Shown here: positions 1-64,000 of the stretch, piece by piece
How the letters are laid out: each line of letters opens with the position of its first letter
Position numbering within the stretch: position 1 is the first letter of the stretch
Origin: Ostreibacterium oceani
GTDB taxonomy: Bacteria > Pseudomonadota > Gammaproteobacteria > Cardiobacteriales > Ostreibacteriaceae
NCBI RefSeq assembly: GCF_009362845.1
Contig: NZ_WHNW01000008.1
Span: 1 to 64,000 of the forward strand
DNA: 64,000 nucleotides
Reading direction: 5' to 3'
Notes under the pieces: model-generated
Seen by the model: the letters and a program-made list of their open reading frames with translations, nothing else
Databases searched by the model: none
Told to the model about the DNA's origin: nothing
Program-made: the position numbers and the translations under genes

Positions 1-307
1 CTTCTAGCTCTTCTTTCATTAAAATAGAAAATCTAACAACATCACTTTAAGTAATAGCAACACATTAAGTAACACAGCATTTAAAATTAAAATTTATATT
101 ATTAAATAACAATAGCCTAAATGACAATATCGAATCCCTCTTTCTCCGCCACTCCCTCTATTTGACCCCATCCCAGCCCCTCATCCTAGCCCTCATACTA
201 GACCCTATTCCAAGCGTCGCCAAAGCACATCCAAGCGCCTACAAAACACATTCAAACACCCCACTCCACACTGCTCCAACCCCAGTTTGCCAAAAAAATT
301 CATGGTT
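1..307. other. Non-coding stretch at window start
   Basis: I see no convincing gene here. The sequence is AT-rich at its left end and then C-rich on this strand (short CCC-containing words), with no RNA gene that I recognise. It leads into the dsbC promoter. Confidence 0.5.
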
Positions 308-340
308 TTGACACTTCAACGCGGTTTCATCCCGTATAAT
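308..340 (+). promoter_or_regulatory. Probable dsbC promoter, long spacer
   Basis: A perfect -10 hexamer TATAAT lies at 335-340 and a perfect TTGACA at 308-313. The gap between them is 21 bases instead of about 17, so they may not work as a pair. The -10 alone is well placed for dsbC, 37 bases upstream of its start. Confidence 0.5.
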
Positions 341-376
341 GAGAGCAAATAATCAAAAACTCATAGGATGTTACTC

Positions 377-1099
377 ATGAAAAAACAACTCATCGCCCTC
401 TCTGCCTTGTTACTAGTAGGCCTTGCGCACAGCGAAGAAAAACCAAATTTAGATCTATTAAACAGTAGCTTAAACCCAAGCGCTGAAATAAAGTCTGTCA
501 CCCAATCGGCTATTCCTGGTATTTACGAAGTCCAAATCAACAACCAAATTGTCTATCTATCCGAGGACGGCGAAAAGGTCATCACAGGGGATATTTATGA
601 TTTAAAGCAGAAATTTAGCCATACTGAAAAAACAAAAAACGCCCTGCGCCAACAAACGGTGGCCAGCATTGATGACAGTGACAAAATCATCTACCAAGCC
701 AAAGAGGAAAAATACCGCATCACCGTTTTTACCGATATAACTTGCCCCTATTGCACCCAACTGCATGAGCAAATAGCAGAATTTAACGACCAAGGCATTA
801 CGGTCAAATACATGGCATTCCCACGGGCAGGCGCGGGTTCACAGGCGCAGAAAGACATGCAAAAAATCTGGTGCGCCGACGACAAAGCTCAAGCCATGAA
901 TGAAGCCAAAAAGAATAAGCAAATTCCAGATGCAACTTGCGATGGCAATCAGGTCATCGAGCAATTTTTACTCGGTCAAGATATTGGCATTAACGCAACA
1001 CCTACCACGATTTTTGAAGATGGTGAACTACAGCCAGGCTTTGTCCCAGCAGAAGACATGCGAAAAATTCTCGATGAAAAAGCCCTAAGCGCTAAATAA
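377..1099 (+). CDS. dsbC: Thiol:disulfide interchange protein DsbC
   Basis: This is a periplasmic disulfide isomerase of 240 residues, the usual DsbC length. A signal peptide covers about residues 1-18, followed by the N-terminal dimerisation domain and a thioredoxin fold. The active-site CPYC is at residues 123-126, the structural cysteine pair typical of DsbC is Cys166 and Cys188, and the cis-proline follows Thr at residue 209 (ATPTT). The start at 377 is preferred over the in-frame ATG at 368 because AGG at 365-367 is spaced correctly for it and MKKQ begins a normal signal peptide. It stands alone, with its own terminator, so it is probably monocistronic. In known systems DsbD keeps DsbC reduced; no dsbD is in the window. 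Confidence 0.93.
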   Translation: MKKQLIALSALLLVGLAHSEEKPNLDLLNSSLNPSAEIKSVTQSAIPGIYEVQINNQIVYLSEDGEKVITGDIYDLKQKFSHTEKTKNALRQQTVASIDDSDKIIYQAKEEKYRITVFTDITCPYCTQLHEQIAEFNDQGITVKYMAFPRAGAGSQAQKDMQKIWCADDKAQAMNEAKKNKQIPDATCDGNQVIEQFLLGQDIGINATPTTIFEDGELQPGFVPAEDMRKILDEKALSAK

Positions 1100-1163
1100 A
1101 AGCCAAATAAAATATAAATAAAACAATTAACTAATCCACCTTTGCTGGTGGATTAACACCTGC

Positions 1164-1192
1164 AAAAGGAAGCTTTTAAGCTTCCTTTTTTT
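1164..1192 (+). terminator. Rho-independent terminator after dsbC
   Basis: A perfect 12-bp inverted repeat (arms 1164-1175 and 1178-1189, core GGAAGCTT/AAGCTTCC) runs into a T tract. It lies 65 bases after the dsbC stop. Confidence 0.85.
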
Positions 1193-1261
1193 ATGAATTT
1201 TTGTCGTTTTTTGTCGTTTTATCGTTTTTATTGCGATACCCCGTCGCAACCTCGAATTAGC

Positions 1262-1303
1262 AATCACCCTTTAATAATCACCCTTTAATAATCACCCTTT
1301 GAT
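1262..1303. repeat. 14-bp tandem repeat, 3 copies
   Basis: The unit AATCACCCTTTAAT occurs at 1262-1275 and 1276-1289, with a one-base variant at 1290-1303. It lies in the dsbC to ETF-QO spacer, outside any gene. Confidence 0.85.
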
Positions 1304-1529
1304 GCACATTATTTAATCCACTTTATTTAATTCGCCATGACCATTAATCATCGCCGTTACGATCGCGCATCGGCGCAATCGCACAAAATAGTCAATAAAA
1401 TGGTCAATAAAATGGCAGTTTTATTATAAAATTTGTGGGCTTTTTGCATTACAATAGTCAGCTTACAAAGGCATTTTGCATTTTTTAGCCTATTTATTTT
1501 TTATATTTATCACCAAAGGGGTATCTATT

Positions 1530-3188
1530 ATGACAGTCGAACGTGAGGCAATGGAATTTGATGTCGTTATTGTTGGTGCTGGCCCAGCAGGACTCGCCAC
1601 CGCCATCCAACTCAAACAACTGGCAGATAAAAACCAACAAGATATTGAGATTTGTGTCGTTGAAAAAGCCGCTGAAATCGGCGCACATATTGTCTCGGGT
1701 GCGGTCTTTGAGCCCACCGCGCTCAACGAACTCATTCCAGACTGGCAAACACTAGATGCGCCCATTCATACGGCCGTTAAACACGATGAAATCAGCCTCT
1801 TAAAATCCGCTGAGAAAGCGACCCGCATCCCCAACTGGGCAGTACCTAAGACGATGCACAATACGGGCAACTACATTGTCTCTCTTGGCAATTTAGTGAA
1901 ATGGCTAGGCGAATATGCGGAAAATTTGGGCATTAATGTCTTTCCAGGCTTTGCAGGCGCGGAAATTTTATATGATGCTGACGGCGCAGTGTATGGTATC
2001 GCAACGGGCGATATGGGCATAGACATTGAGGGACAACAAAAAGCCAGTTTTGAGCCTGGCATCGAGCTACACGCCAAATACACCGTTTTTGCCGAAGGTT
2101 GTCGCGGCCATTTAGGTAAACAGCTCATTGCCCATTTTCAGCTGGATGCTGATAAAGACCCTCAGCACTACGGCATCGGCGTCAAAGAAGTCTGGGAAAT
2201 CCCCGCTGAACAGCATCAACCCGGGTTAGTAATCCACACGGCAGGCTGGCCGCTCAGCGAATCAAACAGTGCGGGCGGTGGGTTTTTATACCACTTTGGT
2301 GACAATCTAGTCTCGATTGGATTAATTACAGATTTGTCCTATCGTAACCCGCATGTTTCTCCCTTTGAGGAAATGCAACGCTATAAAACACACCCCATTA
2401 TTCGAAAACACTTAGACCAAGGCAAGCGCATCGGCTATGGCGCGCGTGCCATTACCAAAGGCGGTATTCAGTCGCAGCCAAAAATGTATTTCCCTGGCGG
2501 TTTGCTCATCGGTGATGATGCAGGCACTTTAAATTTTGCCAAAATCAAAGGCTCCCATACAGCAATGAAATCGGGTATGATTGCGGCTGAGGTTTTATTC
2601 ACTGCCATTTCTAATGGTCGTTCTCATGATGCGCTTAGCGAATACGAAACGGCCTACCAAGCCTCATGGGCGTACCAAGAATTACACAAACAACGTAACT
2701 TTGGGCCTGCGCAGCATAAATGGGGTAATTTATTAGGCTCCGCCTATGCCTTTATTGACATCAATTTGTTCGCAGGCAAGCTGCCTTGGACGCTGCGCGA
2801 CAAACAGCCTGACTACAGTACGCTAGATACTGCCGATAGTGCGCCAACAATCAACTACCCAAAACCCGATGGTACGCTTACTTTTGATCGATTATCGTCA
2901 GTTTATTTGGCATCACTCCATCATGATGAAAATCAACCCGTGCACTTGCAGCTCAAAGACGCACAAAAACCAATCACTTATAATCTAGCCAAGTTTGACG
3001 AGCCTGCTCAGCGCTATTGCCCTGCAGGCGTGTATGAAATCGTGGCTAACGAAGCCGGTGAAAAAATGCTACAAATTAACGCACAAAACTGCGTACATTG
3101 TAAAACCTGTGACATTAAAGACCCCGCACAAAACATTAACTGGGTGACACCTGAAGGCGGTTCTGGCCCTAATTACTCTAACATGTAA
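1530..3188 (+). CDS. Electron transfer flavoprotein:ubiquinone oxidoreductase
   Basis: This 552-residue protein is an ETF-QO (ETFDH family). It takes electrons from reduced electron-transfer flavoprotein through FAD and a 4Fe-4S cluster and passes them to membrane ubiquinone, linking acyl-CoA or methylated-amine dehydrogenases to respiration. The N-terminal FAD-binding motif VGAGPAGLA lies near residues 15-23. The C-terminal cluster ligands are Cys497 (CPAGVYE), Cys521, Cys524 and Cys527 (CVHCKTC). The frame is open from 1476, but the start at 1530 is chosen because AAAGGGG at 1515-1521 is a good ribosome site and family members begin just before the FAD motif. The etfAB genes are not in the window. 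A terminator follows directly. Confidence 0.93.
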   Translation: MTVEREAMEFDVVIVGAGPAGLATAIQLKQLADKNQQDIEICVVEKAAEIGAHIVSGAVFEPTALNELIPDWQTLDAPIHTAVKHDEISLLKSAEKATRIPNWAVPKTMHNTGNYIVSLGNLVKWLGEYAENLGINVFPGFAGAEILYDADGAVYGIATGDMGIDIEGQQKASFEPGIELHAKYTVFAEGCRGHLGKQLIAHFQLDADKDPQHYGIGVKEVWEIPAEQHQPGLVIHTAGWPLSESNSAGGGFLYHFGDNLVSIGLITDLSYRNPHVSPFEEMQRYKTHPIIRKHLDQGKRIGYGARAITKGGIQSQPKMYFPGGLLIGDDAGTLNFAKIKGSHTAMKSGMIAAEVLFTAISNGRSHDALSEYETAYQASWAYQELHKQRNFGPAQHKWGNLLGSAYAFIDINLFAGKLPWTLRDKQPDYSTLDTADSAPTINYPKPDGTLTFDRLSSVYLASLHHDENQPVHLQLKDAQKPITYNLAKFDEPAQRYCPAGVYEIVANEAGEKMLQINAQNCVHCKTCDIKDPAQNINWVTPEGGSGPNYSNM

Positions 3189-3231
3189 TTAATACTGATT
3201 AGCACTGATTACTACTAATTAGCAACCGACT

Positions 3232-3257
3232 AAGCGCCATTTTTTGGCGCTTTTTTT
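3232..3257 (+). terminator. Rho-independent terminator after ETF-QO
   Basis: An 8-bp stem (AAGCGCCA paired with TGGCGCTT), short T loop, then a run of seven T. Confidence 0.85.
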
Positions 3258-3400
3258 CATTCAACCAATTAATATAAAAGCATTAAATAAAACCAGTAAC
3301 AAAAAATCGCCTTCTTTTGTAAGAATATTGCTTAATACTGCTATTAACAAATTGTAATGGCAATACCGTTAATTAGCCGCACGAAAATGGTGTAATTTGT

Positions 3401-3406
3401 TATAAT
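3401..3406 (+). promoter_or_regulatory. Likely -10 element for the small unknown gene
   Basis: A perfect TATAAT sits 30 bases before the start at 3436. No good -35 is seen at the right distance. The short leader and lack of a ribosome site suggest weak or regulated expression. Confidence 0.4.
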
Positions 3407-3435
3407 CAGTGCAACAAAAATATTAACGCTTTTCC

Positions 3436-3843
3436 ATGAAAAAAATGGCTAAAAACAGTAGATTGCGCGGTCAATTTGGTGCCAAAACGAATAATGCCAG
3501 TCATGATAATAACCATGATGATAACAACAACGCCTATCGCGCTTGGTTGTTATTCTATGGCTACAAAGATACACCGAGCAATCACTTGTTTTGGCAACAA
3601 ACCCAAATAACAAAAACAAATGACCACCAAACCTTATGCGTTGAGCTATTAATGCAGGCATCGATGATTAAAGCCGCCATCGTGCATATCGACTGCGACA
3701 AAATCATCAATCATATGATTCAACAGTTTTTTGCAACTTACAAGGATTTAATCGTCACGATACGAGAAAGCAAAGACTATCAGCGTCTGCGCCTACAGCT
3801 AGACCATGAGTTCAAATTCATCCCTAAATACCTACCGCAATAA
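3436..3843 (+). CDS. Hypothetical protein, 135 aa
   Basis: I do not recognise this protein. It has an Asn/Asp/His-rich low-complexity segment at about residues 19-33, then an apparently folded alpha/beta part with conserved-looking Trp and Tyr (AYRAWLLFYGYKDTPSNH). There is no signal peptide or membrane segment. It could start at Met4 instead. It is transcribed alone toward the convergent kbl gene. A perfect TATAAT lies upstream, and codon use resembles its neighbours, which is the main support for it being a real gene. Confidence 0.6.
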   Translation: MKKMAKNSRLRGQFGAKTNNASHDNNHDDNNNAYRAWLLFYGYKDTPSNHLFWQQTQITKTNDHQTLCVELLMQASMIKAAIVHIDCDKIINHMIQQFFATYKDLIVTIRESKDYQRLRLQLDHEFKFIPKYLPQ

Positions 3844-3872
3844 CCCATCGCAATAATCTACCGCAAAACGCG

Positions 3873-3918
3873 CCTTCGCAGTGCCCGTTCTCGTAGCGCC
3901 CGTTCTCGTAGCGCCTAG
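3873..3918. repeat. 15-bp tandem duplication
   Basis: The word CCCGTTCTCGTAGCG is present twice in tandem, with partial copies at the edges, between the unknown gene and the end of kbl. It is outside any gene. Confidence 0.65.
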
Positions 3919-3947
3919 CCAATAATGCTTAGCAATAATGAATCATG

Positions 3948-5162
3948 CTAAGCGATAATGCCAGCCGATTTTCCCGCCGCGATAACCCCTGCAATCGCTT
4001 GTGCCAGCGTATTCTCATCAAACGCACTTGACATCTGTGTACGAATTCTCGCTTTACCTGCTGGCACAACAGGATAAGCAAACGCCGATGCTAAAATCCC
4101 TTGCGAAGCAAGCGCCTGAGAAAAAGCTTGTGCGCGGTTGGCATCGCCGACCATAATCGGGATAATGGGGTGCCCCTCGCCTGCCAAATCAAACCCTGCT
4201 TGGGTTAATGCACTGCTAAACTGTTCGGCATTGCGCTGCAACGTTTGTCGGCGCTGTGGCTCGGCTTCTACGATATCCAATGCGGTCAATGATGCTGCCG
4301 TAATCATCGGCGCCAGCGCATTTGAGAATAAGTAAGGGCGAGAGCGCTGTCTCAATAATTCGACAACGCTGGCGCTGGCGGCAACATAGCCACCAGATGC
4401 ACCACCCAACGCCTTACCCAATGTGCCCGTCACAATATCGACGCGATTCATCACATCACAATGCTCAATCGAGCCGCGACCTTGCGCGCCTAACACGCCA
4501 ACCGCGTGCGAATCATCAACCATCACCAATGCACCGTACGCTGCCGCCAAATCACAGATCACAGGCAAATTCGCAATCGTTCCATCCATCGAAAACACCC
4601 CATCGGTGGCAATCATGATATGCCGTGCGTGTGCGGATTTGGCTGCGGCGAGTTGTGTTTCTAAATCCTGCATATCATTATTTTGGTAGCGATAGCGCTT
4701 TGCCTTGCATAATCGAATACCATCGATAATGCTGGCGTGATTTAGGCTATCACTGATAATTGCATCAGGCTCACCCAGCAGTGTTTCAAATAGCCCCGTA
4801 TTGGCATCAAAGCACGAAGAATATAGAATACAAGCATCTTGTTGCAAAAAATTCGCCAACCGTGTCTCTAACGCATGATGCAGTGATGACGTTCCACAGA
4901 TAAACCTTACCGACGCCATGCCATAGCCGTTTTCGTCTAAGGCTTTTTTAGCCGAGGCAATCAAGCGCGGTTCATTTGCTAGCCCCAGATAATTATTTGC
5001 ACAGAGATTTAGCATCTCCACCGATTGTCGCTGTGGTTCTACCGCTGTTTGGATATGGGCCGACTGCTCCGACGTAATCGACACCTCATGTTTGGTCAGT
5101 CCTTGCGCGTCAATGTCGGCGAGTGTGGCTTGAATTTGATTATAAAACGGTTGGTTGTGCAT
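3948..5162 (-). CDS. kbl: 2-amino-3-ketobutyrate CoA ligase (glycine C-acetyltransferase)
   Basis: This PLP enzyme of the alpha-oxoamine synthase family is 404 residues long, near the usual 398. It cleaves 2-amino-3-ketobutyrate with CoA to glycine and acetyl-CoA, the second step of threonine degradation. Visible landmarks are the substrate region [14 protein letters not shown], the glycine-rich [11 protein letters not shown], the [10 protein letters not shown] segment with the PLP-contacting Asp and His, and the PLP lysine in [14 protein letters not shown] is well placed before the ATG at 5162. Its usual partner tdh (threonine dehydrogenase) is not adjacent, so the ketobutyrate must come from a gene elsewhere. 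Related enzymes (BioF, HemA) are less likely given the overall similarity to Kbl. Confidence 0.93.
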
Positions 5163-5577
5163 GCTAATTACCTCAAAAATAAGTGGGCTATGGGTTCGTT
5201 ATTGTAATTGCGTTATTGATTATTAATTTTATCAGCTTATTGAAGTCGTTGGGACAATGATTGCAAACAATTGCAAAAAAAAACCTTAACCTAAGCATCA
5301 ATTTCAGTATAGCCTTTAGTTATGGGCTTTAGTTATGGGCTGCACTATATATAACGCGGTATATACTATCCGCATACGACAGGTCGCCTGTTAACGCGCG
5401 CTTTTAAGGATTGTCTTTTGCCGATAGCATGATAAAATTACCGCATCCATTTAACCGCAACGCAACGACCTAGATACCCGACAGGTCCTATCACACGGAG
5501 CATCACACGTCGCATAGCCACCAATATTCGAAATATCAACCATACAGCAACTTTAACAACAACCCTAACAGACCAAC
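5163..5577. other. Divergent intergenic region, kbl / glutaredoxin-like
   Basis: No gene is seen in these 415 bases. They hold a 13-bp tandem duplication (TTTAGTTATGGGC, near 5316-5341), an AT-rich palindromic stretch ACTATATATAACGCGGTATATACTAT near 5344-5369 given here only as a landmark in two halves (ACTATATATAACGCG and GTATATACTAT), and a possible rightward promoter TTGTCT at 5411-5416 with TAAAAT at 5433-5438 (16-base spacer). Confidence 0.4.
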
Positions 5578-5865
5578 ATGAATCAAACTCAGTCAAACCA
5601 AATCAAGCCTAAGCAACTCGCCTTGTATTATTCACCCAGTTGTTTTTATTGCTTGCGGGTACTCGATACCGTAGACGACTTAGGAATACATATCACCCAA
5701 CACAATATTCACCGTGATCAGTCCGCATACAACGCGCTAAAACAAGGCGGTGGCAAAACACAAGTCCCTTGCCTGCGCATCGATCATGGTGACAGTATCC
5801 AATGGTTATACGAATCCGCTGATATTGTGGCTTATATTGAGCAACACGTTAGCCACGCGGACTAA
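5578..5865 (+). CDS. Glutaredoxin-like protein, CFYC active site
   Basis: This 95-residue protein has a glutaredoxin / GST N-terminal thioredoxin fold. The dithiol motif CFYC sits at about residues 22-25 (YYSPSCFYC), the cis-proline is in TQVPCLRID, and a C-terminal helix follows (YESADIVAYIEQHV). Proteins of this kind reduce disulfides or glutathione mixed disulfides in the cytoplasm. It is distinct from the monothiol CGFS glutaredoxin at 40.1 kb. It converges with trmL; the spacer carries a 14-bp duplication of ACTAAACGCCCG words. Confidence 0.8.
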   Translation: MNQTQSNQIKPKQLALYYSPSCFYCLRVLDTVDDLGIHITQHNIHRDQSAYNALKQGGGKTQVPCLRIDHGDSIQWLYESADIVAYIEQHVSHAD

Positions 5866-5991
5866 ACAGAAACACGAAATAGCCATAAAAACAGCAACAA
5901 AAACAGGGTTCAACAACTGCGAAACAAATAACGAATGCGAAGCGAATAACAACTGCGACACTAAACGCCCGGCACTAAACGCCCGTTGATG

Positions 5992-6465
5992 TCAGTCAAG
6001 TCCGCACTGCGCCAGTCCGATTTGTCTTAGCGCCTCGTAACCTAGCATTGCAACCGTATTTGACAGGTTCATGCTACGTGAATTCGCCTGCATTGGGATA
6101 CGCAACCAATGGTCGTCGTGAATTGAGCGCATATCGTCGATGGCAATACCCGCATCTTCAGACCCAAAAATTAACATGTCCTCAGGCTGAAAAGTCATAC
6201 GATACGCCGACTGCTGTCCTTTGGTTGTCACAATAAATCGCCGATGCTGCTGCGTTTTGTCCAAAAAAATCGGCCAACTGGCATAGTGTTGCACCGTTGC
6301 GTATTCAATATAATCCATCCCCGCTCTTGCTAAACGCTTGTCATCCCATACAAAACCCAGCGGGTGAATCAGGTGTAACTGAATACCTGTATTGGCGCAA
6401 AAACGGATAATATTCCCCGTATTTTGCGGAATTTTGGGCTGGTATAGCGCCACATGAATGGTCAT
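5992..6465 (-). CDS. trmL: tRNA (cytidine(34)-2'-O)-methyltransferase TrmL
   Basis: This SPOUT methyltransferase of 157 residues matches TrmL (YibK) in size. It methylates the 2'-O of wobble C34/cmnm5U34 in tRNA-Leu using S-adenosylmethionine. Visible family motifs are the start HVALYQPKIPQNTGNIIR, the central LIFGSEDAGI and the C-terminal trefoil-knot segment IPMQANSRSMNLSNTVAMLGYE. It is the last gene of a leftward group after uvrC and pgsA, with a 48-base gap to pgsA. Confidence 0.93.
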   Translation of the reverse strand: MTIHVALYQPKIPQNTGNIIRFCANTGIQLHLIHPLGFVWDDKRLARAGMDYIEYATVQHYASWPIFLDKTQQHRRFIVTTKGQQSAYRMTFQPEDMLIFGSEDAGIAIDDMRSIHDDHWLRIPMQANSRSMNLSNTVAMLGYEALRQIGLAQCGLD

Positions 6466-6513
6466 AAAATCGAGGCCAAACGCGTAAACAGTTATCGTTA
6501 GTTAGCGGTTACT

Positions 6514-7095
6514 TTATTTATAAATATCGATGTCTTTTGCTTGAAGGCTGGCCAGTGCTGCACGGAAATAATCAACCATCGACCAAACGGTTAATATGGC
6601 CGCAAGCCCTAATAAAACATAGCCAATCATGGCATTGGGCAAAATCCAAACTGGCTTATAAACAATCAAAAAGCCCAAGGCCAAAATTTGTACCGTGGTC
6701 TTTAATTTGCCAATATATTTGACGGCTACCGCATCGCCAATATTCAGTGTTGCCATAAACTCACGCAGTGCCGAGATTAAAATATCTCGCCCGATAATAA
6801 TCGCCGTACAAATTAACAAAAACAAACCAGCCATACCTTCGCTATGTTTTAATAACAATGACAGCAAGACAATAGCAATCAGCAACTTATCGGCCACAGG
6901 GTCTAGTAGCGCGCCGAGTTTGGAGGTTTGGTTGAATCGACGGGCAATATAACCATCAAAGAAATCCGTGACAGAAGCCAGCGAAAAAATCGCAAACGCC
7001 ACCCAATGATTGCCAGGAAAATCCCATAAAAAGGCCAATAAATACAGTGGAACTAGAAATACGCGAAAAAAAGTTAACTGCAAAGCAACATTCAT
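6514..7095 (-). CDS. pgsA: CDP-diacylglycerol-glycerol-3-phosphate 3-phosphatidyltransferase
   Basis: An integral membrane enzyme of about 193 residues that makes phosphatidylglycerol phosphate. The CDP-alcohol phosphotransferase signature D(x2)DG(x2)AR(x8)G(x3)D(x3)D is readable as SVTDFFDGYIARRF followed by KLGALLDPVADK. Several hydrophobic segments follow. The frame is open up to 7269, but the start at 7095 (MNVALQLTFFRVFLVP) is chosen because it matches the family N-terminus and the longer version would overlap the uvrC 3' end by about 140 bases. It lies 31 bases after the uvrC stop, a pairing common in gammaproteobacteria. Confidence 0.92.
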   Translation of the reverse strand: MNVALQLTFFRVFLVPLYLLAFLWDFPGNHWVAFAIFSLASVTDFFDGYIARRFNQTSKLGALLDPVADKLLIAIVLLSLLLKHSEGMAGLFLLICTAIIIGRDILISALREFMATLNIGDAVAVKYIGKLKTTVQILALGFLIVYKPVWILPNAMIGYVLLGLAAILTVWSMVDYFRAALASLQAKDIDIYK

Positions 7096-7126
7096 TGTTC
7101 GTCTCGATGGGTGATTGACTATCTCC

Positions 7127-8965
7127 TTAATCATGGAAATAGTCGTAAATAGTTTGAGCCAGATGAACGCTAATTCCGTCCACTTTGGCGAGCTCTTCAA
7201 CGCTCGCTCGTTTAACGCCCTTAATACCTGCAAAATATTGTAACAGAGTTTGGCGTTTTTTTTCACCAATTCCTTCGATTGCAGTTAACTCAGATGTCAG
7301 CCGCGCTTTATCCCGCTTTTTACGATGCCCCATAATCGCGAATCGATGCGATTCATCCCGTATCAGCTGAATCAAGTGTAATGCGGGGTGGTGACTAGGC
7401 AGTTGAACTTGCTTACTAACCGATTGAATAATCAACCGTTCTAACCCTGCTTTGCGGTCACTGCCTTTGGCTATACCGATAAGCACGACGGTCTGCATAT
7501 CCAGCGCCGTCAACACCGCCTTGGCGGCATTAAACTGCCCTTTTCCACCATCGACAAATAAAATATCTGGGCAGCGCTCATCACCGAGCAATGCATTGCG
7601 CTTAAACCGTGAAAATCGTCGCGTGAGTGCCTGAAACATCGCGGCATAGTCGTCTCCGCTGGTGACCGTGTCGATGTTATAACGACGATAATCGGATTTT
7701 TTGGGGCCATTTTGATCAAAGACCACATAGCTCGCCACGGTAGCCTCGCCCATGGTGTGGCTCACATCAATACAGGCCATTAATTGTGGCGGCTGTGCTA
7801 ACCCCAACAAGTCTGTCAACGCCGCAAACTGAGCATTTAATGTCATTTTTTTGACTTTTTGCTGTTGAATGGATAGCTTGGCATTCTCCAGCGCCAAGCC
7901 CAGCCACTTCGCACGATACTGCCTTGGCTGAGAAACAATTTTGGTCGTTGCGTTAAACTTATCTTTGAAGAAATTTTGAATCCACTGTGCGTGTGGCACA
8001 GGGTGGCTCACAATGATTTCTTTGGGCGGTGCTTTGTCAAAATAGATTTGTTCGATAAAGCTTTGCAATATTTCCGTTTCACTATCATCGGCGCGAACTT
8101 TGGGGAAATAAGACTGTGTTCCTAAGCTACGCCCAGAGCGGTAATAAAAAACTTGGACAACGGCACCAATGCTTGCTTCTCGACAAACGGCAATGACATC
8201 TGCATCACCTTTTTCGTTAGTGATGTATTGTTTTTCAAGCACGCGCCGCAAACTCTGCAATTGATCACGGTAAAAAGCCGCGGTTTCATAGGCCTGTTCA
8301 GCGGCGGCGGCAGTCATTTTTTGCTCGATTCGCCATAATAAATCGGCGTTTTTCCCCTCTAAAAAATCCACTGCATCATGAATTTGTTGCTGGTAAGTAG
8401 CTTGGTCAACGACACCGACGCAAGGCGCTGTACAGCGATTGATTTGATACTGCAAGCAAGGCCGCGTCCGATTTTTAAAAAAGGTATTATCACAATTACG
8501 AATACGAAACACTTTTTGCATGATATCCAGTGTTTCTTTAACGGCTTGCGCACTGGGATAAGGACCAAAAAAACGACCTGGCAAACGCCGTGCGCCACGA
8601 TAAAATTTTAATCGCGCGAATTTATCATCCGTCAAATGAATATACGGGTAGGTTTTGTCGTCGCGTAATAAGATGTTATATTTGGGGTGAAACTGTTTGA
8701 TGAGGTTATTCTCAAGTATCAAGGCTTCGGTTTCTGAGTGCGTGACAATGGTTTCAATACGAACGACTTGTGACATCAACGATTGATTTTTAGCCGACAA
8801 TCCTGGTTTTCTAAAATAGCTCGTGAGTCTTTTTTTTAAATTATTCGCTTTACCAACGTACAGCACATCACCGGCCGCATCCAACATCTGATAGACACCA
8901 GGGTAAGTACTGGTGTTTTGCAGAAAATGTGCTTCATCAAATGTTGGGGAGTCTTTGGTATTCAT
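7127..8965 (-). CDS. uvrC: Excinuclease ABC subunit C
   Basis: The 612-residue nuclease makes both incisions in nucleotide excision repair. Domain order is normal: an N-terminal GIY-YIG domain (about residues 16-95, PGVYQMLDAAGDVLYVGKA), a cysteine-containing segment (CLQYQINRCTAPCVG), a UVR helical hairpin near 205-240, the RNase H-like C-terminal nuclease (ACIDVSHTMGEATVAS, DGGKGQ, DESHRFA), and tandem helix-hairpin-helix motifs at the end (IEGIGEKKRQTLL, VDGISVHLAQ). Length is complete. It heads the uvrC-pgsA-trmL group. Confidence 0.96.
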   Translation of the reverse strand: MNTKDSPTFDEAHFLQNTSTYPGVYQMLDAAGDVLYVGKANNLKKRLTSYFRKPGLSAKNQSLMSQVVRIETIVTHSETEALILENNLIKQFHPKYNILLRDDKTYPYIHLTDDKFARLKFYRGARRLPGRFFGPYPSAQAVKETLDIMQKVFRIRNCDNTFFKNRTRPCLQYQINRCTAPCVGVVDQATYQQQIHDAVDFLEGKNADLLWRIEQKMTAAAAEQAYETAAFYRDQLQSLRRVLEKQYITNEKGDADVIAVCREASIGAVVQVFYYRSGRSLGTQSYFPKVRADDSETEILQSFIEQIYFDKAPPKEIIVSHPVPHAQWIQNFFKDKFNATTKIVSQPRQYRAKWLGLALENAKLSIQQQKVKKMTLNAQFAALTDLLGLAQPPQLMACIDVSHTMGEATVASYVVFDQNGPKKSDYRRYNIDTVTSGDDYAAMFQALTRRFSRFKRNALLGDERCPDILFVDGGKGQFNAAKAVLTALDMQTVVLIGIAKGSDRKAGLERLIIQSVSKQVQLPSHHPALHLIQLIRDESHRFAIMGHRKKRDKARLTSELTAIEGIGEKKRQTLLQYFAGIKGVKRASVEELAKVDGISVHLAQTIYDYFHD

Positions 8966-9176
8966 TGTTACAAAATCAATAGATAAATTTATTCTGCCTT
9001 ATCAAACTGTAGTATACTCATGCCATAAATACCGCGACAATAACACAGCAACACCGCGACAACACCGCGAAATAAGCAAACTAAAAACGAATAAGCGCAA
9101 AACGAACAAGCCGAATATCGTTTACAATAAAGTACAATACAATAGGCACAATACAAAACCGTAAACAATCGTCAGC
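8966..9176. promoter_or_regulatory. Divergent uvrC / proA promoter region
   Basis: A good -10 (TATACT, 9013-9018) points toward proA, without a clear -35. Small word duplications (AACACCGCGACA-like) follow at about 9045-9070. No gene is seen. Confidence 0.35.
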
Positions 9177-10427
9177 ATGGATATTAAAGCACACATTCAG
9201 CAAATTGCCCAACAAGCCAAAGCCGCCGCAGAAAAAATGCGCGAAAACACCGCCGAAGCACGCCAAAGCGCTTTATTCATGATGGCGGACCAAATCAGCG
9301 CGCAATCAAATGCGATTTTAGCCGCCAACGCAAAAGACATCGAACAAGGCAAGGCCAACCAATTAAGCCCTGCCCTATTGGATCGCCTTAGCTTGACGCC
9401 AGCTCGCATTGATGCGATGGTCACTGGTATGCGAGAAATCGCCAAACAACCCGACCCGATAGGCAGTATTCGAGCATTACACACCGTACCTAGCGGCTTT
9501 AAAGTCGGCAAAATGCGAACACCCATTGGCGTTATCGGCATTATCTATGAATCACGTCCTAATGTTACCGCAGATGCGGCGGCTATTTGCTTAAAATCTG
9601 GCAACGCCTGTATTTTACGGGGTGGTAGCGAAGCATTTCATTCTAACCAAGCTATCATACACTGTATCCAAACGGCCTTGGCAAACAGTGCGTTAGACAA
9701 TCACATTATCCAATATATTGATACGACGGATCGCCAAGCGGTCAACGAAATGCTCAATGCAGTTGGATTGATTGATGTCGTCATCCCGCGCGGCGGCAAA
9801 GGCCTGGTCAAAGTCATTAGCGAACAAGCCAAAATCCCCGTTATTAAACATCTCGATGGGATATGCCACGTGTATATTGATGAATACGCCGATAGCGACA
9901 AAGCCATTGCCGTGGCATTTAATGCCAAAACCTATCGCTACGGGATTTGTGGTGCTATGGAAACGCTGTTAGTCCATCAAAAACAACAAGACCAAGTCCT
10001 GCCAACCTTAATCGACAAATTTCATGCCGCGGGCGTTTCGCTAGTCGCAGATGCGGCAACAGCGCAGTCTTTTGGCTTAATGACCGCCGATGAAATAGAC
10101 TGGCATACCGAGTACTTAGACGCGAAACTATCGATTCGCGTTGTCAACGATATTGACACGGCTATCCAGCACATCAACACCTATGGCTCGCACCATACGG
10201 ATGCCATTGTCACCGAACATATTGGTCAGCAAAACCAATTTTTAAATCGCGTTGACTCTGCCTCTGTCATGGTCAACACACCGACTTGTTTTGCCGATGG
10301 TTTTGAATATGGGCTAGGCGCTGAAATTGGCATTAGCACAGATAAATTACATGTCCGCGGCCCTGTTGGCGTCGCTGATTTAACCACAGAAAAATATATA
10401 ATTTTAGGTAACGGAGAAACACGATAA
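9177..10427 (+). CDS. proA: Gamma-glutamyl phosphate reductase
   Basis: This 416-residue member of the aldehyde dehydrogenase superfamily reduces gamma-glutamyl phosphate with NADPH in proline synthesis. Family segments are visible: [43 protein letters not shown], and the catalytic cysteine region [16 protein letters not shown]. Length is standard. proB is not adjacent. Its stop codon overlaps the rsfS start by one base (TAATG), so the two genes are translationally coupled. Confidence 0.96.
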
Positions 10428-10789
10428 TGATAACAGAACGTTTGTCACCTGACGCATTAAAAGACCTGGCTTTAACGGCGCTAGAAACCCTCAAAGCACA
10501 AGACGTCACCGTCCTTGACGTGCGCAACAAGGCGAGTTTCGCCGATTACATGATTGTCGCCAGTGGCACGTCAGACCGCCATTTAAAAGCCATGGCAGAC
10601 CAAGTGCATATCGATGCCAAAAAAGCCGGCAGCCCACCGTTATCGACAGAAGGCCAAGACTCGCGCAACTGGATTTTAGTCGATTTAGGTGACGTTATCG
10701 TCCACTTAATGAAACCTGAAACACGGGCACTTTATGAATTAGAGAAGCTTTGGAGCATTGGCCCTAACCGTAGCCATGAAAGTACCTAA
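10427..10789 (+). CDS. rsfS: Ribosomal silencing factor RsfS
   Basis: This 120-residue protein of the Iojap/RsfS family binds ribosomal protein uL14 and blocks subunit joining in starvation. Typical segments are DVRNKASFADYMIVASGTSDRH and the C-terminal DSRNWILVDLGDVIVHLM. The start overlaps the proA stop by one base. In many gammaproteobacteria rsfS sits with nadD and rlmH; here it follows proA, a less usual context that puts two ribosome-silencing genes (rsfS and hpf) on either side of rpoN. Confidence 0.94.
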   Translation: MITERLSPDALKDLALTALETLKAQDVTVLDVRNKASFADYMIVASGTSDRHLKAMADQVHIDAKKAGSPPLSTEGQDSRNWILVDLGDVIVHLMKPETRALYELEKLWSIGPNRSHEST

Positions 10790-10801
10790 TAACGTCAACT
10801 G

Positions 10802-10837
10802 GCATACTAACGCGCATACCAACGCGCATACCAACGC
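10802..10837. repeat. 12-bp tandem repeat, 3 copies
   Basis: The unit GCATACCAACGC occurs three times, the first copy with one change, between rsfS and rpoN. It is not coding in any believable frame. Confidence 0.8.
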
Positions 10838-10933
10838 GCACGCAAATAAGCATGCCAATGCGCCTGTCTGTATGGATAGCATGGATATCATGGGTATCAT
10901 TGCTCACTTCACATAACGCCAATGTGACGTCGA

Positions 10934-12529
10934 ATGCGCAAGCCAATCACACAGGGCACAGGCAACCAGCTGAGCACAGGCACAACGCTAAAGCAATCTC
11001 AGCAACTCACGCTCACCCCACAAATACAGCAAAGCCTTCATGTCCTTCAGCTTAACCAACAAGGCTTGGAACAAGCGGTAGCTAACATTATCGATAGCAA
11101 TGTCATGCTTGAATTAACCAATCAGCCGTCAGATTTTGAGGCAGATAACGACGCTTGGGATAACGACGCTTGGAATAATGACATTCGGGACAGTGATACT
11201 AGAGACCATGACACGATGCTATCAGATGCGCATAGCGAACCTGTGGATTTGCAAAACGACGCGATTCTCGATAGCCTACCCGCCGAGCTGGACATCGATG
11301 CCAACTGGCAAGACCTTTACGATGACCACCCAGCCGATAATTTTAGCCAAACCAGCAGCGCGACCAGCACAGAAGATTCACATTTTCATGATGACTGGGT
11401 TGCTGCAAGCGTTAGCTTTGACAGCCGTTTAGAGTCTGCCGTTGCCCTCGCACCACTCGATAATAGCCAGCAAAAAATCGCGAGTCTCATTTTGGCAAAC
11501 CTTGATAGCCGCTATTTTTTGAGTCAATCCGCCAGCGCGCTTGCCAACATGTCGGGTTATTCAGAGGCAGCCATTCAAACGGTTATTGAAATCATCAAGC
11601 ACCTCGACCCACCTGGTGTTGCCAGCCAAACGATTGCCGAGTGTTTATTAGCGCAGTTACACAGCTTGCCTGACTGCAACGAAGCCGTAATCAATGCCCA
11701 TGAAATGCTCACCCAATACTATGATTACATCGAAGTCAAACCCACCTTAATCCAGCAACGTTTAGCCATTAGCGCCGCCGAATACCAAACCGCACTCGAC
11801 CTCATTCGCACATTACAGCCCTACCCGAATAGTGTCGAGACAGCAACAGCCGACACCATCAAACCAGATGTTTATGTACATCGTCGCCTGGGTGTCTATT
11901 TTGCGACGACCAACCCTGATGTACGCTTTGATTTAGGGATTAATGCCACGTATGCGGCACTGACAAATACTGCCAAGGGCGATGAAAAGCACTTTATCAC
12001 GGCACAATTGCAAGAAGCAAACACGTTTTTACAAGCCCTAGACAAACGCTACCACACCATTTTACGCGTAGCTAATGCAATTGTAGCGGTTCAGCAGCGC
12101 TATTTCATTGACGGCCCCAGTGCGTTAAAACCACTCACGATGCAAGCCATAGCCGAGCAGCTAAATATCAACGAATCAACCGTGTCGCGCGCAGTCAACG
12201 GCAAATATTTGAGTTTTTCACAGCAATTAATCGAAATGCGGACGTTTTTTACACAAGACTTATTACGCCATCAACCTCCACACCATCAACCACCACACCA
12301 ACAAAATATCAATGCCGCCGACCCAGATACGGCAGGAATGAGTGCAAACCAAATCAAAGCCAAAATAAAACAATTAATCGAAACAGAGCCGTCAGAAAAA
12401 CCACTCAGCGACGCCAAAATAGAAAAAATATTAAAAGAACAACAAATTGATATTGCAAGAAGAACCATTGCAAAATATCGAGAATCCTTGGGAATTCCAA
12501 GCGCAAGTGAGCGCAAACGCAAAATTTAG
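10934..12529 (+). CDS. rpoN: RNA polymerase sigma-54 factor
   Basis: Sigma-54, 531 residues. Region I is the Gln/Leu-rich activator-contact segment (LKQSQQLTLTPQIQQSL, about 19-35). Region II is a strongly acidic linker with repeated DNDAW words (about 70-150). The core-binding domain follows, then the helix-turn-helix (MQAIAEQLNINESTVSRAV) and the RpoN box near the C-terminus (ARRTIAKYRESLGIPSASE). A Pro/His/Gln-rich insert (HQPPHHQPPHQQ) lies between the HTH region and the RpoN-box domain and comes from a 15-bp DNA duplication. hpf follows at 64 bases, the classical order, but lptB, which normally precedes rpoN, is absent. No clear ribosome site precedes the chosen ATG. Confidence 0.94.
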   Translation: MRKPITQGTGNQLSTGTTLKQSQQLTLTPQIQQSLHVLQLNQQGLEQAVANIIDSNVMLELTNQPSDFEADNDAWDNDAWNNDIRDSDTRDHDTMLSDAHSEPVDLQNDAILDSLPAELDIDANWQDLYDDHPADNFSQTSSATSTEDSHFHDDWVAASVSFDSRLESAVALAPLDNSQQKIASLILANLDSRYFLSQSASALANMSGYSEAAIQTVIEIIKHLDPPGVASQTIAECLLAQLHSLPDCNEAVINAHEMLTQYYDYIEVKPTLIQQRLAISAAEYQTALDLIRTLQPYPNSVETATADTIKPDVYVHRRLGVYFATTNPDVRFDLGINATYAALTNTAKGDEKHFITAQLQEANTFLQALDKRYHTILRVANAIVAVQQRYFIDGPSALKPLTMQAIAEQLNINESTVSRAVNGKYLSFSQQLIEMRTFFTQDLLRHQPPHHQPPHQQNINAADPDTAGMSANQIKAKIKQLIETEPSEKPLSDAKIEKILKEQQIDIARRTIAKYRESLGIPSASERKRKI

Positions 12530-12593
12530 GTTATACTGAGTCAATATAAATTAATTTTACCGTGATTTTTATTCATTAACAGAGGAGAAAAAT

Positions 12594-12887
12594 ATGAATC
12601 TCAATATTACTGGCCACCATGTTGAAGTTACCGATGCACTAAGAGACTATGTGACTGATAAAATGGCCCGTATTGAAGGTCACCACGATAAAATCATTAG
12701 CGTAAACGTGACACTAAAAGTCGAAAAACTAGACCAAAAAGCAGAAGCCACGCTACAATTAGCAGGCAATACCATTCACGCAGATTCAAGCAAACCCGAT
12801 ATGTACGCAGCGATTGATGACATGATTGATGTGCTCGATCGGCAAGTTAGACACCATAAAAGACGCATTACTGACCACCGTGGTTAA
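12594..12887 (+). CDS. hpf: Ribosome hibernation promoting factor (short HPF)
   Basis: This 97-residue protein is a short HPF, binding the 30S decoding region and promoting 100S dimers in stationary phase. The family start MNLNITGHHVEVTDALRDYV and the C-terminal DMYAAIDDMIDVLDRQV are present. AGAGGAG sits just before the ATG. Conserved position downstream of rpoN. A second, more distant HPF/RaiA-like gene is at 45.4 kb. Confidence 0.95.
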   Translation: MNLNITGHHVEVTDALRDYVTDKMARIEGHHDKIISVNVTLKVEKLDQKAEATLQLAGNTIHADSSKPDMYAAIDDMIDVLDRQVRHHKRRITDHRG

Positions 12888-12963
12888 TTAATCAACAAAA
12901 TTCACCACTTTATTTTAAACCCGACACTGCCACTACGCCATAGCATACACGCAAAAAGCATCC

Positions 12964-12999
12964 AATGCTTGATTAAAATGCTTGATTAAAATGCTTGAC
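12964..12999. repeat. 13-bp tandem repeat
   Basis: The unit AATGCTTGATTAA is present twice, plus a third partial copy, in the hpf to helicase spacer. Confidence 0.75.
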
Positions 13000-13023
13000 T
13001 AGTGGCGGTCTAACGACAAATCT

Positions 13024-14613
13024 ATGGACAAAAAAATTAATACGACGACTGAAAATCCACTTCACTTTTCTCATTTACCAATACACCCTGCACTACAAGC
13101 GGCACTGGCGCAAAAAAAATGGCAACAATGCACCCCCATACAAGCCAAAACGCTACCGTTAACACTGGCAGGCAACGACATTGCAGGCAAGGCGCAAACA
13201 GGCACAGGCAAAACAGCTGCCTTTCTCATTGCCGTTTATCATTATCTCATGACAAACCCGGTCCAACCCAATGAGACAGGGCCGTGGGGGCTTATTTTGG
13301 CGCCCACGCGCGAACTCGCGGCGCAAATCTACGAAGATGCCCTGGAAATCGGCTGCTATACAGGGCTTCGCCCCGTCGTAATTTATGGCGGCAAAGAATA
13401 CGATCAACAAAAAGCCGAATTTAGCGAGTCTCAACCCGATATTATTATCGGCACACCGGGGCGCATTATTGATTTATTTAAGCAGCGGTTGTTTAGCTTA
13501 AAAAATATTGACTGTTTTGTCCTAGATGAAGCCGATAGAATGTTTGACTTAGGTTTTATCTCTGATATTCGTTATTTGCTCAAGACAATGCCTGCAGCAG
13601 ATAAGCGACTTAACCTGATTTTTTCGGCCACCTTTACTTATCGCGTTCAAGAACTCGCCTACGAGTACTTAAATGGTCCAAAACTCATCGAAATCGAGTC
13701 CGCCACACAGGCCGCCGACCAAGTAACCCAACGCATGTACCATGTTGCAAATACTGAGAAAACACCGCTACTGATTGGGCAGTTACAGCAATTAGCGCCT
13801 GAAAAAGCCATCGTTTTTGTCAACACCAAACACGTATTAGAACGCCTCGCACATACACTGAGCCACCATGGTTTTAATGTTGCCGAATTGTCGGGAGACG
13901 TGTCACAGCACCGACGAGAAAAATTACTCAAAGCATTCCAGTCAGGCGAAAAAAACATTCTACTCGCCACCGATGTCGCCGCCCGTGGACTGCATGTCGA
14001 TGACATTAGCCATGTTTTTAATTACGACTTGCCACAACACCCTGAAGACTATATTCACCGAATTGGTCGCACGGCACGCGCTGGTAAATCGGGGATGGCG
14101 ATTAGTTTTTGCTGCGAAGATTACGCCTACCATTTGCCTGAAATTGAAGAAAAACTCGGCGCAAAAATCCAAAGCGAAAACATCACTGATGACATGTTAG
14201 CCGATGTCCAACCAACACCCGAATTCGTCCCCCAGCCCAAACACCAAGGAAAATCAAAACCCAGCCCAAATCGCGCTGGACAATCACGCACTGGACAATC
14301 ACGCACTGGACAATCACGCACTGGACAATCACGCACTGGACAATCACGCACTGGACAATCACGCACTGGACAATCACGCACTGGACAATCACGCACTGGA
14401 CAATCACGCACGGGGCAATCTCGAACCAATCAGTCAAAAACAGGGGAGTCAAAAACAGGGCAGTCAAAGGCGGGACAACCACGCAATGACAAGCCACGCC
14501 CCAATCAATCACGGACCAATCAGCCACGCCAAAAATCTCAATCCAACAGCGCAGATAACAATGCAACGGGTAACACAACAGGTAACACAGCCCCTAGCAC
14601 TGGCGAGTCTTAA
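13024..14613 (+). CDS. DEAD-box RNA helicase with repeat tail
   Basis: An ATP-dependent RNA helicase of 529 residues, RhlB/RhlE-like. Visible motifs are the Q-motif region (WQQCTPIQAKTLP), Walker A AQTGTGKT (57-64), PTRELA, TPGR, DEAD (168-171), SAT and HRIGRTARAG (from residue 345). The catalytic core ends near residue 385. The tail of about 145 residues is basic and disordered, and residues 419-463 are nine copies of GQSRT, encoded by nine copies of a 15-bp DNA repeat. Such basic tails usually bind RNA or other proteins. The repeat number probably changes easily without shifting the frame. No operon partner is evident. Confidence 0.93.
   Translation: MDKKINTTTENPLHFSHLPIHPALQAALAQKKWQQCTPIQAKTLPLTLAGNDIAGKAQTGTGKTAAFLIAVYHYLMTNPVQPNETGPWGLILAPTRELAAQIYEDALEIGCYTGLRPVVIYGGKEYDQQKAEFSESQPDIIIGTPGRIIDLFKQRLFSLKNIDCFVLDEADRMFDLGFISDIRYLLKTMPAADKRLNLIFSATFTYRVQELAYEYLNGPKLIEIESATQAADQVTQRMYHVANTEKTPLLIGQLQQLAPEKAIVFVNTKHVLERLAHTLSHHGFNVAELSGDVSQHRREKLLKAFQSGEKNILLATDVAARGLHVDDISHVFNYDLPQHPEDYIHRIGRTARAGKSGMAISFCCEDYAYHLPEIEEKLGAKIQSENITDDMLADVQPTPEFVPQPKHQGKSKPSPNRAGQSRTGQSRTGQSRTGQSRTGQSRTGQSRTGQSRTGQSRTGQSRTGQSRTNQSKTGESKTGQSKAGQPRNDKPRPNQSRTNQPRQKSQSNSADNNATGNTTGNTAPSTGES
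14278..14412 (+). repeat. 15-bp tandem repeat, 9 copies, in helicase gene
   Basis: The unit GGACAATCACGCACT is repeated nine times head to tail: eight exact copies and a last copy with one change, followed by degenerate relatives. Because the unit is a multiple of three, other frames on both strands also stay open and give false ORFs. Confidence 0.97.
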
Positions 14614-14731
14614 CCCCATAATCGTCTGCAAAACACACGGCGAACAACAGTACGCCAATTAATGCAATCAATATGGCTCATATTAAATGCACCCTGCCTC
14701 AGATACCACATTTGAGGCAGGTGAATTAAGC

Positions 14732-15211
14732 ATGGATTCTGAGTATGGGTTACTACATATGGATTACTTTGTCGAGCTTGGTCATATAGGGCTTTTTATC
14801 GCTGCGTTTTTGGCGGCAACCTTATTACCTCTCAGTTCTGAGTTGGTGCTAAGCTCACTCCTATTAGCAGGTTTGCCTGCGATTAGCCTCGTTCTCACAG
14901 CAACAACGGGTAATGTATTGGGGTCGTTCTGCAACTATCTCATTGGTTATTGGGGATCGCAACAACTAACTAACACCCAGTTAAATAAATGGCTGCAACG
15001 CGCTGAAAATTCACTACGTCAGGCACGCATTCGCTATCAAAAATGGGGGTTAGTTGCGTTACTTTTTGCTTGGGTACCTGTGATTGGCGATCCATTGACG
15101 TTGGTTGCTGGCGTATTGCGCGTGCCGTGGGTTGCTTTTGTCATTTTAGTCACGATAGGCAAACTGCTCCGCTATATTGTTATCACCTATTTTGTCTTAC
15201 AAATCAGCTAA
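14732..15211 (+). CDS. YqaA/DedA-family membrane protein
   Basis: An inner-membrane protein of about 159 residues in the VTT/SNARE-associated (DedA-like, YqaA) family. It has hydrophobic segments at about 17-65 (FIAAFLAATLLPLSSELVLSS and following) and near the C-terminus, plus the conserved glycine-rich GSFCNYLIGYWG and FAWVPVIGDPLTLVAG. Proteins of this superfamily act in lipid carrier handling or envelope stability; the exact role of YqaA is not known. The frame is open from 14687; 14732 is chosen because AGGCAGGTG lies at a suitable distance. A third possible start is 14759. Confidence 0.82.
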   Translation: MDSEYGLLHMDYFVELGHIGLFIAAFLAATLLPLSSELVLSSLLLAGLPAISLVLTATTGNVLGSFCNYLIGYWGSQQLTNTQLNKWLQRAENSLRQARIRYQKWGLVALLFAWVPVIGDPLTLVAGVLRVPWVAFVILVTIGKLLRYIVITYFVLQIS

Positions 15212-15253
15212 CCCAATTGTCAATCAAGCTAACAAATTGATTTTATTTTTCTA

Positions 15254-15430
15254 ATAACTAAAACACAGCCACCTGAGTTAATCGCCACCATCGCCATCAT
15301 TGCCATCATTGCCATCATCGCCACCATCGCCACCATCGCCATCAACGGCTTTTTCAAGGACAATCACATAGCCACCTGAGTTAATCGCTTTGTTGATGTC
15401 GTCTGCCATATTTTCGTCGCTCATGCGCAA
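15254..15430 (-). pseudogene. Decayed third copy of the toxin junction module
   Basis: On the minus strand, 15340-15430 encodes the conserved words RMSDENMADDINKAINSGGY and VIVLEKAVDG, matching the intact copies at 16.7-16.9 kb and 18.0-18.1 kb. Where those continue toward ISGGLNGG, this copy runs into a simple repeat of GATGGC/GATGGTGGC words (about 15288-15341), then into a second fragment that again reads AINSGGCVLV in a different frame (15254-15285). The homology begins about 20 bp after the stop codon of the preceding membrane-protein gene. There is no toxin tail. I read it as the remnant of a third cassette. Confidence 0.8.
15288..15341. repeat. Simple 6/9-bp repeat inside decayed cassette
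   Basis: Alternating GCCATC, GCCATT and GCCACC words (GATGGC, AATGGC and GGTGGC on the other strand) form an imperfect microsatellite, starting and ending at the same AINSGG / AVDG sequence of the cassette. It looks like slippage growth within the module. Confidence 0.8.
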
Positions 15431-15447
15431 ATCTAAGCTGCCTAAAT

Positions 15448-16131
15448 TTAAGTATCTATCCGCTTTATTATTTTTATTCCGCATCTTGAACAGCATAAAT
15501 GTTTTTTTAAAACTTTTTTTGATTGCATTTGCAGTGATGACTTGCAGTAAGGGCATTTAAATCGATATAGTAAAGCTTTATAGCCCAGAAAGAAAAATGA
15601 CAAATAAATCGATGTATATAGCCAAAGCTCAAACATACTATTAACCTTTAAGACATAAGGGTTAAAGAAAAACACAATTGAGAGCATAAATAAAAGAAAA
15701 AAGGCTAACTTTCGCCAATCGAAAGCAAAAAGAAAATCATAATTTAATTTTTTTGATTCTGGTAATATATCATTAGCAAAAATATTCTCACCACATTTAA
15801 AACAGCAATTACTTTTTAACATAAATAGGATCTTCTTATTAGATAGCGTGGACAGCGATTGAGTACAACTAGGGCAGCGTATTGGTTTTAGAAGTCTATA
15901 ATTTCTGTGTGTGCTATAAACTATTAAAGACACTGGGATTAGGCATGCTAATATATGAGGTAATAATATTGTGTCATATATTATATCTATCCAGTCCCAA
16001 AAAATAAAAAAACAACAGAACAATGAAAATACGCTAAAGTATATTTGCATATCCCGCTTTGGATTATTTGTGACTGAAAGAGGAAAAATATTCAGTTTAT
16101 TAAAAAACTGTTTGTCTATATTTTTTTTCAT
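15448..16131 (-). CDS. Membrane protein with two four-cysteine ribbons, putative immunity protein
   Basis: I do not recognise a named family. The 227-residue protein has a hydrophobic hairpin at about 30-72, a first ribbon (CPSC then CCFKCG), two further hydrophobic segments, and a second ribbon (CPYC then CSRCG) near the end. The repeated ribbon-plus-membrane layout suggests an internal duplication. Its ATG overlaps the stop of the upstream toxin-tail gene as ATGA (16128-16131), the coupling expected of a toxin-immunity pair. The DNA is clearly more AT-rich than the neighbouring housekeeping genes, suggesting acquisition. Immunity function is inferred from position, coupling and membrane nature only. 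Confidence 0.65.
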   Translation of the reverse strand: MKKNIDKQFFNKLNIFPLSVTNNPKRDMQIYFSVFSLFCCFFIFWDWIDIIYDTILLPHILACLIPVSLIVYSTHRNYRLLKPIRCPSCTQSLSTLSNKKILFMLKSNCCFKCGENIFANDILPESKKLNYDFLFAFDWRKLAFFLLFMLSIVFFFNPYVLKVNSMFELWLYTSIYLSFFFLGYKALLYRFKCPYCKSSLQMQSKKVLKKHLCCSRCGIKIIKRIDT

Positions 16132-17075
16132 TCTTTAATTTTCTTACTTCGTTTGCAATTAGCTAAATCAGTTGAAAATTGGAATTCAATTCTCCAGTTC
16201 ACAAATATGCTAATTATAGAAGCCATAATAATAACTGCAAGCAAACCGACTATAGCACTTAATGCGCCTAACGCTATTAAAGAAAATACAGTAGTTACGA
16301 TAGTCCAAAATAATATTATTTCCACGTATTCTTGTATTGCATTCCATGCTTCCTCTTTTGTGCATCCTGCTTCTATCAATTGTTGATACTTTCCTTCTAA
16401 GTCTATGACGGTTAGAATTAAGTTTAAAATAGTAGCAATTTTCCCCATCATGCCAGGTATATTTGCAAGCGTTTCTTTTATAACTGTATCACCTTCTTCT
16501 GTATCTAGGATAGACAATGTTTGCATCCCTAGACCTGATAATAGCAGGCATGATGAGCTACCAGATTTTCCTTCTATACTTAATGATTTTTTATCGGTGT
16601 CACAGGAATCTCCTTTGCCTTCACTGACACTAAAACTCCCCCCATTCAACCCGCCGCTGATTTTCCAGCTTTGGCTACCTGTTTGGGCATTATACGTCAT
16701 GTAGACGTAAATGGCATCACGACCCACGCCATCAACGGCTTTTTCAGGCACAATCACATACCCGCCTGAGTTAATCGCCTTGTTGATGTCGTCTGCCATG
16801 TATTCATTGCTCATGCGCACGTTAGCCAGTTGGTCACGGTTGTTTTTGTCGATTTGATAAATCTTTTGTCCCTGAGCGGCCGCGCGTTGCAAGCCCGATA
16901 CCGTGGAGATGCCGTAGCATTCATTGTTGTCGGGGTTGACTTCCTCATTACAAAACAGTTGTTCAGAAATCGCGCTTTCAAGCAGCGATGAATTCATCCC
17001 CATCGCAAAGCCAATCGACGGCGCATTGACCGTTCTCGCCCCCACGGCCTGAAACCCCCGCATGTTCGTCGACAT
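16128..17075 (-). CDS. Orphan polymorphic-toxin C-terminal module, cassette 1
   Basis: Residues 1-145 are a conserved module: GFAMG...SSLLESAISEQLF, GISTVSGLQRAAAQGQKIY, DDINKAINSGGYVIVPEK and the junction ISGGLNGG. From memory this resembles the region just before the variable C-terminus of very large secreted transglutaminase-domain/RHS-like proteins. Residues 146-315 are a unique tail: Ser/Gly-rich at first, then helical, with a long hydrophobic hairpin at about 250-298 and a basic end (CKRSKKIKE). The ATG at 17075 is probably internal: the same frame is open upstream to about 17179 and encodes plausible protein (LRVAYRENEYPLALPGS), directly after the stop of the previous small gene. So this is a 5'-truncated unit rather than a whole gene. 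The coupled gene at 15448-16131 is the likely immunity partner. Confidence 0.7.
   Translation of the reverse strand: MSTNMRGFQAVGARTVNAPSIGFAMGMNSSLLESAISEQLFCNEEVNPDNNECYGISTVSGLQRAAAQGQKIYQIDKNNRDQLANVRMSNEYMADDINKAINSGGYVIVPEKAVDGVGRDAIYVYMTYNAQTGSQSWKISGGLNGGSFSVSEGKGDSCDTDKKSLSIEGKSGSSSCLLLSGLGMQTLSILDTEEGDTVIKETLANIPGMMGKIATILNLILTVIDLEGKYQQLIEAGCTKEEAWNAIQEYVEIILFWTIVTTVFSLIALGALSAIVGLLAVIIMASIISIFVNWRIEFQFSTDLANCKRSKKIKE
16639..16925 (-). repeat. 287-bp junction repeat, copy 1
   Basis: Nearly the same DNA occurs at 17869-18155, with equal length and roughly nine in ten bases shared by eye over the part nearest the 5' edge; the middle is more diverged. On the minus strand it runs from NECYGISTV to ISGGLNGG. 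The tails after it differ completely. Confidence 0.88.
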
Positions 17076-17176
17076 ACTGCCCGGCAGCGCTAGCGGATAT
17101 TCATTTTCACGATACGCGACACGAAGCCTTGACGCAGATGGTAAAAATTGTAAACAACCCGAAGAAATCTTACATG

Positions 17177-17449
17177 TTAGCCAAAAAATAAACTCACCAA
17201 GCTAAAAATCAGAAAATTAATTAGAAAAATAATCAACATTTGCAGCAACGTAGCTCTGTTAGACTTTAATAAAACTGATTTTAAATTATCTCGTTCAATA
17301 TACAGCATCAATAAAAAAGCCATAAGCGCATTAATAGCGAAACTTCCGTAACGATAATCTTTTAATGCCAGAACCAACAATAGGCACACCACCCCAAAAA
17401 AAGCAAAAATAATACATTTAGCTAGGGTGAAAAGAGTTTTTTTAATCAC
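17177..17449 (-). CDS. Small membrane protein, putative immunity protein of cassette 2
   Basis: An unrecognised protein of about 90 residues with three hydrophobic segments (roughly residues 8-28, 36-50 and 68-88). I choose the GTG at 17449, which overlaps the stop of the preceding toxin-tail frame by eight bases; a longer version from 17479 (100 residues) would overlap by 38. Its stop lies immediately before the in-frame start of cassette 1. The DNA is AT-rich. Position and membrane character suggest it protects against the cassette 2 tail. Confidence 0.62.
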   Translation of the reverse strand: MIKKTLFTLAKCIIFAFFGVVCLLLVLALKDYRYGSFAINALMAFLLMLYIERDNLKSVLLKSNRATLLQMLIIFLINFLIFSLVSLFFG

Positions 17450-18155
17450 TTTTAGGTTCTCGGCATAACAGCGCAGCAATTGCTGACCCCACTACAGCAC
17501 CCGCAGTAAAAGCAATAAATGCAATAGCCCCTTTAAGAACAAATGATAGTGCAAGCGGAATTAAAGCAGGACCCAAATGGAATAACACATGCCTAATTAA
17601 ACCGCCTCCTAGAGCGACTAGAGATCTAAAGTAATGGGCACTTTTCATTGCTTGCACAAGACTAACAAATCCGTATTTTTTAAGTTCTGACGTTATCCCA
17701 ATACTAATTAGTGTTCCTATAAACAGGTTAAATAAAAAGTTATCAAGGGCGACCATTGTTTGGTCAAAACTCTTATGTCTTGTTGAGTCAAAATCTTCCT
17801 CACAATACGGAAGCAATATAGAAGGATTTTCCCAAACAGCCCCAAGAAAAGAGACAAACCCCATCCATCCCCCATTCAACCCGCCGCTGATTTTCCATGC
17901 AGAATAGCCTGTTTGTGGGTTTTCGGTATAGTACACATAAATCGCACTGCGGCCTGCGCCATCAACGGCTTTTTCAGGGACGATGGCATAACCGCCTGCG
18001 CTGATGGCTTCGTTGATGTCATCTGCCATGTATTCATTGCTCATGCGCACGTTAGCTAGTTGGTCACGGTTGTTTTTGTCAATTTGATAAATCTTTTGCC
18101 CCTGAGCGGCGGCGCGTTGCAAGCCCGATACGGTGGAGATGCCGTAGCATTCATT
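17442..18155 (-). CDS. Orphan polymorphic-toxin C-terminal module, cassette 2
   Basis: The frame opens directly after a TAA stop with NECYGISTVSGLQRAAAQG, so the module has lost everything upstream. There is no ATG before the tail's interior; the first usable start is a TTG at 18122. About 95 residues of conserved module end in ISGGLNGG, followed by a unique tail of about 143 residues. The tail has an acidic start (YCEEDFDSTRHK) and at least three hydrophobic stretches (FLFNLFIGTLISIGI; LVALGGGLIRHVLFHLG; ALIPLALSFVLKGAIAFIAF and on). This suggests a membrane-inserting toxin. As it stands it looks silent, that is, a donor cassette or remnant. The overlapping small gene at 17177-17449 is its likely immunity partner. 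Confidence 0.68.
   Translation of the reverse strand, partial: NECYGISTVSGLQRAAAQGQKIYQIDKNNRDQLANVRMSNEYMADDINEAISAGGYAIVPEKAVDGAGRSAIYVYYTENPQTGYSAWKISGGLNGGWMGFVSFLGAVWENPSILLPYCEEDFDSTRHKSFDQTMVALDNFLFNLFIGTLISIGITSELKKYGFVSLVQAMKSAHYFRSLVALGGGLIRHVLFHLGPALIPLALSFVLKGAIAFIAFTAGAVVGSAIAALLCREPKSD
17869..18155 (-). repeat. 287-bp junction repeat, copy 2
   Basis: Second copy of the 287-bp repeat. Its right edge (18155) abuts the first base of the neighbouring gene's stop codon (18156-18158) with no bases between. Confidence 0.88.
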
Positions 18156-18458
18156 TTATTTTAGTCCAGTTTCAAAGTTAATGACTCCAAACACCCCAAG
18201 CACCATACATAAAAACAAAGACAGAAAAATAGATAGCGCAACATAAACCCATAGAATAGCTATTTCCTTATTATTTTCACCTGCATTTACTGCGAAATTA
18301 GTCGCTTTTCTTAAATAAAAAAATCGAACTATCATGCCAATAATGAAAAACAAAAAACCAACGATGAGTCTTTCTTTTAGCTTCGACTGAGACAAAGCAA
18401 TAGGTATAATCCATAGGTTAAACGCTAGGAATGAAACAATCCTACTTGTGATACTCAT
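18156..18458 (-). CDS. Small membrane protein, orphan putative immunity protein
   Basis: An unrecognised 100-residue protein with three to four hydrophobic segments (about 7-24, 29-48, 66-92). Its last codons (GLK, stop) are followed with no gap, and in the same frame, by the conserved module of cassette 2. No toxin tail lies upstream of it: the next 150 bases toward folD are non-coding. It is therefore either the immunity gene of a cassette whose toxin part has been lost, or the boundary gene of the island. AT-rich like its neighbours. Confidence 0.6.
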   Translation of the reverse strand: MSITSRIVSFLAFNLWIIPIALSQSKLKERLIVGFLFFIIGMIVRFFYLRKATNFAVNAGENNKEIAILWVYVALSIFLSLFLCMVLGVFGVINFETGLK

Positions 18459-18630
18459 TTTTATACACTTTAGTTTTACAGGAGAAATTAACCAAGCTTT
18501 ATTTATTTATTAAATTAAGTAATTCCATAGAAATACCTTCTATTATGACTTGCCACTCACCTACAATATGTTTGCGTTGCTATCGTTATTTCCCTTACAA
18601 CTTCATTCACTAGAAGACTCAACGCTATAC
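18459..18630. other. Right edge of the accessory island
   Basis: No gene is seen between the island and the end of folD. There is no tRNA, recombinase, or obvious direct repeat at this edge. Confidence 0.4.
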
Positions 18631-19497
18631 TTACTCAATGCCGCGTTGCATTTTGGCCGCTGTCAGGGTGTTATACAGCAAGCAAGCAATGGTCATCGGT
18701 CCAACACCGCCAGGTACAGGGGTGATTGCTGCTGCGTTATCAAACACATCATCATAATCCACATCACCGACCAGTTTGGTTTTACCATCGACGTCAATAC
18801 GGTTAATCCCCACATCAATCACCACCGCGCCCTCACCTATCCATGATTTTTTTACCATTTGTGGTCGCCCTACAGCGGCTACCACGATATCAGCCGCACG
18901 GCAGACGGTTTCGATGTCTTTGGTTTTGGAATGGGCGATGGTGACGGTACAGCTTTCTTGTAATAACAGCGCTGCCATTGGTTTACCGACAATATTCGAA
19001 CGCCCAAGCACAACGGCGTTTTTGCCCGTCAAATCACCACCGAAATAGTCTTTGAGCAGCATGGTGCAGCCCAATGGTGTGCAAGGCACTAACGATTGCT
19101 CACCAATATTTAAACGCCCTACGTTTAATTGGCTAAAGCCATCGACATCTTTTTCAGGGGCAATCGCATTGATAACCGCTTTGTCATCGATATGCTTGGG
19201 CACAGGCAATTGTACCAAAATGCCATGAATGGAATCATCTTGGTTAAGCTGCTGGATAAGGTCGAGCAATTCCGCCTGAGATACCGTCGCATCCAGCTTA
19301 TGCTCTATTGATTTAAACCCGACTTCAATTGATTGTTTGCCTTTATTTCGCACATAGACTTGTGAGGCAGGGTCTTCGCCGACCAATACCACGGCCAACC
19401 CCGGTGTAATACCTTGTGATTTAAGCAAGTCAGTCTGCTGTTTAATGTCTTGTCTTAGTTTGGCGGCAAATGCCTTTCCATCAATGATTTGCGTCAT
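18631..19497 (-). CDS. folD: Methylenetetrahydrofolate dehydrogenase / cyclohydrolase
   Basis: The 288-residue bifunctional enzyme interconverts methylene-THF, methenyl-THF and 10-formyl-THF. Signature regions are visible: [16 protein letters not shown] with the catalytic Lys, [14 protein letters not shown], the NADP-binding [16 protein letters not shown], and [15 protein letters not shown] near the end. AGGATAG precedes the ATG. With fhs at 59.4 kb it gives the cell two routes to 10-formyl-THF. Confidence 0.96.
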
Positions 19498-19794
19498 GGG
19501 CTATCCTCTAAAATGAATGCGCGCTGAACTCATTGCCGCTGAACTCATTGCGCGTGGGTTAAATAAAATGCTAAATCAAATCCTATTTTAACAAAGCCGC
19601 ACTGCTGACACAATCAAGACACACCCAGCGCGGGTATTTAGACTAAACTATGGCGAAACTAGGCGACATTGTGCAATTACCAAGCGATTTTGATGCAGCG
19701 TGCTGGCGCTGATTTTATCAGCACCCTACAAGTACTTTACAACACCTTACAACACCTTACAGCGCCTTACAGCACCTTATCGATAGCTTATATT
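19498..19794. other. Spacer with tandem words, folD / rimO
   Basis: No gene is seen. About 19734-19781 is a string of 10-11-bp words of the type AACACCTTAC / AGCACCTTAC, four to five copies, part of the genome's general pattern of short tandem duplications. Confidence 0.6.
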
Positions 19795-21213
19795 TTACGC
19801 AGGGACAGCAATTAAATCGTGATCAGTCGCCTCTGTAATTTCAACGTGAATAACTTGCCCTGGCGCAATGCCGTCAATAGATTCGATTTGTACTACGCCA
19901 TCAATTTCAGGCGCATCATAAACCGTGCGACCGATGGCAATGTGCGCATCCGTATCCACTTCGTCAATCATCACAGGCTGAATACTACCGATTTTATCGG
20001 CGAGTTTTTCGGCGCTAATCTCGGCTTGTATTGCCATTAGTCGCGCTAGGCGTTCTTGCTTGACGGCTTCTGGCACATGGTTTGGCAGGGCGTTTGATTT
20101 TGCGCCTTTGACTTGAGAATAGGCAAATGCCCCGACCCGATCAAGACGGGCTTCGCGTAAAAAGTCTAATAATTCTTCAAATTGCGCTTCGGTTTCCCCA
20201 GGAAAACCAACAATAAACGTTGAACGCAACGCAATATCTGGCACAATTTGTCGCCAATTGGCAATCCGGTGCAGGACTTTTTCACTATGTGCGGGGCGTT
20301 TCATGTTGCGTAATATGTCGTGATTGGCATGTTGGAATGGAATATCCAAATACGGCAGTATCTTCCCCTCAGCCATCAGTGGAATTAAGTCATCGACGCT
20401 GGGGTATGGATAAACATAGTGTAGCCTCACCCAAATATCAAACCGTGCCAGTGCTTCGCATAATTCTTTGATTCGTGATTTGATTGGCTGCCCATTGTTA
20501 AAATCAGTTTTATATTTAATATCAACGCCATAAGCACTTGTGTCTTGGGATATAACCAATAATTCTTGCACCCCTGCATTGGCAAGGCGTTCTGCCTCAG
20601 CCATGACATCGCCAGCGGGTCGCGAGACCAGCTTGCCACGCAAATCAGGAATAATACAAAAAGTACAACTGTGATTACAGCCTTCAGATATTTTCAAATA
20701 CGCATAATGCCTAGGGGTGAGCTTGATGCCTTGTGGCGGCACCAAATCAATAAATGGATTTTTTTTGGGCTTGGGCAGGTGTTCGTGAACCTGATTCATC
20801 ACCGTTTCATACGCTTGCGGCCCTGAAATGGCAAGTACTTTGGGGTGTGTTTGTTGAATTTTTTCAGCGTCTTTACCCAGACAGCCTGTGACAATCACGC
20901 GCCCATTTTTAGCAATGGCTTCCCCAATCGTATCGAGTGATTCAGCAATCGCCGAATCGATAAAACCACACGTATTAACAATCACTAAGCCTGCGTCTTC
21001 GTAGGTGTTGACTATTTCATAGCCATCGCTGCGTAACTGGGTTAAGATGCGTTCAGAATCAACGAGCGCCTTGGGGCAACCAAGGCTAATAAAACCAACT
21101 TTGGCGGCATCATCATGACGAGACACACTTGGTATCCCATCCTTATTGATACGCGTGGCACTGGTGGTACTGGTAGAACTGGTGGTACTGGCGTTAATTG
21201 GTAACTGGCTCAT
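19795..21213 (-). CDS. rimO: Ribosomal protein uS12 methylthiotransferase RimO
   Basis: A radical-SAM enzyme of 472 residues that adds a methylthio group to Asp of ribosomal protein S12. The N-terminal UPF0004 domain carries cluster cysteines in [16 protein letters not shown] and GCLGKD. The radical-SAM motif is [11 protein letters not shown], and a C-terminal TRAM domain ends the protein. A Ser/Thr-rich N-terminal extension (about residues 8-20) is not typical and comes from ACTGGTGGT-type word repeats. Its ATG overlaps the metK stop as ATGA, so it is coupled to the gene that makes its cofactor SAM. MiaB, its relative, is at 27.8 kb. Confidence 0.95.
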
Positions 21214-22370
21214 GAGAAAGCATCCGCGCGAAGGTCATCCGCTTTGTCCGTTTTTTCCCACGTGAATTCAGGCAACTCACGACCAAAATGCCCATAACTG
21301 GCGGTTTGAGTATAAATCGGGCGAATCAAATCCAGCATTTGAATAATCCCGTAAGGACGTAAATCAAAATGCCGACGCACCAGCGCAACAATTCGTTCGT
21401 CGGTAATTTTACCTGTACCATAAGTGTTCACACTAATCGAAATGGGTTCTGCCACGCCAATGGCATAAGAGACTTGGATTTCGCATTTATCAGCCAAGCC
21501 TGCCGCCACAATATTTTTGGCAACATAACGCCCTGCATACGCTGCTGAACGGTCGACTTTGGACGGGTCTTTACCAGAAAACGCGCCACCACCGTGGTGC
21601 GCTGCACCGCCATAAGTATCGACAATGATTTTACGCCCAGTAAGACCGCAATCACCCACTGGCCCACCAATAACAAACTTACCTGTCGGGTTAATATGAT
21701 AGGCGGTATTATTGTCTAGCCATTCTGGGGGTAGCACTGGCTTGATAATGTTTTCCATGACGGCTTCTTGTAGATGCGCTTGGCTAATATCGGGGTCGTG
21801 CTGGGTTGATAAGACCACCGCAGAGATACCGACGATTTTTCCTGCATCATACTTAAATGTCACTTGGCTTTTCGCATCGGGGCGCAACCACGGTAGTACT
21901 TTTTCGCGGCGCATTTCAGACTGACGCTGCACGAGGCGGTGTGCATAAGTAATCGGCGCTGGCATCAACACATCGGTTTCATTGGTTGCAAACCCAAACA
22001 TCAGCCCTTGGTCACCTGCGCCCTGTTCCTCGGGTGAAGCCCTGTCAACGCCCTGTGCAATATCGCCCGATTGCTTACCTATGGCATTTAAAACCGCGCA
22101 AGTTTCGCTATCAAAGCCGACTTCTGAGCTGGTATAACCAATAGTTTTAATTTGCTGTCTAACGATTTCTTCCAAATCCACCCACGTACTGGTTGCGACT
22201 TCGCCTGCCACAATCACCATGCCTGTTTTGATTAGCGTTTCACACGCCACGCGCGCGTGTTTGTCTTTGGCCAAAATATGGTCTAGTACTGCGTCAGAAA
22301 TTTGATCAGCAATTTTATCAGGATGCCCTTCAGAAACTGATTCTGAGGTAAATAAATACGCATTTGTCAT
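21210..22370 (-). CDS. metK: S-adenosylmethionine synthase
   Basis: The 386-residue enzyme makes S-adenosylmethionine from methionine and ATP. The family landmarks are [20 protein letters not shown] at the start, [12 protein letters not shown], the phosphate loop [19 protein letters not shown] and the C-terminal [14 protein letters not shown]. Complete. It lies 23 bases after proS and overlaps rimO, so proS-metK-rimO form one transcription unit by spacing. No SAM riboswitch is seen in front of proS. Confidence 0.97.
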
Positions 22371-22393
22371 GATGTTAATCTACTCACTGTTAG

Positions 22394-24115
22394 TCAGGCT
22401 GTTTTATTTAGCGTTGTCAACAAAAATTCAAGCACCGTATCGGTTGCAATGCGTTGACTGCTTTCATCTGTGCGGCCTTGGTATTCGACCTCATTATCCG
22501 CCAACGTCTTATCTCCGATAACGACACGGTGCGGAATACCAATCAATTCTAATTCCGAAAACATAACGCCTGGGCGTTTGCCACGATCATCAAGCACAAC
22601 AGGAATGCCTTTATCACGAAGGGTTTGGTATAAATCATCTGCAAACTGTGTTACCGCAGCTGACTTCCCATAATTAATCGGCGCAATCACGAGACTAAAC
22701 GGGGCGATTGCTGGTGGCCAAATAATCCCTTTGTCGTCGTGGTGTTGCTCAATCGCGGCGGCAACGAGACGTGTCACACCAACACCGTAGCAGCCCATAT
22801 AAGGCGTGACGGCTTTGCCATGTTCGTCCAAAACCGTCATTTGCATGGCCTCTGAATATTTTTTCCCGAGCTGGAAAATATGTCCGACTTCAATACCTCT
22901 AGCCATTCTCAAATGACCACTGCCATCGGGGCTAGAATCGCCGACTTTGGCGTTACGGATATCCATCACCTCACCCAACGCAACATCGCGCCCCCAATTA
23001 ATACCGAAGTAATGTTTGGCTTCGATATTAGCGCCTGCACCGAAATCACTCATCGCGGCAACCGTCTCATCAGCAATAAACGGTATGGGCAAATTGACTG
23101 GCCCCAAAGAGCCTGGCCCTGCGCCAATCGCTTGACGAATGTCGTCTTCGCTAGCCATCTGCAACGGAGACGCAACCCATGGATGCTTTTCTGCCTTAAT
23201 CGCATTGAGCTCGTGATCGCCGCGAACTAACAAAGCAATCAAATCGCTATCACAATCCGTTGCGGCTTTGACAACTAACGTTTTAATGGTTTTTTCAATG
23301 GGTAATTGGTATTTCTCAACCAACGCCGCAATCGTTTTGGTGTCTGGTGTATCGACTAAGCGCATGGCTTCTGTCGGCTCGGTCAGCGTGGTGACAGGCA
23401 GTGATTGCGTTGATTCAATATTCGACGCAAAGTCGCTACCATCTGAAAACATAATGACGTCTTCACCCGAGTCAGCCAATACATGAAACTCATGCGAACG
23501 ACTGCCGCCGATGCTCCCGCTATCCGCTTCTACCGCGCAAAAATCAAGCCCCATGCGCGTGAAAATTTGCTGATAGGCTTGGTACATTGCCTGATAAGTC
23601 GTGGCTAACGAAGCCGAATCGGCATGAAATGAATAGGCATCTTTCATTAAAAATTCACGCCCACGCATCACACCAAACCGTGGGCGAATCTCATCACGAA
23701 ATTTTTTCTGGATTTGATAGACCGTAATCGGTAGTTGTTTGTAAGATTGCACTTCGCCTTTGAGCAAATCGGTCACAATCTCCTCGTGTGTTGGGCCGAT
23801 ACAAAAATCACGCTGATGTCGATCTTTAAAGCGTAATAACTCAGGCCCATAATCTTGCCACCGACCAGAGTCTTGCCATAATTCAGCAGGTTGCGCCGAA
23901 GGCATGTCAATTTCAAGCGCGCCAATATTATTCATTTCTTCACGAACAATGGCTTCAATTTTTTTATACACGGTCAGCCCGAGTGGCAACCAAGTATAAA
24001 TCCCTGAAGAGACTTGTTTAATTAATCCTGCGCGCAACATTAGTTGGTGGCTAATGATTTCTGCTTCTGCAGGTGCTTCTTTTAACGTCGGTAAATAGTA
24101 GTTCGATAATCGCAT
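22394..24115 (-). CDS. proS: Prolyl-tRNA synthetase
   Basis: A class II aminoacyl-tRNA synthetase of 573 residues, bacterial type. Motif 2 and the editing (INS) insertion are present: [29 protein letters not shown], then the YbaK-like editing domain at about 225-405, and the C-terminal anticodon-binding domain ([21 protein letters not shown]). Family N-terminus [19 protein letters not shown] fixes the start. First gene of the proS-metK-rimO unit. Confidence 0.97.
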
Positions 24116-24156
24116 GAATAAATCAAATATATAAAGTATTAAAATATAAACAAAAA

Positions 24157-24200
24157 TCTAACAGGATGCTAAACCATTATCAGCTTAGCATCCTGTTAGA
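24157..24200 (-). terminator. Terminator between the DUF4124 gene and proS
   Basis: A perfect inverted repeat of about 16 bp (core AACAGGATGCTAA / TTAGCATCCTGTT, loop 12) is followed on the minus strand by GATTTTTG. It ends the transcript of the gene at 24360-24839. Confidence 0.8.
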
Positions 24201-24359
24201 TAGTTGACTCAGTGAACGGCAAGCGCCCCGAACGAGCTGACAGCGCGGCAACGATACGAGGCAACGAATCAGCGTTACACATCAATGCGGCACTTCAAAT
24301 GATATCAAGCGTGACCATAAAGCGCTAAATATCAGGCGCTAAATATCAAGCGCTGACCA

Positions 24360-24839
24360 TCAAGAGTCGCCGCAGAAATAATCAATATCGCGTTGTACGT
24401 TTTTACGTTTGTTGTCAACTTGTTCTGGTGTCAAGCGAATGAGATTTCCGCTGCTATCACGCTCATACACTTCACCGCCGTCGATGACTTGCATGTTTTT
24501 ATTGGCAGTTGCACAATTTTTTTCACGCGCCGAGCGTTCTTCTTCGGCTTGTAAGATTTCTTCTTGTTTGGTTTGTGGTTCTTCTTCTTTTTTTTCGGCT
24601 TTTGGGCGCACCGCGATTTCGACAATTTCGTCAAATTCCTCGGTAAAATCTTGTATTTTACGCCCTTTGGCGTCTAATTTTTCTGCCCCATCGATACCCA
24701 ATGGCTTGATATGGCTGTAATGAACCAACCCATCCTGTACCCATTTGTAGATGACTTTTTGATTCACGTTATTCTGCGCTGAAGCCGTGCTAGCCAAGGC
24801 CATAGCGACAATCATTACTAACAAACGATTCCTTTTCAT
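24360..24839 (-). CDS. DUF4124-domain periplasmic protein
   Basis: A secreted protein of 159 residues. A signal peptide covers about residues 1-21 (ending ASTASAQ), then comes a DUF4124 beta-domain (IYKWVQDGLVHYSHIKP) and a charged, Glu/Lys-rich helical part (about 85-120). Function of DUF4124 proteins is not established; they are common in proteobacterial envelopes. The ATG at 24839 is preferred over the longer frame from 24875 because it begins the signal peptide and follows GGAGAA. Confidence 0.8.
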   Translation of the reverse strand: MKRNRLLVMIVAMALASTASAQNNVNQKVIYKWVQDGLVHYSHIKPLGIDGAEKLDAKGRKIQDFTEEFDEIVEIAVRPKAEKKEEEPQTKQEEILQAEEERSAREKNCATANKNMQVIDGGEVYERDSSGNLIRLTPEQVDNKRKNVQRDIDYFCGDS

Positions 24840-24917
24840 AACATTTCTCCGAATGATGACTGATATTAGACCCATTATAATAACAAAAAAACGAGCAGCT
24901 CAAAAGCAATAAGCACA

Positions 24918-25988
24918 TCAAATAGCAAAAATTTGTTTAATGACGGCACTCGCATAGGCACCATTAGGCAGCGAAAATTGCAAACAGCAGTCCTCGCCCT
25001 CCCATTGCCAAGACAAATTCTTAACGCTCACACGAAACGCACGATACTGCTCCGATAAATTGTTTTTATTCATAAAATCTTGTAATTTATCTCGCTCAAA
25101 CGGGTAACCATCGTCAGCAAACCACGCCGAATTTAGCGCGGTTTCTTTGCCCGGCAACACGCCCGCAGGATGAATATCATGGCTTTGTAAACGCTTGCTT
25201 ATTACGTCATCGGGCTGGTCAATCTGAAAAAAGCTATGACTGCCAGCTAAACACATCGTATCATTAGGCATCGCTTGATTCCAACTACCTTGCTTGACGC
25301 GCATTGCCAACTGGGCATTAAAAATCGCCGCGCGTAGCGCAGAAATCAGTAGGCTCTTTTCTGTTCGCTTGGCGATATTGGCGTGTCCATTCACCCAATC
25401 CGTGACACGGATTAAATTTTGAGCGTCATGGCCAAACCGTTGACTATCAAAAAAATTAGGCATACCTTGCTGTGTTAAATAAGCCAACCGCTCTTCAATC
25501 AACGCACGATTGCCGACTACATGGCGCAACCGAATGCAAAACGTATTTCCTCGGTGCTGTCCACGTTTGAGTTTTTTGTCGTGTAGCACATGATGGCCAA
25601 CCGTAAATTCTGTCGATGTCGGTAATGCATATGCACCAGGCTTTACCCCTGGCAGGCGTACCGAAAAGTATTGTGTCGTGACGGCATGACGGTCTTTTAG
25701 CCCTGAATAGCCAATATCTTTGATAGGCACTTGATAAAATTTTGCCAATTGCTTGGCGACCCACAGCGTATTGCTATTCGTTTTTTGGATATTTAGAAAG
25801 ATATGCTCACCCGTACCACGCCACTGCCAATCCAATTGTTCATCAACCACAAAATCCGCAGGGATGCTTTTGAATTGTGCCGACGCAAGGCTATTTGCAT
25901 CGAATAGCAAACAGTCATCAATCCAAGGGTTAAGTGATGTTGTTGGCGATGCGGTCATTGGCGATGCGGTCATTGGTGATGTTGTCAT
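24918..25988 (-). CDS. truD: tRNA pseudouridine(13) synthase TruD
   Basis: About 356 residues. TruD converts U13 of tRNA-Glu to pseudouridine. The catalytic region GYSGLKDRHAVTTQYFSV contains the active Asp, and the motif NFFDSQRFG is present. The N-terminus holds a short repeat (MTASPMTASP) from an 18-bp DNA duplication, so the true start could be at any of three repeated ATGs; 25988 is the first before the family sequence. The longer frame to 26036 would overlap ybeY. It lies where corC (ybeX) usually stands in the miaB-phoH-ybeY operon. Confidence 0.9.
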   Translation of the reverse strand: MTTSPMTASPMTASPTTSLNPWIDDCLLFDANSLASAQFKSIPADFVVDEQLDWQWRGTGEHIFLNIQKTNSNTLWVAKQLAKFYQVPIKDIGYSGLKDRHAVTTQYFSVRLPGVKPGAYALPTSTEFTVGHHVLHDKKLKRGQHRGNTFCIRLRHVVGNRALIEERLAYLTQQGMPNFFDSQRFGHDAQNLIRVTDWVNGHANIAKRTEKSLLISALRAAIFNAQLAMRVKQGSWNQAMPNDTMCLAGSHSFFQIDQPDDVISKRLQSHDIHPAGVLPGKETALNSAWFADDGYPFERDKLQDFMNKNNLSEQYRAFRVSVKNLSWQWEGEDCCLQFSLPNGAYASAVIKQIFAI

Positions 25989-26013
25989 TTTTATTACCGA
26001 ATTCCTGTATGGG

Positions 26014-26604
26014 TCATACGTACGGATTAGGCACACCTAAGGCTTGTAAAACCGCAATTTCTTGCGCTTCCATCGCCTCTGCCTCAGCATCCGTTTGATG
26101 GTCATAGCCGTACAAATGCAACAAGCCATGTACGGTCAAATGCATCCAATGGTGGTTAATTGGTTTTGCTTGTGCAGACGCCTCCTCAATCACAACTGGA
26201 GCCGCGATAACCATATCACCCAGATAAGTTTCTTGTGATATCTGTGCGACCTCTTTCGCTACCCCTCCTGCCAAACTTTCGATTAAGTCTTCATCCACAT
26301 TTAGATCCACATTTAGCGGCACATCGTCATAACCGCTAACAGAATGCGGAAAACCAGACGGCAAAACCAACGGTGTATAAGGAAAGGCCAGCACATTCGT
26401 TGGTGCGTCTTTACCACGAAAATCGGCGTTTAGTTGTTGCATTTCTGCATTATCGACAACGCGTATTGTCAGTTCAATGGCATCGGTTAACGCAATCGAC
26501 GCTGTTGCCGCCAAGTGATTAACCGTCGCATTCACCCACTGCTGAAATTGGGCTTTCGTCGGGCATGCGACCGCCGTTGCCACTTGTAATTCAACGACTG
26601 GCAT
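26014..26604 (-). CDS. ybeY: Endoribonuclease YbeY
   Basis: A zinc-dependent endoribonuclease for 16S rRNA maturation and ribosome quality control. The metal motif H(x3)H(x5)H is readable as HGLLHLYGYDH in the C-terminal third. At about 196 residues it is longer than the usual 155, due to an insert of roughly 35 residues between LAFPYTP and YLGDMVI, rich in Asp, Val and Leu, including a DLNVD word pair encoded by a short DNA duplication. The start is uncertain: 26604 is used because the longer frame (26646) lies inside a 24-bp repeat. Confidence 0.88.
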   Translation of the reverse strand: MPVVELQVATAVACPTKAQFQQWVNATVNHLAATASIALTDAIELTIRVVDNAEMQQLNADFRGKDAPTNVLAFPYTPLVLPSGFPHSVSGYDDVPLNVDLNVDEDLIESLAGGVAKEVAQISQETYLGDMVIAAPVVIEEASAQAKPINHHWMHLTVHGLLHLYGYDHQTDAEAEAMEAQEIAVLQALGVPNPYV

Positions 26605-26619
26605 CGTCACACTGCACGA

Positions 26620-26690
26620 CTGATTTTGCACAACTGGACTCCGCACGACTGGCTTTTCACAACTGGACTCCGCACGACTGATTCGCTTTG
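26620..26690. repeat. Tandem duplication upstream of ybeY
   Basis: The words CACAACTGGACTCCGCACGACTG recur twice with a partial copy, given here in two parts (CACAACTGGACTCC, GCACGACTGG). This blurs the ybeY start and spreads it from phoH. Confidence 0.7.
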
Positions 26691-26733
26691 TTCATTGCCA
26701 ATGTATTATCGCCGGTGTCTTATCGTCGATGTA

Positions 26734-27708
26734 TTATCGCTTAGCATCATTTGATTGTGATGCGGCTTGTTTTTCATAGGCGATAACGATTCGTTGCACC
26801 AGTGGATGGCGAACGACATCATCAGCAGAAAACACAGTATAAGCAATCCCCTCAACGCCTTTTAATACCTCAGACGCATCTCGCAACCCAGAGCGCACGC
26901 CCTTGGGCAAATCGACTTGTGACAAATCACCCGTCACAACGGCTTTGGAGCCAAAACCAATCCGTGTTAAAAACATTTTCATTTGTTCAGCGGTTGTGTT
27001 TTGCGCCTCGTCCAAAATAATAAATGCATCCGACAACGTTCGTCCGCGCATAAAGGCAAGCGGTGCAATCTCGATGATGTTTTTTTCAATCAGTTTACCC
27101 GCCCTTTCGGCGCCTAGCATCTCATACAACGCATCGTACAGCGGACGTAAATAAGGATCCACTTTTTGTGCCAAATCGCCAGGCAAAAAACCCAAACGCT
27201 CACCCGCCTCTACCGCAGGACGCACGAGCACAATCCGTCGCACCAAATCTTCGTTTAGCATGGCGACCGCACAGGCCACTGCCAGATAAGTTTTCCCCGT
27301 TCCAGCAGGGCCTAAACCAAAATTAACATCATAATCAAAGATACGCTTTAAGTATTGGCGTTGGTTTGTCCCGCGCCCTCGCACTTTACCGCGCTTGGTT
27401 TGAATAATAATTTCATCATCAACCACCTCGTGCGACACAGTATTGGCGATATCACGAATAACCAAATGAATGGCGGCTGCATCAATATTAATGGCCGCGT
27501 TTTCAGTTTGCGCATACAGGGTATCAATTACTTGTCGCGCTTGTAAAATCGCGGTCTCTTCTCCTTCAATCGAGACCAGCTCACCACGGTTGGCGATAGA
27601 AACTGATAACGCCGTTTCAATGACACGAAAATTCTCATTCATATAGCCAGAAAGCCGTTGAAAGCGTCCCGCGTCTTTGCTCGCTAAAACGAATTCTAGT
27701 TTACTCAT
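26734..27708 (-). CDS. ybeZ: PhoH-like ATPase (YbeZ)
   Basis: A PhoH-family P-loop ATPase of 324 residues, thought to work with YbeY in RNA processing. Walker A is GPAGTGKTYLAVA, Walker B AFIILDEAQNTT; an N-terminal KH-like part precedes. The start at 27708 follows AAGG. miaB, this gene, ybeY and truD are spaced as one leftward operon. Confidence 0.94.
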   Translation of the reverse strand: MSKLEFVLASKDAGRFQRLSGYMNENFRVIETALSVSIANRGELVSIEGEETAILQARQVIDTLYAQTENAAINIDAAAIHLVIRDIANTVSHEVVDDEIIIQTKRGKVRGRGTNQRQYLKRIFDYDVNFGLGPAGTGKTYLAVACAVAMLNEDLVRRIVLVRPAVEAGERLGFLPGDLAQKVDPYLRPLYDALYEMLGAERAGKLIEKNIIEIAPLAFMRGRTLSDAFIILDEAQNTTAEQMKMFLTRIGFGSKAVVTGDLSQVDLPKGVRSGLRDASEVLKGVEGIAYTVFSADDVVRHPLVQRIVIAYEKQAASQSNDAKR

Positions 27709-27759
27709 CAACCTTGCCTGTTATTTTTAAATATTTTCTGATAAATTTGTTGTTTTTAT

Positions 27760-29190
27760 TCATGATGCCGTAATCAACTGGGGTTTTTTCATGGGTTCAA
27801 TATCGACAAACTCACCCAATAAAGAATTATTGTATGCTTGGCTAATTTTCACTTGCGCAAATCGCCCAATCATGTCGTTAATTTGTGCAAAGCGACTAGG
27901 CGGTACTGCAAAATTAACCACCCGATTATTTTCTGTTCGGCCTGACAGCTGTCCGCCGTGTTTTGATTCGCCTTCGATCAGTATTTGCTGCAACGAACCG
28001 ACCATTGACTCGCTAATCGCCATGGTCATACGATTAATCTCTGCTTGTAATTCGGCTAACCGCGCTTTTTTTGCTGTCATAGGCACATCGTCAGGGTATG
28101 ACGAGGCGGGCGTACCAGGACGTGCCGAATAAATAAAACTAAAGGACAAATCATACCCTATGTCACGAATAAGTTGCATGGTTTTTTCATGGTCCGCGTC
28201 GGTTTCCCCAGGAAAACCCACGATAAAATCTGAAGAAAAAGAAATATCTGGGCGAATTTCACGGATTTTGCGCAATTTAGATTTATACTCTAACGCGGTG
28301 TGACCTCGCTTCATTTGCGCCAGAATACGGTCCGAACCCGATTGCACAGGCAAATGTAAATGCGAGACCAACTCAGGAACGCGGCGATAAACCTCAATAA
28401 GTCGCTCGCTGAATTCAACAGGGTGTGACGTGGTAAAACGAATGCGTTTAATCCCATCGATTTGGGCAATGACTTCGATTAAAAACGCCAAATCCACAAT
28501 GGTGCCATCGTGCATTGGCCCTTGATACGCATTCACATTTTGCCCCAATAAATTAATCTCACGAACCCCTTGGCTTGCCAGTATCGCGCACTCGGCAATC
28601 ACGTCATCGAAAGGTCTAGAGACCTCTTCGCCTCGTGTATAAGGGACAACACAAAACGTACAGTACTTTGAACAACCCTCCATGATCGAAACATAGGCCG
28701 TTGCCTTGCTCGTTTTGGGGGTAGGTAGATAGTCGAACTTTTCAATTTCAGGAAAAGAAATATCCATCACATGCGCTTGCCCTTGATCGACCTTTGCAAT
28801 CAATTGAGGCAATCGGTGTAGCGTCTGTGGACCAAAAACAATATCAACAACAGGGGCACGCTTTTGTAACGCCTCACCCTCTTGGCTGGCAACGCAACCA
28901 CCAACCGCAATAATTGTGCCAGGTTTCTTATCTTTGATTTTTTTCCAACGCCCCAGCGCTGAGAATACTTTTTCTTGTGCTTTTTCTCTTATCGAACATG
29001 TATTTAAAATCAGTATATCCGCATCAACAGGGTCGACAACTGGCTCGATTTCATACACCTGCCCTAACACAGCAGCCATTTTTTCAGAGTCATATTCATT
29101 CATCTGGCAACCGTGGGTTTGAATATGAAGTTTTTTCAGTGGCTTAATGGTTTTATCTATTGCGTCAACCCGCGCAAGTACTTCGCTCAT
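27760..29190 (-). CDS. miaB: tRNA-2-methylthio-N6-dimethylallyladenosine synthase MiaB
   Basis: A radical-SAM methylthiotransferase of 476 residues acting on i6A37 of tRNA. Cysteines of the N-terminal cluster appear in HTHGCQMNE-like sequence ([14 protein letters not shown]), NTCSIRE and VGGCVAS; the radical-SAM motif is [15 protein letters not shown]; a TRAM domain closes the protein. First gene of the miaB-ybeZ-ybeY-truD group. Confidence 0.96.
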
Positions 29191-29431
29191 GGATACTCCT
29201 CAATTAATCATCAGCCTTATTGTATAAGGTTTTTTTTTATTTTTAAAACGGTTTGATACAAATCGTTAGGGTTTATCGTATATTGCTAACACACACATCG
29301 GATAACATAGATCGACTGCCATACAGCTGACTACTATAGCTGACGACTATAGCTGACGACTGCACACCGCCTGCCATGTATCAAAGTGCCACCACTAACC
29401 AATCAGGGTAAACCGTTTGGGTAAACCGTTT
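29191..29431. other. Spacer, lapB / miaB
   Basis: No gene is seen. It contains a 13-bp duplication (TATAGCTGACGAC, about 29334-29362) and a GGGTAAACCGTTT duplication just after the lapB stop. Confidence 0.5.
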
Positions 29432-30652
29432 TTACACATTTTCTTTGACCGTCAAGTCCGTCACGGGCGTAAACGCGCCCCAATTCTTACATCCTGGGCA
29501 TTGCCAATTTAGCACATTGCCACGAAAGCCACACTCACGGCAGCGATACCGCAAAGCCTGACGGATTATCCTATCCAGACTAAATTGCAAGGTTTTAATC
29601 GACTCGTCTTGGTGGTCTAATTGGTGTAAATAAGCATGCAAAGTTAACAAGCTCGGGTGGTTTGTCAGTTGTTCACCGAGAAATTTTTTGGCTGCTTCGT
29701 CACCCTCAATATGGGCGATGGACTGTTGTAAATGCAGTAACAATGCTGGGCTAGGGTATTTTCTCACATAAGTGGCTAAATAATTTTTCCATTCATGGTG
29801 TTGATTAAGGGCATCGTAACAAGCCGCTAGCTTGTCGAAAACCTCTAGCATAAACGTCGGCGCAATTTTTTCTAGGCGTTGATAATAGTTGATTGCCTGC
29901 ACATAATTCCCTCTTAATTGGGCAATTTCACCTAACTTAATCAGCGCACGAAGGCACTGTTTGTCGCAAATCAACGCTTTGTTTAACCACTCCTCGGCGC
30001 CCGCTAGTGCCGTATGACTAGGACTCATCGACAGATCCGACTGACCCGACTGATTGGATTGACTGGGTGTATCAACGGATGCCGATAGTTTAGCCTCTGC
30101 CAACTCACAATAATAATGCGCCACTTTCTGCTGGATACTATCACGGCGAAATGGATCGAGCGCTTCAGCCACTTCAATCGCTTGCTGCCATTGGTCTTGC
30201 TGCTCGTACAAATTAATTAACCGCCGTTGCGCCGCATCGCGTAGCGCAGGGCTGGTTGCGGCATTGGCTTTTTCCAAATAATCTTTGGCATGATTCATAA
30301 CGCCAGCCTGAAGATAATCATCGGCTAACGCCAAATGTAATCGCTGCAACGCTTCCGAGCTCAGCTCCTGTCGGCTTAACAACGCGGTATGGATATGCAG
30401 CGCACGGTCGATTTCCCCACGATGACGAAACAAATTACCCAGCGTAATTTGATTTTCTATCGCACTATCATCTAAGTGCGCAATACGGACAAAAATATCA
30501 ATCGCTTTATCCGTTTCGTTTTCTAACAGATAGCTCAAGCCTTGAAAGTAATCTTCATCGCGACGGTGATGATCCTTTTTTTTATCGCCTTTGGCAATCC
30601 ACCACCCACTAAAGGCGGCCAGTGGTAATAACAATACCAATAACTCATTCAT
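29432..30652 (-). CDS. lapB: Lipopolysaccharide assembly protein B
   Basis: This 406-residue protein (YciM) is anchored by one N-terminal helix (LLVLLLPLAAFSGWW), followed by a cytoplasmic TPR array and a C-terminal rubredoxin-type metal site (CRECGF then CPGCKNWG). In E. coli it helps FtsH degrade LpxC and so sets the LPS level. An acidic, Ser/Gln-rich insert (about 195-215) between TPRs is unusual. It follows lapA by 52 bases, the conserved order. Confidence 0.94.
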   Translation of the reverse strand: MNELLVLLLPLAAFSGWWIAKGDKKKDHHRRDEDYFQGLSYLLENETDKAIDIFVRIAHLDDSAIENQITLGNLFRHRGEIDRALHIHTALLSRQELSSEALQRLHLALADDYLQAGVMNHAKDYLEKANAATSPALRDAAQRRLINLYEQQDQWQQAIEVAEALDPFRRDSIQQKVAHYYCELAEAKLSASVDTPSQSNQSGQSDLSMSPSHTALAGAEEWLNKALICDKQCLRALIKLGEIAQLRGNYVQAINYYQRLEKIAPTFMLEVFDKLAACYDALNQHHEWKNYLATYVRKYPSPALLLHLQQSIAHIEGDEAAKKFLGEQLTNHPSLLTLHAYLHQLDHQDESIKTLQFSLDRIIRQALRYRCRECGFRGNVLNWQCPGCKNWGAFTPVTDLTVKENV

Positions 30653-30704
30653 ACGATGTTAGGTGAAAAGTGGCGTTGGCACATCATCAGTCAAGACGTA
30701 TTAA

Positions 30705-31007
30705 TCAAGACTGACATTCGGCATCAAACGCGGCTTTTATTTCGGCTTTTTTACGGATCTTATCCATTTCATTCAGCTGTTTTTGCAAGGTTTTGGCTTT
30801 TAATTTCCAAACCCATGCCGACACCCCAAAAAAGCAAAGCGAAAACAATACGCCTAAAATAAACGCCCCAATAATCACCCAAGAAAGCCGTAGCGAATAA
30901 GAGAAAAACCAATAATTAACGGTTACTTTTTCGGCATTATTAAAGCCAAACGGCAGAATCAGCACAAAAGCTGCCACCAATAAAATCAAAAAGATGAATT
31001 TTTTCAT
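30705..31007 (-). CDS. lapA: Lipopolysaccharide assembly protein A
   Basis: A 100-residue inner-membrane protein of the LapA (DUF1049) family with two membrane helices (about 4-22 and 42-68) and a cytoplasmic coiled-coil C-terminus rich in Lys. The ATG at 31007 has GGAGAG ten bases upstream; the frame begins with GTG at 31025. It stands before lapB as in other gammaproteobacteria. Confidence 0.9.
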   Translation of the reverse strand: MKKFIFLILLVAAFVLILPFGFNNAEKVTVNYWFFSYSLRLSWVIIGAFILGVLFSLCFFGVSAWVWKLKAKTLQKQLNEMDKIRKKAEIKAAFDAECQS

Positions 31008-31077
31008 TTTCGTATTTCTCTCCACTCGTTTACTGTTCTGTTCTACTATTCTACCCTAGATATTCTATTCTACTGCG

Positions 31078-32274
31078 CTAGTCTACGGCTGGTCGCTCAA
31101 CACATCGCTCAACGCACAGCGCAACCCCTTGCCCACCACCAACACATAACGTTGCCAATCCACGTTTTTGATGAAGCCGTTGCATATTATACAGCAAGGT
31201 GACCAAAATTCTGGCACCTGATGCACCAATTGGATGCCCCAGTGCAATCGCACCACCCGTCACATTGACTTTATTGACATCCCATTGCATGCCGTGGTTA
31301 ACCGCTAGCGCTTGGGCCGCAAAGGCTTCATTTGCCTCAATCAAGTCAAGCGCATCAACCGTCCAGCCCGCATTGATTAGCGCTTGTTGGCTTGCAGGCA
31401 CAGGGCCATAACCCATTTCAGCGGGATTAACTCCACAAACACCAATGCTTCGAATAACCGCCATTGGCGAAAGATTTAACGCCTTGGCTTTTGCTGCCGA
31501 CATCATTAATACGTATGCTGCTCCATCATTGACCCCTGATGCATTACCTGCCGTTACCGAACCATTTGGCATAAAGGCAGGGGTTAATTTTTCCAATGCC
31601 GCCATAGTCAAATCAAACCGTGGGTGCTCATCCGCGTCAACTTGCTGTGTCTGTTTTTTGTACTGTACCTGAATGGGGGTTATTTGGGTGTTAAAGTGAC
31701 CTGCGACAATGGCTTGTTGTGCTAACTGTTGCGACCGCAAAGCAAAGGCGTCTTGCGCTGCTCTGGAAATCGCTAACTTATCGGCCAAACGCTCAGCCGT
31801 GACACCCATTAGCTGGTTATCAAACGCATCCAGTAATCCATCACGCAAAATGGTATCGGTAGCGGCACTGTCCCCCATCTTGATACCGCCACGCAAATAC
31901 TGGTAATGCGGTGCATTTGACATGGATTCTTGTCCACCCGCAACCACAATTTCAGACAATCCACTGGTGATCGATTGCATGCCCAGCATCACGGCACGCA
32001 ATCCTGAACCACACACTTGGTTAATCGTCATGGCGAGGCTTTCTTGACGCATACCAACCTGAATGGCAACTTGTCGCGCGGGGTTTTGCCCTGCGCCTGT
32101 CGTCAGCACTTGCCCCGCAATCAACTCATCTATTTGTGTCGCATCCACATTGGTATGCGCCAATAAATCGCCCACCACTTGCCGCCCAAGTTCGACAGCG
32201 GACAGTGTGGACAAGCTACCCATCAATGAGCCGATGGGGCTACGTTTGGCACCAACGATAACGATCTCTTTCAT
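31078..32274 (-). CDS. Acetyl-CoA acetyltransferase (thiolase)
   Basis: A thiolase of about 398 residues. It condenses two acetyl-CoA to acetoacetyl-CoA or works in reverse. The active sites are present: nucleophile Cys in NQVCGSGLRAV, the His motif GHPIGASGAR, and the final Cys in LCVGGGQGVAL. The usual end (ALCVER) is followed by an extra CVERPAVD, produced by a 12-bp DNA duplication at the stop end. The start at 32274 (MKEIVIVGAKRSP) matches the family; the frame extends to 32304. Its role (ketone body/poly-hydroxybutyrate or fatty acid use) cannot be told from context. Confidence 0.92.
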   Translation of the reverse strand: MKEIVIVGAKRSPIGSLMGSLSTLSAVELGRQVVGDLLAHTNVDATQIDELIAGQVLTTGAGQNPARQVAIQVGMRQESLAMTINQVCGSGLRAVMLGMQSITSGLSEIVVAGGQESMSNAPHYQYLRGGIKMGDSAATDTILRDGLLDAFDNQLMGVTAERLADKLAISRAAQDAFALRSQQLAQQAIVAGHFNTQITPIQVQYKKQTQQVDADEHPRFDLTMAALEKLTPAFMPNGSVTAGNASGVNDGAAYVLMMSAAKAKALNLSPMAVIRSIGVCGVNPAEMGYGPVPASQQALINAGWTVDALDLIEANEAFAAQALAVNHGMQWDVNKVNVTGGAIALGHPIGASGARILVTLLYNMQRLHQKRGLATLCVGGGQGVALCVERCVERPAVD

Positions 32275-32353
32275 ACCCGCTTCTTTTGTACAACTATTTT
32301 TCATATCACTATTGTTTTCATCTAGCCAAGCGAAGTAATCCCTAGAGACACCC

Positions 32354-33106
32354 TTAGCGGCAATCCCGATGATAATTCATGGGATTTTGACAAATCGCCA
32401 CATAACGCGCAATAACACACTGCCACCCCAACTGCAACGCTTCAACCGTTAGTGCATGCCCTATTGATACTTCGGCAACGGGAATATGTTGCAAAAAATA
32501 AGGCAAATTATCAACCGTCAAATCATGCCCCGCATTAACTGACAGCCCCGCGTCTAACGCACGGTCAAAGGCATCCTTAAATAAGGCAATCTGCCTTTCA
32601 TGCGCACCGCGTTCAAAGCTTCTCGCATAGGATTCGGTGTGTAGCTCAATTCGGTCAGCACCCACGGTTTTTGCCAGCGCAATTTCGGTACTATCGGCAT
32701 CCATAAACAAGCTCACACGAATACCGTTAGTTTTAAGTGTCGTTATTGCTTCCGTAAGCATCCTTTCATGAGAATGAATAGACCACCCATGATCCGATGT
32801 TATTTGATTTGGCGCATCAGGCACCAGTGTCACCTGCTCGACTTGCGACGCAATGCAATACGCCAATAAATCGTCGTTGGGATAACCCTCGACGTTCAAT
32901 TCGACGTGATGTTTTTCGCAGAGTTTTTTCAGCAACCCAATATCGGCATAACGCGCATGGCGCTCATCAGGCCTAGGGTGAATAGTTAGCCCACTCGCGC
33001 CTGCTTCAATCGCCTGCTCACCCATGGCGACTACATTTGGATAGTCTCGTCCACGCGCATTACGCAGCAGTGCAATTTTATTTAGATTAACCGATAAAGC
33101 CGTCAT
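32354..33106 (-). CDS. pdxJ: Pyridoxine 5'-phosphate synthase
   Basis: A TIM-barrel enzyme of 250 residues that joins 3-amino-1-hydroxyacetone 3-phosphate and deoxyxylulose 5-phosphate to pyridoxine phosphate. Visible landmarks are LSVNLNKIALLRNARG, GLTIHPRPDERH, the catalytic Glu region ELHTESYA, and NAGHDL near the C-terminus. The start uses the ATG at 33106, just inside an in-frame GTG. Confidence 0.94.
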   Translation of the reverse strand: MTALSVNLNKIALLRNARGRDYPNVVAMGEQAIEAGASGLTIHPRPDERHARYADIGLLKKLCEKHHVELNVEGYPNDDLLAYCIASQVEQVTLVPDAPNQITSDHGWSIHSHERMLTEAITTLKTNGIRVSLFMDADSTEIALAKTVGADRIELHTESYARSFERGAHERQIALFKDAFDRALDAGLSVNAGHDLTVDNLPYFLQHIPVAEVSIGHALTVEALQLGWQCVIARYVAICQNPMNYHRDCR

Positions 33107-33192
33107 CACTCGTCTTGCCCCTTATTTAAATTCGCTTCATTAAAAATCCAAATCAACCAACAAAATCAACCAACAAAAACCAACCAACCACA

Positions 33193-34068
33193 TCAATTAA
33201 AACCTAACAAATCGCGCATGGTATAAAAGCCTGCTGATTTTTTCGATATAGCGTTTGCCGCGAATAACGCGCCGCGCGCAAAAATGCTACGATCGGTTGC
33301 GCGGTGGCTGATTTCAAATCGCTCGCCTGCCATATAAAACGTCAGTGTATGTTCACCAACAACATCGCCCCCACGAATGGTAGAAAACCCAATCGTGCCT
33401 GATTCGCGTGGACCAATAAGTCCATCCCGACTTTTTACCGCAATGTCGGGTAACGCCTTGCCTAGCGTTGCTGCAACGGTTTCGCCTATCATCAATGCGG
33501 TCCCTGACGGTGCATCGACTTTATGACGATGATGCGCCTCAACCATTTCAATATCGGCGGTCACTTGCATTTGGTTAATCAATGCGTGCGTTGCCTGTGC
33601 CGCGAGCGCATTCATCAGGTTGACCCCCATGCTCATATTTGCCGACATAAAAACGGGGATGTCTTTGGCTGCATCGCGAATGGTGTCGATTTGCGAGGCA
33701 TTAAACCCTGTTGTGCCGATGACAATCGCTTTTTGTTGCTCACGACAAAAGGCCAGATGCGTCATTGATGCCGAAACGCTCGTAAAGTCAATCAACACAT
33801 CAAAATCCAAAGACAAGCTCGAAGTAATTGTAACCGCCATATCATGACCAACATCGCCAGCACCATCACCAAGCGGCGGACAAGTTTGGCTCAACAATTG
33901 ACCTATACACTTATCACCAGGCTTTGCCGTGGCAACTGTCAAGCGTAACCCAGCGTCCCAATCGTCGCGCGAATTATTACCCGCGGCCACCGAATCAGGC
34001 GCCATCAGACAATGATAGATACTCTGCCCCATTCGCCCACCAATGCCTGCAATTGCCAGTCTCGCCAT
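33193..34068 (-). CDS. dapB: 4-hydroxy-tetrahydrodipicolinate reductase
   Basis: A lysine/diaminopimelate pathway enzyme of 291 residues, longer than the usual 270. The NAD(P) motif GIGGRMGQ is at the N-terminus, and the active-site EAHHRHKVDAPSGTA and GFSTIRGGDVVGEH are intact. The extra length is in the region after the dinucleotide motif (about 30-80), which is Gly/Asp-rich. The start at 34068 follows AGGTGTGGCGG. Confidence 0.94.
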   Translation of the reverse strand: MARLAIAGIGGRMGQSIYHCLMAPDSVAAGNNSRDDWDAGLRLTVATAKPGDKCIGQLLSQTCPPLGDGAGDVGHDMAVTITSSLSLDFDVLIDFTSVSASMTHLAFCREQQKAIVIGTTGFNASQIDTIRDAAKDIPVFMSANMSMGVNLMNALAAQATHALINQMQVTADIEMVEAHHRHKVDAPSGTALMIGETVAATLGKALPDIAVKSRDGLIGPRESGTIGFSTIRGGDVVGEHTLTFYMAGERFEISHRATDRSIFARGALFAANAISKKSAGFYTMRDLLGFN

Positions 34069-34083
34069 ACCGCCACACCTCAC

Positions 34084-34304
34084 TATGCGATTATTTGTTT
34101 GATTATTTGTTTATTCGATACGTGTTTAGCGCATATCAGTGCATATCAGCACCTATTTTAATGCATCCCTTTAGCTATGATACGAAATTCAGCCCTAAAA
34201 TGATAGTATTCTTAACGGCGTTATACATTCGGTGGTACAATTGTTGTTATTCCAATCTATTCGCCTCTATTCGCTTTTATTTGCTAGCAATCACCGAGAG
34301 AAGC
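34084..34304. other. Spacer with short duplications, dapB / rpsT side
   Basis: Divergent region. Tandem words GATTATTTGTTT (about 34090-34113) and GTGCATATCA (about 34127-34150). No gene is supported here. Confidence 0.4.
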
Positions 34305-34418
34305 ATGGATTCACTCAATACCACGCTTGCTTTGTCGTTTACTTTATGGTTCGTTTGTTTGGTTTGCTTTAAAAAAACAAACCAAAAAACGCACTACCAC
34401 GGCACTGCGGTTGATTAA
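34305..34418 (+). CDS. Possible 37-aa single-span membrane peptide
   Basis: A short frame (MDSLNTTLALSFTLWFVCLV then a basic, polar tail) could encode a one-helix membrane peptide. GAGAGAAGC precedes the ATG. Nothing else supports it: I know no homologue, and it lies just ahead of the rpsT promoter. Treat as a guess. Confidence 0.2.
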   Translation: MDSLNTTLALSFTLWFVCLVCFKKTNQKTHYHGTAVD

Positions 34419-34432
34419 CTGCAATATTTTTA

Positions 34433-34460
34433 TTGACTTTTTAGGCGATTCGTATAGAAT
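34433..34460 (+). promoter_or_regulatory. rpsT promoter
   Basis: TTGACT (34433-34438) and TAGAAT (34455-34460) with a 16-base spacer form a good sigma-70 promoter 42 bases before the rpsT start. The ribosome site is AGGAGA, about 34490. Confidence 0.75.
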
Positions 34461-34501
34461 TTTTTGGTTTTAATTCGCACTTATTTGTAGGAGATTTTTT
34501 C

Positions 34502-34762
34502 ATGGCCAATAGCCCACAAGCCCGTAAGCGTGCTCGGCAAGCAGAGCAACACCGCACCCGTAATGTCGCACAGCGTTCTTATATGCGCACGACTGTCAAA
34601 AACGTTCTCAAAGCCGTTGAAGCTGGGGACAAAGCCCACGCTGAAAAAGCATTTGAGCTGGCTGTTCCAGCGCTTGACAAAGCCAGCCGCAAGGGATTAA
34701 TCCACGCGAACAAGGCAGCGCGTATTAAGTCTCGTTTAGTCAGACAGTTAAAAGCACTATAA
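34502..34762 (+). CDS. rpsT: 30S ribosomal protein S20
   Basis: A small basic protein of 86 residues that binds 16S rRNA in the 30S subunit. The family start MANSPQARKRARQAEQHR and the helical core up to the NKAARIKSRLVRQL end are complete. It has its own promoter and terminator, as in E. coli, where it is autoregulated by translation. Confidence 0.97.
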   Translation: MANSPQARKRARQAEQHRTRNVAQRSYMRTTVKNVLKAVEAGDKAHAEKAFELAVPALDKASRKGLIHANKAARIKSRLVRQLKAL

Positions 34763-34869
34763 TTAGCACGACTAACCGCCTAATTGCCGCCTAATTGCCG
34801 CCTAAGTTTCACCTAATAGCCACTTACTGTTAGGCTAACGGCTAGGCTAATGACTAAGCTAGTAGCGAC

Positions 34870-34937
34870 CACGCTAGCAATGTATTTGCCCTGTATTCAA
34901 TAGACTAATACGCCTATACATCGCTAGCGTGCTTTTT
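34870..34937 (+). terminator. Long hairpin, likely rpsT terminator
   Basis: Arms CACGCTAGCAATGTAT (34870-34885) and ATACATCGCTAGCGTG (34916-34931) pair over 16 positions with a single mismatch, loop 30 bases, followed by CTTTTTG. The distance from rpsT (107 bases) is long, and the large loop is unusual for a terminator. Confidence 0.6.
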
Positions 34938-35166
34938 GCGCTCACTTATTTGCTTACGCATAACTCGCTGTATCGATTATTGCCTGCATTGGTCATCGCC
35001 TGTATTGGTCATTGTTCATTTTGCTAATGATTTTTATTGGTCGTTCATTTCTAATTCATAATCCATGCACTCACAGGCCACTCACAGACCCAATCACAGG
35101 TCCACTCACAGACCCAATCACAGGTCCACTCACAAGTCTAACACTCGCGAAGCCTTATAACGCATT
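34938..35166. repeat. Spacer with 24-bp tandem repeat (35079-35126)
   Basis: A 24-bp unit (halves CACTCACAGACC and CAATCACAGGTC) is present twice exactly at 35079-35102 and 35103-35126, with partial copies on both sides. Nothing else is recognised in this spacer. Confidence 0.8.
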
Positions 35167-35787
35167 ATGATGATGACAGTATTACACCGACTATCTTTCG
35201 TTTTTTTTGTCGCCTTTAGCTTGTTGGTCATGGGCTGCCAACAAACGCAACAGCAACAAACACAACACCAACAAACTGGCAATGCATCTCACGACTCACC
35301 CGATTCATATGATTCTGACTTATATGAATCACGCACCTCACAAACCGTTGATGGCAAACCAACCACCCACCCAACTGTATTCACTACCCTATTCAATCAT
35401 TCAGACACACCACAAACACCCACCATCAACGGTATTTCACTGCTTGGATACGGCATTCGTCAGCCTGGTGAGCAGACATTTTCCCCCGTCAGCGAAGGTA
35501 CGCTTACCCTGGGCACAGAATTTGCCATTTTATACCAGCTCGACAACTCAGTTAGTCAGCCTATTGAGCATGTGACGATTTATCCAGATAGCGGTATCAA
35601 ACACCCTAGCAAGGGGGCGATTAAATTTGACACCTTACAGTGGACACCCAACCCTAACCAACAAACGTATGAATTAATTTACCTCATCGAACATGGCTGG
35701 GAAATCATCCCGGGACGCTGGGTGTTACAAGTTAAATCAGGGCCAACCGTGTATTTAGAAAAAGTGTTTTATCTCAACGATCGATAA
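35167..35787 (+). CDS. Hypothetical lipoprotein
   Basis: A 206-residue secreted protein with a type II signal peptide; the lipobox LVMGC puts the lipidated cysteine near residue 24. A Gln/Thr-rich linker follows (QQTQQQQTQ), then a beta-rich domain of about 120 residues (GTLTLGTEFAILYQL, IPGRWVLQV) that I cannot assign to a family. The fold impression is of an immunoglobulin-like carrier domain with Trp and Tyr in the core. Three ATGs in a row begin the frame. It sits alone before a permease gene. Confidence 0.75.
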   Translation: MMMTVLHRLSFVFFVAFSLLVMGCQQTQQQQTQHQQTGNASHDSPDSYDSDLYESRTSQTVDGKPTTHPTVFTTLFNHSDTPQTPTINGISLLGYGIRQPGEQTFSPVSEGTLTLGTEFAILYQLDNSVSQPIEHVTIYPDSGIKHPSKGAIKFDTLQWTPNPNQQTYELIYLIEHGWEIIPGRWVLQVKSGPTVYLEKVFYLNDR

Positions 35788-35903
35788 AATACGTTATCGA
35801 ATTTTCAGCAAACCCTTTACAATAACCCTTTACAATAAAACCCATAAACAAAACTTAAAGAATAAGACAAACAGAATAAAACCCATTAGCCCTAGGAAAA
35901 ACC

Positions 35904-36953
35904 ATGCATTTGGAACAAAAAATACAACTGGTCTTTATCATTGCTTTGGTCGGATTATGCTTTTATGTATTATCGCCGATTCTAAGCCCATTCCTATTTG
36001 CCGCATTGCTTGCCTATCTGGGCGATCCGTTGGTCGATCGATTGGAAAAACGCATGTCACGTACTTTTGCGGTCGTCAGCGTTTTTATTTTTATTATTAT
36101 CACGTTGATTTTAATCGTCATGCTATTTATTCCGCTTATTAGTGAGCAATTATCCAAACTCATCGGCAAACTACCTGGCATGATTGATTTAATCGAAAAA
36201 AACATCCTGCCAACCATTCAGGACAAGTTTGCGGCTGGTTCGGCAGCCAGCAGCGACGATGATTTGATTTTAAATACGTTAAAATCCAACCTCTCAAACC
36301 TCTCAAATATTGCTAGCAAGCTATTTGGCTGGATTAGCAACTCCAGTGGCTTTGTGTTGACGTTACTGGCGAATATTTTTTTAGTGCCTGTGGTGACTTT
36401 TTACCTGTTAAGAGACTGGGATCGATTAATTGAACGCATCCACCACTTAATCCCTAGACGCTACGAAGCCAAAGTTAGCCAAATTGCCAAAGAATCTGAC
36501 AATATGCTCGCGGCATTCTTGCGTGGTCAATTTATGGTCATGAATAGTCTTGGACTCATCTATGCGATTGGTTTGTCCGTTGTCGGTCTAGAATCCGCCA
36601 TATTGATTGGTTTTATTGCTGGCTGGCTGTCTTTTGTCCCTTATTTGGGGCTAGTTGTTGGCATGGGCGTGGCGACAGCGCTGGCTTATTTTCAATTCGG
36701 TGATATTATGCACCCTTTGGGCGTGATTATCACCTTTGTCATCGCGCAAGCACTAGAGGGCAGCGTACTCACCCCACGTTTTGTCGGCGAACGCATCGGG
36801 CTACACCCTGTTGCCGTTATTTTTGCCGTCCTCGCAGGCGGTCAACTGGCTGGATTTGCTGGTGTTTTATTGGCACTGCCTGTCGCTGCCGTGCTAAATG
36901 TGTTAGTTTCACACGCACATGTCGCATACCAGCACAGCAAGCTCTATAATTAG
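35904..36953 (+). CDS. AI-2E/PerM-family transporter
   Basis: A 349-residue membrane protein with about seven to eight helices, of the PerM/TqsA (AI-2 exporter) family. Landmarks are PFLFAALLAYLGDPLVDRLE, LVPVVTFYLLRDWDRLIE, and the C-terminal LEGSVLTPRFVGERIGLHPV. In many gammaproteobacteria a permease of this type lies near purM/hda; here it is followed by mlaA. Substrate unknown. Confidence 0.88.
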   Translation: MHLEQKIQLVFIIALVGLCFYVLSPILSPFLFAALLAYLGDPLVDRLEKRMSRTFAVVSVFIFIIITLILIVMLFIPLISEQLSKLIGKLPGMIDLIEKNILPTIQDKFAAGSAASSDDDLILNTLKSNLSNLSNIASKLFGWISNSSGFVLTLLANIFLVPVVTFYLLRDWDRLIERIHHLIPRRYEAKVSQIAKESDNMLAAFLRGQFMVMNSLGLIYAIGLSVVGLESAILIGFIAGWLSFVPYLGLVVGMGVATALAYFQFGDIMHPLGVIITFVIAQALEGSVLTPRFVGERIGLHPVAVIFAVLAGGQLAGFAGVLLALPVAAVLNVLVSHAHVAYQHSKLYN

Positions 36954-37015
36954 CCGCCTGTTACCTTATTCATGCGACGCTTAACTACTTAAAAGACCAT
37001 CCGAGACCACCTGAT

Positions 37016-37741
37016 ATGCGAAATCATTTTCCTTTACTTTTACTCACACTATTCGTTACAACTTGGTTTACTGTTGGCTGCGCGTCAAACAATGGGCTAG
37101 AACAATACAACCAACGCATGTATGCGGTTAACAAAAAAATCGACCAGTACACGCTAAAACCCCTAAGCCAAGGCTACCAAAAGATAACGCCAGACCCCGT
37201 TGAACGTCGTGTTAGTCACTTTTTCGGTAATTTAGGCGAGATTAACACCTTCGCAAACAGCTTACTCCAAGGCAAATTCAAAAACGCAGGGCTTTCTAGT
37301 TCACGGTTTGTTTGGAATACGACACTCGGCTTGGGCGGGCTATTTGATGTCGCCACCGCGATGGGCATTTCAGCCGACAAAGAGGATTTCGGGCAAACAC
37401 TGCGTGCTTGGGGTGTCCCCGCTGGTCCTTATCTTGTCTTGCCCATATTGGGACCCAGCACAATAACAGACACCGTTGGGTTGATTGGTGACTATGGGAT
37501 AGACCCCATTAATCGCTACCAATGGAATGATTATCGCGTTGAAACGGGCGTTAATGTCTTAAAACGTATTGACCAGCGCGCGGGGCTACTGAATACCGAA
37601 AAAGTACTGGCCAGCAGTACCATCAACGAATACGAGTTTGTCAAAAGTGCCTACCTGCAACGACGCGCCTCATTGACCAGAGACGGGGCACCCGACCCAC
37701 AGTCAGAAGATGCATTTGATGCGTTTTTTGATGAGGAATAA
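37016..37741 (+). CDS. mlaA: MlaA (VacJ) outer-membrane lipid asymmetry lipoprotein
   Basis: A 241-residue outer-membrane lipoprotein that removes misplaced phospholipids from the outer leaflet with the Mla system. The lipobox VGC gives a lipidated Cys near residue 22. The family signatures YNQRMYAVNKKIDQYTLKP, FFGNLGEINTFANSLLQGK and GPSTITDTVGL are present, as is FGQTLRAWGVPAGPYLVLP. The acidic C-terminus (DAFDAFFDEE) is typical. The other mla genes are elsewhere. Confidence 0.95.
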   Translation: MRNHFPLLLLTLFVTTWFTVGCASNNGLEQYNQRMYAVNKKIDQYTLKPLSQGYQKITPDPVERRVSHFFGNLGEINTFANSLLQGKFKNAGLSSSRFVWNTTLGLGGLFDVATAMGISADKEDFGQTLRAWGVPAGPYLVLPILGPSTITDTVGLIGDYGIDPINRYQWNDYRVETGVNVLKRIDQRAGLLNTEKVLASSTINEYEFVKSAYLQRRASLTRDGAPDPQSEDAFDAFFDEE

Positions 37742-37811
37742 CCGCCAACAGTCCACTAAATGAATCGTTTTCTCGACCGACTATTAGCGCACTATCCCTG
37801 CTATCTCTACT

Positions 37812-38645
37812 ATGCCCACTATCCCTACAACCCGTACTATGCCTGAAACGCCGAATACAACACTAGACTTTGCACATTTGCTCGCAGACGAAGCGCGCTC
37901 AATCACCCTCGATTATTTTCGCCGCCCGCTGCAAGTAACAAAAAAATCAAACGAAACACCCGTGACCGTTGCCGACCAAACCACGGAATCAAGGCTACGC
38001 CAACTGATTGAATTGCACTACCCAGACCACAGCATCATTGGCGAAGAACACGCCGAAAAATCAACCCAATCCACCTATCAATGGGTAATTGACCCCATTG
38101 ATGGCACAAAAAATTTCGTCGCAGGCATTCCGCTATTTACCACCCTGATTGCGCTCTTCAAATCAGGGCAACCGATACTTAGCTTGATTGATGCACCCGC
38201 GCAAGACGAGCGCTGGATAGCCAGCAAAGAAACCCCCACAACGTATCAGCGTCAACAAACCACACAACTAGTTCGTACACGAGACACGACATCACTAGAC
38301 AAGGCCATTTTATGCTCAACGGACTTGAGCATGTTTTCGGACGCCGAAAATGCACAGGTCCAACCACTACGCGACACGGTGAGTCTAATACGCTATAATG
38401 GCGATGCGTATTTGTATGCAATGCTTGCGAGCGGCTGGATTGATTTGGTGCTTGAGTCTGATTTACAGCCTTATGACTTTTTACCGCTAAGGCTCATTGT
38501 CGAACAAGCCGGCGGCAGCATAACCGACTGGCAAGGCAATCCGCTGACCCGAAGTAGCTGCGGCCAAGTGTTAGCCAGCGCCAATGCAACGCTGCACCAA
38601 CAAGCACTTGATAAAATACGCCAAACAATACAGCCACAGACCTAA
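37812..38645 (+). CDS. hisN: Inositol monophosphatase-family phosphatase, HisN-like
   Basis: A 277-residue magnesium- and lithium-sensitive phosphatase fold. Metal sites are visible: IGEEH, DPIDGTKNFV, and the C-terminal motif SDLQPYDFLPLRLIVEQAGG. The sequence around DLVLESDLQPYDF and YNGDAYLYAMLASG resembles the histidinol-phosphatase (HisN) branch more than SuhB or CysQ. That assignment is from memory of the family and could be wrong. The start could also be Met10 at 37839; the first residues come from repeated CTATCCCTA words. Confidence 0.75.
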   Translation: MPTIPTTRTMPETPNTTLDFAHLLADEARSITLDYFRRPLQVTKKSNETPVTVADQTTESRLRQLIELHYPDHSIIGEEHAEKSTQSTYQWVIDPIDGTKNFVAGIPLFTTLIALFKSGQPILSLIDAPAQDERWIASKETPTTYQRQQTTQLVRTRDTTSLDKAILCSTDLSMFSDAENAQVQPLRDTVSLIRYNGDAYLYAMLASGWIDLVLESDLQPYDFLPLRLIVEQAGGSITDWQGNPLTRSSCGQVLASANATLHQQALDKIRQTIQPQT

Positions 38646-38705
38646 TACCACAAACCTAACACCACAAACCTAATACAACCGATCATACTAACTAGACAAA
38701 ATACC

Positions 38706-39872
38706 ATGATATTTAACTTCGGCAAAAAGAAAGCAAAAGACGCAGAAAAAGCAAACAAAGACCAAGCAGACAGCACATCTGAATCCATTGAACCCATTGA
38801 TACCACTCAAACAACTCAAGCCATTCAAGCCACTCAAACCAACGACACGGCTGCGTGGAAAATTGACGATGCCTCCCACGATAACAACACCGATAACAAC
38901 TCCGATAACACATCGGTTGATAAAGCAGATAACAAGGCGAGCAACACGGCGAGCAACAAGGGCAGCTACCTTAGCCGTCTAAAGTCTGGACTGGCAAAAA
39001 CTGGCGCTAGCTTTAGCGGCCTATTTCTCGGCAAAAAAACCCTAGATGACGATTTAATTGACGACTTAGAGACGGCTTTATTAATGGCAGATGTCGGCAT
39101 CGAAGCGACCCAAGAAATCATCGATGACGTCACAAAAACCATCTCACGCAAAGAAACCAACAACCCAGAAGCCGTCATTAATCAACTAAAACAAACGATG
39201 CGCCGCATTTTATCGGGTTGCGAAATCCCATTACCCATTAACGATCACCAACCCACAGTCATATTGATGGTGGGCATCAATGGCGCAGGAAAAACAACCA
39301 CCATAGCAAAGCTTATACAACGCTTTCAACAGCAAGGCAAAACTGTCATGCTGGCGGCAGGTGACACTTTTCGTGCTGCCGCTGTCGAGCAATTAAAAAC
39401 GTGGGGAGAACGCGCAAACGTGCCCGTTATTTCACAAGGTACTGGGGCAGATGCCGCTTCGGTCATTTTTGACGCTTATACGTCTGCCAAGGCAAAAAAC
39501 ATCGATATACTTATCGCTGATACCGCTGGTCGCTTGCATACCCAATCCCATCTCATGGCTGAAATTGAAAAAGTCGTGCGGGTACTGAAAAAACATGACA
39601 GCAACCTACCCCATGAAACGATGCTTGTCATTGATGCAGGAAATGGGCAAAATGCCCTCAATCAAGCAAAATCATTTCATCAAAGCTTAGGATTAACGGG
39701 TATCACGGTCACCAAACTCGATGGCACCGCCAAGGGCGGCATGATTTTCTCATTAGCAAAGCAGATGCAACTACCGATTCGATTTATCGGCGTCGGTGAA
39801 GCCGCCGACGATTTGCGTGAATTTGTTATCGATGATTTTATCGATGCCTTGCTTGACAACTTTGCCCCCTAA
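38706..39872 (+). CDS. ftsY: Signal recognition particle receptor FtsY
   Basis: The SRP receptor GTPase, 388 residues. An acidic, Thr/Asn-rich N-terminal A domain (about 1-95, with repeated DNNTDNNSDN words) precedes the four-helix N domain and the G domain: GINGAGKTTTIAKL (G1), DTFRAAAVEQL, DTAGR (G3), TKLDGTAKGG (G4) and GVGEAADDL. Complete. In E. coli it is followed by ftsEX; here not. Confidence 0.96.
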   Translation: MIFNFGKKKAKDAEKANKDQADSTSESIEPIDTTQTTQAIQATQTNDTAAWKIDDASHDNNTDNNSDNTSVDKADNKASNTASNKGSYLSRLKSGLAKTGASFSGLFLGKKTLDDDLIDDLETALLMADVGIEATQEIIDDVTKTISRKETNNPEAVINQLKQTMRRILSGCEIPLPINDHQPTVILMVGINGAGKTTTIAKLIQRFQQQGKTVMLAAGDTFRAAAVEQLKTWGERANVPVISQGTGADAASVIFDAYTSAKAKNIDILIADTAGRLHTQSHLMAEIEKVVRVLKKHDSNLPHETMLVIDAGNGQNALNQAKSFHQSLGLTGITVTKLDGTAKGGMIFSLAKQMQLPIRFIGVGEAADDLREFVIDDFIDALLDNFAP

Positions 39873-40142
39873 CTGCAACGCAACCGCAACGCAACTGCAA
39901 CGTAGCCCTAACCTGCCGTCACTTAACCAGCGCGTTGGCTAAGTTTATCGACAATCCAGTTAATCATCGAAGTTAATCACCGAATAAAATCATTCAGACA
40001 CTCACTCAACCCATTTTTTATGGTAAACTGAGCGCTAATAAAAACGCGTTAAACGCATCGACCCCATTGACATTAAGCATTAAGCATTGGCATCAACCCT
40101 AGTAATGTTCAAACCCAGTAATTTTCAAACCCAGTGACTCCC
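39873..40142. other. Spacer, ftsY / grxD
   Basis: No gene is seen. CAACGCAACCGCAACGCAACTG-type word repeats follow the ftsY stop, written here only as the words CAACGCAACCG and CAACGCAACTG. ACCCAGTAATTTTCAA-type duplication precedes grxD. Confidence 0.4.
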
Positions 40143-40475
40143 ATGGAAATAAAACAAAAAATTGAATCCCAGCTCAATGAATACCCAGCCATTCTCTATA
40201 TGAAAGGTACACCCCAATTCCCACAATGCGGTTTTTCTAGCCGTGTTGTCACCATACTAAAACGTATCGGTGAACCTTTTGCCTATGTTAATGTATTGGC
40301 CGAACCTGCTGTGCGCGAGCATTTGCCAAAAATCTCTGATTGGCCAACCTTTCCGCAGCTATTTATCAATGGCGAGCTCGTTGGTGGCTGTGATATTATC
40401 GAAGAAATGGACCAACAAGGAGAACTCGCACCCTTGTTTGAAGGCCTTATCTGGCCGGAAGAGGACAATGCATGA
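40143..40475 (+). CDS. grxD: Monothiol glutaredoxin Grx4
   Basis: A 110-residue CGFS-type glutaredoxin that carries 2Fe-2S clusters with glutathione. The signature KGTPQFPQCGFSSRV contains the active CGFS; WPTFPQLFINGELVGGCDI contains the cis-Pro and GSH site. The frame opens with GTG at 40134, but the ATG at 40143 fits the family. The next gene's ATG (40468) lies inside the last codons, so the two are coupled. Confidence 0.95.
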   Translation: MEIKQKIESQLNEYPAILYMKGTPQFPQCGFSSRVVTILKRIGEPFAYVNVLAEPAVREHLPKISDWPTFPQLFINGELVGGCDIIEEMDQQGELAPLFEGLIWPEEDNA

Positions 40476-41736
40476 CAGCACTTTTACATTAAGCCGTTTT
40501 CAAAAACAAGCATTGATCGACATGGCGATTGATGCTTGGTACATCACGCCTATTGTAAAAAAACAAGCCGCCACCTCTCACGAATCCGACTTTGCTGAAA
40601 TGATGCAATCGTTGGTCAGTGAAGCGCAAACGCCGCCTGCAACCCAAGACATTAATCCAGCACCTGCTACGCACCAAGAAATCAACACCTCAGCAAGCAT
40701 ACCATCCAAACGCATACCCTCTAATAGTACGAATAATAACGAAAACACCACAGCCCAGCCCATTGATTCCCCCACAATAGATAATACGCAATCGTCAGCG
40801 CAATCATCAGCATTAACACCCGATGAAGTATTAACACCCGATGCCGCAAGTGCTTTGACGCAGTCTGTACAGCGCCAAAACGACCAAAAAACCAACCAGA
40901 CCAACAAAACCAACCAAAGCAGCCAAAGTATCTCAAAAGCACAACGACAGCTGCTTTATCAACCCATTGTTATTGATACGCAGAAAACCGTTATCACCGA
41001 AGCTAATCCAGCGCGTCGCACCCTAACCCTACCAGAGGCTTTAGCAGAAGCTTCACCAGCAAGCCTCGGCCTAGACAACGATGGTGAAATAGCAGCACAA
41101 ATACAAGCCCTCGCCAATACCCAAGCCAGCACACCCTACTTTGGCACAGGCAACCCCCAAGCCGATATCATGTTACTAAGCGGCTGGCACGAGAATCACT
41201 GGATAGATAATGGCAACACAACGATACCGCCACTGCTTCAACAAGCACTGAGCGCTATAGAGATTGCTCCCGATCAGGTCTATTGCACACCTTTTCTAAA
41301 GTATCAGTATGCGTTGCCACTAGATCCTGATGATTCGATACTCGCCGAGTGTCTGCCTTTGCTTGCCATGGAAATCGCCAAGGTACAACCTCGCGTGGTC
41401 GTTGCATTTGGGCATCCGCTATGCCGTTATTTAACCCAGCAAACCACACCATTATGGACGACACCGCAATCTACTACAACAAGCAACAACCGTCAAAATA
41501 CCAGCCTAGATACCAGCCTAGATAACAACTTAGACGGCAACTTAGACGGCAACTTAAACAATAACATAGATAGCAATACGCACCAACTGCATGTTGCGTC
41601 CTTAACGCAGACACCCGTGCATACCGTATCACTCATCTGCCTGCCGTCAATAGACTACTTATCTGACTTTCCAAACGACAAATCGCTTTTATGGCAACAG
41701 CTAAAACGCATTCATCAATACCTATATCCGCCTTAA
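40468..41736 (+). CDS. Uracil-DNA-glycosylase-like protein (degenerate active site)
   Basis: A 422-residue protein. Residues 1-210 are low-complexity (Thr/Ser/Asn/Gln-rich). The region from about 225 resembles family 4 uracil-DNA glycosylases: FGTGNPQADIMLLSG, DQVYCTPFLKYQ and VQPRVVVAFGHPLCRYL align with the family's (GEAPG), (N/T)xxKC and alpha/beta motifs. The catalytic GEAPG is replaced by SGWHE, so glycosylase activity is doubtful, and no cluster cysteines are seen. A run of NLDGN words (about 340-365) interrupts the domain. A comparable UDG-like gene before rimI is found in pseudomonads, so the pairing looks old. The gene overlaps grxD by eight bases. Confidence 0.65.
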   Translation: MHDSTFTLSRFQKQALIDMAIDAWYITPIVKKQAATSHESDFAEMMQSLVSEAQTPPATQDINPAPATHQEINTSASIPSKRIPSNSTNNNENTTAQPIDSPTIDNTQSSAQSSALTPDEVLTPDAASALTQSVQRQNDQKTNQTNKTNQSSQSISKAQRQLLYQPIVIDTQKTVITEANPARRTLTLPEALAEASPASLGLDNDGEIAAQIQALANTQASTPYFGTGNPQADIMLLSGWHENHWIDNGNTTIPPLLQQALSAIEIAPDQVYCTPFLKYQYALPLDPDDSILAECLPLLAMEIAKVQPRVVVAFGHPLCRYLTQQTTPLWTTPQSTTTSNNRQNTSLDTSLDNNLDGNLDGNLNNNIDSNTHQLHVASLTQTPVHTVSLICLPSIDYLSDFPNDKSLLWQQLKRIHQYLYPP

Positions 41737-41755
41737 TTTTTTGCTACCATCAACC

Positions 41756-42439
41756 ATGCTGCCATCAACCATGCCACCATCTCCATCTCGTCTAATTTTT
41801 CAGCCTAGTGCGCCTGCCTATTACTCAGATTTAGCAGCGATTGAATCACGTAGCAACCCGACCGCTTGGTCAGCATCGCAACTGCTTCACACCTTATCGC
41901 AATACCAAAACCTCACAGGGTTTATCGACAACACACCGGTTGCTTTTGTTATTTATCGCAGCATCTTAAACGAAGCAGAAATTATCCACCTCGTTTGTGA
42001 TAAAAAACACCAAGGCAATGGCTATGCCAGCCAATTACTCAGAGAGCTATTTCGTCGACTGCCGTCAACCATACCCAAACACCCAGCTTTGCACTGTTAT
42101 CTAGAAGTTAGAGCGGGCAACAAAGTCGCACAAAATCTTTACCAGCAGCTAGGGTTTCAAGTCGTCGGCACACGCAAAGCCTATTACCAAAACCGTGAAA
42201 ACGCGCTGATAATGAAAAAAATAATCACGCACATTAACCCACAGCCCAATTCACAGCCCAATTCACAGCCCAATTCACAGCCCAATTCACAGCCCAATTC
42301 ACAGCCCAATTCACAGCCCAATTCACAGCCCAATTCACAGCCCAATTCACAGCCTAATTCACAGGCCAATTTAGCGCCCATTATAGGAGCCGATGATGAC
42401 ACATACCATGACACACACCATGAAAGCCCAACTCATTAA
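41756..42439 (+). CDS. rimI: Ribosomal-protein-alanine N-acetyltransferase RimI with repeat tail
   Basis: A GNAT acetyltransferase for the N-terminus of ribosomal protein S18. Core residues about 10-160 hold the acetyl-CoA loop KKHQGNGYASQLLREL and the C-terminal LEVRAGNKVAQNLYQQLGF with the VVGTRKAYY end. After LIMKKI comes a tail absent from normal RimI: about eleven copies of the tetrapeptide SQPN, from a 12-bp DNA repeat, then an acidic His-rich end. The N-terminus also has a repeated MLPST word. Start at the first ATG, 41756; 41771 is equally possible. Confidence 0.88.
   Translation: MLPSTMPPSPSRLIFQPSAPAYYSDLAAIESRSNPTAWSASQLLHTLSQYQNLTGFIDNTPVAFVIYRSILNEAEIIHLVCDKKHQGNGYASQLLRELFRRLPSTIPKHPALHCYLEVRAGNKVAQNLYQQLGFQVVGTRKAYYQNRENALIMKKIITHINPQPNSQPNSQPNSQPNSQPNSQPNSQPNSQPNSQPNSQPNSQANLAPIIGADDDTYHDTHHESPTH
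42240..42365 (+). repeat. 12-bp tandem repeat, about 10 copies, in rimI
   Basis: The unit CAGCCCAATTCA runs head to tail for about ten copies; the last copies differ by one base each. In frame it encodes SQPN. Other frames on both strands stay open because the unit is a multiple of three. Confidence 0.95.
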
Positions 42440-43403
42440 TCAATGCGGCGCACCCACTGTATTTTATTGCGCTGACTTACCGATACCCAAGCCCAATGCC
42501 AATCAAGTATTAATCAAACTGCACGCCACTAGCGTCAACCCCATCGAGACCAAATTTCGCGCAGGTCACGTTGGTAAGCTCCATTTCCCCGCCCTATTGC
42601 ACAGTGACTTTGCTGGTAAAATTATCGCAACAGGTGAACTCGTCACACAATTCATACTAGGTGATGCTGTCTTTGGCAATGCAGGCGCCATTGCTGGCAC
42701 GGGCACGCTAGCCGAATATGCGCTGGCTGATGCGCGTTTGGTCGCAACCGCCCCCAAATCAATCCCATTGCACCACGCTGCCGCATTGCCACTGGTCAGC
42801 ATTACCGCTTGGGAAGCGTTATTTGATAAAGCACAAATCAAACCTTGGCACCAAGTACTGATTCAAGGTGGCGCAGGCGGCGTGGGGCATATTGCAACCC
42901 AATTAGCAAAATGGGCAGGCTGTGAAGTATGGGCCAGTGCCAGTCCTAGCAAACATCACTTTTTACATACATTTGGTGCAAATCCCATTGATTATCATGA
43001 GCAACAGGCTTTTGACCAAGCAAAAGCACAAACCATTGATGAATTAGGTTTTGATGTGGTGTTTGATACCGTCGGTCGGGCCAGCCTAGATAAGGCCATT
43101 GAAATGGCACGACCCAATGGAACAGCCGTTGCCATTGCTGGTCGTAGTGAGCATAATTTACAGTTAGTGCATGAAAAGAATCTCGATTTAAAATTTGAAT
43201 TTAAAACACTTGGCACAATAAATGAGCATCATCGAGCGCATCAAGGTTGGATTTTACGACACATTAGCCGACTGGTGGATCAACAAAAAATCACGCCCAT
43301 CATTGATGAAACTGTGTTTACATTAGAAACGGTTGGAGAGGCTCATGCCTATCTTGAATCCGGTCAGGCAACAGGCAAAGTGGTGATTAAAATTACAAAC
43401 TAA
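42396..43403 (+). CDS. Zinc-less MDR-family quinone oxidoreductase-like protein
   Basis: A 335-residue medium-chain dehydrogenase/reductase. NADPH-binding GGAGGVGHIATQLAK and the GroES-like N-domain (VLIKLHATSVNPIETKFRAG) are clear, and the catalytic zinc ligands of alcohol dehydrogenases are missing, as in quinone oxidoreductases. Substrate unknown. AGGAG at 42385-42389 is six bases before the ATG at 42396; the first residues repeat MTHT from a 12-bp duplication. The gene starts inside the rimI tail (44-base overlap). Confidence 0.87.
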   Translation: MTHTMTHTMKAQLINQCGAPTVFYCADLPIPKPNANQVLIKLHATSVNPIETKFRAGHVGKLHFPALLHSDFAGKIIATGELVTQFILGDAVFGNAGAIAGTGTLAEYALADARLVATAPKSIPLHHAAALPLVSITAWEALFDKAQIKPWHQVLIQGGAGGVGHIATQLAKWAGCEVWASASPSKHHFLHTFGANPIDYHEQQAFDQAKAQTIDELGFDVVFDTVGRASLDKAIEMARPNGTAVAIAGRSEHNLQLVHEKNLDLKFEFKTLGTINEHHRAHQGWILRHISRLVDQQKITPIIDETVFTLETVGEAHAYLESGQATGKVVIKITN

Positions 43404-43494
43404 CTTTAAGATGCAGATTCATTTACAAAAATATTTAATCACTCTATTCATGTCGTGATGAAAACCTAACACATTAACAATAAAGGATACTATT

Positions 43495-44091
43495 ATGAAA
43501 ATATACGGTGATATTCAATCAGGCAATTGTTATAAGGTTAAATTGGTCTGCGCCCTCTGCAACATCCCACACGAATGGATACACGTGGACATATTGGCAG
43601 GCGAAACCCAGCAACCCGAGTTCCTAGATAAAAACCCTAATGGGAAAATCCCCTTGTTGGTTTTAGACGATGGTCGAAGTCTAAATGAATCAAATGCCAT
43701 CATTAATTTTCTGGCAACAGGAAGCCCCCTAATACCCGATGATGCTTTTTTATATGCTAAAGTACAGCAATGGCAGTTTTTTGAGCAATACAGTCATGAG
43801 CCCTATATTGCCGTTGCGCGTTTTATCAATAAATATTTAGGCCTGCCTGATACGCAAAGAGCACGTTATGAATCTAAACAGGCAGGCGGTCACAAGGCAT
43901 TAGTCATCATGGAACAGCAATTATCGCAGACACCTTATCTAGTCGGTAATTCACTCAGTACCGCAGATATTAGCCTCTACGGCTATACTCATGTCGCAGA
44001 TGAAGGTGGATTTGATTTATCACTTTATCCAAGCATTCAAGCATGGATTCATCGCATTCAGCAAATACCAGGCTATGTCAGTATGAAATAA
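43495..44091 (+). CDS. Glutathione S-transferase-like protein
   Basis: A cytosolic GST of 198 residues. The N-terminal thioredoxin fold has the family's SGNCYKVKLVCALC start, the cis-Pro in NPNGKIPLLVLDDG, and the glutathione Glu/Ser pair in LNESNAI. The all-helical C-domain holds the conserved N-cap YLVGNSLSTADISLYGYTH. A conjugation or peroxide-reduction role cannot be told. AAAGGA precedes the ATG. Confidence 0.9.
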   Translation: MKIYGDIQSGNCYKVKLVCALCNIPHEWIHVDILAGETQQPEFLDKNPNGKIPLLVLDDGRSLNESNAIINFLATGSPLIPDDAFLYAKVQQWQFFEQYSHEPYIAVARFINKYLGLPDTQRARYESKQAGGHKALVIMEQQLSQTPYLVGNSLSTADISLYGYTHVADEGGFDLSLYPSIQAWIHRIQQIPGYVSMK

Positions 44092-44166
44092 AATAAGGGG
44101 CTAGATAACTTTAGAGCGGATTTTTACTGCAAGAACCACCACACAACCTAACCGCCACTTTTTTCG

Positions 44167-45189
44167 CTATTCTTCGATTTTTGCCAATGCCGCTTCGACA
44201 ACGGCAATTTCATTACGCGTATTCATATGATCATTGAGCGTTTGTTTAAACGCTTTACTGCCTCTGATGCCATGAAATAACCCCATCCAGTGTCTGGCAA
44301 TGTGCTTTAAATGATTACCTGCGGCAATTTCATCACGAATATAAGGCAGCATCGCCTCAATTACCGCGCGGCGTGATGGCGGTCGATGGTCGGCACCCAG
44401 CAAATCATCAACGCCCGCCAAAACCCACGGCTTTTGATATGCGCTACGCCCCATCATTACGCCGTCGACTCGGCTCAGGTGGTCACGCGCTTCGGTCAGC
44501 GTATCAATACCGCCATTAATGATGATTTCTAATTCGGGGAAACGAGATTTAACCGCATACACCAATTCATAATTGAGTGGCGGTGCGTGGCGATTGGCTT
44601 TGGGGTCAAGGCCTTGTAAAAACGCTTTTCTGGCGTGAATGATAAACGTTTTGCAGCCCGCCTTTGCCACCGTCTCAACAAAATGAAACACACTGTCTTC
44701 AGGCATATCATCAATTGCCAGTCGATGTTTGATGGTCACTTTGGCATCGGTATTATCACGCATCGCATGAAAACACGCCGCGACTAATTCGGGTTCGGCC
44801 ATCAGTATTGCCCCGATTTTACCCTTTTGTACGCGATCGGAGGGGCAGCCAACATTTAAATTAATTTCATCATAACCGTATTGATTCGCGATTCGAACGG
44901 CTTGGCCAATGTCTGACGGATTGCCGCCACCAATTTGCAAGGCAATCGGGTGCTCGGCGGGATGGTATTGTAAAAATCGGGCATGATCGCCGTGAATAAT
45001 TGCCCCAGTCGTAACCATTTCGGTATAAAGTAAGGCTTTTTTCGTGAGTTGGCGGTGAAAATAACGACAGTGACGCGTTGTCCACGCCATCATCGGCGCG
45101 ACCGAAAAGCTCGCATTCGGGTTAGCATATGGGCTGTTTGCCGGTTTTTTTTCTGTTACGGGCATTGCCGCCCCACGATGGATATTCAT
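44167..45189 (-). CDS. dusA: tRNA-dihydrouridine(20/20a) synthase
   Basis: An FMN enzyme of about 340 residues that reduces uridines in the D-loop of tRNA. SVAPMMAWTTRHCRYFHR at the start, NVGCPSDRVQKGKIGAIL with the catalytic Cys, IKHRLAID, and the C-terminal HMNTRNEIAVVEAAL are DusA-like. The start at 45189 is chosen; 45165 has GGGCGG only three bases away. Convergent with the GST gene. Confidence 0.93.
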   Translation of the reverse strand: MNIHRGAAMPVTEKKPANSPYANPNASFSVAPMMAWTTRHCRYFHRQLTKKALLYTEMVTTGAIIHGDHARFLQYHPAEHPIALQIGGGNPSDIGQAVRIANQYGYDEINLNVGCPSDRVQKGKIGAILMAEPELVAACFHAMRDNTDAKVTIKHRLAIDDMPEDSVFHFVETVAKAGCKTFIIHARKAFLQGLDPKANRHAPPLNYELVYAVKSRFPELEIIINGGIDTLTEARDHLSRVDGVMMGRSAYQKPWVLAGVDDLLGADHRPPSRRAVIEAMLPYIRDEIAAGNHLKHIARHWMGLFHGIRGSKAFKQTLNDHMNTRNEIAVVEAALAKIEE

Positions 45190-45198
45190 TGTACGCAA

Positions 45199-45424
45199 AA
45201 TCTCTAATTAGCCCGCGCATTATGATATAATTTTATCTATAAGACAATGAATAATCGAGAAACCCTTTAACCACAAAATATGACACAAAATAGCACACAA
45301 AGCATCAGCTAAGAAACACCCAAACGCCTGAATTCCATTTGCAAGTGCAACGATATAGATGTCGCATAAAAAAAGTAAAGCAAAATAATTCAATCAGTTA
45401 ATCAGTCAACCGAGGAATAATATC
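45199..45424. other. Divergent spacer, dusA / HPF-like gene
   Basis: No gene is seen. TATGATATAATTTTAT near 45221-45236 contains a good -10 (TATAAT) and may serve the HPF-like gene, though it is far from its start; CCGAGGAATAAT is the ribosome site just before 45425. Confidence 0.4.
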
Positions 45425-45739
45425 ATGCAAATACAGCTCAATACCGATAAAAACATCGAAGGAACCCAGGGTCTAGAGGCATTTGTCGCCGAAGAAATCA
45501 ACCAAGGTTTAAAGCACTACGCCCACAGAATCACCCGCGTCGAAGTCCACCTCTCTGATCAAAACGCCGATAAAGGCGGCAACGATGATATGCAGTGCAA
45601 AATCGAAGCCAGAATAGAAGGTGTCCAACCCGTCCTCGTTACCAGTAAAAGCAGCACAAAAGAAATCGCCCTAACAGAGTCCATCGACAAAATGAAATCT
45701 GCACTTAGCAGCATTGTCGGTAAAATGCAGCACAAATAA
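45425..45739 (+). CDS. Second HPF/RaiA-family protein
   Basis: A 104-residue protein with the HPF/RaiA beta-alpha-beta fold: EAFVAEEINQGLKHYAHRITRV and CKIEARIEGVQPVLV, and basic C-terminal helix. More distant from the canonical short HPF than the gene at 12.6 kb, and it lacks the long C-terminal dimerisation domain. It may bind ribosomes under a different stress. Isolated, with its own terminator. Confidence 0.8.
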   Translation: MQIQLNTDKNIEGTQGLEAFVAEEINQGLKHYAHRITRVEVHLSDQNADKGGNDDMQCKIEARIEGVQPVLVTSKSSTKEIALTESIDKMKSALSSIVGKMQHK

Positions 45740-45803
45740 ACCCTAAATAAGCACTGAATAAGCGCTGAATAACGCTAGCCAACTAGACGGCTAAGCAAGC
45801 CAA

Positions 45804-45846
45804 ATACAAAAAGCCTGAAGACGATTGCCTTCAGGCTTTTTGTATT
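45804..45846. terminator. Bidirectional terminator, HPF-like / osmX
   Basis: A 17-bp stem (arms near 45804-45820 and 45829-45845, core AAAAAGCCTGAAG / CTTCAGGCTTTTT) with an A tract before and a T tract after. It separates convergent genes. Confidence 0.85.
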
Positions 45847-45896
45847 TATTATGGCTTATGGCTTATGGCTTATGGCCAATAACTCATCGCCAATAA

Positions 45897-46793
45897 CTAT
45901 AGCAACCCTGCTTCAGTTAAAAAGGTCGCCGCCACTTCTTGTACCGATTTCTTATCCACATCAACCTGTGCATTAAGCCGCGCCATTGTTGCATCGTCTA
46001 AAGTCGCTGACAAGGTATTTAATTGCGCCGCAAGTTCAGGGTTAGCATCTAGCGTCTCTTGACGTACGGTTGGCGTTAGGGCGTAGGCAGGGAAGTAGTT
46101 TTTCGTATCCGTTAACACCACAAAATCAAACGCAGGGATACGGCCATCGGTTGCAAATACCAAACCAACATCCACTTCGCTTTCATTAAGGGCTTTATAG
46201 ACCAACCCTGTATCCATGCGCTTGACATTCGCACGGCCGAATTCAAACCCATACGCTTCTTGTAGTGGCTTTAGGCCATCGTCACGTTGATAAAACTCAA
46301 TGTTACAGCCAAATGATAGCGATTCGCCAGCGTTAATTTTAGTCGCTAAATCTTCCAAAGTGGAGATATTTTTGGCCTCGGCATCAGCGCGTCGCATGGC
46401 CAATGCATAAGTATTATTGGCTTTGGATGCATCCAGCCAAACAATCCCATCGCCCATATCTTTTTCTTTGACGGCGCTATAAATTACGTCAGCTGCTTGG
46501 TTTTCAAACGTATTTTTATGGAAAGTCAGAAACGCCGTTCCCGTGTATTCCCAGTACATATCGACCTGTTTATTTTCTAGCGCCTCACGTACTAGTGTTG
46601 TCCCCATCCCTGTTTTTAGCTCTGTTTCATAGCCTTTTGCCTGTAAATACTGGCTGGTCATTTCAGCAATAAGCAACTGCTCGGTAAAGCCTTTGCCACC
46701 AATGGTAATGCTTGCGGCACTGGCAGTCGTTACAAAAGCTGCACCGAGCATCGTAGCCGCTAGTGTTTTTTTAAGCGATAGTATTAAATTCAT
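45897..46793 (-). CDS. Osmoprotectant ABC transporter, substrate-binding protein
   Basis: A periplasmic protein of 298 residues, OsmX/OpuCC family, for glycine betaine, choline or similar osmolytes. The signal peptide ends near TTASAAS; ITIGGKGFTEQLLIAEM opens the mature domain, and WEYTGTAF and FCSNIEFYQR-like (FGCNIEFYQRDDGL) segments mark the binding lobes. The start at 46793 follows CCGGAG. Last gene of a leftward four-gene unit (permease, ATPase, permease, binding protein). Confidence 0.9.
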   Translation of the reverse strand: MNLILSLKKTLAATMLGAAFVTTASAASITIGGKGFTEQLLIAEMTSQYLQAKGYETELKTGMGTTLVREALENKQVDMYWEYTGTAFLTFHKNTFENQAADVIYSAVKEKDMGDGIVWLDASKANNTYALAMRRADAEAKNISTLEDLATKINAGESLSFGCNIEFYQRDDGLKPLQEAYGFEFGRANVKRMDTGLVYKALNESEVDVGLVFATDGRIPAFDFVVLTDTKNYFPAYALTPTVRQETLDANPELAAQLNTLSATLDDATMARLNAQVDVDKKSVQEVAATFLTEAGLL

Positions 46794-46891
46794 ATTTTTT
46801 CTCCGGTAGTTAATTGATTTTTTGGTATTTCTATAAATTATGGTGATATTTTTTGTTAATGCAAACGACATAAATCCGTTAATTAAATCTG

Positions 46892-47653
46892 TTAATTGCT
46901 TTCGAATCGCTGTGGATTTACCCCTTTAGGAATCGCCCAGTATTGACATTTAGACAAGAAGAAGTCCATCAAAACCGCCAAAAATGCCACAGAAATCGAT
47001 CCAATCAACAACATATTGAATTCTCTGAGTTGAATGCCAGTAAAAATAAACTCACCCAAACTGTCAGCAGCAATCAAAGTAATCAACGGGCTGGTGCCGA
47101 CATTTAAGGCAAATCCCGTACGAATACCCGCTGAAATGATATATAACGCATTAGGCAACTGCACCCGCCATAGAATTTGGCTATCAGTCATGCCCTGCCC
47201 GCGCGCCGCTTCTATTAAATAATCTGGTGTCTCATCAATGCCTTGAAACGTGTTTTTGACGATGGGCAAAATCGTGACAGTGACCAGGCCAATAAACGCG
47301 GATTTAAAGCCAATCCCAGTCAGTGTCATAATAATCGCTAGAATCGCGAGTGTTGGCACTGCGGATAAAATATTAAACCCTTGCACAAAGACATTGGCAT
47401 AACGACGAAATTTGGGGCGTGTCATCAGAATACCCGAACTCACCCCCAGTATCGTTGCCGTTAATCCGCTAGCCAGCACGATATAAATGTTTTGTTTGAG
47501 CAGGTACAGCCAATCATCAAAGTTTTTGGCAAAATCGGCTAATAAATCTGATGTTTGCGCATAACTTCCTGCCCAAAAAGCCAATAGCACCGCATAAATT
47601 GGCCATAATCGAACACCGCGTCGATAAATTTCAATGATAAAGTCACGATACAT
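46892..47653 (-). CDS. Osmoprotectant ABC transporter permease
   Basis: A 253-residue ProW-like permease with about six helices and the EAA loop (EAARGQGMTDSQILWRVQLP). It pairs with the other permease at 48.8 kb. It begins with an extra N-terminal helix (LWPIYAVLLAFWAGS) absent from the shorter permease. Confidence 0.9.
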   Translation of the reverse strand: MYRDFIIEIYRRGVRLWPIYAVLLAFWAGSYAQTSDLLADFAKNFDDWLYLLKQNIYIVLASGLTATILGVSSGILMTRPKFRRYANVFVQGFNILSAVPTLAILAIIMTLTGIGFKSAFIGLVTVTILPIVKNTFQGIDETPDYLIEAARGQGMTDSQILWRVQLPNALYIISAGIRTGFALNVGTSPLITLIAADSLGEFIFTGIQLREFNMLLIGSISVAFLAVLMDFFLSKCQYWAIPKGVNPQRFESN

Positions 47654-47682
47654 CGGTTGACTCCTGCTTAAATCGTATCATC

Positions 47683-48816
47683 TTAAATGGTATCATCTTT
47701 CTTGCGTGGCGTATCGCCTAACAAGCTAGCCATGGAATACTGCGTAATATAGCCGTGATAAAACCCATCATCATCTACCACAGGCAGCCAGTCAGTGCCG
47801 TGAGAATACATTAATGAGGCTGCTTCACGTAAACTATCAGCAATATTCACCGTACCCGGCACTGGATAATGATGATCCCCCACAATCCCTGTGGCTGACA
47901 CGGCTGTCTCATGGCTAATGTAGCCCCGCGCACGGCCATTTGGTCCGACCATAACGGCAATCGCCGTGTCATTTTTTTCCATCAACTCACAGGCTTTTTT
48001 GACGGGAGTATCCGCGTTGACGGCGGTGTCAAATGGCAATATCGCCTCGCTAACATTAATTAATTTAAGCCGTTTTAGCGCCCGATCACTGCCGACAAAT
48101 TCTTTGACGAATCGATTTTTTGGATTAGCCAAAATTTCATCGGGCGAATCAAATTGCTCCAAAATTCCATCACGAAAAATCGCAATTTTATTCCCCATTT
48201 TGATGGCTTCATCGATATCGTGACTGACAAATAGCACGGTTTTACCCAATTCGGCATTCATTTTTAAAAATTCATCTTGAATCACTTCGCGGTTAATCGG
48301 ATCAATCGCGCCAAAAGGCTCATCCATCAGCATGACAGGCGGATCAGCGGCTAACGCACGCACGACACCAACGCGTTGTTGTTGCCCCCCTGATAATTCG
48401 CGTGGATAGCGTTTTAAAAAAATACTCGGATCGAGGTTAACCATTTCCAACAATTCTTTTGCTTTGTTTCGACTGGTTTTTTTATCCATTTTAAGCAAAT
48501 CAGGGACAACACAAATATTTTCTTCTATTGTCATATTAGGAAATAAACCAATCTGTTGGATGACATAGCCAATTTTACGGCGCAATTCAATCGGGTTAAG
48601 CAAATCAGTATCTTGCCCATCGATATAAATTTTGCCTGACGTCTTTGGAATTAGCTTATTGACCATTTTTAGCGCCGTTGTTTTGCCACAGCCACTAGGC
48701 CCTAGAAAAATACAGATTTCACCTTGTGGCACCTCCATATTGACATTGTTGGCGGCAATAATGGGTTGCTTGCCTGGCACTTCGAAATGTTTGGTTAAAT
48801 TTTCTAATCTAATCAT
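47683..48816 (-). CDS. Osmoprotectant ABC transporter ATPase with CBS domains
   Basis: A 377-residue ATPase of the OpuCA/OsmV type. Walker A GPSGCGKTTALKMV, signature [16 protein letters not shown], Walker B LMDEPFGAID. Two CBS domains at about 255-370 sense ionic strength or nucleotides in related systems. Its ATG is one base after the upstream permease stop, a tight operon join. Confidence 0.93.
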   Translation of the reverse strand: MIRLENLTKHFEVPGKQPIIAANNVNMEVPQGEICIFLGPSGCGKTTALKMVNKLIPKTSGKIYIDGQDTDLLNPIELRRKIGYVIQQIGLFPNMTIEENICVVPDLLKMDKKTSRNKAKELLEMVNLDPSIFLKRYPRELSGGQQQRVGVVRALAADPPVMLMDEPFGAIDPINREVIQDEFLKMNAELGKTVLFVSHDIDEAIKMGNKIAIFRDGILEQFDSPDEILANPKNRFVKEFVGSDRALKRLKLINVSEAILPFDTAVNADTPVKKACELMEKNDTAIAVMVGPNGRARGYISHETAVSATGIVGDHHYPVPGTVNIADSLREAASLMYSHGTDWLPVVDDDGFYHGYITQYSMASLLGDTPRKKDDTI

Positions 48817-48817
48817 C

Positions 48818-49477
48818 TTATTTGTTCTCCGACAGCCCTTTTGGGGTGAGTAGTTTTTGCAACCCCATAAATAAATAATCTGCCATAATGGCTAATAATG
48901 AGACGGCGATTGCCCCAACCACCAATTTCGTGCCATTGGTACTGGTAATGCCTTCATTAATAATGGTTCCTAAGCCACCCGCGCCAATATAAACGGCAAT
49001 AGTTGCCACGGCAATATTCATCACAACTGCGGTGCGAACGCCTGCCATAATCACAGGAATTGACAAAGGAATTTCAACTTTACTCAAGCGTTGCCAATCG
49101 CTCATCCCCATGCCTTTGGCGGCCTCTCGCATGCTGGGATCGATGTTGCTTATCGCTGTATAGGTATTTCGAATAATCGGTAGCTGTGAATACAAAAAAA
49201 TGGCAATCGCTGCTGGCCAAAATCCAATCCCCCTATCGACCAACGATAAAATCGGAATCATCAGGCCAAATAGCGCCACCGACGGTATTGTGATAATAAT
49301 AGACGCCACATACAAGACCGCATTGGCGAGTTTTTCATTACGCGTTATCGCCACACCAATCGGCACGCCTGTTAGAATTGCCGCACCGACTGATACGCTG
49401 ACCAGATACAAATGCTGGATCGTCAGGTTGATAATCGTGGGGTAATTACCTGTGACGTAATTAATTAAATCATTCAT
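48818..49477 (-). CDS. Osmoprotectant ABC transporter permease, first gene
   Basis: A 219-residue permease with five to six helices and the EAA loop REAAKGMGMSDWQRLSKVEI. First gene of the unit. No gene for osmolyte synthesis is seen next to it. Confidence 0.9.
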   Translation of the reverse strand: MNDLINYVTGNYPTIINLTIQHLYLVSVSVGAAILTGVPIGVAITRNEKLANAVLYVASIIITIPSVALFGLMIPILSLVDRGIGFWPAAIAIFLYSQLPIIRNTYTAISNIDPSMREAAKGMGMSDWQRLSKVEIPLSIPVIMAGVRTAVVMNIAVATIAVYIGAGGLGTIINEGITSTNGTKLVVGAIAVSLLAIMADYLFMGLQKLLTPKGLSENK

Positions 49478-49566
49478 AAAATCACTTTAATCTATTTCCA
49501 TTCCTACTAAAAATTTCACATTCATTTGCAGCATTTAATTGCAGATTAAATACCCAAAAATCTCTT

Positions 49567-50457
49567 TTATTCATTAGTGCACATTGCACAACCTGGTCTT
49601 ACTTCAATTTTCTTGCGACTAATCATTAATGTCATTGTCGTTGACAGTAGAACAATTAACATTCCAAGCAATGTTCTTTCAGTATATGCCTCTCCGCTTA
49701 ACAATAACACAATGGTTGAGAGTAACGGTGTCGCATAGCCAAGTGGCGCAAGCCTCGATGCACCATCACCCGACATTGCATAAGTCCAAAAATAGTATCC
49801 AAGAGCCATTGGGCCAATTCCGATATAAATTGAAATCAATATCGGCTGGAGTGTCCAACTAAATTCACCTGCAAAAAATAAGCAAACCAAGCTAAAAACA
49901 GCGCCGATAAAAGTTGCAGGGATTAAGGCAGTTTGGGGTGATGCTAACGTACTCGCCTTAATCGAATAAACCGCCATTGTAATAGCCGATGCAAAGGCAA
50001 ATAGTGCCCCTAAATTCAGCATATTGCCAGCATCAAAACCACCTGTCTTATCAAGTAACAACAACGTTCCAACGAACCCCATCAGTGCTAAAAAAACACG
50101 AATTGTCGTGTTTTTACCACGCAGAAAAAACACCGCACCAAGCGACACAAATAAAGGCCAAGAATACGCAATCAAATTATTTTCAAGGATACTCCCATAA
50201 CTAAATGCCAAATATTGTAGAAAAATTGTTGCTGCGACGCCCATCGTACCGATTATGATTGTAGACACCTTGTAAAACGACAGACTAAAAACGCGGTGTT
50301 CTTTTTGAAGAACGCTCACCCCAAGTAAGGCAAAAAAAGCAGCAGAAAATTGAAAAAACAATATTTGAAATACATCAATATCAACAAGTGCAAACTTTGC
50401 AGCTAGGGCATTTGATGACCAAAAAAGCACCGCTAATAATGCAGCAACAGTGCGCAT
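49567..50457 (-). CDS. EamA-family (DMT) transporter
   Basis: A ten-helix drug/metabolite exporter-type protein of about 296 residues with two EamA repeats. Substrate unknown; the family exports amino acids and metabolites. The end (RKKIEVRPGCAMCTNE) is Cys-containing and unusual. The frame runs up to 50538, but the ATG at 50457 begins the first helix. Confidence 0.85.
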   Translation of the reverse strand: MRTVAALLAVLFWSSNALAAKFALVDIDVFQILFFQFSAAFFALLGVSVLQKEHRVFSLSFYKVSTIIIGTMGVAATIFLQYLAFSYGSILENNLIAYSWPLFVSLGAVFFLRGKNTTIRVFLALMGFVGTLLLLDKTGGFDAGNMLNLGALFAFASAITMAVYSIKASTLASPQTALIPATFIGAVFSLVCLFFAGEFSWTLQPILISIYIGIGPMALGYYFWTYAMSGDGASRLAPLGYATPLLSTIVLLLSGEAYTERTLLGMLIVLLSTTMTLMISRKKIEVRPGCAMCTNE

Positions 50458-50538
50458 ATCAAAATGTCTCCAGAAAATCAGCGTCAAATAAAAGCAAGTA
50501 GCACTTGATATAATTTGTGTATTCTTTAACGCAAGCAA

Positions 50539-50960
50539 AATTTACATTCACTGTGTCAAAGCAACCATTTTTTTGATAAGGCTGTATATTTTCTTCTACC
50601 ATGTTATTAAATGTCCCAACAAATTAGAGAAAGCTTAAAAAATTATTTAATTCATTGAAAAAACAATTCACCCACCAACCCTGCATACTATCTTGTATGC
50701 TGACGTTGCATAACAACATAGTCAACTTCGCGTCCAATCGTCCAATCATTTGACTGCGTTGCGTGTTAACACGTGCATACTAACACGCCTTAGTATATCT
50801 AACGAAATTATAACTTGCTTTGCTTTAAATTATAGCTAGTCTACCAAACGAATAGCCACCACGACAAGCAAAAGTCAAAAATAAGTTAAAATATGTCGTA
50901 TTTACTATATTCAGTTGGTTATATTAGATTGATAATGCAGATAAGCCTTTTGCAAAAAAA
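50539..50960. promoter_or_regulatory. Divergent region, EamA / MmgE-PrpD, with palindromes
   Basis: No gene is seen. It holds a perfect 12-bp palindrome CGTGTTAACACG (50762-50773) and an inverted repeat GCATAC-N6-GTATGC (about 50683-50701), either of which could be a regulator site. AT-rich close to the rightward gene. Confidence 0.45.
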
Positions 50961-52250
50961 ATGATGAACCCCATTAGCTACCTACATACATTGGAATTCG
51001 ATCAGCTGCCGCCGGCAGTCGTTGCTCGCGCCAAACAATGCATACAAGATTTACATGCCGTTGCTGCCGCTGGTAGCCATACCCCACTCGCGCGTATTAT
51101 CAGCGATTATGTTGTCGCCGAAATGCCTGGCTCTTCGCCCCTTTTGTGGTCTGAGAAATGCGCCAGCATGACAGGCGCGGCACTGGCCAATGGCATGATT
51201 ATCGACAGCTTTGATGCGCACGATGGGCATGTACTTTGCAAAGGGCATGTTGGTGCGGGGATTTATCCTGCACTGATTGCGCTTATCGGCAATCCCAGCC
51301 AACTTAAACCACATAGTGCCACAGCCAAAGCATTCATTACCGCCTTAGTCCTTGGTTACGAAATAGGCACACGCGCAGGCATTGCACTGCACCAAAGCAG
51401 CACACAATACCATACCTCAGGCGCGTGGAATGCTATCGCTGCCGCTGCGGTTGGGGCAAAAGTTCTGCGACTAACGGATCAACAAACCCGCCATGCACTG
51501 GGAATTGCTGAATATCACGGGCCACGCTCGCCTATGATGCGCTGCATCGATCATCCCACCATGGTCAAAGACGGCTCAGGCATGGGGGCAATGGTCGGCA
51601 TCAGCGCCGTTCTGCTCGCCAAACGTGGCTTTACAGGCGCACCCGCTGTAACCATCGAATCAAGCGAATTTGCTGAATTATTTGATGACTTGGGTGACCG
51701 TTGGCGAATTGTAGAACAATACTTTAAATACGATCCCGTTTGTCGCTGGGCACAGCCCGCCACTGAAGCCGCTAGACGATTAAAAGCCGAAAATAGCCTA
51801 GACACAGAAAAGTTGCACCGCATTACACACATTGAAATCCATACCTTTCATGAAGCACTCAGGCTAGGCAAAAAACACCCTGCCAATGCCGAAGAAGCAC
51901 AATATAGCCTTGCGTTTCCTGTTGCCTGCACCCTGTTAACAGGTGGCATTAGCCCCGACAAAGTCATCACAACCTATAACGACCCAGACATTCACACACT
52001 CATTGACAAAATGACACTGCACGAACGAGAGCGCTACAACCAGGCATTTCCTGAAACACGTTGGGCTGATATTTTGATTCGCTTTGCTGACGGCACGACC
52101 CTGAAAACCGAGCCAACACGGACGCTTGGCGATACCGACTTACCTTATTCTGAGGCAATGCTAACAGAAAAAGCCCGCCGATTATTGAAAATGCGCTTAT
52201 CCGATGACCAAGCAACGAATATGCTGATGCATCTGCAAGACTTGGTTTAA
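50961..52250 (+). CDS. MmgE/PrpD-family protein
   Basis: A 429-residue member of the MmgE/PrpD (2-methylcitrate dehydratase-like) family. The helical N-domain shows GAALANGMIIDSFDAHDGH and GYEIGTRAG; the second domain shows EQYFKYDPVCRWAQPATEA. Some members dehydrate 2-methylcitrate, others are isomerases or decarboxylases (cis-aconitate decarboxylase). No other methylcitrate-cycle gene is near, so that role is unlikely. It pairs with the FAD oxidase that follows. Confidence 0.85.
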   Translation: MMNPISYLHTLEFDQLPPAVVARAKQCIQDLHAVAAAGSHTPLARIISDYVVAEMPGSSPLLWSEKCASMTGAALANGMIIDSFDAHDGHVLCKGHVGAGIYPALIALIGNPSQLKPHSATAKAFITALVLGYEIGTRAGIALHQSSTQYHTSGAWNAIAAAAVGAKVLRLTDQQTRHALGIAEYHGPRSPMMRCIDHPTMVKDGSGMGAMVGISAVLLAKRGFTGAPAVTIESSEFAELFDDLGDRWRIVEQYFKYDPVCRWAQPATEAARRLKAENSLDTEKLHRITHIEIHTFHEALRLGKKHPANAEEAQYSLAFPVACTLLTGGISPDKVITTYNDPDIHTLIDKMTLHERERYNQAFPETRWADILIRFADGTTLKTEPTRTLGDTDLPYSEAMLTEKARRLLKMRLSDDQATNMLMHLQDLV

Positions 52251-52506
52251 CGACGTTCAGCGCTGTTTAGCGCTGTTTAACAACCCTGTTTTGCCCTGTT
52301 TTGCCCTGTTTAAAATTGCTTTAATCCTGCTTTAATGCCACATAAAAAAAGCAAATCCTGTATTCACAAGCCGCTACTGCCATTAAAAATGTCTATATTT
52401 TTACAAAATAAGTCGTATTTAAATAATTAAAAGGCTTATCAATTGGTTTATGATGAGCATAAATCAGCACAAAAACGCACACAACCAAAAAGACACAGAG
52501 GACACC
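52251..52506. other. Spacer, MmgE-PrpD / FAD oxidase
   Basis: CGCTGTTTAG and CCCTGTTTTG words are repeated two to three times (about 52260-52315). No gene is recognised in these 256 bases. Confidence 0.5.
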
Positions 52507-53850
52507 ATGACACAACTATCTGCAAAATACGTTATCATCGGCGCGGGCATACACGGACTTAGCACCGCTTATCACTTGGGGAAAATCCTGCAAGCACGCG
52601 GCGAATCCCCCGAAGGCAAAATACTAGTCGTCGATAAAACGTCGATTGGTGCGGGCGCATCAGGCATTGCCTGCGGCGTTGTCCGTAACAACTATTTTCA
52701 GCCTGCGATGCGTGAGCTTATGGCGCATTCGGTCGCATGCTGGGAAGATGGCGGCGCGGATTTTGGCTATCACTCGGTTGGCTATATGCAAATCAGCCCA
52801 GAAAGCATGCACAACGATGTGGCACAAATTGCCAAGCAACAAGCTGACATTGGCTATGAGTCAACCTTTATCGAAGGCGAAAAAGAATCCATGGACTACA
52901 TGAAAACCCTATTCCATGATTGGCAAGCACAGGGCATTACTAGCGTCTTACACGAAAAGAAAGGCGGTTATGCGCATAATACCAAAGCGCTCTACGCGAT
53001 GGCGAGCCGCGCCGAAGCGCTAGGTGCTAAAATCATGACAGGCGTAACGGTACAAGCCATTAATACTGACAGCAATACTCAAGCCGCCAAAAGCATCACC
53101 ACCAACAAAGGCGATATTGCATTCGAGCATCTAGTCGTTGCGGTTGGGCCGTGGGCGCGCAGCATGTGGAACATGCTATCTCTACCTGAGCGCATTGATA
53201 TCACGGATGCCGAGGGCAATACCCACAAAGACAACCCCATGTGGACTTATTGGTCATTACAAGAAGGCACACTGGGCGTAGATCCTAGCTTACAAGTAAC
53301 CAACGATGGCAAAATGCCCCCCGTGCTTCACGTCGATAGCGATGCACCACTGTATTCGGACGAAGACGGCAGCTTAATCACTGATAAAATGTGGGGCATT
53401 TATTACAAGCCTGACACCCATTTTGGTGGTGTCCAAGGCGGTGCTGCACCGTTTATCATCAACAAAACCGCCGACGAAGTCGCGGTTGACCCTTACGGGG
53501 TTGACTCGCCTGAGTTTATTGTCGGCAAAGACTTTGCGCATATGTGGACATCGGCTTTGGCTCATTGTCAAAAACGCTTTTCAGGACAAGCCTTCAAATA
53601 CAAAAAAGAGCCCTCGGGTGGGATTGGCGCATTTACACCCGATAGTTTCCCCGTATTTGATGTATTTAATGAAAACGTCTATTTCCTCGCTGATTCTAAC
53701 CACGGCTATAAAATGATTGGTGTGGGCAAACTGGTCGCAGAAGAGCTGACCAGCGGCGTAAAAAGCGATTTAATGAAGCCGTTTTTGATGTCACGCTACC
53801 AAACGGGCAAACTGCATCCTGTGTCTAATTCTCCGTTCCCTTGGAGCTAA
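52507..53850 (+). CDS. FAD-dependent oxidoreductase, sarcosine oxidase beta-like
   Basis: A 447-residue D-amino-acid-oxidase-fold (DAO) flavoprotein. The Rossmann motif VIIGAGIHGLSTAYHLGK opens it, and the C-terminal FAD segment is FLADSNHGYKMIGVGKLVAEEL. Relatives oxidise N-methyl or D-amino compounds (sarcosine, dimethylglycine, opines). The substrate is unknown. The ATG at 52507 has AGAGGA before it; the frame opens at 52450. With the MmgE/PrpD gene it forms a two-gene set facing an osmolyte uptake system. Confidence 0.82.
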   Translation: MTQLSAKYVIIGAGIHGLSTAYHLGKILQARGESPEGKILVVDKTSIGAGASGIACGVVRNNYFQPAMRELMAHSVACWEDGGADFGYHSVGYMQISPESMHNDVAQIAKQQADIGYESTFIEGEKESMDYMKTLFHDWQAQGITSVLHEKKGGYAHNTKALYAMASRAEALGAKIMTGVTVQAINTDSNTQAAKSITTNKGDIAFEHLVVAVGPWARSMWNMLSLPERIDITDAEGNTHKDNPMWTYWSLQEGTLGVDPSLQVTNDGKMPPVLHVDSDAPLYSDEDGSLITDKMWGIYYKPDTHFGGVQGGAAPFIINKTADEVAVDPYGVDSPEFIVGKDFAHMWTSALAHCQKRFSGQAFKYKKEPSGGIGAFTPDSFPVFDVFNENVYFLADSNHGYKMIGVGKLVAEELTSGVKSDLMKPFLMSRYQTGKLHPVSNSPFPWS

Positions 53851-53942
53851 TTCGGGGAGGCGATAACTTGTCATAACATTTGCCATACACCGTTATGGCA
53901 TCAATTATGGCACCAGCCAGCGCAAAACAAACAGCACAAAAC

Positions 53943-53978
53943 AAACAGCGTATTGATTGAATAATCAATACGCTGTTT
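53943..53978. terminator. Bidirectional terminator, FAD oxidase / pstB
   Basis: Perfect 16-bp inverted repeat with a four-base loop (arms AAACAGCGTATTGATT and AATCAATACGCTGTTT), between convergent genes, with T-rich flanks on each strand. Confidence 0.8.
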
Positions 53979-54116
53979 TGGCTTTTGGAGTGACGCACAC
54001 TCTGGCACACCCTGGGGTGGTTTGCATTTAAAATTCTATCCTATCCTATTCTATTCTATTCCGATTCTATCCAATTCGAATCGATTTAAGTACCAACGGG
54101 TGTATTAGCCAGTATA

Positions 54117-54932
54117 TTAGCCAAAACGCCCTGTAATGTATTTTTCTGTCAAATCATGGACAGGATTAGTAAATACTTGCTTAGTCTCACCAACCTCAAC
54201 CAATTTGCCCAAGTGAAAATATGCAGTTCGTTGCGAAACCCGTGCTGCCTGTTGCATCGAGTGCGTCACAATGGCAATCGAATAATTTTCACGTAGCTCG
54301 TGAATCAGCTCTTCAATCACCGCAGTGGCGATGGGATCTAGTGCAGAGGCGGGCTCATCCATTAAAATCACCTCTGGATTGACGGCAATCGTTCGCGCAA
54401 TACACAGCCGCTGTTGTTGACCACCAGATAGGCCTGTCGCTGACGTGTGCAATCGGTCTTTGACCTCTTCAAATAAGCCTGCCCGCTGCAAACTGCTTTC
54501 GACAATTTCATCGAGTTCGACCTTGCCTTTGAATAACCCATGCAGGCGCGGACCATACGCGACATTATCATAGATTGATTTAGGAAAGGGGTTAGGCTTT
54601 TGAAAGACCATTCCTACCCGTGCGCGTAGCAGTACGGGATCCATCGCCTTTGCCATAATATTATCATTATCTAGCTGAATCGTACCCCCGACCTTGCAGA
54701 TGGAAATAGTGTCGTTCATTCGATTTAAGCAACGCAAAAACGTCGATTTACCACAACCCGATGGACCGATTAGCGCAATGACCTCTTTATCAGCGATATC
54801 TAGGCTGACATCAAAAATCGCCTGCTTATCCCCGTAATGCACCGTCACGTCTTTGGTGTGCATTTTGGGGTTATCTAGCATGGGCTTGCCAACGGTCTGT
54901 AGTTCTTTAAACTCTTGTGAATCAACTTTCAT
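54117..54932 (-). CDS. pstB: Phosphate ABC transporter ATPase
   Basis: A 271-residue ATPase for high-affinity phosphate import. Walker [20 protein letters not shown], signature [16 protein letters not shown], Walker [24 protein letters not shown] precedes the ATG. Last gene of pstSCAB; phoU, usually next, is absent: the following gene is convergent. Confidence 0.97.
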
Positions 54933-54986
54933 TTCTATATCCTGATTTAATTAATTTAATCGGTAAGTATCTATTGTTATTGCTTA

Positions 54987-55018
54987 TTGGTTTATTGGTT
55001 TATTGGCTTATTGGCTTA
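54987..55018. repeat. 8-bp tandem repeat, 4 copies, pstA / pstB spacer
   Basis: TTGGTTTA twice then TTGGCTTA twice, head to tail. In the 153-base spacer between pstA and pstB, which holds no gene. Confidence 0.8.
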
Positions 55019-55085
55019 TTGTTATTTTTTATTAAGTGCAATGACCTAATTATGTTGTCTCTATTTTGCCTCTATTTTGGGCTGA

Positions 55086-56372
55086 CTATTTCTTCTCAAA
55101 GCGCTTGCGCAGATAAATAGCCAGCGCATTGATGACCAGTAACACGAGCAACAAGACGATAATTGCGGCCGAGGTTTTGGCAACAAACGTATGCTCAGGG
55201 TTATTCGACCACAGATAAATCTGTACTGGTAACACCGTTGCCGAGTCGGTAAAGGTTTCTGGCAAATCGACAATAAACGCCACCATGCCAATCATCAGTA
55301 GCGGCGCGGTCTCACCAATCGCCTGTGCAATCCCAATAATCGTTCCTGTTAAAATACCTGGCATCGCCTGAGGAAGCACTTGGTGAAATACGGTTTGCGT
55401 TTTGGATGCGCCTAACCCTAACGCGCCTTCTTTTAGCGACGGTGATACCGATTTAATCGCGGCGCGACTAGATATAATAATGGTCGGCAGTGTCATCAAA
55501 GCCAGCACCAAACCACCGACTAATGGTGCCGAACGTGGCATACCAAAAAAATTAATAAAAATCGCCAGTCCTAACAAACCAAACACAATCGAAGGGACAG
55601 ATGCCAAGTTATTAATGTTAATTTCTATGAAATCCGTGATGCGATTTTTAGGGGCAAATTCTTCTAAATAAATGGCAGCAGACACGGCAATAGGAAACGC
55701 AATGACAAGGGTAATTAAAATAGTCAATAACGTACCTTTGACTGCCCCACTAATCCCTGCTTGTTCTGGCTCTCGTGAATCCGCGCTACTCAAAAACGAC
55801 CAGTTGGCCTTTTCAATAATTTTATCCTCTGCGTACAAATCACCCAACCACGTGGCTTGCTGTGCTGAAATTCGCTGATTTTTGACAGTCTCTCCAGACA
55901 ATCCCCCCGATTTAATGAATAAATCAGCTGCATCGTCCAGTTTTATTTCCACCACCGTTGATTGACCCAATAAACTGGGATTGGCGACTAGCGTATCGCG
56001 TAACGTAAAGGGCGCAATGTTACTCAGCAGTTTATTAAATTCACGACGATCAGCGGCATTTTCTATAAAGGGGAACCTTTCATTCAACGTCAGCCCGAGT
56101 AGTTTGCGATAATTTCCGTCTGATAGCACTTGTGCATCCGTCGTGTCCGTACCAGCGGTGGTATCGATATTTAATTTATCCGCATCAAACTGAACGTCTA
56201 ACTGAATGTAATGCTGAGTAAAGGCAGGGAGTGCCTTTGTCACAATATCGGTTAATAGTATGCACAAAAACACAAAGGCTAAAATAATGGCCGACAATCC
56301 ATAGTATTGAAAGCGTTTTTCTTTGCGGTAGCGCTTTTTTAAGCCAGCTTTGACTTGTTCTGTTTTATTCAT
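55086..56372 (-). CDS. pstA: Phosphate ABC transporter permease PstA
   Basis: A 428-residue permease. After the first helix (about 25-45) there is a large periplasmic segment (about 50-200) not found in E. coli PstA; the permease core with the EAA loop (GALGLGASKTQTVFHQVLPQAMPGI) follows. The longer form occurs in other gammaproteobacteria. Confidence 0.92.
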   Translation of the reverse strand: MNKTEQVKAGLKKRYRKEKRFQYYGLSAIILAFVFLCILLTDIVTKALPAFTQHYIQLDVQFDADKLNIDTTAGTDTTDAQVLSDGNYRKLLGLTLNERFPFIENAADRREFNKLLSNIAPFTLRDTLVANPSLLGQSTVVEIKLDDAADLFIKSGGLSGETVKNQRISAQQATWLGDLYAEDKIIEKANWSFLSSADSREPEQAGISGAVKGTLLTILITLVIAFPIAVSAAIYLEEFAPKNRITDFIEININNLASVPSIVFGLLGLAIFINFFGMPRSAPLVGGLVLALMTLPTIIISSRAAIKSVSPSLKEGALGLGASKTQTVFHQVLPQAMPGILTGTIIGIAQAIGETAPLLMIGMVAFIVDLPETFTDSATVLPVQIYLWSNNPEHTFVAKTSAAIIVLLLVLLVINALAIYLRKRFEKK

Positions 56373-56486
56373 GGCTTTATTTTCTCACCCGTTGTTTTTT
56401 GTTAGTTGACTACGTTTTTTAGCAAGGTTAGTTGCACGGCGGTTAATTGCACAGCGGTTAACGCCGTGTGCTTAATCATACTGTGC

Positions 56487-57854
56487 TTAATCATACTGCT
56501 CTCGATAGCGCTTAACGATACGCAGCGCAATCCAATTAAGGAACAAAGTGATACAAAACAGCATCAATGCCAAGGCAAAAGCAGAGAGTGTCTTCGGCGT
56601 ATCGAATTCTAAATCTCCTGTCAGCAAAGTCACAATTTGTACCGTCACCGTTGTGACCGATTCTAGCGGATTGCCTGTCAAATTCGCCGCCAGCCCTGCC
56701 GCCATCACAACAATCATCGTCTCGCCAATTGCTCGTGAAGCAGCCAATAGAATACTACCGACAATACCAGGGATAGCCGCAGGTAATACCACTTGTTTAA
56801 TCGTTTCGGATTTGGTCGCACCCAATCCCAGCGATCCATCGCGTAGGTACTGTGGCACGGCAGTAATCACATCATCAGATAACGACGATACAAAAGGAAT
56901 AATCATCACACCCATTACCAATCCCGCTGCCAACGCCGACTCAGACGAGGCGGATAACCCAAGCGTAGCAAACGTATCGCGAATAAATGGCGCGACAGTA
57001 AGCGCGGCAAAAAAGCCATAAACAACCGTTGGAATACCCGCGAGCAACTCTAGCACTGGCTTGGCAAAGGAACGAACCCGTTTATTCGCATATTCCGACA
57101 GATAAATTGCCGTCATCAAGCCAATCGGGACGGCAATGAATAAGGCAATAAAAGAAATCAATAATGTGCCTGCAAATAGCGGCACTGAGCCAAATTTGGG
57201 CTCGGTAGCTGTGGGACTCCAATTGGTCCCAAAAATAAACTCTAGCGGCGAAACCGCACTAAAAAAACGCAACGATTCAAATACAACAGAAAAAACAATT
57301 CCTACGGTCGTAATGATAGCGACACTTGCGCAAAGTAACAGCACAATACGGACTAAACGCTCTACCCGATTGCGCGCATGAAACTGTGGGTTAAGGCGAA
57401 AAAACGCCACGCCAACACCAATCAGCGCCAACAACAAGACACAAACACCTTTTAGCTTGGCGCTTTGCGCCTTTGCCGACACGTAATAATCAACTAGCGT
57501 ACTCATGGGTTCTGCTAATTGTGCTTTATCACCAGTATCGTTGGATTGCGCGGCAAGCTTGACATCATTTAAGGCAAGCCCTAAATCGGCGCCTTGCTTC
57601 ATCGATTCGGGCATCAAGTTAGCCAGCCGTCCATCAATCACCGTATTTTCCAAAGACAACCAAAGCACCAATAGTATTAACGCTGGCAGCCCTGCCCACA
57701 AGGCAGCGTAGTAGCCATGATAACGCGGCAACGAGTGGAGTGCCGTTGCTGGGTTGTCTGCACGCTGTACCGCGGCATGCGCTCGGTTGCGCAAAATAAA
57801 GTAGCCCGCAACAATAATGGCGATTAGTAGGTAAATAATAGTCAGCGTGGTCAT
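56487..57854 (-). CDS. pstC: Phosphate ABC transporter permease PstC
   Basis: A 455-residue permease, the long form seen in many marine gammaproteobacteria, with an N-terminal helix pair and periplasmic part before the core. EAA loop DGSLGLGATKSETIKQVVLP and a final membrane helix. Its start lies 99 bases after pstS. Confidence 0.92.
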   Translation of the reverse strand: MTTLTIIYLLIAIIVAGYFILRNRAHAAVQRADNPATALHSLPRYHGYYAALWAGLPALILLVLWLSLENTVIDGRLANLMPESMKQGADLGLALNDVKLAAQSNDTGDKAQLAEPMSTLVDYYVSAKAQSAKLKGVCVLLLALIGVGVAFFRLNPQFHARNRVERLVRIVLLLCASVAIITTVGIVFSVVFESLRFFSAVSPLEFIFGTNWSPTATEPKFGSVPLFAGTLLISFIALFIAVPIGLMTAIYLSEYANKRVRSFAKPVLELLAGIPTVVYGFFAALTVAPFIRDTFATLGLSASSESALAAGLVMGVMIIPFVSSLSDDVITAVPQYLRDGSLGLGATKSETIKQVVLPAAIPGIVGSILLAASRAIGETMIVVMAAGLAANLTGNPLESVTTVTVQIVTLLTGDLEFDTPKTLSAFALALMLFCITLFLNWIALRIVKRYREQYD

Positions 57855-57883
57855 ATCAGTGTCATTTTGTTGTCAAATAAAAT

Positions 57884-57916
57884 GCTGGATTACCTATATA
57901 GAATAAGCAATCCAGC
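57884..57916 (-). terminator. Attenuator hairpin between pstS and pstC
   Basis: GCTGGATT paired with AATCCAGC around a 17-base loop, followed on the minus strand by ATTTTATTT. Such a partial terminator would let pstS be made in excess over the permease genes. A second inverted repeat ATCCGAT-T-ATCGGAT is at 57924-57938. Confidence 0.6.
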
Positions 57917-57953
57917 GAGTGTCATCCGATTATCGGATTAAAATCTTCGTCGA

Positions 57954-58985
57954 TTACATTTGTAATGGCGTTAGATTTTCAATTGCCATTCTAGTTTTTT
58001 CAAGCTCCGCTGCTGGTGCAGGAATCAATCCTTTTTCTGGCAAGAAACCAAACTCACCCATCGCATCTTCAGACATAAAGAGTTGTGCGTACTCTTTTAG
58101 ACCGGGGATTTTACCCACGTGTGAATTTTTGATATAGAAATACATCGAGCGAGAAACTGGGTAGCTACCGTCAGAGATATTATCAGGCGTTGCTTCAATA
58201 CCATCAATGTCGGCTGCTTTGACCACATCACGATTTTCGTCTAGGAATGAATAACCAAAGACACCAACTGCCGCAGGGTTGCTCGCCAATTTTTGTACGA
58301 TTAGGTTATCGTTCTCACCTGCTTCAATAAAGTGACCGTCTTGACGAACTTCATGGCATGCTGCCTCATAAGCATCTTCATCGGTTTCTTTTAGTGCTTT
58401 TAACATTTCAAATCTCTTACAACCACCTTCCATCGCTAGCTCTTCAAACGAATCGCGCGTACCTGAAGTTGGCGGTGGGCCAAGCACCTCGATATTAGCA
58501 CTCGGTAATGAGGCGTCGATGTCTGACCACATTTTGTATGGGTTAGGCACTAGTGTCTCGCTGCCATCTGTCGCTGGTACGTCTTTAGCCACGGCCAAAT
58601 ATAATTGCTCAAGGGTTAGGTTTAACTCAGGACCTTCGACTGAATTGGCAATGGCAATACCATCATAACCAATCATGACTTCGGTGATCTCTTTGACGCC
58701 GTTTTCTTGGCAGCTATCAAACTCAGTTTTTTTCATGCGACGAGACGCATTAGTGACGTCTGGCGTATCAATTCCGTTACCTGCACAAAATAGCTTCATG
58801 CCGCCACCTGAGCCCGTTGATTCAATTTTAGGGGTATTAAACTCGCTATCCTTACCAAAGTTCTCAGCCACGGTTGTCGCAAAAGGGAATACCGTCGATG
58901 AACCGACAATGCTAATGGTGTCTCTTTCTGCTGCAGTTGCTGCAAAGCTTGCTGTTAGTGCAGTCGCAAGAAGTATTTTTTTCAT
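57954..58985 (-). CDS. pstS: Phosphate-binding protein PstS
   Basis: A periplasmic phosphate-binding protein of 343 residues. A signal peptide covers about 1-20 (ending FAATAAE). The phosphate-loop regions VGSSTVFPFA, STGSGGGMKLF and SGTRDSFEEL are visible. First gene of pstSCAB, behind six PhoB half-sites. Confidence 0.95.
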   Translation of the reverse strand: MKKILLATALTASFAATAAERDTISIVGSSTVFPFATTVAENFGKDSEFNTPKIESTGSGGGMKLFCAGNGIDTPDVTNASRRMKKTEFDSCQENGVKEITEVMIGYDGIAIANSVEGPELNLTLEQLYLAVAKDVPATDGSETLVPNPYKMWSDIDASLPSANIEVLGPPPTSGTRDSFEELAMEGGCKRFEMLKALKETDEDAYEAACHEVRQDGHFIEAGENDNLIVQKLASNPAAVGVFGYSFLDENRDVVKAADIDGIEATPDNISDGSYPVSRSMYFYIKNSHVGKIPGLKEYAQLFMSEDAMGEFGFLPEKGLIPAPAAELEKTRMAIENLTPLQM

Positions 58986-59023
58986 ATCAAAGTACCTATT
59001 CGTTGTTGTTAAAATTGTCTGGG

Positions 59024-59102
59024 TATTATGGCAACACCAGATGACAGTTCCATGAAACTTCGGTGAACATTTTATGATGGTTTTGTGACAGTTTTATGAC
59101 AG
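59024..59102 (-). promoter_or_regulatory. Triple Pho box and -10 of pstS
   Basis: Six 11-bp direct repeats lie end to end at 59037-59102. The two outermost, reading inward on the minus strand, are CTGTCATAAAA and CTGTCACAAAA, matching the PhoB half-site; the next three are weaker (CCATCATAAAA, TGTTCACCGAA, GTTTCATGGAA), and the last is CTGTCATCTGG. This is room for three PhoB dimers. A -10-like CATAAT (59024-59029) follows closely, with no -35, as in PhoB-activated promoters. Confidence 0.88.
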
Positions 59103-59164
59103 TCGGTCGTGGTAAGGCGTGATAAATCACTAACGCGCTCTGTTGATTGGAATTAAAGTTACCA

Positions 59165-59220
59165 CCCCAACATCATCTCCCCAACATCGCCGCCCCAACA
59201 TCGCCGCCCCAACATCGCCG
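59165..59220. repeat. 14-bp tandem repeat, 4 copies
   Basis: CCCCAACATCGCCG three times after a first variant copy (CCCCAACATCATCT), between pstS and fhs. No gene. Confidence 0.9.
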
Positions 59221-59267
59221 CCCAAAAAACAAGCAAGCAATCAACATAAGCAAATAGATCAGCAAAA

Positions 59268-59301
59268 AAAAGCATGACAAGGTAGCTCTTGCCATGCTTT
59301 T
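59268..59301 (-). terminator. fhs terminator
   Basis: Arms AAAAGCATGACAAG and CTTGCCATGCTTTT pair with one mismatch around a six-base loop; on the minus strand a T run follows. A 20-bp duplication (GAGACCGCGTTGAGACCCTT) at about 59325-59375 lies between it and the fhs stop. Confidence 0.75.
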
Positions 59302-59409
59302 AGCGACTTCTAGTCTGTGTTTAGACCGCGTTGAGACCCTTTGAGACCGCGTTGAGACCCTTTGAGACCGCTTTTAGGTCACTTTTAGACCGGCCTTATA
59401 AACGGTTAT

Positions 59410-61080
59410 CTAGAATAGACCCTCAATCTGACCTTGTGTGTCCAATTTAATGTGGTTAGCCGCAGGCACACGCGGTAACCCAGGCATGGTCATAATTTCA
59501 CCACACACCACGACAACAAACTCCGCGCCTGCAGATAGCCGTACTTCACGAACGGGGATAACGTGCCCCGTGGGCGCACCCATCAATTTGGCATCGGTTG
59601 AGAAGCTGTATTGGGTTTTGGCAATACAGACAGGTAAATGCCCAAATCCAGCCGCTTCCCACTCTTTTAATTGACTGCGGACTTTGCTGTCAGCGGCGAC
59701 ATCTGACGCGCCATAAAGCGAAGTAGCAATCGTTTTGACTTTGTCTAACAACGGCATATCATCGGGATAAAGCGGTGCAAATTGTGCGTTTTCACCTTCG
59801 ATAACCCGCACGACTTCTGTCGCCAAATCCGCTGTTCCTTCGCTGCCTAATGCCCAGTGTTTACAGGTAATCGCCTTGACACCTTGCTCTGAGGCAATGG
59901 CCTTGACTGCATCAATTTCGGCCTCGGTGTCGGCGATGAAGTGGTTAATACCAACAACGACTGGCACGCCGAATTTTTTGACATTACCAATATGTCTCAC
60001 GAGATTTTCAGCGCCTTTTTTAACCGCATCAACATTTTCTGTCGACAGCGCATCTTTGGCAACGCCGCCATGCATCTTGAGCGCGCGAACTGTCGCGACA
60101 ATAACAACCGCTTCGGGCGACAGGCCTGCTTTGCGGCATTTAATGTCAAAGAATTTCTCAGCCCCAAGGTCAGCACCAAAGCCTGCTTCGGTCACGACGT
60201 AATCGGCTAGTTTCAATGCGGTTTTGGTCGCAATTACCGAATTACAGCCGTGTGCGATATTGGCAAAGGGACCACCGTGAATAAAGGCAGGGTTATTTTC
60301 TAAGGTTTGTACCAAATTCGGCATAAAGGCATCTTTTAATAACACCGTCATTGCGCCATCTGCATTTAAATCTTTGGCGCGAATAGCGGCTTTGTCACGC
60401 GTATAACCGACAATGATATTACCGAGACGGACTTGTAAATCATCAAAGTCTTTGGCCAAACAAAAGATCGCCATAATCTCAGAGGCGACCGTAATATCAA
60501 AACCCGTTTCGCGCGGATAGCCATTACCCAAACCACCCATCGAAGCCACAATATGACGCAATGCGCGGTCATTCATATCAACGACACGACGCCAAGCAAT
60601 ACGGCGCACATCAATACCAAGCTCATTACCCCAGTTGATATGGTTGTCTATCAAAGCCGACAACAAGTTATGCGCAGCAGAAATCGCATGAAAATCACCA
60701 GTAAAATGCAGGTTAATGTCTTCCATTGGGATCACTTGTGCTTTGCCGCCGCCAGCAGCGCCACCTTTCATACCAAAGCAAGGCCCCAGTGATGGCTCGC
60801 GCAAACAAACCACCGATTTTTTGCCGATTCGATTCAAGCCATCGTTCAATCCAACAGAGGTCGTTGTTTTTCCTTCACCGGCGGGTGTTGGGCTGATTGC
60901 AGTCACCAAAACCAACTTGCCGTCTGGTTTTGATTGAATGGAATTAATAAAATCTTGGGACAATTTGGCTTTGTCGTGGCCGTATTGACGTAATTCTGCT
61001 TCTGGAATATCCAGCTTTGCCGCAACGTCTCTAATGTGGATTTTATTGGCTTCGCGTGCAATTTCGATATCTGTTTTCAT
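59410..61080 (-). CDS. fhs: Formate-tetrahydrofolate ligase
   Basis: The 556-residue enzyme joins formate to THF with ATP, giving 10-formyl-THF. The P-loop [14 protein letters not shown], the folate-binding [18 protein letters not shown] and the conserved TDLATEV are present. Complete. GAGGAT precedes the ATG. With folD it forms the C1 branch; possible formate sources in the window are not evident. Confidence 0.96.
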
Positions 61081-61230
61081 GCTTATCCTCGACTGTTGAA
61101 TTTTCTACTATCAGTTTTAATGATAGCCCGAATAGAATGACTATTATAGAAATTTATGACAAAAGGAGTGTCAGAATTTCGACCTTTTTATGCCTGATTT
61201 ATGTCTGATTTTGAATAAAAGCCAAAAAGT

Positions 61231-61282
61231 GACCCGTTGACAAGCCGTTAACCATTGCCTTACAAAGGGCTTGCAACGGGTC
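61231..61282 (-). terminator. Terminator after the dehydrogenase gene, built from tandem repeat
   Basis: GACCCGTTGACAAGCC (61231-61246) pairs with GGCTTGCAACGGGTC (61268-61282) with one bulged base. On the minus strand ACTTTTTGG follows. The right arm is the first unit of an 11-bp tandem repeat, so a tandem duplication has multiplied one arm of the hairpin. Confidence 0.65.
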
Positions 61283-61313
61283 TGCAACGGGTCTGCAACG
61301 GGTCTGCAACGGG
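61270..61313. repeat. 11-bp tandem repeat, 4 copies
   Basis: TCTGCAACGGG three times after a variant first copy (CTTGCAACGGG). Confidence 0.9.
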
Positions 61314-61348
61314 TTCAAAAACCAATCACGAGGGCTTAAAAAATAAAT

Positions 61349-62224
61349 TTATGAATGACTTAGCCCATCATAATACGTAATTAAAGCCGACGTATCCAAA
61401 CGCGCTGCAGATTCGGCGATGGCTTGAAACTGCTCAAAGGTCGATGCCGTCGCTGGCAATGGGGTTTGTGTGGCTTGTGCTTGCGCCAGACAATAGCCTA
61501 AATCTTTGATAAACCACTCTATCGCAAAGCCAAAGTCAAATTGGCGCTCGAGCATCGTCTGTCCTCGGTTTTGCATCTGCCATGACTGTGCCGCGCCTTG
61601 TGATATTGCGGTGAGGACTTTATTGGCATCAATACCTTGGGCTTTTGCGAACGTCAAGCCTTCGGATAACCCCGACAACACACCCGCAATACAAATTTGA
61701 TTGACCATTTTACAAAGCTGACCACTGCCAACACCGCCAATGTGTGTGATTTGCTGACAATAAGCAGCCAAAAGCGGCTTAACCTTGTCAATAATCGCCG
61801 CATCACCCCCAACCATCGCCGATAGACAGGCATTATTTGCACCATCCACACCGCCAGAAACTGGCGCATCGATAAAGGCCGCTTGATAAGGCTGTAAAAA
61901 AGCGCACACGTGTTGGCTTAATTGCGCCGAAGTTGTGGTATGGTCAATGACAATAGCGCCAGGTTTTAACTGCTGATAAAAGGCAGCAGACTCGACAATA
62001 GATAAGACATCTTCGTCACGCCCCAAACACATCAAGATAACATCCGCATCGGCCACCGCTTCGCTAAGCGTCAACGCCCAGCCTGGGTGCTTCGCTTGCC
62101 ATGCTAGGGCTTTTTCATGGCTACGATTAAACACCGCAATTGCGTATTCATCCGAAAACTTTTCCGCCAGATGCCCCGCCATTGGATAGCCCATATTTCC
62201 TAGCCCCAAAAAGGCAATTTTCAT
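61349..62224 (-). CDS. NAD(P)-dependent beta-hydroxyacid dehydrogenase
   Basis: A 291-residue dehydrogenase of the 3-hydroxyisobutyrate / tartronate semialdehyde reductase family. N-terminal FLGLGNMGYPMAGHL, the substrate loop DAPVSGGVDGA and the catalytic Lys in GSGQLCKMVNQI are present. Which acid it uses (glyoxylate, succinic semialdehyde, hydroxyisobutyrate) cannot be told. Confidence 0.9.
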   Translation of the reverse strand: MKIAFLGLGNMGYPMAGHLAEKFSDEYAIAVFNRSHEKALAWQAKHPGWALTLSEAVADADVILMCLGRDEDVLSIVESAAFYQQLKPGAIVIDHTTTSAQLSQHVCAFLQPYQAAFIDAPVSGGVDGANNACLSAMVGGDAAIIDKVKPLLAAYCQQITHIGGVGSGQLCKMVNQICIAGVLSGLSEGLTFAKAQGIDANKVLTAISQGAAQSWQMQNRGQTMLERQFDFGFAIEWFIKDLGYCLAQAQATQTPLPATASTFEQFQAIAESAARLDTSALITYYDGLSHS

Positions 62225-62470
62225 TTGTTTGCTCCGTCGTATTAGTCGTATTAGTCGTATTAATTAACTCAATAAGTGACGATAAACAATCGACGCTTAA
62301 CAGCAACCGCCGCCATTAACAGCAACCGGCTAGGCATGAAGCTGAGGCATCAGCATGATACATTCGTCGATATCTCATGCTATCACTGGCGCAACATTTA
62401 CGCAAGCCACGCACAACAAGAAGAAACACGGAAAATAAGGCACACAAAAACAACACGCACGCGCCATACG

Positions 62471-62526
62471 CCCATACGCCCATACGCCCATACGCCCATA
62501 CGCCCATACGCCCATACGCCCATACG
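62471..62526. repeat. 8-bp tandem repeat, 7 copies
   Basis: CCCATACG repeated seven times exactly, flanked by seven-base versions (CCATACG). It lies about 250 bases upstream of the dehydrogenase start. Not a multiple of three and not in a believable gene. Confidence 0.95.
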
Positions 62527-62544
62527 CCATACGAGCAAGGCTTA

Positions 62545-62744
62545 GTAGATTTTTTAGCAGAATAATGCGAGGAAATGATTAAGCGCGGGGAATGATTAAG
62601 CGACTGTTAACGGCGGTAATTAATTGCTCATCAAAAGACAAAAGACAAAGGACAAAGCGCGTTTGCTGCTGCTTTGTATTAGGTCTGTATTACGTTTGTA
62701 TTAGACTTTTATTAGGCCTGTATTAGGCCTTTATTGGGTCAGTA
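62545..62744. other. Spacer with short repeats before infA end
   Basis: Repeated words of the type GGAATGATTAAGCG (two copies) and TGTATTAGG (several). No gene and no clear terminator for infA. Confidence 0.4.
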
Positions 62745-62963
62745 TTACTTCTCGCGATAAGTAATACGACCTTTGGTCAAATCATAAGGCGTTAGCTCAA
62801 CGCGGACGCGATCGCCAGTGAGAATGCGAATATAGTGTTTACGCATGCGACCAGAAATCCGCGCGGTAATAACCAAATCATTCTCTAGTTGTACTTTAAA
62901 GGTGGTGTTGGGTAGTGATTCAATCACGGTTCCCATCATTTCGATACTGTCTTCTTTTGCCAT
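62745..62963 (-). CDS. infA: Translation initiation factor IF-1
   Basis: A 72-residue S1-fold protein that binds the A site of the 30S subunit in initiation. The family sequence [20 protein letters not shown] and the C-terminal [18 protein letters not shown] are complete. It is usually single in gammaproteobacteria, as here. Confidence 0.97.
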
Positions 62964-63071
62964 GCAAGTTTTCGTTTGTAATTAAGAAGCCGCAACTATA
63001 GCAAAAGGTTTCACCGCACGCAAGCAAATATCACCAATGCCAGCCATTTAGCTAAGTATTTAGCTAGGCAT

Positions 63072-63940
63072 TTAGCGTTGCATGGTTCGAATTTTCGCCG
63101 ATCGTAACTGGTACACGCTGTGGGCAAGCAGTGTTATCAAAATAATCGACCCCGCGATTAACGCAAGATAACTTGGCGCCTCATCCAGCACAGCCCAAAC
63201 CAATAAAATACCAATGATTGTCTCTAATGGCATAAATAAACTGACTTCTGCTGCCGTAATATATTTGGGGCTAATCGCAAAACTTGCATAAGCAATTGTC
63301 ACCAACGCACTGACCAGTAACAACAATAGCAAATTATAGGCATCAACGGCTAGTTGTGTCGCAAAAATCACACTGGCAGTCGCCAAAATTAACCCACTAA
63401 TCGACAACGCAGGTAACATATCAATATGATGAAACTTACGGTTCAATACAAAAGAAAGGGCAATGCACATAGCCGATGTCAGCGCCGCTAAGTTGCCTGT
63501 GATGGTGGCGTTGCCTGTCTTTTCTTGGACAATAAATATCATGGCAACCAACACAATAATAATCGTCACCCACGTAACTATTGCCGTTTTTTCTTTGAGG
63601 ATTAATCGGCTAAATATCGCCGCAAAAATCGACGAAGTCGTGATAATGACCAACGCATGCGCCACACTGGTATGCAGTATGGCATAAACAAACGCCAAGG
63701 TACTGGTACTAAACACACAGGCAACCAACAAGCCTGGACGCCCAAGCTGTCGGTTTTTTTGGGCAAATCAGCGCCGCTAAACCAATAGATTAAACCGCAC
63801 AGCCCCACACTCGTCAATATCCCGCGATAAAACAAAATCGTCCAAAGATCAACGGTCATCAGGCGCAAGATTAAGCTATCTGGCGATAAAGCCGTGATGC
63901 CGACAGCGGCAATCAATACGCCTTTTTGTTGGGCTTGCAC
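63072..63940 (-). pseudogene. EamA-family transporter, frameshifted
   Basis: Two adjacent frames together make one EamA protein of about 290 residues. The first part begins at GTG 63940 (SPDSLILRLMTVDLWTILFYRG) and loses sense after DLPKKTDS; the second part resumes with RQLGRPGLLVACVF and continues to the normal end at 63072. The switch point is a run of seven A (63754-63760 on the minus strand): one more A would restore a single frame. It may be a real inactivated gene, a phase-variable one, or a sequencing error. Confidence 0.85.
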
Positions 63941-64000
63941 AAGTCGCGTGGTTTATTGATATTTTTATTTAGGTTTATTCTGTTTACGTACTCGCTTTGC
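63941..64000. other. Non-coding window end
   Basis: No gene is seen in the last 60 bases. Confidence 0.3.

Follow-up and report, generated by a model that had tools for sequence, protein, structure and literature searches.

In the genome of Ostreibacterium oceani the phosphate transporter operon pstSCAB is preceded, on the minus strand 5' of pstS, by six 7-bp PhoB half-sites spaced exactly 11 bp apart (59041-59102), and this array is very probably an ordinary PhoB-activated promoter extended upstream, in which the proximal box would replace the -35 element. All positions given without a locus or contig name refer to the window, the whole stretch of 64,000 nucleotides that was analysed.

Organisation of the array

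The preliminary description had placed six 11-bp units in register before pstS, with space for three PhoB dimers, and both points stand, since the units are present on the minus strand and six in-phase units give that room. Of its two near-ideal units, the part that holds is that strong units exist, but the perfect ones number three (units 1, 2 and 6). Its start at 59024 covers the -10 element as well; the PhoB array itself ends at 59041, or at 59037 if the linker is counted.

Half-sites were scored by a simple match count, with no fitted matrix, against CTGTCAY, which we take to be the PhoB half-site motif. The scores from distal to proximal are 7, 7, 5, 4, 5 and 7 out of 7. An excerpt of PMC4415409 gives the half-site of the E. 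coli PHO box as CTGTCAT. On the minus strand the array reads CTGTCATaaaa CTGTCACaaaa CCATCATaaaa TGTTCACcgaa GTTTCATggaa CTGTCATctgg, followed by TGTTGC CATAAT, and contains these elements:

59096..59102, minus strand: PhoB half-site 1, CTGTCAT, 7/7
59085..59091, minus strand: PhoB half-site 2, CTGTCAC, 7/7
59074..59080, minus strand: PhoB half-site 3, CCATCAT, 5/7
59063..59069, minus strand: PhoB half-site 4, TGTTCAC, the weakest unit, 4/7
59052..59058, minus strand: PhoB half-site 5, GTTTCAT, 5/7
59041..59047, minus strand: PhoB half-site 6, CTGTCAT, promoter-proximal, at the place of the -35 element, 7/7
59025..59030, minus strand: -10 element CATAAT with TGC before it, 17 bp from the start of unit 6
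59069..59074, minus strand: second -10-like hexamer TAAAAT, probably incidental, 17 bp from the start of unit 2

The three distal linkers (aaaa, aaaa, aaaa) are AT-only, and the three proximal ones (cgaa, ggaa, ctgg) are not.

The pst operon and its surroundings

The genes pstS-pstC-pstA-pstB all lie downstream of the array on the same strand, and the neighbouring features are as follows:

57954..58985, minus strand: pstS, phosphate-binding protein; Pfam PBP_like_2 over cut-off, TIGR02136 below curated cut-off
56487..57854, minus strand: pstC; TIGR02138 over cut-off
55086..56372, minus strand: pstA; TIGR00974 over cut-off
54117..54932, minus strand: pstB; TIGR00972 over cut-off
59410-61080, minus strand: fhs, formate-tetrahydrofolate ligase, upstream of the pst promoter
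59268..59301, minus strand: terminator-like hairpin with a T run, 3' of fhs and before the pst promoter (1 found, 0.5 expected in shuffles)

Since fhs is followed by a terminator-like hairpin, the pst operon is probably transcribed from its own promoter. The same intergenic region holds a 14-bp unit, CCCCAACATCGCCG, repeated in tandem for 4.2 copies at 59165-59223; a 28-base pattern for this array, searched with up to 3 mismatches, has no match elsewhere in the genome. A short-period repeat with AGACCGCGTTGAGACCCTTTG occupies 59319-59392, immediately beyond the 3' end of fhs.

In genome contigs 27 relatives of PstS were recorded at 30-62% identity, mostly in records named alphaproteobacterial. 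At the level of the order, PstS matches were obtained in 7 of 32 genomes, including that of O. oceani itself, the match in G028 being weak and that in G013 split into two pieces. This distribution would be compatible with a horizontal acquisition or with loss on several occasions.

The array compared with chance and with tandem repeats

The array is far above chance and phase-specific. Its six-unit sum of 35 is the maximum of the window, compared with a maximum of 27 in 60 simulated first-order Markov sequences of 128 kb each, and the best sum in the window without overlap with the array is 25. Within the array stretch the ten other phases yield sums of 8-18 against 36 in register, and the segment score is 15.8, while 1000 simulated 400-bp sequences never exceeded 7.6. 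The bare two-unit pattern with 3 mismatches occurs 11 times in the window, where 4.4 matches are expected; genome-wide, with up to 3 mismatches, it has 189 matches against 144 for the reversed control, and therefore most of the genome matches are due to chance.

A minisatellite could also produce an 11-bp periodicity by chance or tandem duplication, with no regulator array involved. Tandem Repeats Finder does call a period-11 array at 59070-59103, short-period repeats occur elsewhere in the same intergenic region (59165-59223 and 59319-59392), and other parts of the genome contain period-11 repeats with a partial match to the motif, the best of them with segment scores of 9.2 and 9.0. These other repeats, however, fall far below 15.8 and are without a -10 element at +17. 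The six 7-mers before pstS retain the PhoB motif although the middle units and the proximal linkers diverge, and both the -10 spacing and the downstream pst genes suit a PhoB array, so that an origin as a chance or repeat artefact is hardly credible.

In the parts of the genome examined, the period-11 array at C3:198183 has five units scoring 5, 6, 6, 4 and 4 (segment score 9.0), the region at C2:309486 has three units scoring 6, 6 and 6 and extends to a segment score of 9.2, and C3:193869 has three period-11 units scoring 6, 6 and 6. A -10-like hexamer at +17 was looked for at these three arrays and none was found. The first of them (L108:684-738, G000:C3:198183 onward) is a CTGTTAATCCC-like period-11 tandem repeat of five units and a partial mimic of PhoB half-sites. 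It is possible for short repeats to mimic PhoB arrays in part, at much lower scores.

PhoB and the predicted Pho regulon

Absence of phoB from the genome had been named beforehand as an argument against PhoB control; the gene is present over the curated cut-off. The PhoB family TIGR02154 has 14 matches in the genome, one of which exceeds the cut-off (313.9 bits vs 296.2), and the protein shares 51% identity overall with E. coli PhoB and an identical recognition helix, RTVDVHIRRLRKAL. The phoR gene is directly downstream of phoB. The phoU gene (L107:1531) is located near phoBR, about 1.7 kb upstream of phoB (L107:3258), and not directly behind pstB; an oppositely oriented ORF lies between phoU and phoB, and phoU has its own single-box promoter. 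The 200 bp before phoB contain no clear array (best score 1.6).

Candidates for the regulon comprised 28 rows from 30 loci plus C14:32622, and were kept if a phosphate-related gene was located downstream. At pstS and at five other predicted Pho promoters, which have 2-4 units, the last half-site is followed by a -10-like hexamer at exactly +17:

pstS promoter: 6 units, CATAAT at +17
5'-nucleotidase promoter: 4 units, TACGAT at +17
GDPD (glycerophosphodiesterase) promoter: 2 units, TATAGT at +17
phnD promoter: 2 units, TATGAT at +17
phoU promoter: 2 units, TATACT at +17
olsF (ornithine-lipid synthase) promoter: 2 units, TATAGT at +17

The pstS promoter is the most heavily boxed of the Pho promoters recognised in the genome. 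The offset of olsF is a product of selection, because this gene was picked with a pattern containing the -10 element. The profile score of the 5'-nucleotidase is 419.3 against a cut-off of 436 for nadN, and that of olsF is 602.1 against 620, obtained on a frame cut by the end of the locus.

The pho box of the latter gene (L112:1501-1534, G000:C2:99153-99186) has TATAGT at the standard spacing and is located 74 bp before the OlsF-like ORF, which starts from L112:1575. A gene resembling that for the bifunctional ornithine lipid synthase OlsF, in this predicted setting, suggests that phospholipids may be replaced by ornithine lipids under phosphate control. Two of the predicted pho-box promoters are found near each other at L105:1606-3140 (G000:C14), one before a glycerophosphodiesterase-like gene and the other before a phnD-like transporter gene set.

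A composite pattern of box plus -10 element, searched with three mismatches, finds 8 sites in the genome and, when reversed, none; the pstS array accounts for two of these sites, and two are probably due to chance. The composite-pattern matches C6:43173 and C13:6065 were left out of the predicted regulon. The one-mismatch boxes at C1:279822 and C10:1552 were likewise left out, being without a -10 element at +17 or a recognised phosphate gene, as were the period-11 arrays at C3:198183, C3:193869 and C2:309486, again without a -10 element at +17, and the other one- or two-mismatch boxes, mostly inside genes.

Promoter geometry and use of the units

A gap of 10 bp separates the last 7-mer from the -10 element, which begins at +17 from the start of unit 6. 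The TGC preceding CATAAT presumably makes it an extended -10 form, and the hexamer differs from TAN3T at its first base. A consensus scan of 58900-59500 found 0 sigma70-type pairs, where only 1.0 would be expected in shuffles. In other genomes, +17 was the best offset for TATAAT among those from 8 to 44 in array-bearing pst promoters (mean 2.85; 40 of 41 scorable), and at least 4 matches to TATAAT at +17 were present in 15 of the 40 scorable promoters. The spacing is the same as that of E. coli Pho boxes, which, according to an excerpt of PMC1906773, sit 10 bp upstream of the -10 element.

Between CATAAT and the start codon of pstS lies a 39-bp leader with AGGT at 58994-58997. Relative to this codon, unit 6 begins at -62, and the corresponding distances of the last unit are -66 for GDPD, -60 for phnD and -63 for olsF, the values for GDPD and olsF relying on ATG starts chosen inside longer listed frames. 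The spacing between unit 6 and the start codon is thus the usual one, and therefore the extra units extend upstream of the standard position.

We infer from this arrangement that phosphorylated PhoB would bind the six 11-bp units head-to-tail, as up to three dimers, with nucleation on units 1-2, the perfect distal box, and on the perfect unit 6, and that the weak units 3-5 would be filled cooperatively. Promoter-proximal PhoB on units 5-6, replacing the -35 element, would recruit sigma70 RNA polymerase to CATAAT, and the extra boxes may raise or grade the output. Graded activation is plausible, the array being compatible with it; units 3-5 may be too weak for binding. Excerpts of PMC4415409 describe head-to-tail binding to the two 11-nt units of the PHO box, an interaction of the E. 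coli regulator with sigma70, and PHO box sequences that vary among promoters of differing affinity.

One alternative is that the strong sites alone are used, with PhoB on units 1-2 and 5-6 and units 3-4 acting as a degenerate spacer that preserves the helical phase. Units 3 and 4 score 5 and 4 out of 7, unit 4 (TGTTCAC) retains just the TCAC end of the core, and a single slot scoring at least 4 has a frequency of 10% in the window. However, given the register, a sum of at least 14 over the three middle slots has P about 2e-4 when estimated from base composition, which places the weak units, taken together, above background. The third unit of E. coli pstS likewise scores 5/7, and tandem PhoB binding would be expected to ease the filling of weak internal sites beside bound neighbours. 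We consider this selective use of the strong sites possible but rather unlikely.

Filling of all six units before a single start, as preferred here, also has to be weighed against two nested PhoB promoters, with units 1-2 serving the distal TAAAAT, units 5-6 serving the proximal CATAAT, and the start shifting as PhoB~P rises. TAAAAT is located exactly at +17 from the perfect unit 2 and, unlike CATAAT, fits TAN3T; the composite pattern matches this site with one mismatch, placing it among the two best of the 8 genome matches. A precedent for PhoB acting over a -10 element appears in an excerpt of PMC6194859, which reports auto-repression of E. coli phoB by a PhoB site around -10. On the other hand, a unit-final T, an A-rich linker and the T of the next unit yield TaaaaT automatically, and -10-like hexamers occur inside arrays because the linkers are AT-rich: 31 of 129 internal units have at least 4 matches to TATAAT at +17, and 6 of 129 at least 5, in the above-threshold arrays of 42 pst promoters besides the present one, together with that of E. 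coli ugpB. The distance of unit 6 from the start codon, moreover, agrees with that of other Pho genes of the genome. A nested pair of promoters is accordingly judged very unlikely, as is the sequence of events that it would entail, in which the distal box would fire first at low PhoB~P, and the filled units 3-4 would then cover TAAAAT and let the proximal CATAAT take over. If true, it would mean a phosphate-dependent switch in start site and leader length.

Comparison with other pst promoters

Two samples of promoters were compiled. The class sample consisted of the best-scoring 30 TIGR00975 loci (L075-L104), from 126 matching genomes out of 274; L088 was dropped for its short upstream DNA, leaving 29, and the pstS reading frames were set by tblastn with E. 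coli PstS. The protein-relative sample consisted of 33 of the 35 loci matching PstS (L034-L066), including the promoter studied here (L061), while L067, whose match is weak, and L068, the second part of the divided gene in G013, were left out. Together with E. coli pstS and ugpB this gave 64 promoters, among them 62 pst promoters besides the one studied, E. coli pstS included. The pairs L051/L052 and L043/L045 look nearly identical, and both members of each entered the count. A script assigned the start codons. An array was regarded as detected if its segment score was 5.4 or more, a threshold set by the 99th percentile in a simulation of 1000 sequences of 400 bp.

Comparison with the pst promoters of relatives had been named in the preliminary description as a check; among the 62 sampled here, none has six consecutive units scoring at least 4/7. 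Five have five, 17 have four, 10 have three and 10 have two, and in 20 no array was detected. The earlier statement that most pst promoters have one or two boxes holds in so far as 37 of 62 have 2-4 units and 20 of 62 none detected, but long arrays are not unprecedented. When the length of the best segment is taken instead of unbroken runs, L046, L079, L087 and L092 reach at least 6, with weak units inside. Among relatives from the order with full-length pstS, L062, L063 and L065 are below the chance threshold, and L064 alone is above it, with two units; in the relatives that could be compared, then, the six-unit array lacks conservation. As judged from these predicted arrays, six unbroken units are at the top of the sampled pst promoters and within the range of PhoB promoters.

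Relation to known systems and significance

By the same scoring, the E. coli K-12 pstS promoter has units of 7, 7, 5, 7 and 5 in register. It resembles the promoter of O. oceani in that both distal units are perfect and the third scores 5/7, before the same transporter operon, and its unit 4 is 17 bp from the -10-like TATTTT, as unit 6 is from CATAAT here. It differs in having five units, with the fifth (5/7) running into the -10 element, whereas the O. oceani array has six, its weaker units occupy the centre, and the proximal -10 element is free of overlap with any unit. E. coli K-12 ugpB likewise has a long in-register graded array, with seven consecutive units scoring at least 4/7, but no 7/7 unit in the run and a different gene downstream. 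The Vibrio cholerae phoBR promoter, likened here by the titles of Diniz 2011 and Blanco 2012 alone, both cited in PMC6194859, reportedly has multiple pho boxes too, with fine-tuning and hierarchical PhoB binding. Multiple PHO boxes in the ugp promoter, an additional upstream promoter of the ugp operon for cAMP-CRP, and PHO box repeats of differing number and organisation in Streptomyces coelicolor are described in excerpts of PMC4415409.

Multi-box Pho promoters are thus already in print, and the six-unit pstS array is a slightly longer version of them that adds no new principle. What the genome of O. oceani would offer is three PhoB boxes of graded strength at pstS together with single-box promoters predicted for other members of the regulon, a set that would be convenient for testing box number against threshold, cooperativity and maximum output.
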